In this document: piece after piece, positions 1 through 64,000 of the stretch
Position numbering within the stretch: the first letter of the stretch is position 1
Layout of the letters: every line of letters begins with the position of its first letter
NCBI GenBank assembly: GCA_014871385.1
Contig: CM026423.1
Coordinates: forward strand, 6,424,967-6,488,966
Direction of reading: 5' to 3'
Length of the DNA: 64,000 nt
DNA from: Ceratodon purpureus
Taxonomy: Eukaryota; Streptophyta; Bryopsida; Pseudoditrichales; Ditrichaceae
The notes under the pieces: model-generated
The model's input: only the letters and a program-made list of their open reading frames with translations
What the model was told of the DNA's origin: nothing
Database searches by the model: none
Program-made: the position numbers and the translations under genes

Positions 1-1584
1 TTCTGCATTATTAAACTTATTCCTTCCCCAAAAACCACCAAAACAAATTAAAAAAATCTTAAGACAGTCACTCTTGTACCCCCACTCACGCAAAGACCAT
101 GTTCCCACGTCCCAGAAGCCAATCACCAAGGCCACATATACCGTATCTATTGACTACCCATTCACAACACACACCATGTAAAAAGCAACCAATCCAAAAC
201 TAAAAAATCAACGCAAAGAAAAAAGGGAAAATTGACAAAAGGGGAAAATATTAAAAAAAAGGGAATAAATGAAGAAGAAGCAACCAATCCGTGTGGTTGT
301 ATCTCCCATTGATTTCTTACACGAATCATGGCAAGCATCCCCAAATATCCAAGTGAAGGGGCCAAAATTCCCCCATCACTCAAGTACGCTAACGTATGCG
401 GAAACTCAAAGTGGCACACTCCAAAGAACATTCACTCCCCATGACATTCACCCCTAAGTTCCCTTCCCGGACATTCATTCACTCTACAGCGTCACCCCAT
501 TACATTCCTGAATCCTTTGGAATATCCCCCTCCCCCATGCCCACCCCATGCCCAAATAAACTAAAAAACAAACCCCAGAATATATATAATCTAGCCACCT
601 GACGTCACCCCTCCATCATCACCCTCCCAAAAGCCAACCTTACAAATTACAATCCACCCCACTTTCATCCCTCCTCCAAATATAATTATATTTTTATGTG
701 GAAATTTTATTTTAGTAAGTTGGGATTATTGCTACCATGTCCAATGTCCATGCCCAACCCCATCCCCATCCCCAGCCAATTGATCCTACTCACTGTGGTC
801 CAGTGATTTTTTCTCCCCAATTATTCATTTTTATTTGATGAACAAATGGTGAAAATTTCAATACAAAGGGAATGGATAAAAGAATAATGTCTAATCAAAA
901 CTCATGGTCCCCAAACTGAACATTGGACCAATTTCTTTTCAAATAACTCAATCAAAATATTTGCAATATCTAAACATCCTATCTTAGAAATTGGAGTTTC
1001 TGCACAAGCTTCATATTTCAAATCATTTTAGAAAAGAGACAATTTCTGTAATGAGGCACCCCCAAGTTTACGATAAGGAAAACCTTGTTTCAATTACATG
1101 AAATCAGCCCAAATATTTTGGCACCGAAATAATGTCACATATGATAAAATTGAAGTTCCAATCTAAACCGATTTAAAATAATCAAGGAATCGTATTTATT
1201 GAAATTTGAAGAGTTTGGGCGGACCCTCAATTCGGCCTCAAGTATAAACTAGCCCTACTTTCTTTTCATTTGCAATGGATTTTCACCATTTGACTCAAAA
1301 AAAAACAAAAAAAACTAGCCCCACGTCAAATACCAAACACCTTTACAAATAATCCTTTATAAAGAAACACTAGTACATTAGTTGCAATATCTACACATCC
1401 CAAACACATGCACCAAAACATGTCACAAGTGAGGTAATTGAATCTAAGCAAGGAGGCACCCCCAATCCGCAACGAAAGGGTACAGAGAGGTTGAAAAGAA
1501 AAGGAATAAGAAAGGAAATGAAAATGAGATGGAGCATCAGGGATGGGCCAGATGGGAATCTGGAGCAGTGACTGCTCATGGACC
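1..1584. other. intergenic, no gene recognised
   Basis: AT-rich, A/C-skewed sequence with only short open frames. None has a recognisable domain or a splice-compatible neighbour. It probably includes distal promoter sequence of the KANADI gene that follows. Confidence 0.5.
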
Positions 1585-1690
1585 CCTTCCTCCCTCTCTC
1601 CCTCTCCCACCCCCACCACCCCATCTCCCTCCCCTCCCCTCCCCTCCCCCTCCACCACCATCATCATCATCATCATCATCATCATCTTCC
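1585..1690 (+). repeat. pyrimidine tract and (CAT)n microsatellite
   Basis: A C/T-only stretch of about 70 bases made of CTCCC and CCCCT units runs into a (CAT)n run of about ten triplets ending near 1686. Such pyrimidine patches are common at plant core promoters, so this may mark the transcription start region of the KANADI gene. That placement is inference. Confidence 0.6.
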
Positions 1691-3121
1691 CCTCGCTCGC
1701 TGCTCGCTCTCGATCTCTGTCAACGCAGGACGTCGCTCTCGCTCTGCTAACTCAACTTACTCGAGTCATGCTCACATCGATCATCGCTAAGTTACCATCA
1801 TGCTCCCAAGCTGCTAGTTTGGCACATCCTGGTGTCTAGACTGGTGGAGGACTGTTGCAGTGAGTGTGTGCTGTGTATCGATATCTAGATCATCTCGGAG
1901 GTGAGGAGGTGATCGACTGGAGGTGGTGGAGTTGGAGTTGGAGGAGTATTGATGTGGGAGGAGGTTGCAGGGTGTGTGGTGAGGTGAGGGTGGAGGGGTG
2001 GAGGTGTGGGGGACAGGTGGGGGAGGAAGTGGTGAATGAGCAGTGGAGCTGGAACAAGGACGGATGCTTACGAGTTTGTCTAGTTTGTTGTCGTCACTGA
2101 CGTGGTGCTTGAAGCTAGGATGTCGGGAGGGGTCGATGTGCTGTGGGATGTTCCGGTCCTTGAGATTTGAGTGATGTGCTGCCGGTGAGGCATCTTGTTG
2201 GTCATTATTTTTTTCTTGGGACGGAGGCACCATCGTTGGACGGGGCGGGGCGGGGCGGGGGTTGAGGTTGACACTCACCTGATTGACGGGCACCGGAACA
2301 CCCACAGCACCATCTTTTCTGTGCTCTCTCTCTTCAGGTTACTTGGTACTCTGGGCTGGTCGTGATCATGCCAGGCCGCAAGATGTGGTGACCTGTTTTG
2401 TCATTTTGATTCGACCCCATCTGGTGGAGAAGGAAGGAAGGAAGAGAGGGGGATACTCTGTCTTTGGGCATACCGTGTCGCTTTTGTTGTGAAGAGACGG
2501 AGCGCATCCCTAGAATCCTGGGAAACGGTTTGAATTGGAGCCGAGCAGGAAAGCTAGCACTGTTGGACAATTCGTTGGGGTTTGCTCGAAGAGTAGAGGT
2601 GACAAAGCGCTTTGAGAAGGAGCAAGGTTTGCAGAGGTGACAAGGTCTCCAGTGGTGCCAGAATTTTGGGACCGTTTTGGATTGAGAGATATCTCAAACC
2701 AGAGTCTTAGTTTGCTGCATCTGATCTATGAAGGATTCTCTCCTCGTTGTGTTACTTGGCGGCACTTGTGACTATTGATCTTGCTTCCCGGTCGGCTCGT
2801 TGGTGCATTAAAGAATGGAGTGCGGAGGTGCCTGCGATATTCTCGTTTCTGCATGCCATATTGGATTTCTGGACTTCCCTGACAGCCTGCGATTGGTGCG
2901 GTCTCCACCTTACGGCTGAGTTTAAACTTGAATTTCCCCTTGTTCTTGCTTTGGAGTTCTCCTTCCTCTGCGTTTTTCTATTCGAGTGCCAGGTTTAAGA
3001 AAAAGTCGTGGGAGAATTGTGAAAAAAGAATATAAAAGAAAAACCGAATAAAAATTCAGGAGTGACTTGTTCCACTCCCTGTTGATCTACTCCACGAAGC
3101 CCGGTGTGAAGGCTGCCAGCG
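1691..3121 (+). promoter_or_regulatory. probable long 5' leader of the KANADI gene
   Basis: About 1.4 kb between the promoter-like pyrimidine tract and the KANADI start codon contains no convincing gene. It is G/T-rich on this strand and holds a run of four to five GGGG blocks separated by single C bases at 2242-2261, which fits the G-quadruplex consensus. Several short upstream ATG frames lie in it. Whether it holds a 5'UTR intron cannot be decided without transcripts. Confidence 0.35.
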
Positions 3122-5340
3122 ATGATAATGCAGGAGTGTAGTCCAGATAAACCTATGAGTGTTTTAAGCTCCACCAACAACCCCCCCTCCGGCCCCGACT
3201 TGGCGCTCCACATCAGCCCGCCCAACAGCAGCAGCGAGGACATCCGCTCCAAGCCCTCCGTTCCACAACACTATGCATCAAACCAAGAGCTACCCGAGCA
3301 TGTTCACGGCTTCGACCTCTGGAAACAGCCTCCGAAATCCCTGAGCTCCATCACTGACAGCGAGAGCAACGTCTCCAGCCCCGTGTCGCAGCAACGCCCT
3401 ACTTATGATAATGTGGGCGCATCCACCGTCCTCTGCCTGGCCAACCCCCCATCGGACCACCCACCCCAAATGGCAGCCAGGGAAGAAGTCCATGACAACA
3501 GGTACATGCACAACACCGCCCTTCCCCATCAGTTCCTGGTAGACAGATCTTCCTCCCCCTCGGAGCGAGTTCTCAAGGACTTCCCCAGAATGTACTCCAT
3601 GTACACAAACGAAATTCAAGACGATTTTGCACGGCGCTTGGGGGAGACCACCATCGACCACCTCCATTCCCAGCAGCGAGTGTTCCCTCAAGCGCCTCAC
3701 ATGAGTCCTATCATCCCTGAGCTTTCACTCGGCAGGTTGAGTGAGCATCCCGAGGCTTTGCCCTTGCCACGGCCCGACCTTCCCAAATTGCAGAACTATC
3801 ACATGGTTGGGAGGGACCCCGGGCTGCGGTACTCAGGTTACTATGGTTTTGAAGACGACGTGAGCCGTCAGGTTGGGAAAGCTATGTCTGGGATGCAGAC
3901 TTCGACGTTGAGTGGCAACTTGTCCAGCCTGCTCGGCGATGCGTACAATGCAAAGCATGATGGTATTTATGGAAACCTTGCATTTCGGTCACGCTTTCCG
4001 TTGAAGTCACCATCCAGAAAGTCGATTCGGGCTCCGAGGATGCGGTGGACTACAACATTGCATGCGCATTTTGTTCAGGCTGTGGAGCTTCTCGGTGGCC
4101 ATGAGAGTAAGTCTACTTATTAATTCACTGTTGAGGCATTGATGTGTTTTAGATTTACTGCAGTATTTGTAGTATGGAAGGCTTATTGTGTGAGTCGTTT
4201 GCTCAGGGGCGACACCGAAGTCTGTACTGGAGCTCATGAATGTGAAGGATCTCACCTTAGCTCATGTGAAGAGTCACTTGCAGGTGGGAAGATTGCTCTT
4301 GGGAAGTGATTCCCATTTGCTTGAAATTTAATGGACTTTATGGCTGCATGTTTGAGTGTTTAGGGCACACTTGAGATCATGCAGGTGGCTTTTATAGTAG
4401 TTTTTCTTTTGTCTGCTTTTTGCAGCGTCAATTATCATTCCATCCGTTCTTATGTTTTCTTTCTTTGCTGGTTGATGCAGATGTACCGGACAGTAAAGAC
4501 CTCTGACAAGTCAGGTCCATCTCCAGGTTGGATTTTCAATTCTGTTGGAGTTTCATAAATCTCAACCAGATGAAACTGATTCTCTTAATTATCCATCCCG
4601 AGTAGGGGTTTGCTGAAAAAGGTGCAAGAAGGCGCCCAAGTCGTGGCAGAATTGTTCGTTGCTGAGGTCTCAATAACATTCAGTAGTCTCTACTTAATAA
4701 ATACATACATATCCATGACTATTGTAGTTCCATTTTCTTGAATCTGAATTTTGAACTTGTGCAAAGAGCAGGACATCCCTACCCTCTCTCTAAGTACCTG
4801 AACCTCCGCCCTTCTGCAGGACCAGGAGACCGATCACCTGATGCTCGAACTCCAATAGACACACTTCCTATGACTGATAAAGGTAGAAACACTATGCACA
4901 TGTCCAATGCGGGGGTACACAACCTGGAGCTGAGCGACTACCACCGCATGGGCGACAGGCAAGAGACGACGGTGGCAATGCAGAACAGGACCTGGCTTCA
5001 AGAAAGGCAGGGCCCAAACTACAATCCAACTGAGAGAGGTAATCAATTTTCCTCAAAAACCTAAGTTCCCACTCCAATCTACTCTTTTATTTTGCACAAG
5101 ACTAGACAGTGCTTGCTTTGCACAAGACTAGACAGTGCTTGCTTTGCACAAGACTAGAAAGTGCTTGTTTTGCACTTCTAGAAATTACAATTCATGCTCC
5201 CTGAAGTTTCATTGCAATACATCAATCATTCTTTTCTTAACTTCTTTGACATCCATGACCTAGTGGTTTATTGATCACTCTCTTGGGACCTGTTTTTGCC
5301 AACAGGGGGCTGCTGGAAGTTTGGGACTCTCAGTTGCTAA
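3122..5340 (+). CDS. KAN: KANADI-type GARP transcription factor
   Basis: Nuclear DNA-binding repressor of the KANADI clade, which sets abaxial/ad-abaxial growth and meristem boundaries in land plants. Exons are 3122-4106, 4207-4283, 4481-4526, 4820-5038 and 5306-5340 (453 aa). All donors are GT, all acceptors AG, and the phases close. The GARP/Myb-like domain starts with RMRWTTTLHAHFVQAVELLG near residue 306 and continues across introns through ATPKSVLELMNVKDLTLAHV and KSHLQMYRTVKTSDK. The intron positions match the typical KANADI break points. Residues 25-35 carry PDLALHISPPN, the conserved N-terminal KANADI motif with an LxLxI repressor-like core. The four exon boundaries that split the DNA-binding domain are certain; the short last exon (ending WKFGTLSC) is the weakest part of the model, because seed-plant KANADIs end in a different LEFTLGR-type tail. 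Confidence 0.9.
5091..5168 (+). repeat. 26-bp tandem repeat, three copies
   Basis: Three head-to-tail copies start at 5091, 5117 and 5143, each beginning TTTGCACAAGACTAGA. The first two are identical and the third has few changes. The array lies in the last KANADI intron. Confidence 0.9.
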
Positions 5341-8300
5341 TGAAGCTATAATTTCTAACCTGCTATGATGGATACCGAAAGCCAGGGAGTGCACGAACTT
5401 AACGTCTTGTTATAGCTAGTGTAAAGTGATGTTGTTGTCCTTGTCTATATCTTAGGAAAGTATATACATATAATTTCCTTTACCTGGAGAGTTTGGAGGT
5501 CAGGCTGGGAGAGGCCGGATTTATTTAGCCCACCTTGTTGAATTATGCGCAATATATCTAATCAGACGTGTTGGTAAGGCTGTGTTTAGAGTGAAGCTAT
5601 AGTGATCAGGTATACTTGGGTATACTTGGGTTTAGCAGGAGAGTAGCTGCAATAAACGAGGGATGTGGGAATCACTTGCCAGCATCTATTGTTGGCCAGG
5701 TCCCTTGTTATTACTTCTTTGTGGTTTTGTGCTACATGAGTACGTGAGTGGGATTAAATGTTAGAAATCAGAAAAAAGGCCGGAAAAAATAAATAAATTA
5801 TGTTAGTACCTGTTGGATCCCTCTTGGAGCAAGTGAAGTAAAGTGGAACTGGTTGTGATTATATATACCGTGTTGTACACAACCAAGTTTTTTGTTTTGT
5901 ATACATCAATTCTCCACTTTTCTGAGTTTCTTGGTTGCATAAGTCACGTGATCTATAACTTGATGGATAGATTTTGTGTATTAGAGATTACATTCCGTTC
6001 AATTTCGCTGTTTAGCGATGGTGTTGATAATCTAATAGTCGTTCATAGGCTTTAATGTCTGGAAGAAGGCTGGTTATTCTTGCTTCGAAATATTGTTGCC
6101 ACGAACGATAGATTGGGTTAAGCTTGGGCAGATCACATTATTCGCTAGAATTTGCACTTTATGATATGAACATGAACTGGAATTGAAATGAGCTTTGAAA
6201 ATTGTATCTCTTTTTACCACATCAAAGCCGGTTTTATTTTATTCCCCTGCACAAATGGTTCTGGTATACATGGGAGCTGAAGTGGATTATAAGTTATATC
6301 CTATCTAATGAGAAGTTGTGGGCACCGTATCCTGTTTCATTTCAGGCGAGGATTAGGTGTTTATTTTCTTTTTAAAAAATTGACTGACAGTTGTGGTTCT
6401 CAGTGCCTTAGATTGAAATTCTAGGCAGCCTGCAAGTTTGGAATTTCTGTTTGATATTCTGCTATAATTCAGGGTTGAGTCAGGAATATTATACACATGT
6501 GCTCTATTTATAGTAAACAATTATTTCCAAAAATCCAGGAATATTTTACTTCAAATTTTCCACCCAGTACAAACAGTGCTCTCTAAATTCTTCCAAACTT
6601 TCTCAGATTTGAGGGCAACAAAGGGAAGGCTTTTGCTGACAAAGACATGCCTTCACCGCATGGACAGGAGAAGCCATCATGTTGAGTGTCTTTGTGAGCA
6701 AAAGGCTCGACATACCATTGGCTCAATACTTTGTCTTAAAGCTGATCATTCCTCACGTACAGTCCAGTACTACCCATCTACTGGGCTTTTATGACAAATT
6801 CCTCCAGTCCGCCTCCGGGCCAATCATGTATAATTTGGACAACCGGGACCATACAGGAAGCTTGAAACTTGGAAGGTTATGCTTCTTGAAATTCCAATTC
6901 TCTGGCCCCTCAGAATGTGATGTGCTGAACGGGTGAATTCCGGAGGAAAGCACCGGGAAAACCCGTGTTATCGCCTCATCCACTTGGCTTCGCACCATGA
7001 TGGTGTCTGATTTGATGGGATTTGGAAACAGTGTCAACATGCTAACCATTGGCCTTCAAAATAGGCTTTCTGACAAGCCCACTTGACTGGGGCTTGTGGA
7101 TAATACCATTTCGCATGGGCCCATTGTGTTGTGTTGCTTGATTTCAGGCTTCTTGGACTTTTTGGTACGGTGTGTGTGGAGCGCATTGCAGTAGCTGATT
7201 TTTGTCCAACAATTAGGCATATCACCTGAGTATCACAAATATTAATAATACCATCAAAATGTAAACACATGCAGCCTTGCATGTGTTGTGTGCATTACAC
7301 ACAAACCCATGATGTTATGTCAAAGGTATATGTTTTCTTTGGTTCCATGGATACAATTCCTTCATCTTTCAAACCCTGTCAAATGTCTTTATTAATTTAA
7401 ATAATCTTTCTGCTAATTGCTTTACTGAGTTTGTTGTACAAGACCATGTTATGTGAGCTTAATCTTTCTATATACAGATTATCCTTCATTTAGCGAGGCT
7501 GACAATTGGTACAAATTTTATCATGGATTCAAACACCAATTTTACTGGAAGTAGGTCTGAGTATTGCACAAATTTAATATTACATTTATTTATTTTAATG
7601 TCAATTTAACTTCAGAAGAAAATTTATTCTTATATTGTTATATTTACAACTATTATATAGCGAGTATTGTGATGGCATGCATTAAATCAACATCACTAAG
7701 AGTATCAAAAGAATAGTTTCATCTGTTATAGCTTGTTATATTTTGTACTTTTAAAATTTGTTTACAAGGTTGGAACAATAGGACAAAGAATTAGAAACAT
7801 AGGAAAGTGAAGGATCCACTTCATAGTATTTTAAAATTTCATCTAGATTCATACATTTCTACTTTGAATGCAATAATCTAGGACTTTCTTATTTGGTGGA
7901 TAGTTTAAAGACATTCTTAGAAATATAATTAATTTTTTATCAAAAAAGTTTTGAATATATATCATACTCTTCTTTGTATACCTTCTTCAATTATTAAACA
8001 ATTTTAAATGATTTAATAATATCTCCTTCTACTACCACTAAGACTTGATATACAAATAACCAATATGATTTTTATTGAGAGTGTAAGAAAGTCCCTTTTT
8101 TTTCCACCAAAAAAAATCTATAAAATCATTGTATCATTACAAAGAATGTCGAAAATGTAAAACAACTTTTGGTACATTTTTTGACATATCAACTAAAAAC
8201 TATGTAACTTTTTTCATCATCTTTTTGCTAACAAAGTAAAATTACTTGAAATTGGACATACAAACTAAGATTTGATAATAAAATTCAATTTATAAATAAA

Positions 8301-8967
8301 AGAAAAATGTATTGGCAATGTTTTGGATATTGTATTACTAAAATTTTACAGTAAAGCTGCACCATTAACCTATATTAGAATAATGTTTCAAATTTGATCA
8401 AAAAATAATTAATAGTACATAGATATTGATGAAGAAAAATGGTAGGTTTCTATTGTGCAAACACTTTATTCTACAAGGAAGCAAAGCCTGTTGATCTTGT
8501 TAAAAAGGTTAAAAGTATGAGCTTCTTTTTCACTTTTAAAATTGTAATTGGCCAAAAACCATAAAAAGTCTATCAAAGATCTAGAACTATATTTAATATA
8601 AATATTTTGAAATTCAAGTAATTTTTTTTTAAATATCATTTGTTGCATAAGTATAATGGATTTAGAATATTTTGGACAATGAAATTATAATCGACTAAGA
8701 AATGTAATGTGATTGATGTATATATACTAATTTTTCTTATAAATGAAAATGCCATTGCATTCTGTAGATGAAACCTAAAGGTTTACCATGTCATGGATCT
8801 ATATAATATTGCAATATTTTGCTCCTTCTTCCTTCTTTCAATAAGATATAATTTTCTTTAATTCCATACAACTAATATGAAGCTTTTACAAATGTGTACA
8901 ATGATTTGAGATTTGAATCATAACATATTATATTGCAACAACGTAATATTGTTATTGCAATAAATAA

Positions 8968-9022
<55 letters not shown>

Positions 9023-9890
9023 GAAATTTATATTTTAAATAAAAAATCAAAGAAAATATTAATCATATAGACGATATTGATATTTTTGGGGAAGAAATAA
9101 AATAATATAATCTCCATCAATTAAAAATATTATGTATTTTTTTAAAACTTACTTTACAAACTTTTCATTTTATCCACATCTCTCTCAACCATCTAGCATA
9201 TGAATTATAAGGAGGCAAGAGGCCACCAGTGTTGAATTTGATGAAATAAATTGACTATTTTTCTTATCAGATGGACAGTCTATCTGGAACTGAAAGGATT
9301 TTAGTTTTTTAATAAGTTACATAAGTTCTTCATCAACTTCTAACATGTTCAGTATAATTAGAATTATTGATAAAGGTATCTGGTATTTGACTTATATATC
9401 ATGATTTTTTATTAATGTTCATAATTTTATTTGCTCATTGTAAGTAGTATATAGACATGGAAGAGGTGAGTGCTAACTTCAAATTAGGTGTATAAGAACT
9501 AAGTGGTCTTCAAATTCTAGATAAACTATTTTTTGAAAATAAAATGACGATAAAACTAGTTTTCCTTGACTATACAGACCACCAAGCTCCCACACTAAAT
9601 ATAGCAAGACCACTAAGATATTCCATACCTCTTAACTATTTGGAGTAAAAAATAATGACACAATAAAACCAAACTTATCATATCTTCTAAAAACCCAAAG
9701 TGACTTTTAAGGATAACTCTAATATCATAAAAAAAAAACCATTCAGAAACAGTCATTACTAGATCCAAACAAAACACTTCCAACACCACAACGACTTGAT
9801 TTTTTCAAAATAATGAATAATTTGCTGCTGCTTTGAACAACCTGAGGATCTTCCACGGTAACTGGGAAGACTCGCATCTGCACAGTGTCA
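5341..9890. other. AT-rich intergenic region, no gene
   Basis: About 4.5 kb without a supported gene. The first part (to about 7300) has mixed composition with short open frames that show no domain and no splice partners. From about 7330 to 9800 it is strongly A/T-rich and looks like decayed repeat DNA. A 3'UTR for KANADI probably occupies the first few hundred bases. Confidence 0.5.
8972..9020. repeat. (TA)n microsatellite
   Basis: An uninterrupted TA dinucleotide run of about 24 units follows a short AAAT repeat. Confidence 0.95.
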
Positions 9891-10921
9891 ATCGATCGCT
9901 TCCGACGTTCGAAGTCAGTTTCTCTGTTTGCTTATTTATTTATTTTTTAGCACAAATCAAACTTTCTTCAATTGCTAGGGAAATAAAAAACGAAGAGTTG
10001 GTTCGTCACTGAACTTACCAAACTTAACAGAAGTGTCACCAGTCACATGAAACATGAAACATAGCACCACAGTTATGATAACCGCTGCAGTCGATCGGAG
10101 GACTGTCGATCGATGATCGTCGAAGACAGAACAAACGCAGTCACGGCGGCCATGACAAAAATACCACCTGCACAGCCTGGCCAGCCGGAAAATTATGATG
10201 CACAAGATGGATACAGTAACTGGGACACGCTTGCGATGGATCAGGATCCACTCCGATCTCCCCGCATCATATCATCCCCAAGCTTTCCGTGTTCCTGGAG
10301 CGGAACTGTTCGGAGAGTACGACACTGGAGGTGCTCGATCTGATCCAGCAGATTTTCAGGTGGGTCGGGGATTCAGTCGAGGACTGAACATATCCGGTGC
10401 GGTCTCGGAGTTCGTCTTCAGCTTTCTCATTTAGTTGTAGGATATGCTAGATCGATCGATCGATCAGTAGGTGGTTCGTAGTTTCGTATCGATCGATCGA
10501 TGATTCTGGTAGAGTTTGTTTCTGCATTGCGCGGTTCAGCATTTTGATCTGGATGATTCTATTCATGAGAGTTTCAGCATTTTGACCTTGATGATTCTAG
10601 TGCAGTTTGATCTGCATTGTGCAGTTGAGAAGGTGAGTAGTTAGAGTGGTGAGGATTCGACGTAAGGAAGTTGGTTCGAAGTGGAAGGAGGGAGGGTCCG
10701 GTTGAGAATTCGTAGTCGGAAGGATACATGAGTGTGGATTGTTACGGTTGGTTTGGATGGTTGGCGTGCGGATTGGTAGTTAGGATGTGTTGGAGGTCGG
10801 AAGTGTGGTAGTTGATAGATTTTTAATGTGGTGTCGCTAGGTGTTGAGAATATCAGGGCGTTGGAGTGGTGGTGGGAGGATTTCAGTGAGGTTGTGTTGA
10901 GGTTGGCAAGGAGATTCGACC
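9891..10921 (+). promoter_or_regulatory. promoter/leader of the DUF3537 gene
   Basis: The sequence shifts from AT-rich to mixed composition and is dense in TCGATCGA words (around 9890, 10090-10115, 10450-10466 and 10488-10503). A segment of about 55 bases ending in GATGATTCTA is duplicated around 10500-10610. No protein domain is seen in its short open frames. It is probably promoter plus 5'UTR, possibly with a leader intron. Confidence 0.4.
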
Positions 10922-12331
10922 ATGGAGGAGGCGTATGAGAACGGTGCGGAGCCGCAGGCAGATATTGAGGCGCCTCTGCTTCGGAAGTTAGCAATTGGGG
11001 TGCGGTTTGCGAACGCGGTAGCTGATGCAGTGGAAGAAGAGATCGATCCAGAGAAGGAAGCGGCGAAGGAGGAGATGCGGAACAAATACAAGAGATCGAT
11101 GTCGAACCCTAAGGATGAGTTGCGGCAATTCCGTTCCGGCCTCTCGTGGCTGGGGCTCGACCAGTCCACGACGCCCAAGGTCGTCTGGTCGCGCATTCTC
11201 TTCGTCCTGCTCGCGTTTCTAGTTCCCATCTTCAACTTCACATTCGTCTCTTGCGACACATGCGACTTAGGTCACCGCCACCCATTCGAAAAGCTGGTCC
11301 AAATATCCGAGAGCGTCCTCGCAGCCGTCTCCTTCCTCTCCCTCTCCCACATCCTCCACACCTACGGCCTCCGCCGAACTCTCCTTCTGGACAAGATCAT
11401 CCGCGAGTCCATCGACGTCCAATTAGGGTTCAACGCCAAGCTCAAAAGCTCCTTCTCCATCCTCGCCTACATGCTGCTCCCCGCTTTCCTGATCGAATCC
11501 TTCCACCGGGCGTGGTGGTACTACTATGTCACAGTCTCCGCCCCGTACCTCGCCAACATCCCCCACATCAACCTCCTCCTCTTCACCCTCTCCATCCTCT
11601 CCTGGCTCTACCGCACCTCCGTCTTCCTCTTCATGTGTGTCCTCTTCCGGCTCATGTGCTCCCTGCAGATCCTCCGCCTGCGCTCCTACTACAAACTCCT
11701 GGAAACCACCTCGGAGGTCTCCACCATCCTCAAGGAGCACATGAAGATCCGCAACCAACTCACCACAATCTCCCACCGCTTCCGCGTCTTCCTCATCTTC
11801 GCCCTCTTCACCATCACGCTCTCCCAGCTCTCCTCCCTCTTCCAGATCCTCCTCTCCGCCAAGATGATCAACTTCTTCCGCGCCGGCGACCTCGCCGTCT
11901 GCTCCCTGGTGCAGCTCACCGGCCTCGGGCTCTGCTTGCAGGGCGCGGCCAAGATCACCCACAAAGCGCAGCACATCGTGGCGAGCGTCAGCAAGTGGCA
12001 TGCCTTGGCAACATGCAGTCCCGGCACCATTCTAGAGGCTTCCAGCGACAGGGCTGGCAAGGTTTACGGGCCGGCTCATCCTTTGTTGCATTCCCGAAGC
12101 CATTCTTCCGAGGATCTGGAGGCTTCGAGCCGTGACTTGAATTTCTCGGAGGAATTGGCGCATGATTTGGAGGCTTTTCAGAAGCGACAGGCGCTGGTGA
12201 CGTACCTGCAGCATACGAGAGCTGGGATCAGTTTGTATGGGTTTGTGCTGGACCGGGGTTTTCTGTACATGATTTTTGGTGTGACGTTTTCGTCGACGTT
12301 GTTTATTCTGGGGAAGACCATCTTGGCATAA
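10922..12331 (+). CDS. DUF3537 / gustatory-receptor-like membrane protein
   Basis: Intronless gene for a 469-aa polytopic membrane protein of the plant DUF3537 family, which structure-based work groups with animal gustatory/odorant receptor-like channels. The N-terminal ~85 residues are acidic and cytosolic in appearance. About seven hydrophobic segments follow, near 90-108, 128-148, 180-200, 212-245, 285-310, 325-345 and 445-465. A Ser-rich loop at about 375-395 precedes the last segment, as in the family. The start is the first ATG, in MEEAYENGAEPQ, and the stop is TAA. Codon third positions are strongly C-rich in the middle and relax at both ends. Substrate or ligand is unknown for this family; I assign no function beyond membrane protein, possibly channel. 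Confidence 0.85.
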   Translation: MEEAYENGAEPQADIEAPLLRKLAIGVRFANAVADAVEEEIDPEKEAAKEEMRNKYKRSMSNPKDELRQFRSGLSWLGLDQSTTPKVVWSRILFVLLAFLVPIFNFTFVSCDTCDLGHRHPFEKLVQISESVLAAVSFLSLSHILHTYGLRRTLLLDKIIRESIDVQLGFNAKLKSSFSILAYMLLPAFLIESFHRAWWYYYVTVSAPYLANIPHINLLLFTLSILSWLYRTSVFLFMCVLFRLMCSLQILRLRSYYKLLETTSEVSTILKEHMKIRNQLTTISHRFRVFLIFALFTITLSQLSSLFQILLSAKMINFFRAGDLAVCSLVQLTGLGLCLQGAAKITHKAQHIVASVSKWHALATCSPGTILEASSDRAGKVYGPAHPLLHSRSHSSEDLEASSRDLNFSEELAHDLEAFQKRQALVTYLQHTRAGISLYGFVLDRGFLYMIFGVTFSSTLFILGKTILA

Positions 12332-13088
12332 GGATGATGATGATGAGTTTAATTAGGTAGTTTTGAGTCTTAGGTTGTAGTGATCATGTGCAGCGCATTT
12401 GCTGTTGAGCTATTTTTGGAGAGACTGTGAGCTTAGGATTAGACCAGTACTTACGCATCTGTAAGTTAGGAACTGGATTGATATATGATTTTATTATTGA
12501 TCTTGCTCATTCACGAAAGAGGTGTAGGGAGGGTGAGATTTAATGTAGGAGATGATAGGTTTTAGAGAGACGTTGGTGAGAATGGTAACAGCAGAAAGAG
12601 ATATTGTTGAGCCTGAAGCAGGATTGGATTTCTGTATTTTTATGCATACAATGCCCTTTGGTAGGGTGGATGCGCGCTATGTACGCCCTTGTTTTTAACA
12701 AATTTGTGGCTGAATCATCTCATGTTTCACAGGTTTTGATTCATGATTGAGGTCTACAGATATGCATCTTTCTCGATTGGGGAGGGTTGTGATAAGTGCT
12801 GTACCCATTATGCACTTGTGTGTAAGCAATTCACTTGCACACACATCTTTCAATGTTAGAAGTGGAAAAGAGTGAAAACTGGTCATACCAATTGCATTCC
12901 ATTTCACCAAGCAGGGAATTTCCTCAAAATAAGCAACAGATAGTCATACTAGTACAAAAAAAATTGTGTGGAAAAAGGCGCAAGACTTTCAAACTTTCAA
13001 ACACATCGCAAGGAACTTGCCCCAAAGTGAACAATTATATCCATGATGCTTTAATTTCCCGATCTTGGAAATTGAGGTTTTGGTGCTG
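12332..13088. other. intergenic, no gene recognised
   Basis: 3' flank of the DUF3537 gene. No domain-bearing open frame was seen on either strand. Confidence 0.5.
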
Positions 13089-13800
13089 CTAACTTTCCAA
13101 ACGTAATTCTTTGGACACTCCTCTGAGTTTCTCAATCTCAAAAGTGTACAGTTCTACTCCAGAATCCTCCACTTCAACTTTCCGTAGACTTTTTGAACCA
13201 GTGAGATCCGGCAACAAGCTCAAGCTCCTGCACGCAATCAACTCAGGGTCTTGAATTGCAATTGATGATGGCGCAATGCTGAACAACCTTGTTAAGCTTT
13301 CACAAAGGTGAAAATGAAGTGACCTCAAATGTGGGAATTCAATTGTGCAATTGAAAACTCTTCTTCAGACGCACCAAGAATATCAAATCCAAGTCGTCCT
13401 CTTCGCTCCTTTCTGATCTCATCAAATGGCAACCTAGTCAGTCTTTGTGATGCAAATGAAATTTCCATGCTATAAACTTGAGAGCACTCCAGTTCAACAC
13501 ATTGTCTTCCACAAACACATTCACCATCTTCACCATAGCGAGGAACCTTATTACATGAATTGAGGGTTAATGTGACTTTGCAATCCGGGCTACACTTTCC
13601 TGTAATGCATATTCTTTCCAGCTCCTTCCAACAACCATCGACACACAGGTCCAATTCTTCTCCATGTTTAGTAGCACTTTCTCATAAACTAGACGTCGTG
13701 ATTTCAATTTCGCACGTACCTCTTGATTCCATTACACAAAACTCACGGCAGTGATTTAGAATACTGGTCCTCCACCCGCCATCTCCGAAACCCTGCACAA
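13089..13800 (-). pseudogene. broken LRR fragment, disease-resistance type
   Basis: Read on the minus strand, two overlapping frames (13654-13325 and 13328-13089) together look like the C-terminal leucine-rich repeats of an NBS-LRR or similar receptor: LERICITGKC, LRSLHFHLCESLTRL, ELIACRSLSLLPDLTG and LRKVEVEDSGVEL follow the LRR spacing. The two parts are in different frames, joined near 13330-13345. The frame continues upstream to about 13795 (GFGDGGWRTSILNHCREFC) but is cut by a TGA about 12 codons before LDLCVDGCW. I see no NB-ARC domain nearby. It is therefore a relic of a larger gene. A small intron hiding the frameshift is possible but would not remove the stop. The family assignment is by LRR pattern only. 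Confidence 0.5.
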
Positions 13801-13894
13801 GTGATTTTTCAATTAGACTCTGAAACTACAAACCAAGGTTTCATACAAAGTTTGCTATATTAAACGCATAAGTTATAATTTGTTCACATATTAG

Positions 13895-13967
13895 TAGGCT
13901 TCAAAGGAAGACAGCTTTTCTTGGTAGCCTGTTTCGACGGATGTAAGCTGTCCTCCTTTGAAGCCTA
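13895..13967. repeat. 23-bp inverted repeat (hairpin)
   Basis: The arms 13895-13917 and 13945-13967 are reverse complements with a single mismatch, around a 27-base loop. It could be a short foldback element or a small-RNA-type hairpin. Nothing else marks its function. Confidence 0.85.
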
Positions 13968-15379
13968 CATATGTAATCTGAAATCGGACAACTACTTAAT
14001 AAATGGGCAATCTTGCAAGTGCAGCAAGACTTGCAAATTTGTGAGCTTGTGCACATCAGGCAATTCAGAGAGTTCACGACATCCATCTGGTCTGAGCTCC
14101 TGTTAAGCAATCAAGGCAGGCTTGGGTACAAGTACATAGTAGCAGAACAAACTCAAAAACTTATCGTGCATGAAATAAAACCCCCTCAAAGTGCTTTCAT
14201 ACACATTTTTCACAAAATGTGTAGCAATTTTTCTCCTTGAAGTTTTGTTCTCTCAAAAATGTCAATAAACAAGCAAGAATTGATAGAGGGTACTCATAAA
14301 GTATGGAATGAATTTCTCTTAGAGCAATTGAAACGGGGGGAAGCACAATAAAGTCGACCACAAAAGTGCTTAGCTCATTGCCAATTTCAGCCATTGTTGT
14401 AAACACTAAGAAAAGTGCCATATAAGTTTTTGATATGTTGAAAGCAGGATGGGATATAGAAAATAGACTCGGTCATCTTGAGTCCTGGAAATTTGCATAA
14501 GAAGGTAAGGTGTTTACGATGCCCTACGAGTACCTCAAAGTGCGACAAAGTGAATGTACTCATTTGAAGAAGTGGCTAGAAAAAAAGTGCAAACTTTGTC
14601 AGAAAACACTTTCAAGCGGATGGTGCCCTCCGTTTGTGAATTGTGGTCGTGGAAATGAGCACCACCCACTTCGTTCGGAAGTTTGGACGGACGAGAAGTA
14701 TATCTGGGATGTTTTTTAGGAGGGTCACTTCGGCGGTACTTTTTGTGAGTTTTTCTTCACCGAACGTCGTTTTTTAAATTGGAAAAAACATCCTCTAAAG
14801 ACAATAGAGGGCACCAAATGAAGAAATCAAGACTTTGGAAAAGTTCATTTTCATGATTTAGAACTAGTGGTCAAATTTAGTTTCAATTGAGGATGTTCTT
14901 TTTATGAAGATGCGCGTAAAATACCTTGTGACACCCTAGAAAGTGACTAAAATGCTCAAAAACTTCATCAAAATGCTCAAAATCAGCTTTGAGCTTTAAA
15001 AAACAGCACACTTCATATTCACTTCTTAGTGATCACATATTGCACTTTGTGGTCCACTTTATTGTGCTCTCCACCAAACGCCTAACTTCAACTATGCCCA
15101 ATCGTATTATAACAATGATTTTAGCTAGGGGTGAAAGTACTAGGGAAGTAGATAGTCTATAAGGAAAATACAAATGCGTACTTATTCTTCACTCTTTTTT
15201 TTTTCTTTTTTTTTCTTTTTCCTTTTTGTATGTGTGATATTAAATTACACTTCACTAGCATTCCAACGCAATTTGAAATTCCCAAATCCATCAATTTATG
15301 AGCAAGTTGTTCCATTCCAAAGTTTTATAATGTTTTCCACTCTAACTCTGACAAAAATTCCTAAACATTCTTTACCTAC
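13968..15379. other. no gene recognised
   Basis: Mixed to AT-rich sequence. A 74-codon minus frame at 14421-14197 and a 69-codon plus frame at 14510-14719 show no domain. A long T-rich run lies near 15190-15230. Confidence 0.45.
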
Positions 15380-15608
15380 TGTACAATCGCCTACAACAAA
15401 AACACATAATGCTTTTTTGAGGCATTCAAATACTTTGTAAACACCATACAATAAAATTGGTCCATGTTACCTTGGAAAAGTATCACTCAATTCTTAGCCA
15501 ATTCCAGTCAAGCATACCAAGTTTCAAATTCAAAAAAGCAAAATTCTAATTACTAATGGAGTTTAAAAGCCAATTTATATGAATTTACAATATATTTAAT
15601 TGAAAATA
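15380..15608 (+). repeat. outer inverted-repeat arm, left
   Basis: Pairs in inverted orientation with 20100-20326. Shared landmarks are AACACATAATGC, TGAGGCATTCAAAT, ACAATAAAATTGG and AAGCATACCA, with substitutions and small indels between them. It is clearly older than the inner arms. Confidence 0.8.
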
Positions 15609-15775
15609 AATTCTGAATTAACATCACATATAACAATTAACTGTCTATATAAAAAACTAAAATAATTACATATATAAATTAAAAGAGTAGATAGTCTCAT
15701 TTAATTAAAAATAAATGAAACTATTTTAGATATCTAAAAAAGATTAAAATATTTTTTTATTTTTTAATGGTTTTC

Positions 15776-15848
15776 TAGAGTGGTAGGATTTGAACCCGTG
15801 ATCTCCATCACCCAAAGATGGCACATTACCAAACTACATTATGCCCTA
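15776..15848 (-). pseudogene. tRNA-Pro(UGG)-like sequence, left arm
   Basis: On the minus strand a 73-base segment has tRNA layout: anticodon stem CCATC/GATGG is perfect, the loop TTTGGGT gives anticodon TGG, the D-stem ATGT/ATGT pairs with G-T wobble, and the T-loop motif GGGTTCAAATCC is present. The acceptor pairs over about five positions. The T-stem has two mismatches, so it is probably degenerate. The T-loop and D-loop wording resembles plastid trnP-UGG. Confidence 0.5.
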
Positions 15849-15993
15849 TTAAACTAAAAATAATACAAATTATTTATTATTAAATGATATAAATTGTTAT
15901 TAAGTAATATAAGAAAGTAAATTTGTATATTATTTTATTTTATACAAATGATTGATCTTTTAGTACAAATCACGTTACAATATTTATTGATAA

Positions 15994-16072
15994 ACCGCCA
16001 TGGTGAAATTGATAGAGTCATTGCTTTTAAGAAATAGTGCTAACGCATCTTGGTTTGAGTGCAAATGGTAGT
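15994..16072 (+). pseudogene. plastid trnL-like sequence, anticodon TAA, left arm
   Basis: From CCGCCATGGTGAAATT onward this segment aligns without a gap to plastid trnL-UAG as I remember it, through the D-loop, anticodon arm, class II variable arm and T-arm. The anticodon is TAA instead of TAG (loop TTTAAGA). The acceptor halves ACCGCCA and TGGTAGT pair at six of seven positions counting one G-T. The T-stem has two mismatches and the anticodon stem one. It may be a relic or a reshaped gene. Confidence 0.5.
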
Positions 16073-16850
16073 ATTTAAATAGAAATATATCTTCTATTCA
16101 GTTTTTAAAAATTAAAATATATTTTTCAAAACTAATTTTTAAAAGATATTTTATATTTTATTAAAAACTAAAGTTTAATAAACTTCAAATACTTAAATAA
16201 TGTGATTTATTTTCATATTAAACTATTTGAAATAGGTTTAATTGTAAATAATGAAAATTTTATTATAATTAATGAGACTCTATAATATTCTTTATAAAAG
16301 TTCAAAAAATAAATTTTAATGAATTAAAGTCACTCTACTCTTCTATAAAGATAAAACTAAATTATAGTAAATACCAATACCAATAATAGAGAGAAGTAAA
16401 CAATATAATATTAAATTCACCTCTACTCTTGCATTCTCTTAAAAAGTAGTATTAATGCATTTTGGTTTGACTCTAAGTGGCGGTATTGAAATAGAAATAT
16501 ATCTTCTAAAACTTTTTTCTAAAATTGAAATATATTTTTTCAAAGTATTTTTTAAAAATTATAATTTATTAAAAACCCAAAATTAAATAAACTTTAAAAA
16601 GTTAAGTTCTATAATTTTTTTTTCTCATTAAACTTTTTAAAATAGATTTAACTAGTAAATAATAAATAAAAAAATTATAATACTGTTATAATGAGACTCT
16701 ATAATATTCTTTATAAAAGTTCAAAAAATCAATTTTAATGAATTAAAATCACTTTACTCTTCTATAAAGATAAAACTAAATTATAGTAAATACCAATACC
16801 AATAATAGAGAGAATCAAATAATATAATATTAATTATGCCTTTGGTCTTA
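16020..16850 (+). repeat. tandem duplication of ~415 bp inside left arm
   Basis: Two direct copies meet near 16436. Landmarks repeat at a spacing of 412 to 419 bases: AAATAGAAATATATCTTCT, GAGACTCTATAATATTC and CCAATACCAATAATAGAGAG. The first copy begins inside the trnL-like sequence and the second carries only a degraded 3' half of it. The mirror image lies at about 17910-18740. Confidence 0.85.
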
Positions 16851-17120
16851 GATTTATTTAAAGAAAATGTGATGAATTCTACAACTATATCGTATTATCT
16901 TGCACTATCTCTGAGCAAAATGCTCTTAGTCCTGCATTGGGATATGCATCCTCTATAATCTCCTAAAAACTAACTACATCTAAGATTGTTGAATTCCTTC
17001 ATCCCACTAACCTCTCTCACATCTCTTAACTAGCTCTCATACTATCAAATAGCTCATACTATAAAATACCCATTCAAAGGAGTTCCCTCAATGAGAGCTA
17101 TTTCTATGAGGTATTTGTTT

Positions 17121-17250
17121 GTATGAGAGCTAGTTGGGATGGAGGATCTTAGTAATTTTTTAGGTGTAGTTAGTTTTTCTTGGAAGATTTTAGAAGATGC
17201 CTATCCCAATGCAAGGCCCATTAGACGTAGAATAGTAAGGATAGTTTTAA
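17121..17250 (+). repeat. 130-bp direct repeat, copy 1, in element spacer
   Basis: Starts GTATGAGAGCTAGTTGGGAT and ends around GATAGTTTTA. A second copy is at 17532-17661. A more diverged relative starts near 17718 in the right arm (and mirrored in the left). Confidence 0.85.
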
Positions 17251-17531
17251 GATTTTTATATATGATTTTGTTGGAGTTTGTGAAAGTGTTGTTTTTCTTT
17301 TGCTTGTATATTTGGATTTATGATTTCTCACAATCATTCTATTAGTTTTAGTCCTTGTTAGGTCGGGGGGAGAGGAGTGGTGTTGCGCCTCGGAGGGGGG
17401 TGTGTGTGTATGTTGCGCCTCGGGGGGGGGTTGTTTACGGCGTGCGTGCTATAAAAATAGTTTGAGGTATCTATTTCTATGAGGTATTTGTTATTGTTAG
17501 TATGAGAGCTATTTCTGTGAGGTATTTGTTA

Positions 17532-17661
17532 GTATGAGAGCTAGTTGGGATGGAGGATTTAAGTATTTTTTTAGGTGTAGTTAGTGTTTTTTGGGAGATT
17601 TTAGAATATGCCTATCCCAATGCAAGGCCCATTAGAGGTAGAATAGTTAGGATAGTTTTAA
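17532..17661 (+). repeat. 130-bp direct repeat, copy 2, in element spacer
   Basis: Second copy of the unit at 17121-17250 with scattered substitutions. Between the copies lies a GC-rich block with GTTGCGCCTCGG twice, followed by G-runs (about 17360-17430). Confidence 0.85.
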
Positions 17662-18687
17662 TCTCCCATTGAGGGAACCCCTTTGAATGGGTATTTTATA
17701 GTATGAGCTATTTGATAGTATGAGAGCTAGTTAAGAGATGTGAGAGAGGTTAGTGGGATGAAGGAATTCAACAATCTTAGATGTAGTTAGTTTTTAGGAG
17801 ATTATAGAGGATGCATATCCCAATGCAGGACTAAGAGCATTTTGCTCAGAGATAGTGCAAGATAATACGATATAGTTGTAGAATTCATCACATTTTCTTT
17901 AAATAAATCTAAGACCAAAGGCATAATTAATATTATATTATTTGATTCTCTCTATTATTGGTATTGGTATTTACTATAATTTAGTTTTATCTTTATAGAA
18001 GAGTAAAGTGATTTTAATTCATTAAAATTGATTTTTTGAACTTTTATAAAGAATATTATAGAGTCTCATTATAACAGTATTATAATTTTTTTATTTATTA
18101 TTTACTAGTTAAATCTATTTTAAAAAGTTTAATGAGAAAAAAAAATTATAGAACTTAACTTTTTAAAGTTTATTTAATTTTGGGTTTTTAATAAATTATA
18201 ATTTTTAAAAAATACTTTGAAAAAATATATTTCAATTTTAGAAAAAAGTTTTAGAAGATATATTTCTATTTCAATACCGCCACTTAGAGTCAAACCAAAA
18301 TGCATTAATACTACTTTTTAAGAGAATGCAAGAGTAGAGGTGAATTTAATATTATATTGTTTACTTCTCTCTATTATTGGTATTGGTATTTACTATAATT
18401 TAGTTTTATCTTTATAGAAGAGTAGAGTGACTTTAATTCATTAAAATTTATTTTTTGAACTTTTATAAAGAATATTATAGAGTCTCATTAATTATAATAA
18501 AATTTTCATTATTTACAATTAAACCTATTTCAAATAGTTTAATATGAAAATAAATCACATTATTTAAGTATTTGAAGTTTATTAAACTTTAGTTTTTAAT
18601 AAAATATAAAATATCTTTTAAAAATTAGTTTTGAAAAATATATTTTAATTTTTAAAAACTGAATAGAAGATATATTTCTATTTAAAT

Positions 18688-18766
18688 ACTACCATTTGCA
18701 CTCAAACCAAGATGCGTTAGCACTATTTCTTAAAAGCAATGACTCTATCAATTTCACCATGGCGGT
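18688..18766 (-). pseudogene. plastid trnL-like sequence, right arm
   Basis: Mirror copy of 15994-16072, on the minus strand here. Confidence 0.5.
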
Positions 18767-18911
18767 TTATCAATAAATATTGTAACGTGATTTGTACTAA
18801 AAGATCAATCATTTGTATAAAATAAAATAATATACAAATTTACTTTCTTATATTACTTAATAACAATTTATATCATTTAATAATAAATAATTTGTATTAT
18901 TTTTAGTTTAA

Positions 18912-18984
18912 TAGGGCATAATGTAGTTTGGTAATGTGCCATCTTTGGGTGATGGAGATCACGGGTTCAAATCCTACCACTCTA
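18912..18984 (+). pseudogene. tRNA-Pro(UGG)-like sequence, right arm
   Basis: Mirror copy of 15776-15848, reading on the plus strand with anticodon loop TTTGGGT. Confidence 0.5.
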
Positions 18985-19162
18985 GAAAACCATTAAAAAA
19001 TAAAAAAATATTTTAATCTTTTTTAGATATCTAAAATAGTTTCATTTATTTTTAATTAAATGAGACTATCTACTCTTTTAATTTATATATGTAATTATTT
19101 TAGTTTTTTATATAGACAGTTAATTGTTATATGTGATGTTAATTCAGAATTTATTTTCAATT

Positions 19163-20099
19163 TTGCCTTAAGGACTATGACTATTTTCACGTTAAAAGGA
19201 TCATTTGATATCACTAAGTACAACAAGCTATTTTTTTTTGACATTGTGACATTTTTCAATGAATTCAACTGTTGAATCTTAGATATATTATAGTAAATAT
19301 TTCCCTCTCCAAAATTTAGAGTTAGACAAAAAATATATGGCGTGATCTTAGCCCTTGAACACCATGATTAAGTTATTGAGGATTTTGGAATTGTTACAGG
19401 TAAATGACTTGAGGATTCACCAAAAATATTCAGAAAAAAAAAAACCTCATTACTTGCCGTTTAAAAGAGTATAAGGTGGTAGAGGTATAAAATGACAGTT
19501 AAACCTAAATCACTATTTTTGTTGACACCAAATACAGTAATGTTATTTCCAACAATGAGATTATTGTATGAATCAATTGTAATTTTTTATTTTTGTTTAA
19601 TTTTTTTTTATTCTTGAAAAATTGTTGAAATTACATTTAAGATGAGACTTTAAAGTTTGTTTTTGTTAACATTTTTGGCAAGTGCCCATATAAAATGACT
19701 TTTGTATCATTTGCTTGACATAATAGAATGTAATGAAACAAAGCATTCTACATTCATAAAAACCTGAACAATATGATGCTTAAAAAATAATTAGAAAATA
19801 TTTTGAGAACTTCTTTAGCCCTTGCACAATATGATTCTTAAAAAATCATTAGATAATATTTTTGAGAATTGTTTTAGCCTTGCATTGTACATTTGATCAT
19901 AATGGTAGAATTCTTTTGCTAAAATCTTGTTACAATAAAGAAATATCTATTTTACAAAATTTGGGCATAATAAGTTTTCATTGAATTCTTTAAAGTGAAA
20001 AACTTAGTTACTCAATGGAGTGATTTTTAATGCAAAAGATGTCTGTATGTATGTTCCTTACATGTCTTTGCAATCGAATTTTAAAAAGTCATCATCAAT
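19163..20099. other. 937-bp block interrupting the right side of the element
   Basis: This block has no counterpart on the left, where outer and inner arms are contiguous. The 11-base word TTATTTTCAAT occurs at both its edges, ending at 19161 and beginning at 20099-20100, as expected for an insertion with a target duplication or a deletion between short repeats on the other side. AT-rich, with no coding capacity seen. Confidence 0.5.
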
Positions 20100-20326
20100 T
20101 ATTTTCAATAAAATATATTGGAAATTCACAAAAATTGGCTTTTAAATCCACCAAAAATTAGAATTTTACTTTTTTGAAATTGAAATTGGTATGCTTGAGT
20201 GGGATTGACTAAGAATTAAGTGATAATTTTGCAAGATAATATGGACCCAATTTTATTGTATGTTTTTTACAAATATTTGAATGCCTCAAAAAGGCATTAT
20301 GTGTTTTTCTTGTACGCGACTGTACA
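20100..20326 (-). repeat. outer inverted-repeat arm, right
   Basis: Inverted, diverged partner of 15380-15608. Confidence 0.8.
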
Positions 20327-20912
20327 CCTCCAAAATTCCTCATGCACAAAACTTGTTTTAAAAAATGGCCGACACTTCAAGGGTTTAATGCAGTCCGACT
20401 CCAATCAGCATTATCATATCTTTGGTGAGCTCGAGAAAACTCAGGTAAGAATGTCAAAATTGTGAATACCGGGGGGTTGACAAGTTGTATTGCATTTAAC
20501 CTGGGCACATCTAATCGATTTCTTTCCTACCTGCGCGCTTCTGTATTCAATATTCGTTACACATTAAATGTGCAACGAGCTGAGAGATCGAACAAAGTAT
20601 TCTTGCAGGGCTGATGAGAAATAGCACAGTGAAAGGTCAAAAACTTCATTCAATAGCCAACACAACGCAAATGTCCCTATACATATACGTGACTTTTCTG
20701 TGTCAAAAATTGTCCAACTTCATAGAAGACGGTGCATGCTCACTTTTCTTTTCATGAACGAGATTGCTCTCGATGCTGCATACAAAACGCTCTTGCTCTT
20801 TCAGAAACTAGACTACAGAGTTGAAAACTTAACACTACCCTAAATAAGTAAAGCCACTCATTTTGATCTACACTCAGCCTGCTGCTCATTCACTCTAAAA
20901 CCCTCAGATACT
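20327..20912. other. intergenic / threonine synthase 3' flank
   Basis: No gene recognised. The part nearest 20912 is probably the 3'UTR of the minus-strand threonine synthase gene. Confidence 0.5.
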
Positions 20913-24676
<3,764 letters not shown>

Positions 24677-27600
24677 TTAATCTCTTTTGTTTTTTCCTGT
24701 TATTCTTATAACTATATAAAATGCATAACGAAATACAATTCCAAATGCTACTGTGATACCTAAACATTTCCACTTATTAAGTTCTACAATTTCTTTGTTT
24801 ATTAATATATCATGCCCTGTCAAAATACATGATGTAGAATCTATTTGTGCATATGGTGTCTTTCGCAATGCAGGTAATGAACGAATGTAACCAAGTATGC
24901 CATCTATGATTTGATCATTTAAATTAGCTAATGGCGTACCATGAAATAATTGGCGCCCAATTTCAAAACAAGATTTTGTTTTGCCAAATTCATTAAGTAA
25001 TACAGCTTCATATGGATATTTGATGATTGAAATATAGTGAAACCATCTCCAATACCAAGGTATTCGTAGTCTTGAAATAAAAAATCCACTTAATAAAAGA
25101 AAGTATGCAAGCATTGCCACTGTAATTGTGTAGCCAACCATTACATTGGGCATAATAGCAGATAATAATGTTACAAAAGAATTCCCAGCCCAAAATGATG
25201 CCCACACAATAAGAAATAAGAAGAGAAAACCGGAACCTCCTCCAGCCAATCCCACTGCCCACCATATAATAATACAATAGCCCATAGATAATATGGCTAA
25301 AAATGGCACATATATGATTGCATGTGCAAGAACGTACGATGACTTGCGATATGCATTGGTTGTAGTTTCTCTCATAAAGATATATCTTTCTTGAAGAAAA
25401 ACGGGCAATGCATCTGCACATGTGTAATATGTGGTTGACATCGCAAACGCAAAAAATCCTAATCGTTCCTGCAAGACAATCATAAAATTAATTTAAAGAA
25501 GTAGTTACTTAATACTTAATTTGGATAAAATTCTAGAATGGTTTCAAATGACTCTGGATTTAAAAATATTACCTCATAAAAAAGTATCATATTTCTTGTA
25601 TTACTATGCAATATTTTAAATGATTCTTTTTATTCAAGCTTAAAAATTAACAAGATAACTACTTTCAAATTACATTAAGAGTTTTATTGCATCAAATTTG
25701 ATATTATAAATAGTTACTTGCTTTTTGAATCATTGAACAATATCAACAACTACTTTGAGAAGAAAAATAAATTTGAAAGTGAAAATTTGAAAGTTTATTT
25801 TTCACTTTGAAGTAGAATTTTCTTCATATCTAAATATGATTATTTCATATTGTAATATCTAAGGTAATGGATCTTTGAAGGATTCAAAAAAGGAAAAAAA
25901 CCTAGATGAAAAATAGTTATAAGCAATAAATCCATAGCTATTTGACAGAATTAAAATTTAATTCTATATCTATTTGATTTACCAAATTAATTAATATTAA
26001 TGATTACAATGTATACCATCTAAATAAAAATGTTTAGAATGTAGATCGTTTACAATTAGTATGGCTCATCCCATAGCTATTGTGGACATCTTCAAATTAA
26101 ATTAAAAACTTATTGATAGGGTGTTCTGAAATTAAATCCAAAATATATTAGAATACTTTCTTTCATCCCATTAGAATCTGATAAACATAAAATACGGTCT
26201 GTAAAATATCTTGATCCTTACAATCATTTCAAAACCTCTACCATGAGTATATTATGAAGTAAGTTTCAATGGGTTCCTTGGGTGAAGCTATAGTAACTAT
26301 GTCTGTAACTGTACAGATTCTTGAAGTTGGAAAAAATAAGATTTGGAGTTAAATTCTTGTTGTAGAAAGCCAATATGAGAATGCCATGTAATCAAATTTG
26401 TTTGGAGGGTTCAAATTCATGAGCTTTGAAAACGGTCTAAATGATCTTGGGCTGTATCAATTGCGAATCATGGACTTGTGACGGTCGGATATATGTTTCG
26501 TCACACTTAAACTGAGGGTACGTGTATATAAAGTAAGAACAGACAAACCGAGGATACTAGCTAGTACATAAAATAAGAAAACACTTTGCACCATTTGTTA
26601 TCCTAATATGTGAGGGTTTTCCACCTCTCAAACCTCTTTACGAATCCTAGAAGTAGTCAAGTTCTTTTGACCTCCGAATACAAAATTCTCGGCATTGAGT
26701 GCGGATAGACCCCTAAGAGCATCCCCAGTGAGGCCTGAACCGTAAACCTGTAATCGGAAAGATGTAGAAAGACGTGAATTGCGGTTCAAGCCAAGCCTGT
26801 ATTCGAGCTTGTAAGTCTGTAATTTACATGTCGAAACCTCATTTTGGAAGGTTTTTTGGGGCAAACCTGTAAATCTGTAAACGGTTTTGGAATGTTTTGC
26901 TTCGGAAAGGCACTCAGGTTTGGGAGAACGACGTTCTCATAATTACAGGCTTACAGGTTTACAGCTCACTGGGGATGCTCTAAACTACTGGTTTAAATAC
27001 TCATAGTGGAGATTTTGAACTAATTGTGTCACCAAACCATGATGGTCTCATATCCATATTGCCTCAGTAACCCTTTATCCAGTGGATACTGGGCCTCTGA
27101 CATTACGAACAGGCACTCTATTCACGCCGCCCTTTATGGTTCTATCTATCATCTATCTCCTCATATCCTGACACCGAAGCTGAGAGTAGCAATTACCAAA
27201 TCCAAGCAGGCGGAGGAGGAGGATGAAACAGAGCTAGCTAGCTCACCTGGACGCCGAGAGGCGTGGCATCGAGGTGCCAGAAGATGGTGGCGAGGATGAA
27301 CCCCGTCACCAGCACGGTGACCAAGCGCATCAGGAACAGCTCCGGAGTACGCTGGATGTTCTTCCACGACCGCCGCACCAGCACCACCACCTCCGCCCAC
27401 CACGGATTCGCGAACGTGCACACCGTCTCCGCATCCGACTTCGCATGCATGTGATGCAGCCATCCGCTAGTACTACCACTACTGTTCTCCATCTTCGGAG
27501 AGGAGCCTTTACTGGCAAGCAGTTTCTCGTTCTGCAGCACGCTCGACATGGCCGCGTTCGCATCCGGGAAGTTCTGCATGGCCTGCATGGGCATCGACGG

Positions 27601-29504
27601 CTGCGATCTCGCTTCCCAGGCTCTGCAGAACTCGACGAGCGGGGCGATGCCTTCCTGGGAGGCGTGGAGTTCTTGTATGAGATCTAGCGCGTGCTCGGTG
27701 CTGTTCTCGTGTTTCGGGACTGGCCGGCCGAATTCCTCGAAGAAGAGGTTGAGGTCTAGGGGCCTGCCTCCGTAGACTTTCTCGCCGAAGGCGAGGATGA
27801 TCAGGTGGTCGAACAGGCCCATGATCCGGTAGCTGGGTTGATGGATCGAGAGGATGACTAGGCTTCCTGTCTGTGCGATCTTTTGGAGTGTGCGCACCTG
27901 GGATGTTGATGAATTTGGGTGAGGATTTGGTATCAGCAGAGAGGAATTGATATTATGTGGATTAGGAGAAGTTTGGATGGTGATCAGGTTATTACCACGA
28001 GGTATGCGCTAGTGGAGTCCAGCCCAGAAGTAGGCTCATCGAGGAAGAGGATGAGAGGGTCGTGGATGATGTCGATGCCGATGGAGACGCGCCGCCGCTC
28101 ACCTCCTGAGACGCCGCGGTGACCTTCGTCGCCGATGATTGTGTTGGCGACTCTCACCAGGCCGAGTTGATCCAGTAAGTTGTTCACCCTGGCGACTTTG
28201 GTTGCCTTTGATTGAGATGGGGGAAGCCGGAAGAAGGCTGAGAATAGGAGCGTTTCTCTGACTGTCAGCATCGGATAGAGGAGGTCGTCCTGCAAGATTT
28301 CAGATCAGTGTTACGTTTCAGAATAGTAATCTTTGCTTCTGTGACATTCCTGCAAAGTTTCTGAACTACAGTGGGTTACGCTTCTAGAAATGAAATTCTC
28401 TTCGGTTTCACGAATTCATGCCTGCATGACGTAGGCAGAAATGTTGCGGAGCAGGCGCTCGCTGAAGTAATTGCCGTTCAATGTCATAGTGCCTTTCACA
28501 GCATCGATCCGCTGGGCGAGCGCATCAATGAGGGTAGACTTTCCCGAACCGCTCGGACCCATCACGGCGAGAATCTCCCCATCTCTGGCCTCCCCTGAGA
28601 TTCCATCCAACAAGCGTAGTTGCTTGAGCGGTGGACGCGTAGCTTTGAGACCTGGCAACACCATGCCTTTCAACCGCTGCCAACGGGATGGTTTCTTGCA
28701 TACGGTGTAGGTGAGGGCACTAAATTGCAAGTACACTTTCGGCGATGGTTTATCACCTTGCTCATGTGCGGGGTCATTTACCTGTATAATTTTGTGCAAT
28801 TCTTCTGGAGGTGAATCAATCGATTCCCGGTTCTTACGTTCCTCCGCAAACGCCCCAAATGCCAAATTCTTACGTTCCTCGTCAAATGCCGGCTGCTGGC
28901 TCATCTCTTCGTCTGCTGAACGCTGACTTGCCTCAAATGGGGAACGATCACGATCCTCTTCCAGTGCTAAATCCTTGCGCTTCTCCTCCTCCATAGCCGA
29001 GTGGTTGAGTTCCTCCTCAAGTGCCGAATGCTCACTTTCTTCCTCAGATGCTGAATGCTCAGTAGCTGCCTCAAATGCCAAACGCTCACGTTCCTCCTCG
29101 AATGCCGAACGCCGTGACGTCGGCCGCGGAGGCTCACTGGAGCTTCCAGGCTCAAAGTATCCGCTCGTGGTAACCCCAGAACTTAGGCCGTTGATGCCAA
29201 CCGCATCAGGTGACCTCATTGGCGACGGTGATAATCCATCGAAATTGAACCCGAAAGCGAAGTCAGGACTTGGAGCAGCAGGGGGGAGGAGCGGAGAATG
29301 CTGGATTGGCTCACCGCTTATCACTGATCCGGAACCAGAACCCTGCCTGTTCTCAGCTTCGAATTTGGATTTTTGTGCAGCTTCGAAGAGCTCTTCCTCC
29401 CTCCTATGTCGTCGTGCGCCTGCTGCTTCTTCCAAGGATTTGTAACTTTCTTGCAACTCTTTCCTGCGCGGAACCTTTGGTTTCCGTGAGGGCGGCTCTG
29501 CCAT
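24677..29504 (-). CDS. ABC transporter G family half-transporter
   Basis: Membrane exporter of the ABCG/WBC type, closest in wording to the Arabidopsis ABCG1/2/6/16/20 group linked to suberin and pollen-wall export. Exons are 29504-28422, 28289-27996, 27897-27247 and 25468-24677 (939 aa), all phase 0. Walker [10 protein letters not shown] is at 316-324, signature VSGGERRR near 421, Walker [14 protein letters not shown] near 440. The H-loop SIHQPSYRI opens exon 3. The membrane domain follows, with [20 protein letters not shown] and the [11 protein letters not shown] region in exon 4. Oddities: an N-terminal extension of about 230 aa with Glu-rich repeats (131-225); intron 1 starts with GC, not GT; intron 3 is 1.78 kb; and exon 4 is AT-rich while exons 1-3 are GC-rich. 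Total length is well above the usual 650-750 aa, owing to the extension. Exon 4 reads in frame and fits the family, so I keep it in the gene. Confidence 0.9.
26717..26980. mobile_element. PIF/Harbinger (Tourist-like) MITE, 264 bp
   Basis: Perfect terminal inverted repeats GAGCATCCCCAGTGAG ... CTCACTGGGGATGCTC bound the element. The flanking TAA trinucleotide (26714-26716 and 26981-26983) is the 3-bp target duplication typical of PIF/Harbinger. Subterminal TGTAA/TTACAG words recur inside. It is non-coding and sits in the long third intron of the ABCG gene. Confidence 0.88.
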
Positions 29505-30676
29505 ATTGCCGAGCTATGTTTGCAATTTCAGATACTAACTTCTTTAGGGACCCGTCGTTAAACCTTCTCAAAGCAAATGACCCCAGATCGGGTGCCCTAA
29601 AGATCTCAACATTGGGCTTTACCCATTGGAGATACGCTTCATAATTGTCTGGATTGTCTCCAATGTTTTCTCATGTGATACTCGAGGGATGACAGACTCA
29701 TTTGGCAAATTCTGATTACTAAAAGTGGGTAGCCAACTAATTGCCATTACCTGGTACCCTGTTCGCTTTCGCCCTGATGTTGTGATCACCAGATCATTAG
29801 AGCATCATCATGATCAAAATCACAGGCTCTTATACAGAATGGCCTTCGACAAGAGACCCATCTCATGGATTAGTCTGCCCATTGTTGGTTCAAAGCGGCA
29901 TAGAGACGGCCAATACTGCGTTAAATGGCAACATCTTCAGAAATGAAGTTTCCGTCGAGAAGCGTTACATCACCAAGTTTTCTGCTTAAACACTTCGACG
30001 GTAGGAAATTGCGCTGCCAAAGGTCAATACAACAACTATATCCGGCAACACTGATATGTCTTCGTAATTGCAGACCCTCCTCATCCTGTAAGCCTGCTAG
30101 GCGAATGTACTCTCTACTGCGCAACTGGAGGACACCAGGGCTCTCCATGATCTCAGCAGCATCATACCAAGATACGGAAACCTAATTCATAAACTCAGCC
30201 GTAAGTGACATCATGATTCATCTCGGAGGTGTCGCCATCTGTGAAGCCCACACTCTTCATAGGCATTGGGTGGGCACTGGGTTGCAACCAGGCTGATGTA
30301 TGATCACTTCACAGATGGCATGTATATATTTCCATAATCTTGGGTGACCACCGGCCATCCAATCGCACCGTGAGAGCAATATCGACAGGTGTTTGTAACA
30401 ACAATTTGTAGCATGACAACGAGATGGGTCTGAGGCATGGGAGCAAGATCAGTAACAACCAAGATGTCAGCTTAACTACTTCTGTTTGGAGTACATTTGG
30501 TTAAAGGGGAGGTTTCCAAACTGTCTGGTTAAGTCTGAACAGCACTCGTAATCTTGAGGGAAGGCCCAAGGGCTACATGTTGCAAGGGAACATCTGCCAT
30601 GATGCCGTATGCAAGCGAACAAATCTCTACTTTATCATAGTTGAAAGTGGAGTTATCAACTGCGAACACCGGAATC
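29505..30676. other. divergent ABCG / TEDC2-like upstream region
   Basis: Shared 5' region of two divergent genes. A minus-strand frame from about 30170 to 29921 (WYDAAEIMESPGVLQLRS then GYSCCIDLWQRNFL) reads like protein but I cannot identify it and find no start or partners. It may be chance or a gene fragment. Confidence 0.4.
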
Positions 30677-33203
30677 ATGGAAGAGTCAGCCTTGCTTAAT
30701 GTAAGTATCTCCAGAAGGTCACTCTTATATACTGTTTGTTGGCCAGGGATTTTTCATTCTAGTCGTTTGTTGCCGGAAGATTGTATTGATGATGTTCTTT
30801 CTTGTATGCAGCTGATTGAAGTGCTGGGTGATACGTTGGCCCGGTTGCAAGTTACTCTTGCCAAGGAAGAGTATGGGCTTCAGCAGATCGTTGCTTCCAT
30901 CAAATTTGTGAACAGCACTATTGAATCTAGGTGAGCGTCATCGAATCCGTGGTTCAGCAACTCAACACAGAATCATAGTTTCAGTTCGTATTAAGACGAG
31001 TCAAGATTCATAGAACTTAAAGCCGAATATGACGCTGAAAGAATGGCACTTTGCAAAATGTGATCTGCATTCGTATGGAACTCAAATGATTTGAGTCTGT
31101 GATGCCTGTATCTCAGGGTTAATTCGAGCCAACAGCAAGTTCCCGAATCTTCAGAAGGTAAGCTGTTGGCCTGTTTTCAGTGACGTTTTAGGGTTTTTGG
31201 TGAAGGAGCTGGATGTACTCCGATCTAGCTGATTTAGTCATCTGAATCGTTGGTGCAATTGATCATGCCACTTGCAATGATGTGCAGTTTATGTTTACGA
31301 GTCCGATATGTCCGAGGTGTCAAAATCCATCGACGCGATCTTGGACGAAGCTCGAACAGCGCGTGGCACTTCCAAGCCATCTGCAATCCCTAAGGTGCTC
31401 ACTCAATCTTTTATGCATGCTCATGATGAAGCAATTACTTCCAACACGCAGATCTTCCGAATGCACACCTTATTGTACACGAGATTCTCTGCTACACGAA
31501 TCAAGTGTGGATGTTGTTGTGTTGTGCAGGGGCCTTCAAGCACCTCTCGTGATGTCAACATTGCAGAGACCCGTCGCAAATCTAATGAATCTGTTCACAA
31601 GAAAAAATCGGAACGCTTCTCGCAAGCATTGCGTACGAGACCGAAGAAAAATGTTAGTTCAAAGGAAGGTACACAATAACAATCACTGAATTTGGTGCCT
31701 TTTCAGGTCAAAGAAATTTATCGCAGATAATGCAGCTGCATTTGATTGAATGATTCTGCAGCTGGATATGGTCTAATCAGCTGAGACACTTATTTGGTAC
31801 CTTTGTAAACAGATGCAGCACACTCATCTTTTGCTGCTGCGCAAGAAACGTTATTGAAATGGATGGAGAACAAGAAGGATCGTGCTTGGATTAACGCGCA
31901 CGCTGAGCGACTATATCTCAACTCAACCAGACAGAGCAGTCCGTGTTTTGAAAGAAAAACCCGGGAGAAGTCGAACGCAGAGAAAAGGTTCTTGGAGCGC
32001 TTATGGAGCATTGGTAGCATCCCACCGAATTCATTAAGAAATGTAAGGAATTAGTTGCAGGTTCAGATTTTTCTTGGGGAACCATATGTTTTGCGAGGAT
32101 AACTTACGTTTAGACCATTGTGTTAACAGGCTCATACTTCTTTCGTAAGCCATGAAATAGCATGCAACATATTATCAATCAGTGCTCATGTGCATGTCTT
32201 TCAGGAATTGGATAACGCCTCTGGTGGCGATCTGAATGAGAGGGGCCATGGAAACGATGATCCAAACACAAAAGGATCAGAGGATGAGGTTCAGACAACG
32301 ACTCAACCCTTCCAGACGCATATTGATGAGGTGTTGCAGGCACACAGGAAGCTGTTAAACGAAGGTCATCTGAATGCGGAGCATGTTTATGGAGGTGAAG
32401 ATTTGCCGGTTATGATCCCAAGTGTGGAAGAGAAGCAACAACATACTGGCAATCATGAGAAGAAATCAGTTGCGAACGATGATTGTTGGCTTTCTGCAGA
32501 GATCTGTTGGAAAGTCTTGGGTACCCCACCATCCCTACATTCCTTCCAGCCTTCCTGCTCAAATTCTCACCGTGAGGATAACTATCATTTCATTGAGACC
32601 ATTCCCAAAGTTTCTAAACCTTTTCTCTGAACGCAGGGAAGCAGGCGACAGATATCTTATTGAAGCACGGGACACAAGCGATTCCCACATTTTACTCTGA
32701 CCTACAGGTGTGCTTCCAATGAAGAGATCTGCTTATAATGAAGAGCCTGTGCACAATATTAAAGGGTCCATGTATTAAACAACCTTCGTGGTGGAATGTT
32801 TGTGGCAGGAAGCATTGAAAATGACGCAATTACTGCACTCCATCCACACAAAGATCTTCAATTGTTATCTTCAATCTCTGCTGGCTGAGTCCTTTCTCAA
32901 ATCGTCAACAAGGTACACAATGCCCCATTGGTCTCCTCTACTCACAATCCAACTTCCAATTCCTCTAGACAAATTCAGTGAGCATGTTGACAACTGTGAA
33001 ATAATTTACATGTTTGTGACATTATGTCATTAAAGTATTATCATTCGGTTATCACATTGGTGGTTGTACTTGATGACTGCAGGGTAGAAGATTTACTCAG
33101 CAATCCAAGCGTGTATACATGCTTTCGCTTAGCACATAGTCTAGTGTTCAACAATGGCAAAGCTCTTCTCTCGATTGCACGTCGGGTTGACATCGAGTCA
33201 TGA
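30677..33203 (+). CDS. TEDC2: TEDC2-like protein (tubulin epsilon/delta complex)
   Basis: Ten exons with matching phases: 30677-30700, 30812-30930, 31117-31157, 31288-31394, 31530-31668, 31813-32042, 32205-32520, 32637-32707, 32809-32912 and 33083-33203 (423 aa). The N-terminal ~50 residues form a Leu-heptad helix (LIEVLGDTLARLQVTLAKEE). A second helix ends DAILDEARTARGTSKPSA. The middle is charged and low in hydrophobics. The C-terminal helices read LQEALKMTQLLHSIHTKIFN and CFRLAHSLVFNNGKALLSI. In order, spacing and total length this recalls TEDC2, the partner of delta- and epsilon-tubulin needed for stable centriole triplets; the end (helix, then HSL, Gly, hydrophobic, basic) is the best match. 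That comparison is from memory. If right, the protein acts at basal bodies of motile sperm. A plain coiled-coil protein is the alternative. Confidence 0.6.
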
Positions 33204-33849
33204 ATGGTTTTCTGAAATATAGGTTCGAGTTAAAAAGAATGATTTGTAATCTGTCCTCAACTTGTTAGATGTTAGAACAAAAGGCTGCTGTTGATCCAAA
33301 CGTATAACTAACTTGCATTAATTTCTACTATTGACAAACTGCAGCTCTGTACACTAGATGGATATCGTCATGAACTTAATTGAGCTTCTGCATGTACATG
33401 ATTTAGTATTGAAGTTGTGATCAAAAGTGACCTTCAGGAATTGAGTTAATATCAAACATGAAAGAGAGAATCAGAATCACCAAGCACATTCCAAATTTTG
33501 CACGCATTGGATATCCCTCATGAGTCGCTATTCTGGTTTCAGTAACTACATTCTTTGAGTGTCGGACCCACATTCAGTTATCCTCACAGTAGCTCCTCAT
33601 TGTGCAACCATGAATACTCCTTTTGTTTTTACCTTGAGCCCCATCAACAATATCTACAGAATCAGTTCTACTCCCTTCGGAGGTTAAAAAGTAGGAACAC
33701 ACCACTATTTTGTACAAACCAGTTTTTCAGTTTGTCCTAACATATTCTTGTCATTCTAATATACAATTATCTCCTCATTTTCACAGTTTCTGGTATTTCA
33801 ATCCACCCATAACACCACAACACAGTAGTCCCCAAACTGATTTTCCTTC
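33204..33849. other. TEDC2-like 3' flank, no gene
   Basis: No supported coding sequence; probably 3'UTR plus spacer. Confidence 0.5.
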
Positions 33850-34051
33850 AAGCTCCCAAAGAATTCTCAAGCCGTTCCCAAGAGATCTCACTGGAGCTCC
33901 CAAGCCGTTCCTTTAGAGCTCCCATGTCGCTCCCATGTCGCTCTCTTGGAGTTCCCATTCCATGTTCCCCGGAAGTGCCCATGTGGTTCCCATGTGGTTC
34001 CCCAATGGTGCTCCTGTGGTTCCCATGTGGTTCCCAGGGCGTTCCCCGGTG
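33850..34051. repeat. 11-bp-class minisatellite (GTTCCCATGTG)
   Basis: Many imperfect copies of GTTCCCATGTG/GCTCCCATGTC stand head to tail, densest at 33915-34050, with GGTTCCCATGTGGTTCCCA repeated twice. Read on the minus strand they give a false Gly/His/Asn-rich frame. The array lies 600-800 bp upstream of the RGP1 start. Confidence 0.85.
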
Positions 34052-34657
34052 GGGTTGCGAGGAAGACCGGGCCCTGAATTGAGCAAAATGGATGCGAGTT
34101 CCATGTGCCTGGCAGCTCCGCTCCATCACGGCCATGGCCATGGCGATGGCAGATCACGACTCGCTCATCTCGCACACACCATCACACCAACATACTCACA
34201 CGCCCTCTCTCTCGCTCTCCGCCATCTCCATCGTCACGTGATCAAACCCTGCCTCGCACACATCACTCACATCACAACTCACATCACCATACACATACAC
34301 AGGAAACTCGCCACCAAAACCAGCATTCAATTGCACACCCAGAACAGGGAGAGCCGGAGCTACAGTCAGTAGGTTTTGTGACGATCATCTGCTGTGTCTG
34401 TGGTTTTTCCTTTCTTTAGATCGGCAAAGGAGGAGGTGATGTCCATGGGGAGGAGGGGGTGAAGGTTTTTCGAGGAGCTGGAGCTGGAGCTTGGCATGGA
34501 TCTGGGTTTTGGAGTTTTAGGGTTAGTGGACATGGGGGGGTGAGTTGGGGGGTGAGGATGTGGTGATTAGGGTTGGTTGGGAATGTGGATGCGGAGGGGA
34601 GAGGGGTGGATGGTAGTGGGAGCAAGGGAGTAGGAGGGAGGGGGAATGTGGGGGGCG
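34052..34657 (+). promoter_or_regulatory. RGP1 promoter and leader
   Basis: A C/A-rich block with CACATCAC words (34160-34320) gives way to a strongly G-rich leader from about 34420. No gene was seen. Transcription probably starts between these blocks; that is inference. Confidence 0.35.
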
Positions 34658-37600
34658 ATGGAGGCGTTCCCCTTTCTTGGGCGGAGGGGGAAGGCGCAAG
34701 CGGAGGGGCAGGAGCAGCAGCCGGGGTCGCCCAGGGTGGGGGCGGCCAAGCCACGGAATCCGCCGCCGTCGTTGAAGGTGTCGCTCGAGAGGAAGGTGTA
34801 CAGGCCGGGGGATACGGTGGTGGCCACTGTGGAGGTCGCGAATGAGGCTCCCGGGATGGTGCGGGATCTTGCGGCCGATGCAGTTTTGATGGCGGATTTG
34901 TTGGTGGAGGTTCGGGGCATCGAGAAGATTGATCCGACCTGGCTCATTATTCCGAAGCCGCCCTCGGGGTCCAGGCAGCGGAAAGGTTGGTTCTCAACCC
35001 CTGAGCTATGTGATCATTTGAAGGGCGATTGATCGAGGTTTCTGAGAAAAAATGGGGAGTAGTGTTTGTTTTCTCGAGCGTGAGAGCTTGTCAACGATGT
35101 CAGTCCCTGCCTGATGTTCATCGAGGTTTTAGATGACATCGAACATGCTAGAGACTTGCAATTTGATCGTCTTGTTTTTTAATCTTGGCGTTTAGTTCTT
35201 CGTTTAGGGATGAATGCTGATTTGGTTGCTATGATTTTATGGACACATGAGTATTGTAGTGGTCATTGCATTTGCTCTCAGCTGCTCAGTTCGTTTTATG
35301 AGAGACAATGATACTATGATGGGGATTGCACTGTAGCATCACCATCTTGAATGGGTTTAGTACAGAAAGCATTTGGATTCCAGTGATGAAAGTAGAAGCG
35401 AGAATCGGGAGCTTGACGTCTAACATGCTTTTGACGCTCCAGCATTACTTGTTGTGCAGGAGAGCGGACGATATTGAAGTCCCCTTCGTCAATTATTGTT
35501 TCAGATGTCCTTATCTCTCCAGGCTCGAGTAGCTCTTGTGAGTGCCATTCGTTCAAACTCACAAGATTGCGATGGTTGCGTATCTTTGAATTGTGTATGA
35601 TGACTTCAAGTCCTTGGTGGAATATTTGCTTCGCCTTTGATTGACTGGGGTTTTCCATTCATGGGCAACAGATATGGTGCGTACGACTCTTCCTAGAGTC
35701 TTACCACCAACATTAAAAGGTGATGTTGTAAAGGCAGTGCGGTATTTTTACTACATCACTGCGGCGATACGCTGGTCACGTTGTGCTCAGGAAAACGGAC
35801 ATAGTTCTCCATCGAATGCAACTACCACCTTGGAGCGTCTGGTCAGTATATCTGCCTTTATCTTTGTTTGCTCTTTTTGTGTTCCAATTCAGGTTTAGTT
35901 CCTGAATGCACCTTCCATTTCCAATGGGCACTATTGTTAATTGTTTAGCATTTGTATTTGGCGGTTCTTGGATTGCGTCGTTTTACTCGCAGTGGGCTTC
36001 AGTTATAATACGTTAAATATCTACTTGATATTCTTTTCCCTTATCGTGAGCTTATTTTAAATTTCCGAGTTTCTTCCTCTTTACTTCTACCGATTCACTG
36101 GGTAGGAAATGGAACAATATTTTTGTTAGCATTAGGATGAGGCTACGACATATTTGCGTTGGCATATTATATATCCGCCAATTGGTCTTCACCTTAATGT
36201 TCTTTAGACATTCGGCTTTTAGAATTAGTGTATATCATCTTAAAGTCTAGATGGATCTAGTTCTTCCGTTCATCATTCTCGTTTCAGCGAAGTCTCTGTC
36301 TGCATGCAATTGACCAAAAATATTATTTTAAAAAAACAAATTATATTAATTTAAAAGAAACTAGCTTGAATTCATGTAGGCTTGAGTCGACATAAACCTA
36401 GTGTCTGTTGTAGGTGATGTTGAACTTGGACACTATGGGCTAGTTCTGAAAAGTTTTAAAAAAGTAAACCTTCTACTTAGTTTTCAGATAGAGATCATCT
36501 TAATAGTCGAATTCATATGTGAGTCTCAAGCTCGGATAAGATCTGGCTGGATATTTTCCCGATGCTAGGTATTAGGATTGAGTCAGTTCTGTTTGAGGGT
36601 TTTGCAATTATGTTTTTTCTTTTCTTTTTCTGCTACTGATGAAGCCTAAATACATCGCGGAAGATAACATTAGAGTCGGTGTCGTGTCACCTTGCAGCCA
36701 GAGTAAATTTAAAAATCACATGTGAAATTCGATCTTGATATTTCTGATAGACTTGATTTATGACAAGCTCCAAAGCGGTGCCAAATTTGCAAGCATAGTT
36801 CCATTGAGTAATCAATACATTGAATATATTTTATTTGTTGATGGTCTTGTTTTCTGAGGAATAAAGTGCACACGTTATTTAAACATGTCTGTTCACTTTG
36901 TTCAGGAAGTGCGCACCGTGTTACCGATCTGGACACTACCACATACCAATGGGCTGACAACTGATGAGTTGCACTATGGCCAGTCGGGTATGTATACGTA
37001 ATTATCTTGGAATTTTTAATATTTTCCCCTGTTAAGATCGTGCTGTCATGGATAGGCTCCTTTAAGGAATCCGTAGGAAGATGATTATTGTAATTGGAAA
37101 TTTTGTCGGAACTTATTCGATAATCTAGCTGCGTAGTACCGGGTTTAAACTTTTACCGCATGGCCTTTACAGTTGCTTCATATGAACCCTTGGTTTACAT
37201 TTGTAAGGCAGAATCAGCACTTTCCTTGTTTTTTGCTCTCCTTACAGAGATTGTTCGTATTTTATACAGGGATTGTACCCCCATATGCCTTGGAAGTAGA
37301 GATTCAGTGGAAAGAGAAGAGTAGCGAGAACCCCTGGGTAATTTTTTGTCCTACTCATGTTTACCCTGTTTTATAACACTAGATTTCAATATTCAAAGGT
37401 TTTGCTGTACCTTGTTCTGCCGGGATCTCTGGTTTTTTGAGTGGCAATGTTTTTCTTTGTTACCCTTTTGCCTGATGTTGAATCTTAGTTTCCTGACATT
37501 GTTGCTATTAACTACAATAGCATGAACTTCAGAGTGTTGCTGTTTTACCAGACTGAATTTGTATTAGGTGTATGGCGTACTAAGGTTGTGTGTTCTGCAT

Positions 37601-39808
37601 GCATTGAATTGACAACGAACACAAACATCAAAATACTCGGTATGATTCCGTGATTCTTAGTTTTAACGAGTGTGACATTCGGCCTTCAGGCTTGGGCTGC
37701 CGATGCCAATATGAGGAATGGAGAAGATAGAGTGAGCACTCCCAAGTCTGACGGTGGCTCTACCTTCACAAGCCCTACAAAGTCAATTTCCTTGGATCCC
37801 TTCGACAGGTCCTACTCAATAGCCTCTCGGGCTACCCCACTGCAACTGGACCCTCCATTTTCTACTCCAGCTTCAAGCAGAAAAGGAGATTCACTCTCTA
37901 CATCTGCATCTATGGCTGATTTGAGTGCAAGTGAGTTCCATGCAGTCTTAGTCATTGGTTTCTTCCATCCGATGACATCGGCCTTGACACCGCGTTCTCA
38001 GTTATTGAATTGCTGAATTAAAATTGGTTCATAAACCTGACGGTGCCCCTTTTCTGCAGGATCGAAGCAGCCTGGTTGCAAAAGAGCATGCAGTTTTGAC
38101 AGCTTGACCAATGAAGCATTTCTTGCGAGTGTAAATGGTAATCATGCAAATGGTCATGGCCATCGAGTAGAGGAGGAAGTAATTCCAGATTCTCCTCGTT
38201 CACCTGCCGGTACGTTTTACTCTATCTAATTTTTTTGCATCGTCCTGAAACTGTCCCGCCTCGTGATCTGCGCTTAATTTTGAGATTTGGCAAGTCTTGG
38301 AGATGTTTTTCTTGAATCACATAGGGCCTGAATTTGAGTAAATGATATGAGAATCAGCGCTCTTACGCGTACACATTTAACTGACGAATATGTCTTCTCT
38401 TTGGTCAGCTGTGTCATATAGCCGAGGAAAGTCTTACAATATCCGAATGGACGATGAAGTATTAGTCAAGTTCTCGCCCAAGAATCCAACGTCTACGTAT
38501 TACTTTGGTGATATGGTTCGTGTTTTCTGACATATTTTTCTGTGATCCGGTTGTAAATACTATGTAGATCGTCTTTTGTTTCCAATGATTTCCAGTGACT
38601 TTTAATCGAATTTGTAAACTGGAGTTGGTTATGGAAGCTAAACTGCTGTTTACATATATGCACTCAGCTTGTGGCTTAAATTCTTCTTTTTGCTGAGGAG
38701 TGTATTTTTGTTCTTACCATTTCGACTTTGCACTGACCAGGTAGCTGGAACTCTTCAGTTTTTTCACAACGACAGGAGGAGATGCTTGGAGGTAGCTTAA
38801 CCGACTGCTGAACTCTTCACTTATTTCAATTTAATGCATGTGTATCTGAAGATGGTGAAGTCACATGCAACTATGTTATGATTGGCATAATATGTTGTCC
38901 CATCCAAGTTTGTCTGACGTGGATTACTGGGTTAAACTGTTAATTTAAGTGGTTACTTTGTAAGGAATATACGAGTAGTTTGTTTGGCAATATCGCAATA
39001 CATTTTTTAGCAACGTGATTAATAACTCAATTGGAGAATTCCGAACTGAATCTCTGAGATCAACTTCGTGAGTTATCTTCAGTATTCTGCTGCATCACCT
39101 TAGTCTTCACCAACTCCAAGCGTTTTTTCATTTTTGTGCTTATTTTTGTGCAGGTATTAGCTGTTTTAGAAACTAGGGAGGTATTAAATCCAGCGGCAGT
39201 GCATCCCTCTCGCAAAAATTCTTCAACAATAACCAAGGTATTTGAAATATTTCGTGTAGCGTCAGTTTAGTACCATGTTCTTGAACTTGTTTTAGTTGCT
39301 TTTTATTGGTCGAGGCAAGGTAGTTTACCCAGATGCTTGTGTTAAATTCTGTTATGAGTTGTATCATTGGTACTGCAGAAACTCTTTAATTTGGTGCACT
39401 GTGGCCTGACAGACCTATTACGAGTACTTCGAAATTGTGAACGATGTTATCAACACACAGTTTCTGTTCTCGATACCTCTTGACGGGCCCGCTTCTATCA
39501 CCACTCCCTTGTTGTCTCTAGAGTGGATCCTCCGCTTTGAGTTTATCGTCACCCCGGTGAATAAGGATTGGAAGAAGCTTGAACACCCCTTGCTGATAGA
39601 TGTAAGCGATCGGAGAAAGGGTGAATGGTCACTGCCAATCGTTGTCCATGCTACGCCTCCAAAGAAACTAGTCCTTCCGGAAGCTGAGAAACCCACAAGA
39701 TTAAACTCGTGGGCACGGAGTCCAGGTGAAATTTACAAGTCGCTGTTTGATGAGTATCCGCAAGCTGGGGGTTCTGATGCACCACCTTCTGCATCCGGAA
39801 GCATATGA
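34658..39808 (+). CDS. RGP1: RGP1 family protein, Rab6-GEF subunit at Golgi
   Basis: Partner of RIC1 in the guanine-nucleotide exchange complex for Rab6/Ypt6, acting in retrograde traffic to the Golgi. Eleven exons: 34658-34985, 35460-35537, 35672-35841, 36906-36987, 37270-37337, 37690-37930, 38060-38209, 38409-38515, 38741-38791, 39154-39237 and 39413-39808 (584 aa), all GT-AG with consistent phases. The arrestin-like N-terminal sheet starts SLKVSLERKVYRPGDTVVAT. PPTLKGDVVKAVRYFYYITA matches the RGP1 membrane-facing sheet. A Ser-rich linker spans exons 6-7. The C-terminal Rgp1 domain reads YYFGDMVAGTLQFFHNDRRR, then FLFSIPLDGPASITTPLLSL and EWILRFEFIVTPV, ending WSLPIVVHA. I chose the ATG of MEAFPFLGRR; an in-frame ATG lies four codons upstream. 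The protein is longer than animal RGP1 because of the linker. Confidence 0.93.
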
Positions 39809-40863
39809 GAGATATATTCAAGAGCTTGCAGTGTGCTGATGTCGACCGTCGACTATTGTTGGCAGGTTCCCGATTTTTCAAAAATGTTAGCTAGCATCTC
39901 TTGCTATCTGCATACCCTCTTCTCTCTAGCTTCTCTGGCTTTGGATGTTCGAATTATGTGGGAAAAATAGAAAAGGATTGACAACGCTGTTACATAAGAT
40001 CTTAATGAGAGGTAGTGGCAATGTTGGCCAGCTGGGCACCAGGCTCAATGGAACATTCAGGCATCAGTAGTGTAGATTTCGAAGCTCTGTATTGTAACGT
40101 TATCATTTTATGATTGATGAATTTGACAGTCTGAAGGACGTCCTGCTCATTTACCCAGATGGTTGTGGTGCTGGAGCTACCTTAAAGTGGGAAGGTGTGG
40201 AAGAATAATTGAAAAGGCCGATTTAATGTTTTTTAAACTTAACTCACCGTCATCAATGCCAGTGACATACTGCCTGTATGATACAGGCTGACTTCAGATG
40301 TTCGTGTTTTATATTTCGAGGTACAGTATGAGGAAGAAGCCACCATTTCGGGTAGTGCATTGAAATTCTGATTTGGCACCTTCTAACGGCATAATACTGT
40401 ACATTTAAAATTTCCATAACTCATCCCGATTTACACCTATGGCACTTAAAAGGTTTTCCATTTCAACTAGAAGTTATAATTTAAATTTGTGACTATTTCA
40501 TCTATGACACTGAAAATGAAAAGACCTTGCATATGTTGCAAGAAATTAACTCACGAAGTACATTATACACTGTTTTGGTTAATCAAATTTTTCTACCCTG
40601 CATGTGCTGTAGTGTAGATGGTAGAGTAGTGTGGTCAAACTAATTAACCAAAACAATGTTCATGTCACTCTAGAATCCAGATTATTTACCAGTAATTGCT
40701 ATACAAATAGCACGCCTGTTCATGAATCATTCACAAATAGCATTTGACTGTAATGAGATTGACATAATTCTTATGGTTCCCAGAACCAAATAGATTTTAC
40801 TGAGTCAACAAAAAATAAAACGCTCCAAAGAGCCTCAAAACGTGTTACTGCTTGATACTCAAA
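39809..40863. other. convergent 3' flanks of RGP1 and NDUFS4
   Basis: Spacer between two genes that end toward each other; no gene. A 13-bp perfect inverted repeat, TGTTTTGGTTAAT at 40571-40583 with ATTAACCAAAACA at 40643-40655, is the only structure noticed. Confidence 0.5.
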
Positions 40864-42320
40864 CTAATCGTACTCTGGAACTGGACCTTTCCATTTGAAA
40901 TTGTCCGCGTACGCCTTCGGCTGCAAACCATGGCACAACCGCCGTTAGCTCCATATCCAACATGGGGTGAAGTAGATTAATTCCATTAAACCACATCAAA
41001 AAACAGTCATTAATGCCATGTCAGATCTGCTTCAAAATCCATTGCTATAATTGAAATGATATCACGTGCGTTACAAACCTTCACTACTGCCTGGTGAGGC
41101 TCCCGGACCTGCAACACAAGTCACACCAAAAAGAGTTAAGGAAAACCTCCAAAAAAATGTACTTTACTCTCTAAAATCTTGGAAAGTTGGATTATCAAGA
41201 GCTGTTTCCATAACCATGGGCTCTGATTCTCTGGATTGATAATTTTCCACTCATGCTACTTGAAGCAAGTTTTTTGTATCCAATTCTCTACACATAGTTA
41301 GCAAGAAAAGCCCTCCAATAATAGGCTCTCCCAAAAATGATTTGTCTCGGCTTAACCCTTGATCCAAAACTATTATAAAAGAATTTGTCGCCAACTACGA
41401 AGAGTAGAGTAATAATCCACTCACCGTGTATTGCCAGCCATACTTCTCAGCAAACTCGACTGCCCTCTCCTTGGAATCAAAATTCAGAGATGCCTCGCCC
41501 ACACTGTGGTAAGGATCTCCCGTTGAAGTCCACCCCATCAAAGGGTTCTCCCATCTGCCCACGCACAGAAACGGAATCAGGAACATCACGCAGTTTGTCA
41601 GCCCACCAAGAGTTTTTTTCGAAACAGGAGGAGTGCAGAGTTGCAGAAACCCCGAAATTTAATTCTCTTGACCCAGTTGGAATCAAAACGTCTGCATGAT
41701 GAGAGGGATGGCATATCATGAGCTCACTTGTTCACAGATTCGAAGCTAATCTTCCACTGGTTCGATGCTGGCCCTGATTGCGTAGTACACCGGGAAGGTG
41801 AATAGATAACCACCTGCAATTCGCCACAAAACTCAGCATCACATGAGAGATAGCATCCAGGACCCATCCTCATATGTGGCAGAAATCGAGCTCAAACAAC
41901 CCTAAGTGAACCAAAACTTGCTAAAAAAATTCCAGAACGAGGAACACATGTTCAACAACACCAAATTCCACCTCAAAGGAATACAAATTAGGGTTTCGCA
42001 TGCGGTGACATCACAGTTCATCGAACAAAACCAGGAAATCTTCACCAATTAGACGTGGAAATCAACATGGAAATCAACATGGAAATCAACATCGAGAGAA
42101 ATCACGGCAGCCAGAGAATTAAGGAGAATCTCGCGATTACCTTGCGCTTGAGATGCTCTTCAGGGATGCCAGACACTTCGCCAATCTCGCCGTGGGTCGA
42201 GACCGGCTTGGTAATCTCCTGGACACCGCCCAATTGCGCAGGGCCAGCGGAGGAAGACGACGACGACGAGCAGAAGCTCCGGCTGCGGAGCGAGGAAGCA
42301 ACAAACCTGCGCATCGCCAT
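40864..42320 (-). CDS. NDUFS4: NDUFS4, 18-kDa subunit of mitochondrial complex I
   Basis: Accessory subunit of NADH:ubiquinone oxidoreductase at the N/Q-module junction in the mitochondrial matrix arm. Five exons, 42320-42141, 41813-41728, 41554-41425, 41108-41079 and 40920-40864, give 160 aa with closed phases. The start MAMRRFVASSLRSRSF is an Arg/Ser-rich mitochondrial presequence. The family core follows: VVIYSPSR, NQWKISFESVNKWENPLMGW, TSTGDPYHSVGEASLNFDS, AVEFAEKYGWQYTV, and the end PKAYADNFKWKGPVPEYD. An in-frame upstream ATG at 42389 would add 23 residues ahead of the presequence and is less likely. The gene is divergent from the endo-beta-mannosidase gene. Confidence 0.97.
42056..42091 (+). 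repeat. 12-bp tandem repeat, three copies
   Basis: TGGAAATCAACA repeats exactly three times in intron 1 of NDUFS4. Confidence 0.95.
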
Positions 42321-43313
42321 GGCGAACTCGAATCCTGTCACAGCCACCGCAAACTCGAACGCAAAACTTAACTCTGCGTCTCTGCCCACACCTCAAGACG
42401 AAGAAGAATGCAATCAATGGCACTTGTCATGCAAAAAGCCTCGCCCCACTTGATACCCACTCCGGGTATCCTTCCAACGATGGATGTCATACTTGATACC
42501 CACTTCGGATATGGCAATAATTCTGCCATGACGTCTCTTGCAAGTTGGGCAATGTCATGGCACTCTCTTGACATAGATTTCATCCTTTGGCGATGTTTGC
42601 TGCCAATTTAGCTGCATCAGCTCGATGGCGTGAAGGTGCCAGAAGCAGAATTGGTGAAGGAGTTTCAGTATTTTGAGATTGTAGGTAATACCATCTCACA
42701 TCAGGTTTGCGGGATTTGGGGTGGCGTTGATGATTCTCAAGAGCTTTGTTTGCAATGAGGATTTTGGATTCCAGAGGTGGAGGTCTTAAAGTTAAGAGCT
42801 GGAAGGGTTCGATTGTTGGAGTAATTGAGAGGTTTGAGACCATGAGGATGTTGATGATTCGGATGTTTGATCGGCATGAGGATGTTGTTTGTACCCGTTG
42901 TTCACGTCTTCAGTGGAATTTATATATCGCTTGGATTAGAGTTCTCCATGGCCGGATCGAAAGATCGATCGTCACTCTCCAGCTTCCTGTCGTTGTTGTC
43001 AGACGGGAGGTGACAAGTGGGCGTGTATCCGATTTGTACTTAGGGTGGTTGGAGTGTATGAAATGGGGTTAAGTTGATGAGTTGCTTGCCGTGGGAGTGG
43101 AGCTGTGATGTTGGAGTGAATGTTGGAGAGGTTTTGCAACAGGGGAAGGATGAGTGACCGATTGGTGGTCGTGAGGTGATTAGTGCTGCTTTTGCATTGT
43201 TGTTCTTTGTTGCAGTGATATGTGTCCTGATCGGAGCTGCTAGCTGAGATATTGCTAACCGATGTAGTGAAACTTTTGAGAAGGTGTTTGCGAAGGGGGA
43301 ACTGGCACCCAAA
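42321..43313. promoter_or_regulatory. divergent promoter NDUFS4 / endo-beta-mannosidase
   Basis: About 1 kb between two oppositely directed start codons. A 22-base word beginning ACTTGATACCCACT occurs at 42448-42469 and, with few changes, at 42491-42512. The first copy contains a perfect hairpin GATACCC-ACTCC-GGGTATC. The rest is G/T-rich leader of the plus-strand gene with no recognisable protein. Confidence 0.4.
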
Positions 43314-46300
43314 ATGCAGCCGATAATCTTGAACGAAGGATGGGTAGCGGCGCGTGCTTCAGATGTGGAATTGAGTGGACGAGACCTCACAACTTCACAA
43401 TTTCCTTCCTTGAAGAGTGACTCGTGGATAGAAGCAGTTGTGCCTGGAACGTAAGCAACGCGTGGACCTCACCTTTTGTGTCAATTTTGGCATGCTTGTT
43501 TGAGATTCTGCGTGTAGTTTTTTCGTTGATTTGATGTACGGGTGGTTTGTTAGATTCTGGCATCCTAGTGTCAGTTTGATGTTGTTAATGAGTGAAGGGC
43601 TAAGAAATTTTTGTTGCAGGGTTTTGACCACACTACTTAAGAACGATCTCATACCGGATCCATTTTATGGCCTCAACAATTTGGAGGTGCCTGACATTGG
43701 TGAAGTTGGTCGTGAGTATTACACTTTCTGGTTCTGCAACAAGTTTAAGCTTCCTAGCGTGGTGAGCCTGATGCTGTGATCTGAATTCATTTATATTTTG
43801 ATAGAATGTTATCTGCTTGACAATGCAGGCTGCAGCACTGATTGCAATTGCTAGAATCATATGACAAGGCTTTCTGAGATGGCAGAGGACGATTTTTATT
43901 TTGTTGGTTGTCGAGCTCAATTGCGCTGTTAGTTAGTTTGTTCATTTTAGTAGACTCGGTTATGAGTATTGTTTTTTTGGATTGCAGCGGAAAGGTGGAA
44001 AAGTATGGTTGAACTTTCGAGCTATCAATTATCAAGCTGAGGTGTTCCTTAATGGCTTCAGCAAGCTGCTATCAAAAGGCATGTTCTTGAGGCACACGAT
44101 TGATATCACTGATTGGCTCGACAATGATGGAGAGAATCTCTTGGCTGTCTTGGTGCACCCTCCTGACCATCCCGGTCGCATACCTCTTGAAGGTGGTCAA
44201 GGTGGAGATCATGATGTAAGATAGCTTATCAAAAACCCGTGCAACTTTGCTTTGGATCTAGATGTTATTGTTTTCAGCTGCCCTTCTGAATTTCCAGGTA
44301 GTATTATGATTAGGATATCTGCATCCTGTCAGGTGCCATCTGTTTGGCATCAGATAGAGCTAGGCATAGAGATAACCGAGAAATAGATCTCTACATTGTT
44401 TTATTCTTACCTATAGAAAAAACAGATAAGGTCAGGAGTTTCAGATTATTAGATGATCGTTTGTTATTGATATTCGCCACATGTCGTTTTTATGTTTGCA
44501 TAACAATTGCTTCAAGGAGTATCGATTTCTGAAGTGTAGCCGAGAATCTAAGAATCTAGATGCGGTTGGTTCAAGGACATTTTTAGCGTATCAATGACTG
44601 TCAGTGTTGGTTGTTTGACAGATAGCAAAAGACGTTGCTGCACAATATGTCGAAGGCTGGGATTGGATTTGCCCTATCAGGTATTACTTTTGGTTTTTCT
44701 TCATGATTACCTTAAGTTCTTTTATATGAGCTGCGAATCTGTAATGAACCATTTCGGCATTTGTGGCAGTGGTTTATAGATATGGGTGCTTGTCATTAAG
44801 TAACGCATTGATTAGAGCTTGTCACTAAGTTGGCTCTTTCATCTCATTACAGAGATCGGAACACCGGCATCTGGGATGCAGTATCTATACACCAAACCGG
44901 GGTAATATGATCTAGCTTCATGAACTTCTTCAAATCCTAAAACTGCTTGAGAATCATTATAATTAATTGTAGTTCTGATTCATAGAAATTGACTCAATTC
45001 TAATTCTTCCAACATCATCGCAACCAAATTCACACGCAATGACATCTTGCAAATGTGCATCTTGTGATGTCTTCCTGATTACAGCCAGTGCGACTTGTGG
45101 ACCCGCATTTGGTGGCCACATTCTACAACTCTTACACAGAAGCTGATTTATGGGCGACTACACAGCTCGCCAATACGAGTTCTGATCAAGTGACTGTTGT
45201 TGTCAAGCTCAACGTTTCACTTGATGATGCGGGTGACTTTTGCATCGTAGACCACGTGCATACAAGCCAGGATATTGTACTCGAGGGTAACTCAACCATT
45301 TCGTACTCTCTACCCTCGGTAATCTCCTTTGTCTAATTATTGTATCTTCTAGACTATTCCACTTGTATCTTGAGGTTGACTAGTCTTTCTTCGAAATATC
45401 ACCTTTTGAACTCATTCTGATCCATCTGTTCATTATGACAGCTCCCATTCAAGAATCCAGCGTTATGGTGGCCTAATGGCATGGGCGACCAGCCCTTGTA
45501 CAAAGTGGACATCACTCTAGAGGTGCAAGGATACGGAGAAACCGACACTTGGAGTCACTTATTCGGATTTCGTCATATAGACTCATATATTGACCCAGCA
45601 ACGGACGGACGGTACCCTTCCTTTTCACGTCCCTGTTGTCCATAATATTTTACCTATGGATTTTGCTTCTTGGCATTACAGGGTTCTGACTCAATGCCAA
45701 CACAGGTTTTATTTATGTAGGGGTCCAACCCTCACCATTTTGTTTTGTTTATAAGAAGACTTTGACGGGAATGAAAGTGTGGGAATCATAGATTAGGATC
45801 AAGTTCTGAGGGTAAGCTTTTTCACTCTAGGCATACAGAATGGCCGTACAATGCGAAGATAATGCATTGTGCATGCACAGAAATACAATTTTCTCAATGA
45901 GATACGGTTTGCTCTATGTTCCCACAGTATGAATTAATAAAATACTCTGCCTTCTCTTTAATGAATATCTCAATTTCTCTTTCTAAGCTAGAGCTTGCTC
46001 GTTGTGGTGACAGGAAGTTCGTGGTCAATGGAGAGCCCATATTTATCAGAGGGGGCAATTGGATAGTCTCGGATGGTTTGCTGCGCCTTTCAAAAGAGCG
46101 GTATGAGACGGATGTGGGTTTCCATGCGGACATGAACTTGAATATGATACGGATATGGGGTGGTGCCCTAGCTGAACGGCCAGAATTTTACAATGCATGC
46201 GACAAATGTGGAATTCTGGTATGATTGGATCAGTTCTACATGCAATTTTGTTGCCATTTTGTTCAGTAATATGAGAGTAAATTTGAAGTGATCCTACTAA

Positions 46301-48455
46301 CGTGTATTCTATACTTGCAGGTGTGGCAAGAATTCTGGATAACAGGCGATTGCAATGGACGAGGGGTAGAACCCTCAGATCCAAATTGGCCCCTGGACCA
46401 CGACCTCTTTCTCACTTGCGCCTATGACACAGTCAAGCTATTGCGCAACCATGCAAGTCTGGCACTTTGGTGTGGAGGGAATGAACAGCATCCAGCTGAA
46501 GACATCAACGAAGCACTTGAGAAGAACTTGAGAATTGTGTCTCAGGGTGAAAATCCAAGCCTTTCACTGGATGGCTCCCGACTTTACATTCAAGGTAGGC
46601 TTTTGTATAATAATGTTCCGCTTTTTTTTTAATGAGTACAAGCGTGGGATTTTCTTGAAAACGCAGCAGATGCACTGTTTGAGGAGAATCTCTTTTACTA
46701 CATCTTCTGCAATTTAAGTGTACCTTCGTTCTTTGCAATCAGTGGGTTATTTTGCTGATGCATATTGTATTCAACAATTATCATTAATTTTCTGTCTGCA
46801 AATTTTTCCTCGCACTTCAGATCCTTATTCATGGGGTTCAAGGGTTTAATTGGTCGTGTATATGCTTTGAAGGTTCGCTTTGGAGTGGTATTGCGGCTGG
46901 GAATGGCTTGTTCCGTGACGGTCCCTATGAAATTCAAGTGCCAGAAAAGTATTTCGATAAAGATTACTACGCATACGCATTCAACCCCGAGATCGGCAAC
47001 GTTGGGGTCCCTAAGGCAGAGACTATTCGCGCAACGTTTCCACCCGAAGCTTGGGATCCTCCCGCAACCTTGAATGGAGAGCACCCAAATTTAACATGGG
47101 ACTACCATAAATACATTCCCTATGCAAATGCGCAGAAGCTTGTACCTGGGCAAATTGAGGCATTTGGTGAATACAATGGCCTGGATGATTTCTGTGAAAA
47201 GGTCAGCAGCGACTCCTCGATTGCTTGATTACTATTGCAGCATTTGAATGCTATGAGTGAAGTTGTCTCTCATTTTTAAAATAATCCAACCGTGATCTTG
47301 ACTTTCCACAGGCACAGCTTGTAAATTATTTTCAGTACCGAGCACTAATGGAAGGATGGAATTCCATGATGTGGACAAAGTACACGGGGGTGTTACTATG
47401 GAAAACACAAAACCCTTGGCCTGGTCTGCGAGGGCAGATGTATGATTTCCTGCTTGACCAGACGGGAGCCTTTTTTGGCTTGCGTAGTGCCTGTGAAAGT
47501 GTGCACGTCCAGTTGAATCTTCGCACCTACAACATTGAGGTACAGACGGTGCTCTAAACCATTCGTTTCAGGTTCAATGCTACACTACTACTGCACAAAT
47601 ATTTCCAATTACTATAAGTAGGAATTTCTTAAACTATAGAATCAAAGTGCACTCCTAATCTGATGCATGAAAACATCCTATTCCGTCTCAGCAATTATCT
47701 TCTTAAGTAAGGTGCGTGGCAAGTCCTGAAATGCATATTGTAGGTCAATGTTATACAATACCCGCAGTTGTTAGGAACTGATATGAGGGTCAGAAATTGG
47801 AGAATTGTTTGCAGTCTTACACGTCCTATTTTCAATTCCTTGTTTGCAGATTGTTAATACAGGGAGAGAATCCCTATCTGATCACATTGTGGAGGCTTCA
47901 GTGTTCGATGTGAATGGGGAGAATCCACACACTGACACATTCAAAAGACTCGCCGTTCCAGCCAAAACGACCACCACAGTTGGCAACGTCCCCCTGTTCA
48001 CGTCCATTGACGACCATCCAATGTACTTCCTATTACTGAAATGCCTCACTTCGTCCGGAAAATTAGTATCCAGAAACTTCTACTGGCTGCACCCTGTAGG
48101 TGGCAGCTACTCTCAACTTGCAGGGGACTTCCGCACCAGAAAGATTCCTATCAAAACCTCCACAACTTGTTCTGTGAATGGTGACTTCTACCTCGTTAAC
48201 ATACGAGTTGAAAATTCGGAAACCAAAAGTGATGCAGCTGTTGCCTTCGGGCTCTACTTCACAGTGATTGATGCCGATTCCAAAGCTCTGGAGAAGCGCA
48301 TCTTGCCTGTAACGTACTCGGACAATTGGTTCTCCTTGGTCCCCAATGAAGCTCTTGATGTGCAGGTCTCTTTTAAGGTCCAAAACAGAAAGGTGCGCCC
48401 CAAACTGCTTCTGAAAGGTTGGAATGTTGCAGACACCGAGATTAGTTGTTCGTGA
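43314..48455 (+). CDS. EBM: mannosylglycoprotein endo-beta-mannosidase (GH2)
   Basis: Glycoside hydrolase family 2 enzyme that cleaves the Man-beta-1,4-GlcNAc bond of N-glycans during glycoprotein turnover. Twelve exons: 43314-43450, 43620-43761, 43988-44215, 44622-44680, 44853-44901, 45085-45318, 45442-45611, 46014-46218, 46321-46594, 46873-47201, 47312-47539 and 47850-48455 (886 aa). The phases close throughout. The sugar-binding domain has [25 protein letters not shown] and [38 protein letters not shown] and [13 protein letters not shown] lead to the beta-sandwich. The barrel holds [42 protein letters not shown] and [10 protein letters not shown], with the acid/base Glu near residue 463. 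[20 protein letters not shown] and the C-terminal [17 protein letters not shown] complete it. It is slightly shorter than the ~944-aa Arabidopsis enzyme, mainly in C-terminal loops. Confidence 0.96.
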
Positions 48456-49620
48456 AGCCTACTATCAATGATCCCAGGTACTTTCCTTTTGGTGTAGTAT
48501 ATCTACTGGCTTTGTAGTTCTTTTCTGACTGGGACTGTAGAAAGGGAGTAAAATCCTTCAAATAATGCACATAGCTGTGTCTAGAGTTGCCTTCTGGTCA
48601 CACCTTACAAGAAATATGTCTAGAAGAGTTTGCAGTAGGAGTCGTAAATAATATGCAGTTGCGTTGAGGTTGGTTTTGGTAGGGGTTGAATGACAAGGTA
48701 GTGGCTCAGCATAAATACTGGTAAAGGAGTTGAAGTTGTCGACAGCGGTTTCAGGAATTGGAAGAATCACCTGTTTGGCTTCAATTTGTTCACATTCAAG
48801 CTTAATGTATATTCAGCTTATCGTCTTTTACTAGAGGGTTGTTTCATGATTTGTCGAGCATGGAAGGTACGAGATGTAGATATGTAATTGAGATTGCAAC
48901 ATAGGACTTGTTCTACTGTACTTATGAAGGCACTTCTCCGCTCTTACATAGGTCATTCACCAACCTACATCAAAACATAAACTCAAAATCTTGCCTTTTC
49001 AAAGCATAAAACTGGAATCAATAAGAACCGCAAAGCAACAAGAGGAAACAATCACAAAATGGAAATTCAAAATGGAATTCAAAATACATCAAGAAATTCA
49101 AATTGGTAGAAGTCTTATCTTAGTACAGTTTCTGCTATTTTATGTAAAAGTTGTCAAACACACTTTCAAAGTTCAAAGCTCAAACTACAAGAACAGTTTA
49201 TTTTTATCTTCTTGTAGTTGAATAAGATTTATTACAGTAAGCCAAGTAGAACATGTATTGGACAGCTTTTAAAGACAAATATCTACCGAATCGTCAAAAT
49301 TGGTACGCGAAAAGCGTGTAACTGCTGCATACGACAATCAGTTTAGGACTTCTGAATTACAAAGAGTGTGCAACCACGACATCCACTGGAACACCAACTG
49401 AAGGAGAGCATGAATGTCATGCCAGCCGGTAATCCTGTAATATACAAATCTGCTATCACATTGCAGTGTAAGATCTGAAATCAGGATAAAATCCGCAGTC
49501 ATCGTCTAAGCCTTTGGAACCAATTCCTGCCATTGTTGGCTTCTTCCATCCCAGTTAATGTACAATGATCCAGTAAGTTAATATCATCGCACCACATAAG
49601 GAAACCATGATAATAATCAA
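48456..49620. other. convergent spacer, no gene
   Basis: 3' flanks of the endo-beta-mannosidase and M23 genes. No supported open frame. Confidence 0.5.
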
Positions 49621-51491
49621 CTAAATCCATTTTTGTTCTTGCATCCATGGTTGTGGATCTACCGCTTCTCCTCGTACATGTAGGCCCCTGTCAATCACAG
49701 AGCAAATACCGTTTTAAAAACTAATGCATGTTGATTACAATGCTCAACAGAAAGTAAAAAATTGTGGAGTTCAGTTTTAGATGAGACTCACCAGTGCAGA
49801 TGAGGTCCAGTGGCGATTCCAGTCTCTCCAACGGTGCCGATTATCTGCCCTGCTTTCACCATCTCTCCTTCCCTGTGAAGATCGTAACAAAAACATTGCA
49901 GATGACGAGAGAGTGAACCTTATCTCGACCAACCTTAAAATTGATCCAGCCATTTATAAGAAACACACCACTTGCAGGTTGAGAACTGTAGACGGCATGG
50001 AAAGCTTACTTGACAAAGGAAGAATTGAGGTGCATCATTATGCTTGTGACTCCATGACCATGGTCAAGCCCCACACAACTGCCATGAATTTCATAGCCGT
50101 CCTTCTCTTTGCCTACCAGAACTACCCGTCCATTTGCAGGAGCTTTCACAGGATCTCCTTCCCAAGCGCCGTAGTCCACACCCCGGTGATAGTATCTGCA
50201 CGAATAGAAACATCACATTAAAAGGAGAGGATTACCAATAACTCGAGACTATATCAATTATTTAAGCTTCCATTGAAGGCTTGAGAAAAGGCATGCAATC
50301 ACTGAAACTCCACCTATCAACTCTTGTTTGAAGAGCTAAAACAGCGAACCCTAGCTTCTTATTCTCAGAACAAAACTGTGAAAAATGCCTGCAAAAGTTT
50401 GCCATTACATACTGGTCAGCAAACACGCCGTTGTAGTATCGTTGCAAGCCATAGCCCGTCGTGATCTCTCCATCGCTCGGTAACATGAACGGTCCATTCC
50501 AGATCTGCTCCTCAGACACAGTCCCAATAAATGCGCCAACCTTTTCTTTCTCCATCACAGTACCTATCAAAACCAGCTTCTTACCATCACCCACTCCGCA
50601 CCAACATCAACATCACTCACATAAATGATGCAAGTTTGCCTTCTCCTGCTATGCAACTCCAGGTTTCAGTGTTCAGTTAGAAACAAACCCCGGGGAGAGA
50701 TGGCAAGGAGACTCACCTCGAATCTTGGATTTGGTTTTGGGCAGCCAGATGCTCTCCACCGGATACTCTTTCTCCGTAACCTCCACAGACCCTTCAAAAA
50801 CCTTATGCTGGCCGTCATTCACCTCCACTTTCAACGCTCGCGGTCCCGGAGTCGTCAAGGGAGTAGTCGGAACCAATGCTCTCAAGAGCTTGCTATCAGA
50901 CGCCGTTGGAAACACAGGAACCTCACAGCCATCGTACATAACTTGCACTTTCACATCAGGTTGCGGATTCTTCCTAAAAACAGAACACATCACATGTCAA
51001 TCAACTCTCCCAACATCAACCAAAACTCATCTCCAAACAAAGAATCCAAACCTCAAACACACATCCAACCTGAACAAGTGAGAGATTTCTTCCAAAACCC
51101 CGCGCTGAGGATGAATCGACACGAGAACCACGATCGTCTCCCCCTTGGCAGGAGTCCAAGACGACAGCTCCACATTCAAACGCCGCTCCCCTAACCCCAG
51201 AAGTACCTCCGCCCGCTTCACAACATCTTGTGCAACATTGCCAAACCCTTGTAAAAACTCCGGATGCTTGCCCTTCCCTTCAAAGAACCCCTTCACAGCC
51301 TCCCCGATGTGAGCAAACCCCGGACCCCTCTCTCCTCTTCTCCCAAACCCAGTAGCCCTCCCGAAGCTCACATGTGAACGCCGACTCACATACTCAAATC
51401 CCATGGCACCAAACTCCACACCATGGTGCAGCCCACCATAGCCCACATCTTCCACCTTGAACCGGTCGCAGAATGCGACCGTCACACCCAT
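49621..51491 (-). CDS. M23/LytM metallopeptidase
   Basis: Zinc peptidase of family M23, whose bacterial members cut peptide cross-links of peptidoglycan. Six exons, 51491-51070, 50973-50717, 50563-50413, 50195-50010, 49872-49792 and 49687-49621 (387 aa), all GT-AG with closed phases. The full LytM signature is present: H280 and D284 in YHRGVDYGA, H332 in MMHL, and H363/H365 in GPHLHW. Residues 140-240 form a beta-rich domain with VQVMYDGCEVPVFPT and LRALVPTTPLTTPGPRAL, as in bacterial M23 proteins with an N-terminal Ig-like module. PSDGEITTGYGLQRYYNGVF marks entry to the catalytic fold. The first ~60 residues are Gly/Arg/Phe-rich; a plastid-targeting role is possible but not evident. Peptidoglycan around plastids of mosses and other non-seed plants makes plastid wall turnover the likeliest job (inference). 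The gene is divergent from the lipase gene. Confidence 0.92.
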
Positions 51492-52797
51492 TGCATCAAA
51501 CTCAGAAACTCTACAACAAGCTCAAATCTCTCAAATCAAGCTCACTTCCACCTGATGAGTTGGTTTTGGCTCCGACATGGCAAACCCACTTCACCCATCA
51601 CTGACGACAATTCTATGATTCGATGATTCCCGAATCACATCTGGAATGAATGCTCACATGCTTGGAAGTGGATTAGATTGGCAAGTTCCATGTCACTCAC
51701 TGTGGGCCATGGTACCTTACCTCGGATGACCAACTTCACGAGTCTTCAACCGACTCCACAACTTGAGCTTCTTTGTTCATCCAACAGCATGGTTTTCGAG
51801 GATGCGAGATGAGGACGAAGGGGACTCTCTGTTTTTGAGAAAACACTGGGCATTGTGGGTATGTTATGATGAGCTTTGCAAGTGGATGTGGAATGCGTGA
51901 TTGAGCCCCAAGTAGGTGGAGATGGCGTGATGTGCACATGATGGTTGCTGGTGTCTTTCGAGGTTTCCGTACGGCTGGGTTGTTATTTGGAATTGCGTGT
52001 AGTTGTGTACGTTGTGGGCATGTGAGAGGATATCGGAGTGAGAGATTGGGAAGGCTGTGTGTGTCATCGGTGGCGCTTGTTGGTGAGAGGGCGAGAGTTT
52101 TCTCGAACTGCTGCTCCAGAGATTGATGAGGTCGGTGGGAGTATTTTGAAGGATCCGAGGGGAGATCGGGAGGCGAACATCATGAGTAGCGACTGGGAGA
52201 GGATTCTGCTGCTCTCCCAGGATCACATATCAGGCGCGCTGCGATGAACGTGGAGGATCCTCGGTGGTCTTGCGACGTAGATTTTAGTACACTCTTGGGT
52301 AAGGTTTCGACATGAGCATGATTTCTTAGGATTATCCTTGGTTTCCGGAAGGCGCCAATTCATGTAGGCATATTTGATGATGAGGAATTCTTCTGGCTTC
52401 AAGCATGTGGGTAGGCAGTCGGCCGTCACAACAGACTTGATTTGCAAGTTTCTGGAAAGTAAAAGTTACCTTCGGAGAGCAGGGTAGAGTGTTGAATCTT
52501 TAATCACACGAATCAAACCGGAGAGTTTTATTTAGTTGATTTGCAGAGGAGGGTTTTAGTTCCTCATGTGGCGTGTTCGTTGTTGAAAATTGGGTTATGT
52601 GTGATCGGATGTTGGTTTGTGTCGGTGTTGTTTGAGCTCAGTTTATTAGGGTTTGCAGGTATGCACAAGTTCTTCCTGAATTGTATGCTTTTCTTGAGTC
52701 GGTTTGTAGGTTTTTGTGTAGTTTTTCCATCGAGTGAGATGCTTTTGTAACCAGAGGTGCTTGGTGTGCTTTTTGGAAACAGACCCGTTTTGCAAGC
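51492..52797. promoter_or_regulatory. divergent promoter M23 / class 3 lipase
   Basis: 1.3 kb between opposite start codons; no protein gene recognised. The centre (51900-52230) is G-rich on the plus strand. The last 250 bases are probably lipase 5'UTR. Confidence 0.4.
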
Positions 52798-55607
52798 ATG
52801 GAAGACTCAGCTTGGAGGAGACTATTCTTTTTAGGAGCCTTTCTTCTCTTGTTGTCCTGTGCAACAATACCAAGGGGTATGATCCTTTTTGTTTTGCATA
52901 GAAAGATGATATGAATTGCGCAACGTGGGCTTCTTGGGTTGAAATCATGCAATTAGCTGTTACTTTAAGCTTCGTTTGCAGGATTTAATTATGGTTCTGA
53001 ACACCGGTTGCTAATTCAGATGGATTATGTTGATTGGGTTTGTAGGAAGGCTCGGGGTGCACAAGCATGAGGCGCTCTATAACAGGACGAAAGCTCTTGC
53101 TCTTGTCGAATATGCATCTGCTGTATGACCACCTTCAACCTAGCTGCTCGGTTTCTCTGCTTAAAATCTCAGTTTAGCTGTTGCCAATTATGTAGCTGGC
53201 TCTACCAATGTGGTCGGAAGAGAAAGTTAGCGTCCCTTAAGGTGTACAATTGGAATATTGTTAGATGGGGATGCTGATTCGTGCTTATCTAAATGTGTAT
53301 TAACATGTTAAGGGATCACTGGCAGGTTTACATAGTGGATGACGCGTCATTGCTGGCTTGGAATTGTTCCAGATGCCAGGGAGTAAATAAGGTAAAACGA
53401 TTTGTGCATTAGGGCTTCTTAGATTCCATGTAGCATATATTTCTTAAAGTATTGACTAGTCGAAGGATTATATGTTCATCGCAATGGAATGCACTTAACA
53501 GTTCTGCATATTTGTGTAAAATTAGGTGCTCTCCAGAACCTTTGGTTACAACCTACACCTTTTTGTCCTTACCAACACTGAAATGGTGGATGTTAACAGG
53601 ATTTCAAGATTCATACTTTGATTGTTGACGTGCAACATTGCCTTCAGGTAAATTGTGCTTACTCCGTGTAAATTAATGTCCATGTCTAATGTTTTATGAT
53701 GCCTGTATCTGCCAAGCGATTCTGTTTTGCCAGAGATTTACAATTAGACATTAACAAGCATGTTTTTCCCTTTTGAATCATGCTGACTAAGACTACTGGA
53801 AATGCATTTAGTGCATCGACTGCTAAGTTCTCACATCGCGGGGTGATTTTTGATCACGGAAAGAATTTTTTCTCGCTTGTGTAGGCTTTTGTAGGGGTGG
53901 CAGAAAATCTGAACTCCGTGGTGGTTGCTTTTCGTGGAACTCAAAAAACGAGGTAGAATGCTAGTCTTATTTATATTCTGTTGTTTCTTGAATTTGACTA
54001 CTATTTAGCTGGATAGATTGTGGATGCATGAGGCCAGTAGTTTTTCATTACTGGTATTTTAGGGTTGCATATACTTATATAGTTTGTTTGTTTTTTTAAA
54101 TTTCAGCCAGTGACTGTCATGGCTCACCCTTTGTCACTTGTCAATTCTATATTTATAATGCAATCCTTAGAAATGGATTGCTCGAATGGATGCGATACAA
54201 TTTTGAATTCAAATGCATGATTCGAGATTAAGAAAGGAAAGAAGTTTCTTGTAATTAGTAAAAAATCTGACATTATTACTCTTCTATCATGGTTGGCAGT
54301 ATGCAGAACTGGGTGGAAGATCTGTATTTCAAAGAGCTAGACCTCAACTATCCTGGGGTTACTGATGCAATGGTAAGTCGAAATTACAACCAATTATTTT
54401 TAACCGTGAACCAGGTTATGCATATGTGTCTCGATATGTGTGCAAGTCTGAATCTGATAGTGTATCTGATGGTGTCGCAGTCTTTTAGGACCCCGAAATT
54501 TATGTTAACTGGTAGTATGGATCTGTTGACTTCAGGTGCATAGAGGATTTTATGCAGCTTATCATAACACAACATTACGTGAGCAAGTAGTTACTGCGGT
54601 CCAGAGAATACAGCAGGACAGGAGCGAACTGAGGGTGACAATTACAGGGCATTCAATGGGAGGGGCTATGGCAGCTTTCTGTGCACTTGATCTCACGGTG
54701 TGTATTTCCATTATATCACAAACTAGTATTGGTTAGGTAGTAGCTGGATTTGACATTGCTGCATCAGCCACGTACATGAACTAAGGAATTGATGAGATCG
54801 TTACGAAGTCTAATCTGTAAGTTGTAATTTGGAAACTGTCTGACCTTTTTTGTATTGACGTTTCAGGCAAATTATGGCGTGAAAGACATCGAGGTTTACA
54901 CTTTTGGGCAGCCTCGGTTAGGAAACGCAGCATTTGCTGCTTTTTATATTGCGACTGTTCCACGGACAATTCGTGTGACACATGAACATGACTTGGTTGT
55001 TCATTTACCTCCGTATTATCCTCGGATGGGCCAAAAGACCTATCACCATTTTCCTAACGAGGTACTTGATTACTTTGCATCAATTTGTTTGCGCTACACC
55101 TTAATAATTAGATATAAGAAGCCGATTGTCATCTAACAGCAAAATATACATTACTTACCAATTTAGGTGTTGTGGCAGGTATGGCTTATCAAAGTATCTG
55201 TTGATAGAATGCATTATGAGTTTGAGCAAATGTGCGATAGCACCGGAGAAGACATCTACTGCAGCAGGTTTGTTTCTTCTGTGTAGTGTACAGCTACTTT
55301 TTTTACTTTGCCATGGTTTGTGCGGTGCTTGCAAGAACAGGACGTCCAGGGTTCTGTTAGACATTGATTATTCAAGATAGAATTGGGCAGTCTTTTCAAT
55401 CTAAACATAATGCGAAGTTACTCAATGCAACCCTCTGTGATGATTGGCAGGTCTGTTTTAGGCAACAGCGTCGCAGATCATCTAAATTACTATGGCGTTT
55501 ACTTGAGGACGGTGGATAATGTTCTGGCTTTAAACAGTGACTCAGCCAACTCAAATTCGTCCTTGGCTAGCCAGGCATTGGGATATTGCAGGACTACCAG
55601 CAGTTAA
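52798..55607 (+). CDS. class 3 lipase (alpha/beta hydrolase), secretory
   Basis: Triacylglycerol-lipase-like serine esterase. Ten exons, 52798-52876, 53046-53122, 53326-53391, 53600-53647, 53885-53952, 54300-54372, 54536-54697, 54867-55061, 55179-55267 and 55451-55607 (337 aa), with closed phases. An N-terminal hydrophobic segment (LFFLGAFLLLLSC) is a signal peptide or anchor, so the enzyme likely enters the secretory pathway. The oxyanion strand is VVVAFRGTQ. The nucleophile is S177 in TGHSMGGAMAAF. The triad Asp is D233 in HEHDLVVHLPP and the His is H296 in DHLNYYG. FGQPRLGN precedes the Asp, as usual for this family. Four Cys in exons 3, 4 and 9 (CSRCQG, QHC, QMC) fit disulfides. Length and layout match plant and fungal secreted class 3 lipases. 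Substrate cannot be told. Confidence 0.95.
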
Positions 55608-56980
55608 AAAGCAGCAGAAACGACTGCTACTATCTTAAGCTAGAGAAGGTGATATGGCTATCCATGTATTATGTGGCAGAATCCGGGCCAAGTCTGGAGC
55701 TGCTACAGCCGTCAACACCAACTTCACAAGACTATGTATTATTATTTACCTTAGAATGTTTTGGAATAGTGTGATTTGGACTCAACCCGACATGCAGATG
55801 CATGAACTGTATATATTTACTGTACATTTTATTGACCGAATTTGCACGGAATTTTATTTTATGAGTACTACATAATACCTCTGTGTTCTTAAGCTGCTAA
55901 GCAATTGGAATTGCACGCAATTTACTTATTGACGATACTTTTTCCATACACAAAGTTTTTATCCGAAAGAGTGTTTGCTGGCTACAGAACTTATTATTTG
56001 TGTTTGGACAACTTACGAATTTCTCGAATAATGCTCAAGCGTGAACAATTCTCTCAATTGTGTGCACAATTTGAACTGCTGTTTGACGTATTCACTACTC
56101 AAACCTCAAAATTCAGAACCATAAACAAAGTAGGACGTTGATTCACTGAAATACACCATATTTATTTACATACAAAAATATGTTACAAGGTTGAGTCCAG
56201 CCATTAAGGGGATTGGAAACTCAAACCACAGGCCGAATGGAGCAGAACGGCCACAACGACGAAGTCGTTGAAGGAACATCCGTTACTGAAGCTGGCAACT
56301 ATATCCGATGAAATTCTCATCAAACTACAAGGCGCACTTCGTGCAAAACCCGCTGTACAAGATGATACGTTTTTAAAAAAATCAAACGTTCGTGAGCAAA
56401 ACAGAATCCACCATATTGCGGTGATACCTTCACCCTCGCCTCCTCGAAATGCTCCGTGCAACTCTTTCAGCAATTATACTGAACTATCGCGTCGAACCGA
56501 CATACATGAATTCATCAGCATGCTTGTACTTTCCTCAAGATATTAGAGGCAACATTCCTGCACAATGAACAATTCAATTAGTGCTTTGCACTAAATTTTC
56601 AAAGCTAATGAGAATTTAGAACTCATGAGAAGATACTTCGAGAATGATCATTTTCTTAAACGACAATTCAAGGATATGTAGACCTCTAGCCAATCGATCA
56701 ACAGGAAATTGTAGGCTTTCACTATCTACAGAAATCTTGCACTACAGAAGGTCCTCATCAAAGGAAAGCGAGTCAAATAAGGTATCATCATCATCAACAC
56801 CGGGCTCCCGAACAACTGAAATTCGCTACACAATTCCGGTGCATTTTTGAAGCTAAGTACACAATTAACTAGTCTCTTCACCATGAGATGCCAGCTTCAG
56901 AAAACAATCTATAGATCTCAAGAAGAAATCAAAAACCACATTGATCAGTTAACCAATACACATCGGTTGAATTCAGTACC
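55608..56980. other. convergent spacer, no gene
   Basis: 3' flanks of the lipase and S1-like genes. Short open frames only. Confidence 0.5.
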
Positions 56981-57427
56981 TCAATTCCATCCGGCAATGA
57001 AAGTATAGACAAGGTCCTTCTTGTCTGCTCGATAGAACCCGTCGAACTTGATCTGCCAGACGCAGCTAGCACAGGGAGTGAGAGTGATGGTCCCCACGAG
57101 CTTGCGGTGGCCCATGACGCCCTGCCATACTCTCACATCCTGGCTGTGCTTCCTGCAAGGTGGTCCTGCAGCGCAGTCACTGGAGTCTTCCCAGTCGAAG
57201 TGGCATGTCCACCCCATGGACAGCACGTCGCCATTAAACTCCCACTCCTCATTCCCCATGGGACTGATCACGCTTGCCCCGCGGTTCACGTTGTCTGCGA
57301 CGCAAGTTGCCGTGACTGGGTCCCCGATCAAGTTGATCAGCTGCACCGAGGATTGAGCTTGGATGGCAAGCGGCATGAGGAACGACACCAGGACGGCAGA
57401 GCACATGGCAAGGAACTGGAGCTCCAT
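56981..57427 (-). CDS. secreted S1-like (plant self-incompatibility S1 family) protein
   Basis: Intronless 148-aa secreted protein. The first ATG gives MELQFLAMCSAVLVSFLMPL, a clear signal peptide with a likely cut after AIQA. The mature part has the S1-family outline: a short strand near VQLINLIGD, ISPMGNEEWEFNG where the family has its PGQ/WSF turn, WTCHFDW, a variable loop, then CVWQIKFDGFYR at the end. Six Cys follow the signal peptide, more than the usual pair or four. In poppy the founding S1 protein is a pollen-inhibiting ligand, but most relatives are of unknown function, and self-incompatibility is not implied. The assignment rests on pattern, not on a search. An unusual small secreted cysteine-rich protein is the alternative. 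Confidence 0.65.
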   Translation of the reverse strand: MELQFLAMCSAVLVSFLMPLAIQAQSSVQLINLIGDPVTATCVADNVNRGASVISPMGNEEWEFNGDVLSMGWTCHFDWEDSSDCAAGPPCRKHSQDVRVWQGVMGHRKLVGTITLTPCASCVWQIKFDGFYRADKKDLVYTFIAGWN

Positions 57428-57555
57428 TGTGTGCACAACTACAGTGATGGAAACTTGTGAAATTTAACAGGCTAAGAGAGAATTAAGCTTAATGACAACA
57501 AGATGACAGAAGAGAGTGAGAGAGTCTTTTGTTGTTCGGAGGAAGGTGGTCATCT

Positions 57556-57563
57556 TTTTATAG
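57556..57563 (-). promoter_or_regulatory. TATA box of the S1-like gene
   Basis: CTATAAAA on the minus strand, about 130 bases upstream of the start codon. It would place transcription start near 57530 and give a 5'UTR of about 100 bases. Confidence 0.6.
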
Positions 57564-59311
57564 AGAGATTTGGGGTGTACATTCGGGAGATTGATACAAT
57601 TATGATGACAAATGGTATTCTACTAACTGACGGCACCGTGCTAACAAAGTGGCTGGCTTTTGACGGAATCACCATGTTGACAGCCACGCATATGATCAGT
57701 TGCCTCCGGGAGCAAGCGTAGATTAATATAAACTCATCAATCATGCACAGTTAAGAGAGCCTTTTGCCAGTGCAGGAAAGCCTTGATCCATGTGGGTGCC
57801 AGATATGAGAGTTTAATCAATAGAGTCTTGGATTAAAGACTGCACGTCTACATATGAAAATGGAATCCTTTCTGCATGTAAATACAACCATGCTTCCAAG
57901 TTTACTACTCCAATTTTTTTAAGAAAACGCCACTTAAAGAACATTGCTGCTCATATATGAGAACTGACATAGAAGTCGGACTCATGAAGGCTCACAGGAC
58001 GATGTTGATAAATTTCTAGCATGGGCTATGGCGGGCCAGTTTAGCTGACGGCTATGGCCCAATTATGATGATCTGTAAACACACCAGGACTTGTCAAGTT
58101 GTGACTGATGGATAAGAGATTTTTAAAGGCGGATAAGAGTATTTTGAGCAGGAACCGCTTTCTTGGCAAAGTACTTGGGAAGAGCAAGGAAACAACCAAG
58201 AGGCAAGACAAGTGCTGATCCCTCCCTTTTTCATTGCACACAGAGACACTCCTACGTACTTGCAACAAAATGATCTTGAGCAAAAGATCAGGGAGCCTGG
58301 CTGAGCAGAATTCTGATGAATCTGGGCGGCTCTGCAAGGTGACGGCTTCCTCTGTGTGGTACAATATGCACAGACAGCTAGCTGCTACCGGCATCCCTCT
58401 TTAGCTCCAGAGCATAATTGACTGGGCTGATCCAAAAAAACTATAGTTTTTCAGGATTGGAATTTGGAAAGTGAGTGCTTTTAGTGGCTGCACTAAGTGC
58501 GTCTGTCATCAAGGCAAGTAGTGGTTTTGTTGAGATGTGGGCAATAAGTTACAGATTGGCCAACTGACTTTATAAAAAAATATATGTTGATGTTTAAAAT
58601 TCTCGGTTAAAAAATGAAATAAAATATGTGATATTTGGGTGATGCTTACATGATGCTTGGTTTGATGGATTGTTAGTTGAGAGTAGTTGTTTAAAGAAAA
58701 TATAAGATAATTACAGGTTTTTTTGGAAATTTCTCTGGACAGTGGATGTGGGAGAGCATGGTGGGCAGATGGGGGAGCAGTGGAGCCATGGCTCATAACT
58801 CTGGAGCCTGCTCTCGTGCACAAGGAGGGTGAGAGTGGCGGCAGAATGTTATGTGGGGGAGGGGAGTAAAGAACATGGACACAGAGGGAAGGCCCCTCTG
58901 ACATGTTAATTGTGTGTACATCTGGGAAAGGCTCACTTTCCATTTACAGGGAAAGGCTTGTCTGACATTTCAGAATTTTTGTTAAAATTATTTTTCAATT
59001 TTGTTGAATTTTTTTGGTGGAACAAATGAAACGGAAATTCATTAGGAAGAGTTACAAAAGTACAAGACTGATCAGCCACAAGTGGTCTGATAAAAGGCAG
59101 AGAGGTTTAGTTTTTGATGTGCATTTTATGATAACTTGTAAGCTTTGTAGACAGCTTAGATTCCGTCACAGAGTCACTTGCACTGATGTGGTCCCAAGGG
59201 ATCTTGTATGTATGACAGAGGAGTTAGATTTTGAAAATGAGGGGCAGGACAGTTTTCTCGTTAGAAAGCTGGAAGAGCAGACTAAGGTAAAGCTGCTGTA
59301 AACCGTGCAAA
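57564..59311. other. intergenic, no gene recognised
   Basis: Mixed composition. A 95-codon frame at 59014-59301 (containing VTCTDVVPRDLVCMTEELDF) is the longest, but I recognise no domain and no splice partners. Confidence 0.45.
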
Positions 59312-59612
59312 TTTCAGGCTTGCATACTTAGGAGAGTGGTGGAAAAAGTTTAGAATTTTTGGATGCTTTGCAAAGCTAGTGCAAAGCCATCCCAAAAAAA
59401 CACATTTTTCCAGTATTACTACAATTTTCTATGAATTTTTTAGTTTGGAAGCATGTAGTGGCCATTAATTGTTCATAGGGTCTTGGTATTCACAATGTTG
59501 AATTCTGAATATAGAGCACTTTTGCACTTATCCAAAACACTCAATTTTTTCTACTCTTGGACATTTTCTAAAATCATGCTAGGTAAATTTCTGAGACCTA
59601 GCCCTCAATCCT
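59312..59612 (+). repeat. dispersed repeat, copy 1
   Basis: Collinear with 62388-62704. Shared words include TTTCAGG-TTGCATACTTAG, CTATGAATTTTTT, GTGGCCATTAA, TTCATAGGGTCTTGGT and TTTCTGAGACCTA. Divergence is moderate, with small indels. No coding capacity seen. Confidence 0.8.
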
Positions 59613-62387
59613 ACTGTGCAATTTAAGAACCCGCTTGGTTTTCTACATTGTTATCGGTGTTTCTTTTACTGGCGAAATGGAGCCAAATGGCGAAATAAAA
59701 ATAGAAATTTTCTATATTTGGCTATAAATTCCTAAAATCATTGATTGGTCGGAGCCAAAAATTACCCAACATGTAACTTGGGTGGAGCCATCATTCCCCC
59801 AACAAATTGCACTTTTTAAGGTGTCCAATGACATTAAACTACATAATACCCGAAATTAGTGGAAAAAAAATAGGGATTGCCAAAGGGCTTCTCCATAAAA
59901 AAAATTGATGAAGCCAAAAATTCACTCCCAATGTATTCTTTGTGGCCACCCTAGCACCAAACCATAAATCATAGGATTTACACTGATTGTTATGTTGTTT
60001 TCTGTAAGAAACATGTGGTAGCTTCCTGTAAATGCACCATCTCATGTCATCTCCATTGTTCACTCCAATGAATGTGCCAACGCCAAATTTGGCGAGTGGG
60101 CCCTACACAATATCACAATGTCCACTGAAGCCCTGGCCAGTGCTAAAATTGGGACATTTGCTAAAACGGAAATTTGGAATGATCCATTTCAGACAGTAAA
60201 AATTGCCTTTTATTGCATTGACACAAATTTTCACCTTGTCAAAAAATGGATGGATAAGAAAAGTGTGGTGAAAGCAAGTGGGAAGAAAGAGAGGAAAAGG
60301 TGGGAAGAAAAAAGGTATGTCAAGGAGGGCCCTCCCACTTGCGCCACATGTTAAGTTAGAGGGACCCCTTCCAAGCTCGTTGAAGAGCTTGGCGGGCAGC
60401 CTCCAGCATGATAGCTGGTCTCACCATTGCTTACATCACCTTCTTGCCGTTGGCAACAACGGGTGCAAATGCTCTTAGTTTGAGTCTAGTGCCCTCAATA
60501 TAATCATGATCATGGAATTGAACATTTTTAGTATGGTAGTTGATGATTGGTGGTTAGTGCGTGTAGAAGAGTGGGTTAGTCTACAAACAAATACAAGGGA
60601 TTTGTAAAAATAATATTAATAATAATTTATAGAAAAATTATAATCAATCCCTTTTAGATTTAAAAATAAATTTGAGCTTCTTACTTTAAATTCTATTTTT
60701 AGATATTGTCATCCTTCCAATCATGTTGTATGACATAATTAATGGAAATAGTGTCTAATACCTTATTCAACTCACTTAGAAGAATAATTTTATTTGAAGA
60801 AGAATTATCCATATATAGAACTTAGAGGTGTTTTACATAATGTACCAAGAGTTGTCACTAAGGAAAATGGGTTATTTCTTTGGCAAGAGCTTTTGGTCAC
60901 ACTTCCATGGTTGCATTTCATACGGTTGCAATTTTGAAAGCCCATGAACTTCTCACTAGGTGTAAACCTAAGGATTAAGAAAAATGATCATGCATCAAAA
61001 AGAGGTGAACTAATTATTTTTATCTGTGTTATTCTAAAAGTTTTAAAACAATGTTATTTCAAGGTTAAGACAACCATATCTCTCAAACCTTAACATATTT
61101 GGTATCCCAAAATAGCTTCATATATTACTTCTAGATTTTTTAGAGCACTATAAGCTAGTCTATTGGATCATGGAACATTATCCTTGAGGCCACTTGTTGG
61201 GCCTTTAAAAGACTTCAAATTCCATGGTCACACTTTAGACATTTTGGATGAATGTAAATCTAAGTCATTTCACAACAAGTTCCAAAGATCAATCATATGT
61301 TACAAATCATTTTGATCACTGCTTTGAGTACGTAGTGTAAATTGCCCTTTAGAGTGACAAAGTGGAGAGATCAAATTTAGTTTTTAATTTGAAAACAAAT
61401 TCTTCATGATTTTCATTTGAATCATTAAAACTATTCACAAAAATATTGAGAATTTAATTTGGATACCATGAGTTATGATTAAATATACTCCCAATTTCTC
61501 TCTATAGATAATTTTTATGCTTAGAAAAAGTTAGGTAGTTCCGTACTTAAAAAACTTATTAAGTACAGATAACCTTGACTTTTTCTTAGTTAAAAGTGAA
61601 AACTAGTTGTAGTCGCCTTTAATTTGCATTTCTAGAATTTATGCAAGGGTAGCATCTTGCCAATGTAGCAAATCATTGGATGTTCTGCAGTAATACATGC
61701 TAGAGTCATATTTGTATGGAAAAAACACAAAAGCTTACCGGGATCAAGGTTTGTGTCGTATAATTCTTGTTGAACAAAACTTCACAGATAACTCTATTGT
61801 CTTTCTTCAATTTTGCTGGCAGTGCATATTTGTATACATATTTATCCCACCTTCAACATGTTGGGAGTGAGATAGCTAGAACATCTGCTTTTGACATGTT
61901 AGGGGTGAGTTAACTAAGAACAGTCACATGGCTGCCCGGACTTCTTGAAACGAACATATATAAGAGCCCCAATAAGGCAATTAAACTTCTCAACCTCGCA
62001 TTTTGCAAATGGTGGTTCCATCTTCGAGCTTACGGTTGTGAAGTGTACTGTGTTCTTTGCCATTGGTACCCATAAATGGTTGTGACCGTCACAAACTAGT
62101 CGCAAGTGATGGCAGAATTAACTTATTAAACTTCCCACTTACATAGCTGGTCTGCCATGCTCACCCTCATGAGTCATGAGTCCAGCCTCCGCGCTACAAC
62201 AATACAGCAGCAAGTATGTAAGAGCAGCCTGCATATTTATCATGGCTATTGCAACTTAGTGCTTCTGCACTATGGAATTGGGGCCTGTTTGACCCTGTAC
62301 GTTGCCATATATTGCCAGTGTCTACATTTTTTCACATTTGACTACAAAGGTAGCGGCCCTGGTAGCGGCCCTCATTCCCAACTGAAT
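59613..62387. other. AT-rich intergenic, repeat-like
   Basis: Contains repeated GGAGCCAAA words (59690-59930) and a purine-rich block at 60270-60330, but no supported gene. Looks like decayed transposon DNA. Confidence 0.45.
61520..61589. repeat. 31-bp imperfect hairpin
   Basis: The arms 61520-61550 and 61559-61589 pair at 23 of 31 positions around an 8-base loop, with the mismatches concentrated in the middle. Confidence 0.65.
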
Positions 62388-62704
62388 TTCAGGTTTGCAT
62401 ACTTAGACTTGTGAAAGAATTTTTTTTATAGTTTCTGGATGCTCCGTAATGTTATTGTAAAGGCATCCCAAATAAAACAACATTTTTGGAGTATTTTTAC
62501 ACATTTCTATGAATTTTTTGGTCTAAAAGCATAAAGTGGCCATTAAACGTTCATAGGGTCTTGGTTTTCATGAAAGGTTGAATTTTGAAAATAGTGCTAT
62601 TCTGTATCAATCAAAAACTCTCAATTTCCCCAAGCATGGACATTATTACAATACTCTTGGATACTTTCAGAAACCAGACTTGTTTCTGAGACCTAACCCC
62701 CAGA
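62388..62704 (+). repeat. dispersed repeat, copy 2
   Basis: Second copy of 59312-59612 in the same orientation. It is preceded by a doubled GGTAGCGGCCCT word near 62350. Confidence 0.8.
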
Positions 62705-64000
62705 CAGCAAGCGCTATGAATTGGTTCTGCTCGGAAATTGGGTCCGCTACATTAAAAGTGGCAGAAATCTCTTTGATGGCATTCATCCAATCTTCAATAA
62801 GCGTTTTAAAATTCTATGGATTGTTTCCTTAGTGCACATGTGAAATTTACAGAAAAGGAATAATAAATGACTCTTCTATGCTTCATTTCATGTTGAAGTT
62901 ATTCAAATAAACTCTTCAAAAATTTACTTCAAAAATTGCCATTTCAAAATGTTTTTAAAACACTTATAAAATTAAGCAATTAAAAAGTGTAGAGAAACTA
63001 CTATTGAAGTGCCACGTTTTAGTCCATCTCAACATATTTCACCTAAGAAATTGTCAATATTCTTTTTACAATTAAATTCTGAAGATATTTTAAACATCTT
63101 GTATTTTTGGCCCCATAGAACTTAAGTATGGAAGACAAGTATAAGTGGAATTGTGATTTTCTTATAGAATGTATAAATTTTCAAAAGGCACTAAAGCAAA
63201 ACCTCCATGAGCGCCATCTAGCCTCTAAAGATTGTTATTGCAAATCGGACAAAACGGCCAAATACAATTCCTTTTTACATCATGCCTAACAAATCTAAAT
63301 TAATCATTTTCTAATAGATTTATCTATAAGTTCTTGAAAATAAGTTGATAAAATACTCATATACCAAAATTGGACCATCAATTTGTCTTCATTTAGAGGG
63401 ATGTAAAGACTAAGTGGGTTGAAATTATTATTTTTCAACAAATGTGGAATTTTTCTTTGTAAAAATTTGAAACATATCCTTGTAAAACTCATGTATAGTA
63501 CAAATTGAATAAGTTGGTAGTTTGAGAAAAAATTTGGTTATGAGTACATTACAATAAAAATAAAAATAAATAAAATCCAAAAACATCATAATTTTTAAAG
63601 AATGATTGCCTCAAATTTGAAAAGAAAACAAGTTTTTCAACAAAAAAAACTCTCCAAAAATCATAAATTCATCAAAAAAATCCTACAATAAAGTTGTAGT
63701 AAAATCTTTCTCCACACAAAAGTTCAAGAGGAAATTATACTTCTTTTTACTTCATCTAAGCTTCTCAATATTGTTCAAACTTATTAGCCATTAGACAAAG
63801 TGTAGGAGTAAAGAGTGGCTAAGTGCCTCTAAAACAATCCAACATATGTGTGCATTATCTACATCATTATATTCAAAAGTTGTCTTCTATTCAAAAGTAT
63901 ATATTTTTTGAACATTTTTGAAAATAAAAATTCTTAGAATATACTCAATTATTTCTATAACATCAAATCAAGCGGGTGTTTATACAACCATGGTTATAAC
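62705..64000. other. AT-rich intergenic, no gene
   Basis: No coding or RNA gene recognised up to the window edge. Confidence 0.5.

Follow-up and report, generated by a model that had tools for sequence, protein, structure and literature searches.

A near-perfect 1.5-kb inverted repeat in the moss Ceratodon purpureus, probably a recent inverted duplication of decayed plastid DNA

How does a stretch of non-coding nuclear DNA come to face an almost identical copy of itself, 1.5 kb long and in reverse orientation? We examined such a locus in a 64,000-nucleotide stretch of the Ceratodon purpureus genome (contig CM026423.1, positions 6,424,967 to 6,488,966; hereafter the window). We favor, at a probability of roughly 0.7, a recent inverted duplication by template switching of a decayed piece of nuclear plastid DNA, begun beside an older 281-nt imperfect hairpin.

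Results

Anatomy of the inverted repeat

Realignment of the two arms reproduced exactly the geometry given by the initial annotation, including the arm coordinates, the gapless register, the constant coordinate sum of 34760 and the 565-bp spacer (Table 1). Gapless alignment of the arms gives 1498 matches over 1500 positions, and the only two mismatches, 17081 and 17094, both lie within the innermost 17 bp. Beyond both arm ends, identity drops off abruptly. Because of the length and identity of the arms, a chance origin of the pairing is excluded.

Table 1. Features of the inverted repeat and its flanks (window coordinates).
Feature	Position	Strand	Remarks
TIR-L, cut-down copy of a repeated terminal-inverted-repeat family	15380..15609	+	230 of about 444 bp; last 12 bp open the left arm
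Left arm	15598..17097	+	read as original copy; polarity from flanking repeats
tRNA-Pro(TGG)-like, probably plastid-derived	15775..15848	-	mirror 18912-18985 (+)
Decayed plastid trnL-UAG	15994..16074	+	60/81 positions identical to plastid comparator; mirrored in right arm
Old tandem duplication in arm	16019..16833	+	units 16019-16414 / 16432-16833, 82%
Decayed ndhD C-terminal end, first tandem unit	16304..16399	-	30.8 bits; mirrored in right arm
Decayed ndhD C-terminal end, second tandem unit	16723..16878	-	31.6 bits; mirrored in right arm
Older imperfect inverted repeat, folds as 281-nt hairpin	16933..17213	+	inner end of left arm 24 bp from hairpin centre
Spacer	17098..17662	+	~1.5 tandem copies of 375-bp piece S
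Right arm	17663..19162	-	read as new inverted copy; outer end bears 12 bp of TIR sequence
R2, unrelated dispersed repeat adjoining right arm	19166..19880	+	second copy of last 58 bp = 19823-19880
TIR-R, longer copy of the TIR family	19883..20326	-	~444 bp; orientation opposite to TIR-L

A survey of the 138 kb around the locus, covering inverted alignments of at least 100 bp with arms less than 20 kb apart, listed no other inverted pair of at least 300 bp at 85% identity or more. The remaining alignments of at least 300 bp belonged to the arms' own tandem units (408 columns at 82%, found twice) and to the short inner-edge hairpin (311 columns at 68%). In a control of 50 kb from another chromosome, a single inverted pair was found (218 columns at 72%).

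Decayed plastid genes in the arms

The sequences that had been described as tRNA-like in the initial annotation proved to be of two kinds: a tRNA-Pro(TGG), which was predicted in each arm, and a plastid trnL-UAG in a degenerate state. The tRNA-Pro-like sequence scores 21.4 bits in Rfam, below the gathering score of 29, and across the whole window Rfam returned no match at the gathering threshold. The trnL stretch scores 63, against a best score of 23 among 200 random arms. Relative to the plastid comparator, 16 of its 21 substitutions are C>T or G>A, a bias also reported for the nuclear plastid DNA of 17 plants (PMC6376042). A partial, decayed second trnL lies at ~16436-16486, inside the tandem duplication; here 13 of 22 substitutions are of these types, in an alignment that takes in an unmatched 5' stretch. 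Both ndhD tails (31.6 and 30.8 bits) exceed the best of 300 random arms (27.7 bits). In a control at the DNA level, the ndhD end scored above every random arm with two of three plastid contigs and not with the third.

The order of trnL on the plus strand followed by ndhD on the minus strand is that of two plastid contigs (L056 and L058), but ccsA, which lies between them there, was not recognized in the arm (best 21.6 bits, not above the random-arm controls). The trnP and trnL sequences lie side by side, consistent with the order trnP-GGG, trnL-UAG given for the Psilotum plastome (PMC3553075), but the anticodon in the arm is TGG, against GGG in that plastome. A search of the assembly with rbcL (PF00016) for a plastid contig to serve as comparator gave no match. 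The locus lies in a contig of 25 Mb, so that for the trnL and ndhD stretches, and for these only, plastid-homologous sequence is present in a nuclear contig. CpG in the arm is at 0.35 of expectation and TpG/CpA at 0.90, without excess, unlike the neighboring repeats (1.29 and 1.44); arm composition alone carries no clear mark of deamination.

The arm is thus best read as old nuclear plastid DNA (NUPT), with a plastid origin probable for the remainder beyond trnL and the ndhD tails. It resembles other NUPTs in these decayed genes, in the C>T/G>A excess in trnL and in its nuclear contig. It differs in having been secondarily turned into a near-perfect inverted pair, in the missing ccsA and in that much of the arm is without a recognizable plastid match.

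Copy number, flanking repeats and direction of copying

The genome-wide search with one arm that the initial annotation had proposed found, in the 362-Mb assembly, the two arms themselves, a 159-bp piece (87%) and four further short matches (72-77%); a second full copy of the arm was not found elsewhere in the assembly. This bears on the reading of the locus as a transposon of the foldback type, its terminal inverted repeats being the 1.5-kb arms; long inverted repeats around a short middle and the presence of other repeats on the flanks might suggest this. With no other full-length copy of the arm found in the assembly, the locus does not represent a foldback-transposon family. Its outer ends adjoin two different older repeats (TIR-L to the left, R2 to the right), no target-site duplication was seen by eye in the flanks at these ends, and the arms enclose decayed plastid genes, all of which makes a foldback transposon scarcely credible. 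The earlier statement that no named transposon family has this layout therefore stands, for the simpler reason that the locus is probably not a transposon.

The flanks also suggest which arm was copied. Among the matches listed, 21 of 23 rows of the TIR family show a TTGGTGATG-like continuation immediately inside 15609, the point from which the window itself reads as arm sequence. Positions 15598-15609 of the left arm continue the TIR family, and the identical 12 bp end the right arm, beside the unrelated R2. Since these 12 bp stand with their family in the left arm and beside R2 in the right, the right arm is best read as the copy and the left as the original, and copying from left to right is well supported by the sequence.

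A hairpin at the inner edge and the small-RNA readings

In the hairpin at 16933-17213, S is paired with an S-like copy that has diverged and lies in inverse orientation; another copy of S is found ~52 kb away (C3:6389227-6389601). The hairpin folds at -125.7 kcal/mol with a z-score of -14.27. Fold-back RNA structure is therefore present at two scales, by folding in this hairpin and by base pairing in the 1.5-kb arms, and transcribed arms could possibly yield double-stranded RNA and small RNAs. It could be argued that the locus is a selected hairpin-RNA locus whose arms are maintained for small-RNA production: a transcript would give a near-perfect duplex of 1.5 kb, the short hairpin is separately stable, and enrichment in inverted repeats is reported for most 21-nt small-RNA loci of the moss Physcomitrella (PMC2600652). 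Against this, the arms would have few other matches in the assembly to act on, and the miRNA hits in Rfam all fall far short of gathering scores (29.6 bits for the best, which would need 249). A difference in pairing between the strands of the 281-nt hairpin, as might betray a selected RNA, was looked for and not seen: the two strands fold about equally (-125.7 against -120.8 kcal/mol), so that nothing points to one of the two RNAs having been selected. We regard a selected hairpin-RNA locus as very improbable.

A related reading would have a small-RNA gene born in layers, with an old S-derived hairpin, the copy of S ~52 kb off as its possible target, and a late embedding in the 1.5-kb NUPT inverted repeat. 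The hairpin and the distant S recall the inverted-duplication model of MIRNA birth (PMC3237417), much as the long duplex expected on transcription recalls the plant small-RNA loci that consist of long inverted repeats, Arabidopsis IR71 among them (PMC2600652); in both comparisons the present locus would be a putative source of small RNAs. We consider layered birth a long shot. If true, the locus would provide substrate for dicer enzymes and could guide methylation to plastid-derived sequence in the nucleus.

Template switching, gene conversion or assembly artefact

Inverted rearrangements have been attributed to template switching, with a few point mutations arising at the same time (PMC4352052). 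At this locus, abrupt junctions and an identifiable source for the inverted copy are both present, and the following course of events would account for them. A plastid fragment from the trnP / trnL-UAG / ndhD region would long ago have reached the nucleus and degenerated there, accumulating many C>T and G>A substitutions, and part of it would have been duplicated in tandem. Before the inverted duplication, as we infer from the present sequence, the fragment would have come to lie between the truncated TIR element and the S tandem, where its inner end and S together made up the imperfect hairpin. In a more recent step, a replication fork, possibly arrested by this hairpin, may have jumped at 17097, close to the loop, onto the opposite strand, copied the left arm outwards for 1500 bp, reaching 12 bp into the TIR element, and switched back at the edge of R2, leaving the right arm as the new inverted copy. 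Two errors adjoining the first switch would be the two arm mismatches. Microhomology at the inner switch, read by eye, is weak, short and imperfect, and the rest of the second S copy (copy B) does not resume past R2, which counts against this explanation.

Like FoSTeS/MMBIR inverted duplications, the locus has its inverted copy adjacent to the source, junctions that break off sharply in unrelated sequence, errors close to the switch point and an older inverted repeat at the site. It differs in being much shorter than the human cases described in PMC4352052, in its weak junction microhomology and in a parental state that is reconstructed here.

Arm identity fits a recent origin and gene conversion alike. 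Palindromes of sex chromosomes have arms kept alike by arm-to-arm gene conversion, and the present locus resembles such converted palindromes in its near-identical arms around a spacer and its inner-edge differences, with conversion established there and only putative here. An older palindrome whose innermost base pairs escaped conversion would explain why the arms differ solely at the inner tip. The tandem units within the arm also show a patchy pattern resembling homogenization, with 3 mismatches in one 118-column window against 61 in all 389 columns, a concentration reached in 0 of 20,000 permutations. However, the stretch in question (16269-16386 / 16684-16805) falls at the ndhD tails, and its few mismatches could be due to something else, a recent event accounts for the arms without an extra process, and the 12-bp TIR overhang fits a single copying event, though it is compatible with later conversion. 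We therefore judge long-term conversion unlikely. Of the three causes offered in the initial annotation (recent origin, gene conversion or selection), recency is the best reading of 1498 identical positions out of 1500 with mismatches only at the tip, conversion is possible, and nothing supports selection. Long inverted repeats are also a known assembly hazard, and a chimeric read, a read folded back on itself or one region entered twice might produce a similar picture. The 565-bp spacer, the differing flanks, the 12 bp of TIR sequence carried over and the two differences are unlike a simple fold-back read, and we consider an artefact improbable.

A template-switch duplication of this type is ordinary in kind, and its anatomy here is unusually readable: a single sequence names the source, the copy, the direction, both breakpoints and the junction-proximal differences of one rearrangement. 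It suggests that non-mobile organelle DNA can become a long inverted repeat, from which fragile sites and hairpin small-RNA loci might arise, and it cautions against taking every long perfect inverted repeat for a transposon.

Further observations at the locus

A single large element running from TIR-L to TIR-R with the palindrome as cargo was also considered and is unsupported: TIR-L is truncated, and a TIR pair of the same family on another contig (C13, spacer 3.8 kb) has no interior in common with this locus. An outer inverted pair, 15380-15609 / 20099-20326, aligns at 88% in a separate register; the difference in register and the 88% identity led us to reject it as a continuation of the palindrome. 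The spacer contains a 68-codon open frame at 17139-17345.

Geometry and copy number of the inverted repeat

The 1.5-kb inverted repeat described in the initial annotation is real in the sequence and was described accurately, with exact coordinates: its arms pair without a gap at 1498 of 1500 positions, and identity ends abruptly past each end. The sole mismatches, at 17081 and 17094, both lie within the innermost 17 positions; by post hoc arithmetic, two random mismatches in 1500 would both fall there about once in 8,000 cases, so their placement is informative. For the palindrome, the best explanation is that decayed nuclear plastid DNA was recently duplicated in inverted orientation; the main doubts concern mechanism and recency.

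In 138 kb around the palindrome, surveyed for alignments of at least 100 bp with arms less than 20 kb apart, there was no further inverted pair of at least 300 bp at 85% identity or more. The other inverted alignments of at least 300 bp were those of the tandem units within the arms (82%) and a short inner-edge hairpin (68%); an outer pair covered 231 columns at 88%. The control, a small one of 50 kb from a different chromosome, held one inverted pair (218 columns, 72%). In a published scan, the genome of the moss Physcomitrella held 132,656 inverted repeats, with a median arm identity of 79% (PMC2600652).

The assembly, taken to come from a eukaryote, a land plant and perhaps a moss, comprises 362 Mb in 151 contigs, 25 Mb of them in C3, the contig that holds the window. 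Searching one arm against the whole genome, a check proposed in the annotation, returned seven places for the left arm: both arms, a 159-bp piece on the same chromosome (87% identity) and four short matches (72–77%), two of them inside the palindrome locus. Because very common words are passed over and scoring is confined to the top candidates, these counts are lower bounds; extra full-length copies, if present, should have shown. A transposon family was rejected, since the search found no full-length copy besides the two arms.

Features of the palindrome locus, in window positions
Feature	Position	Strand	Details
Left arm	15598-17097		
Right arm	17663-19162	-	
TIR-L	15380-15609		
TIR-R	19883-20326	-	
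R2, dispersed repeat	19166-19880		abuts right arm
Tandem units in arm	16019-16414 / 16432-16833		
Low-mismatch stretch of tandem units	16269-16386 / 16684-16805		
Decayed plastid NdhD C-terminal end, one tandem unit	16304-16399	-	30.8 bits, internal stops
Decayed plastid NdhD C-terminal end, other tandem unit	16723-16878	-	31.6 bits, internal stops
Inner hairpin	16933-17213		281 nt
68-codon frame in S	17139-17345		
Spacer segment vs S at C3:6389227-6389601	17098-17450		92%
Spacer segment vs S at C3:6389227-6389601	17448-17493		100%
Spacer segment vs S at C3:6389227-6389601	17498-17661		94%

Decayed plastid DNA in the arms

Each arm contains a tRNA-Pro(TGG) called by ARAGORN, with an Rfam score of 21.4 bits, below the gathering level of 29, and next to it a degenerate tRNA-Leu. 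No rbcL was found in the assembly, which therefore offered no plastid contig of its own as a comparator; plastid trnL-UAG was located by a sequence pattern, which returned three contigs (L056, L057 and L058). All three carry what we take to be ccsA and ndhD, with psaC in L056 and L057. They are filed as bacterial (Lactobacillus, Clostridia, Solirubrobacter) yet bear these and other plastid genes, and are probably plant contamination in bacterial records. Their gene order is trnL (+), ccsA (+), ndhD (-).

The arm is identical to plastid trnL-UAG at 60 of 81 positions, with a local score of 63; 200 random arms matched in first-order composition reached 23 at best. C>T or G>A changes account for 16 of the 21 substitutions, an excess that marks nuclear plastid DNA across 17 plants in a published study (PMC6376042). 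A second, partial trnL in a tandem unit shows 13 such changes out of 22, in an alignment that takes in an unmatched 5' stretch. Both NdhD remnants outscore the best of 300 random arms searched with the same six plastid proteins (27.7 bits), a result that strengthens the plastid origin. In a DNA comparison, the end of ndhD ranked above all 150 random arms with two of the three plastid contigs, but not with the third, and ccsA was unrecognisable in the arm (best match 21.6 bits).

Among plastomes, Psilotum has the gene order trnP-GGG, trnL-UAG (PMC3553075), and two of four moss plastomes in one tabulation have trnP-GGG (PMC5877570). Two observations count against a plastid origin. The anticodon of the arm tRNA-Pro is TGG rather than GGG. 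Over the whole arm, CpG is at 0.35 of expectation and TpG/CpA at 0.90, which is no excess, unlike in R2 (1.29) and TIR-R (1.44). The trnL and ndhD stretches are nevertheless firmly assigned to old nuclear plastid DNA, and we infer the same for the remainder of the arm.

Spacer and inner hairpin

A partial tandem of S, a 375-bp piece that also lies about 52 kb leftward, makes up the spacer. The 68-codon frame in S is open at this second locus too (88% identical); it had one distant match (C7:8081489-8081662, on another contig, 34%) and none in a Pfam search. Because a diverged, inverted copy of S (71%) occupies the inner arm end, the sequence there folds as a long imperfect hairpin, predicted at -125.7 kcal/mol (z -14.27, equalled by 0 of 200 shuffles) and nearly equally on the reverse strand (-120.8 kcal/mol). 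Its likeness to young plant MIRNA foldbacks is one of form alone. The inner breakpoint of the palindrome, 17097, is 24 bp off the hairpin centre. Half of the hairpin belongs to the left arm and half to the spacer, and it is older than the palindrome.

Adjoining the second S locus, C3:6389622-6390630 and C3:6397909-6399352 (L008, L051, L052) match separate parts of the window, 50171-52479 and 56738-57087, at 84–96%. One piece is inverted, and one takes in the end of an S1-like gene.

Direction, mechanism and age

TIR-L, left of the palindrome, belongs to a dispersed family whose terminal repeats are about 444 bp long; TIR-L is truncated, and TIR-R is a longer member in opposite orientation. The family search listed 40 matching places; the 21 loci compared, giving 23 rows, were 19 of these (TIR-R included) and two additional ones. 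Past position 15609, where the window departs from the family and changes to arm sequence, 21 of the 23 rows run on with TTGGTGATG-like sequence (judged by eye), and the 11-mer ATTGAAAATAA just ahead of that position is exact in 11 rows. These alignments indicate that 15598-15609 is TIR-derived, yet part of both arms. In the right arm the same 12 bp adjoin R2, whose family starts at about 19166. On the simplest reading of these junctions, the right arm is a copy of the left, extending 12 bp into the TIR element and halting at the edge of R2; the opposite polarity would need a 12-bp junction match by chance or microhomology selection. Other pairs of the family lie at L054 2323-7021 and L055 2908-3593; the interior of one is 3.8 kb, and the other measures about 690 bp overall.

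For the origin of the palindrome we favour template switching during replication, close to the hairpin. A fork would have switched to the opposite strand there and copied outwards along the left arm, making the two errors beside this first switch, and a second switch would have returned it at R2. Template switching accompanied by a few point mutations is described for human inverted rearrangements (PMC4352052); microhomology at the palindrome junctions is weak.

A recent origin, raised in the initial annotation, is the best reading of the near-identity of the arms, and gene conversion keeping them alike, raised there too, is its main rival. Within the tandem units, 3 mismatches fall in one stretch of 118 compared columns, against 61 in all 389, a pattern matched by 0 of 20,000 permutations, so that the locus may have undergone patchy homogenisation. 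However, that stretch overlaps the ndhD tails and could have a different cause, and the arms themselves are explicable without conversion. If the plant mutation rate is about 7e-9 per site per generation, zero differences in the other 1,483 positions place the duplication at roughly 150,000 generations ago or less, barring reset by conversion.

A transcript spanning the arms would form a long duplex RNA, and in Physcomitrella inverted repeats are enriched at the majority of 21-nt small-RNA loci (PMC2600652). The genome search leaves few sites besides the arms on which arm RNAs could act, and a putative role as a small-RNA source is of low probability. The parts of the palindrome and the proposed mechanism are of known kinds; we noticed no published case of the combination in a partial literature survey. 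Among seven frames scanned with Pfam, one has a plant self-incompatibility protein S1 domain and another DUF3537, a plant family.
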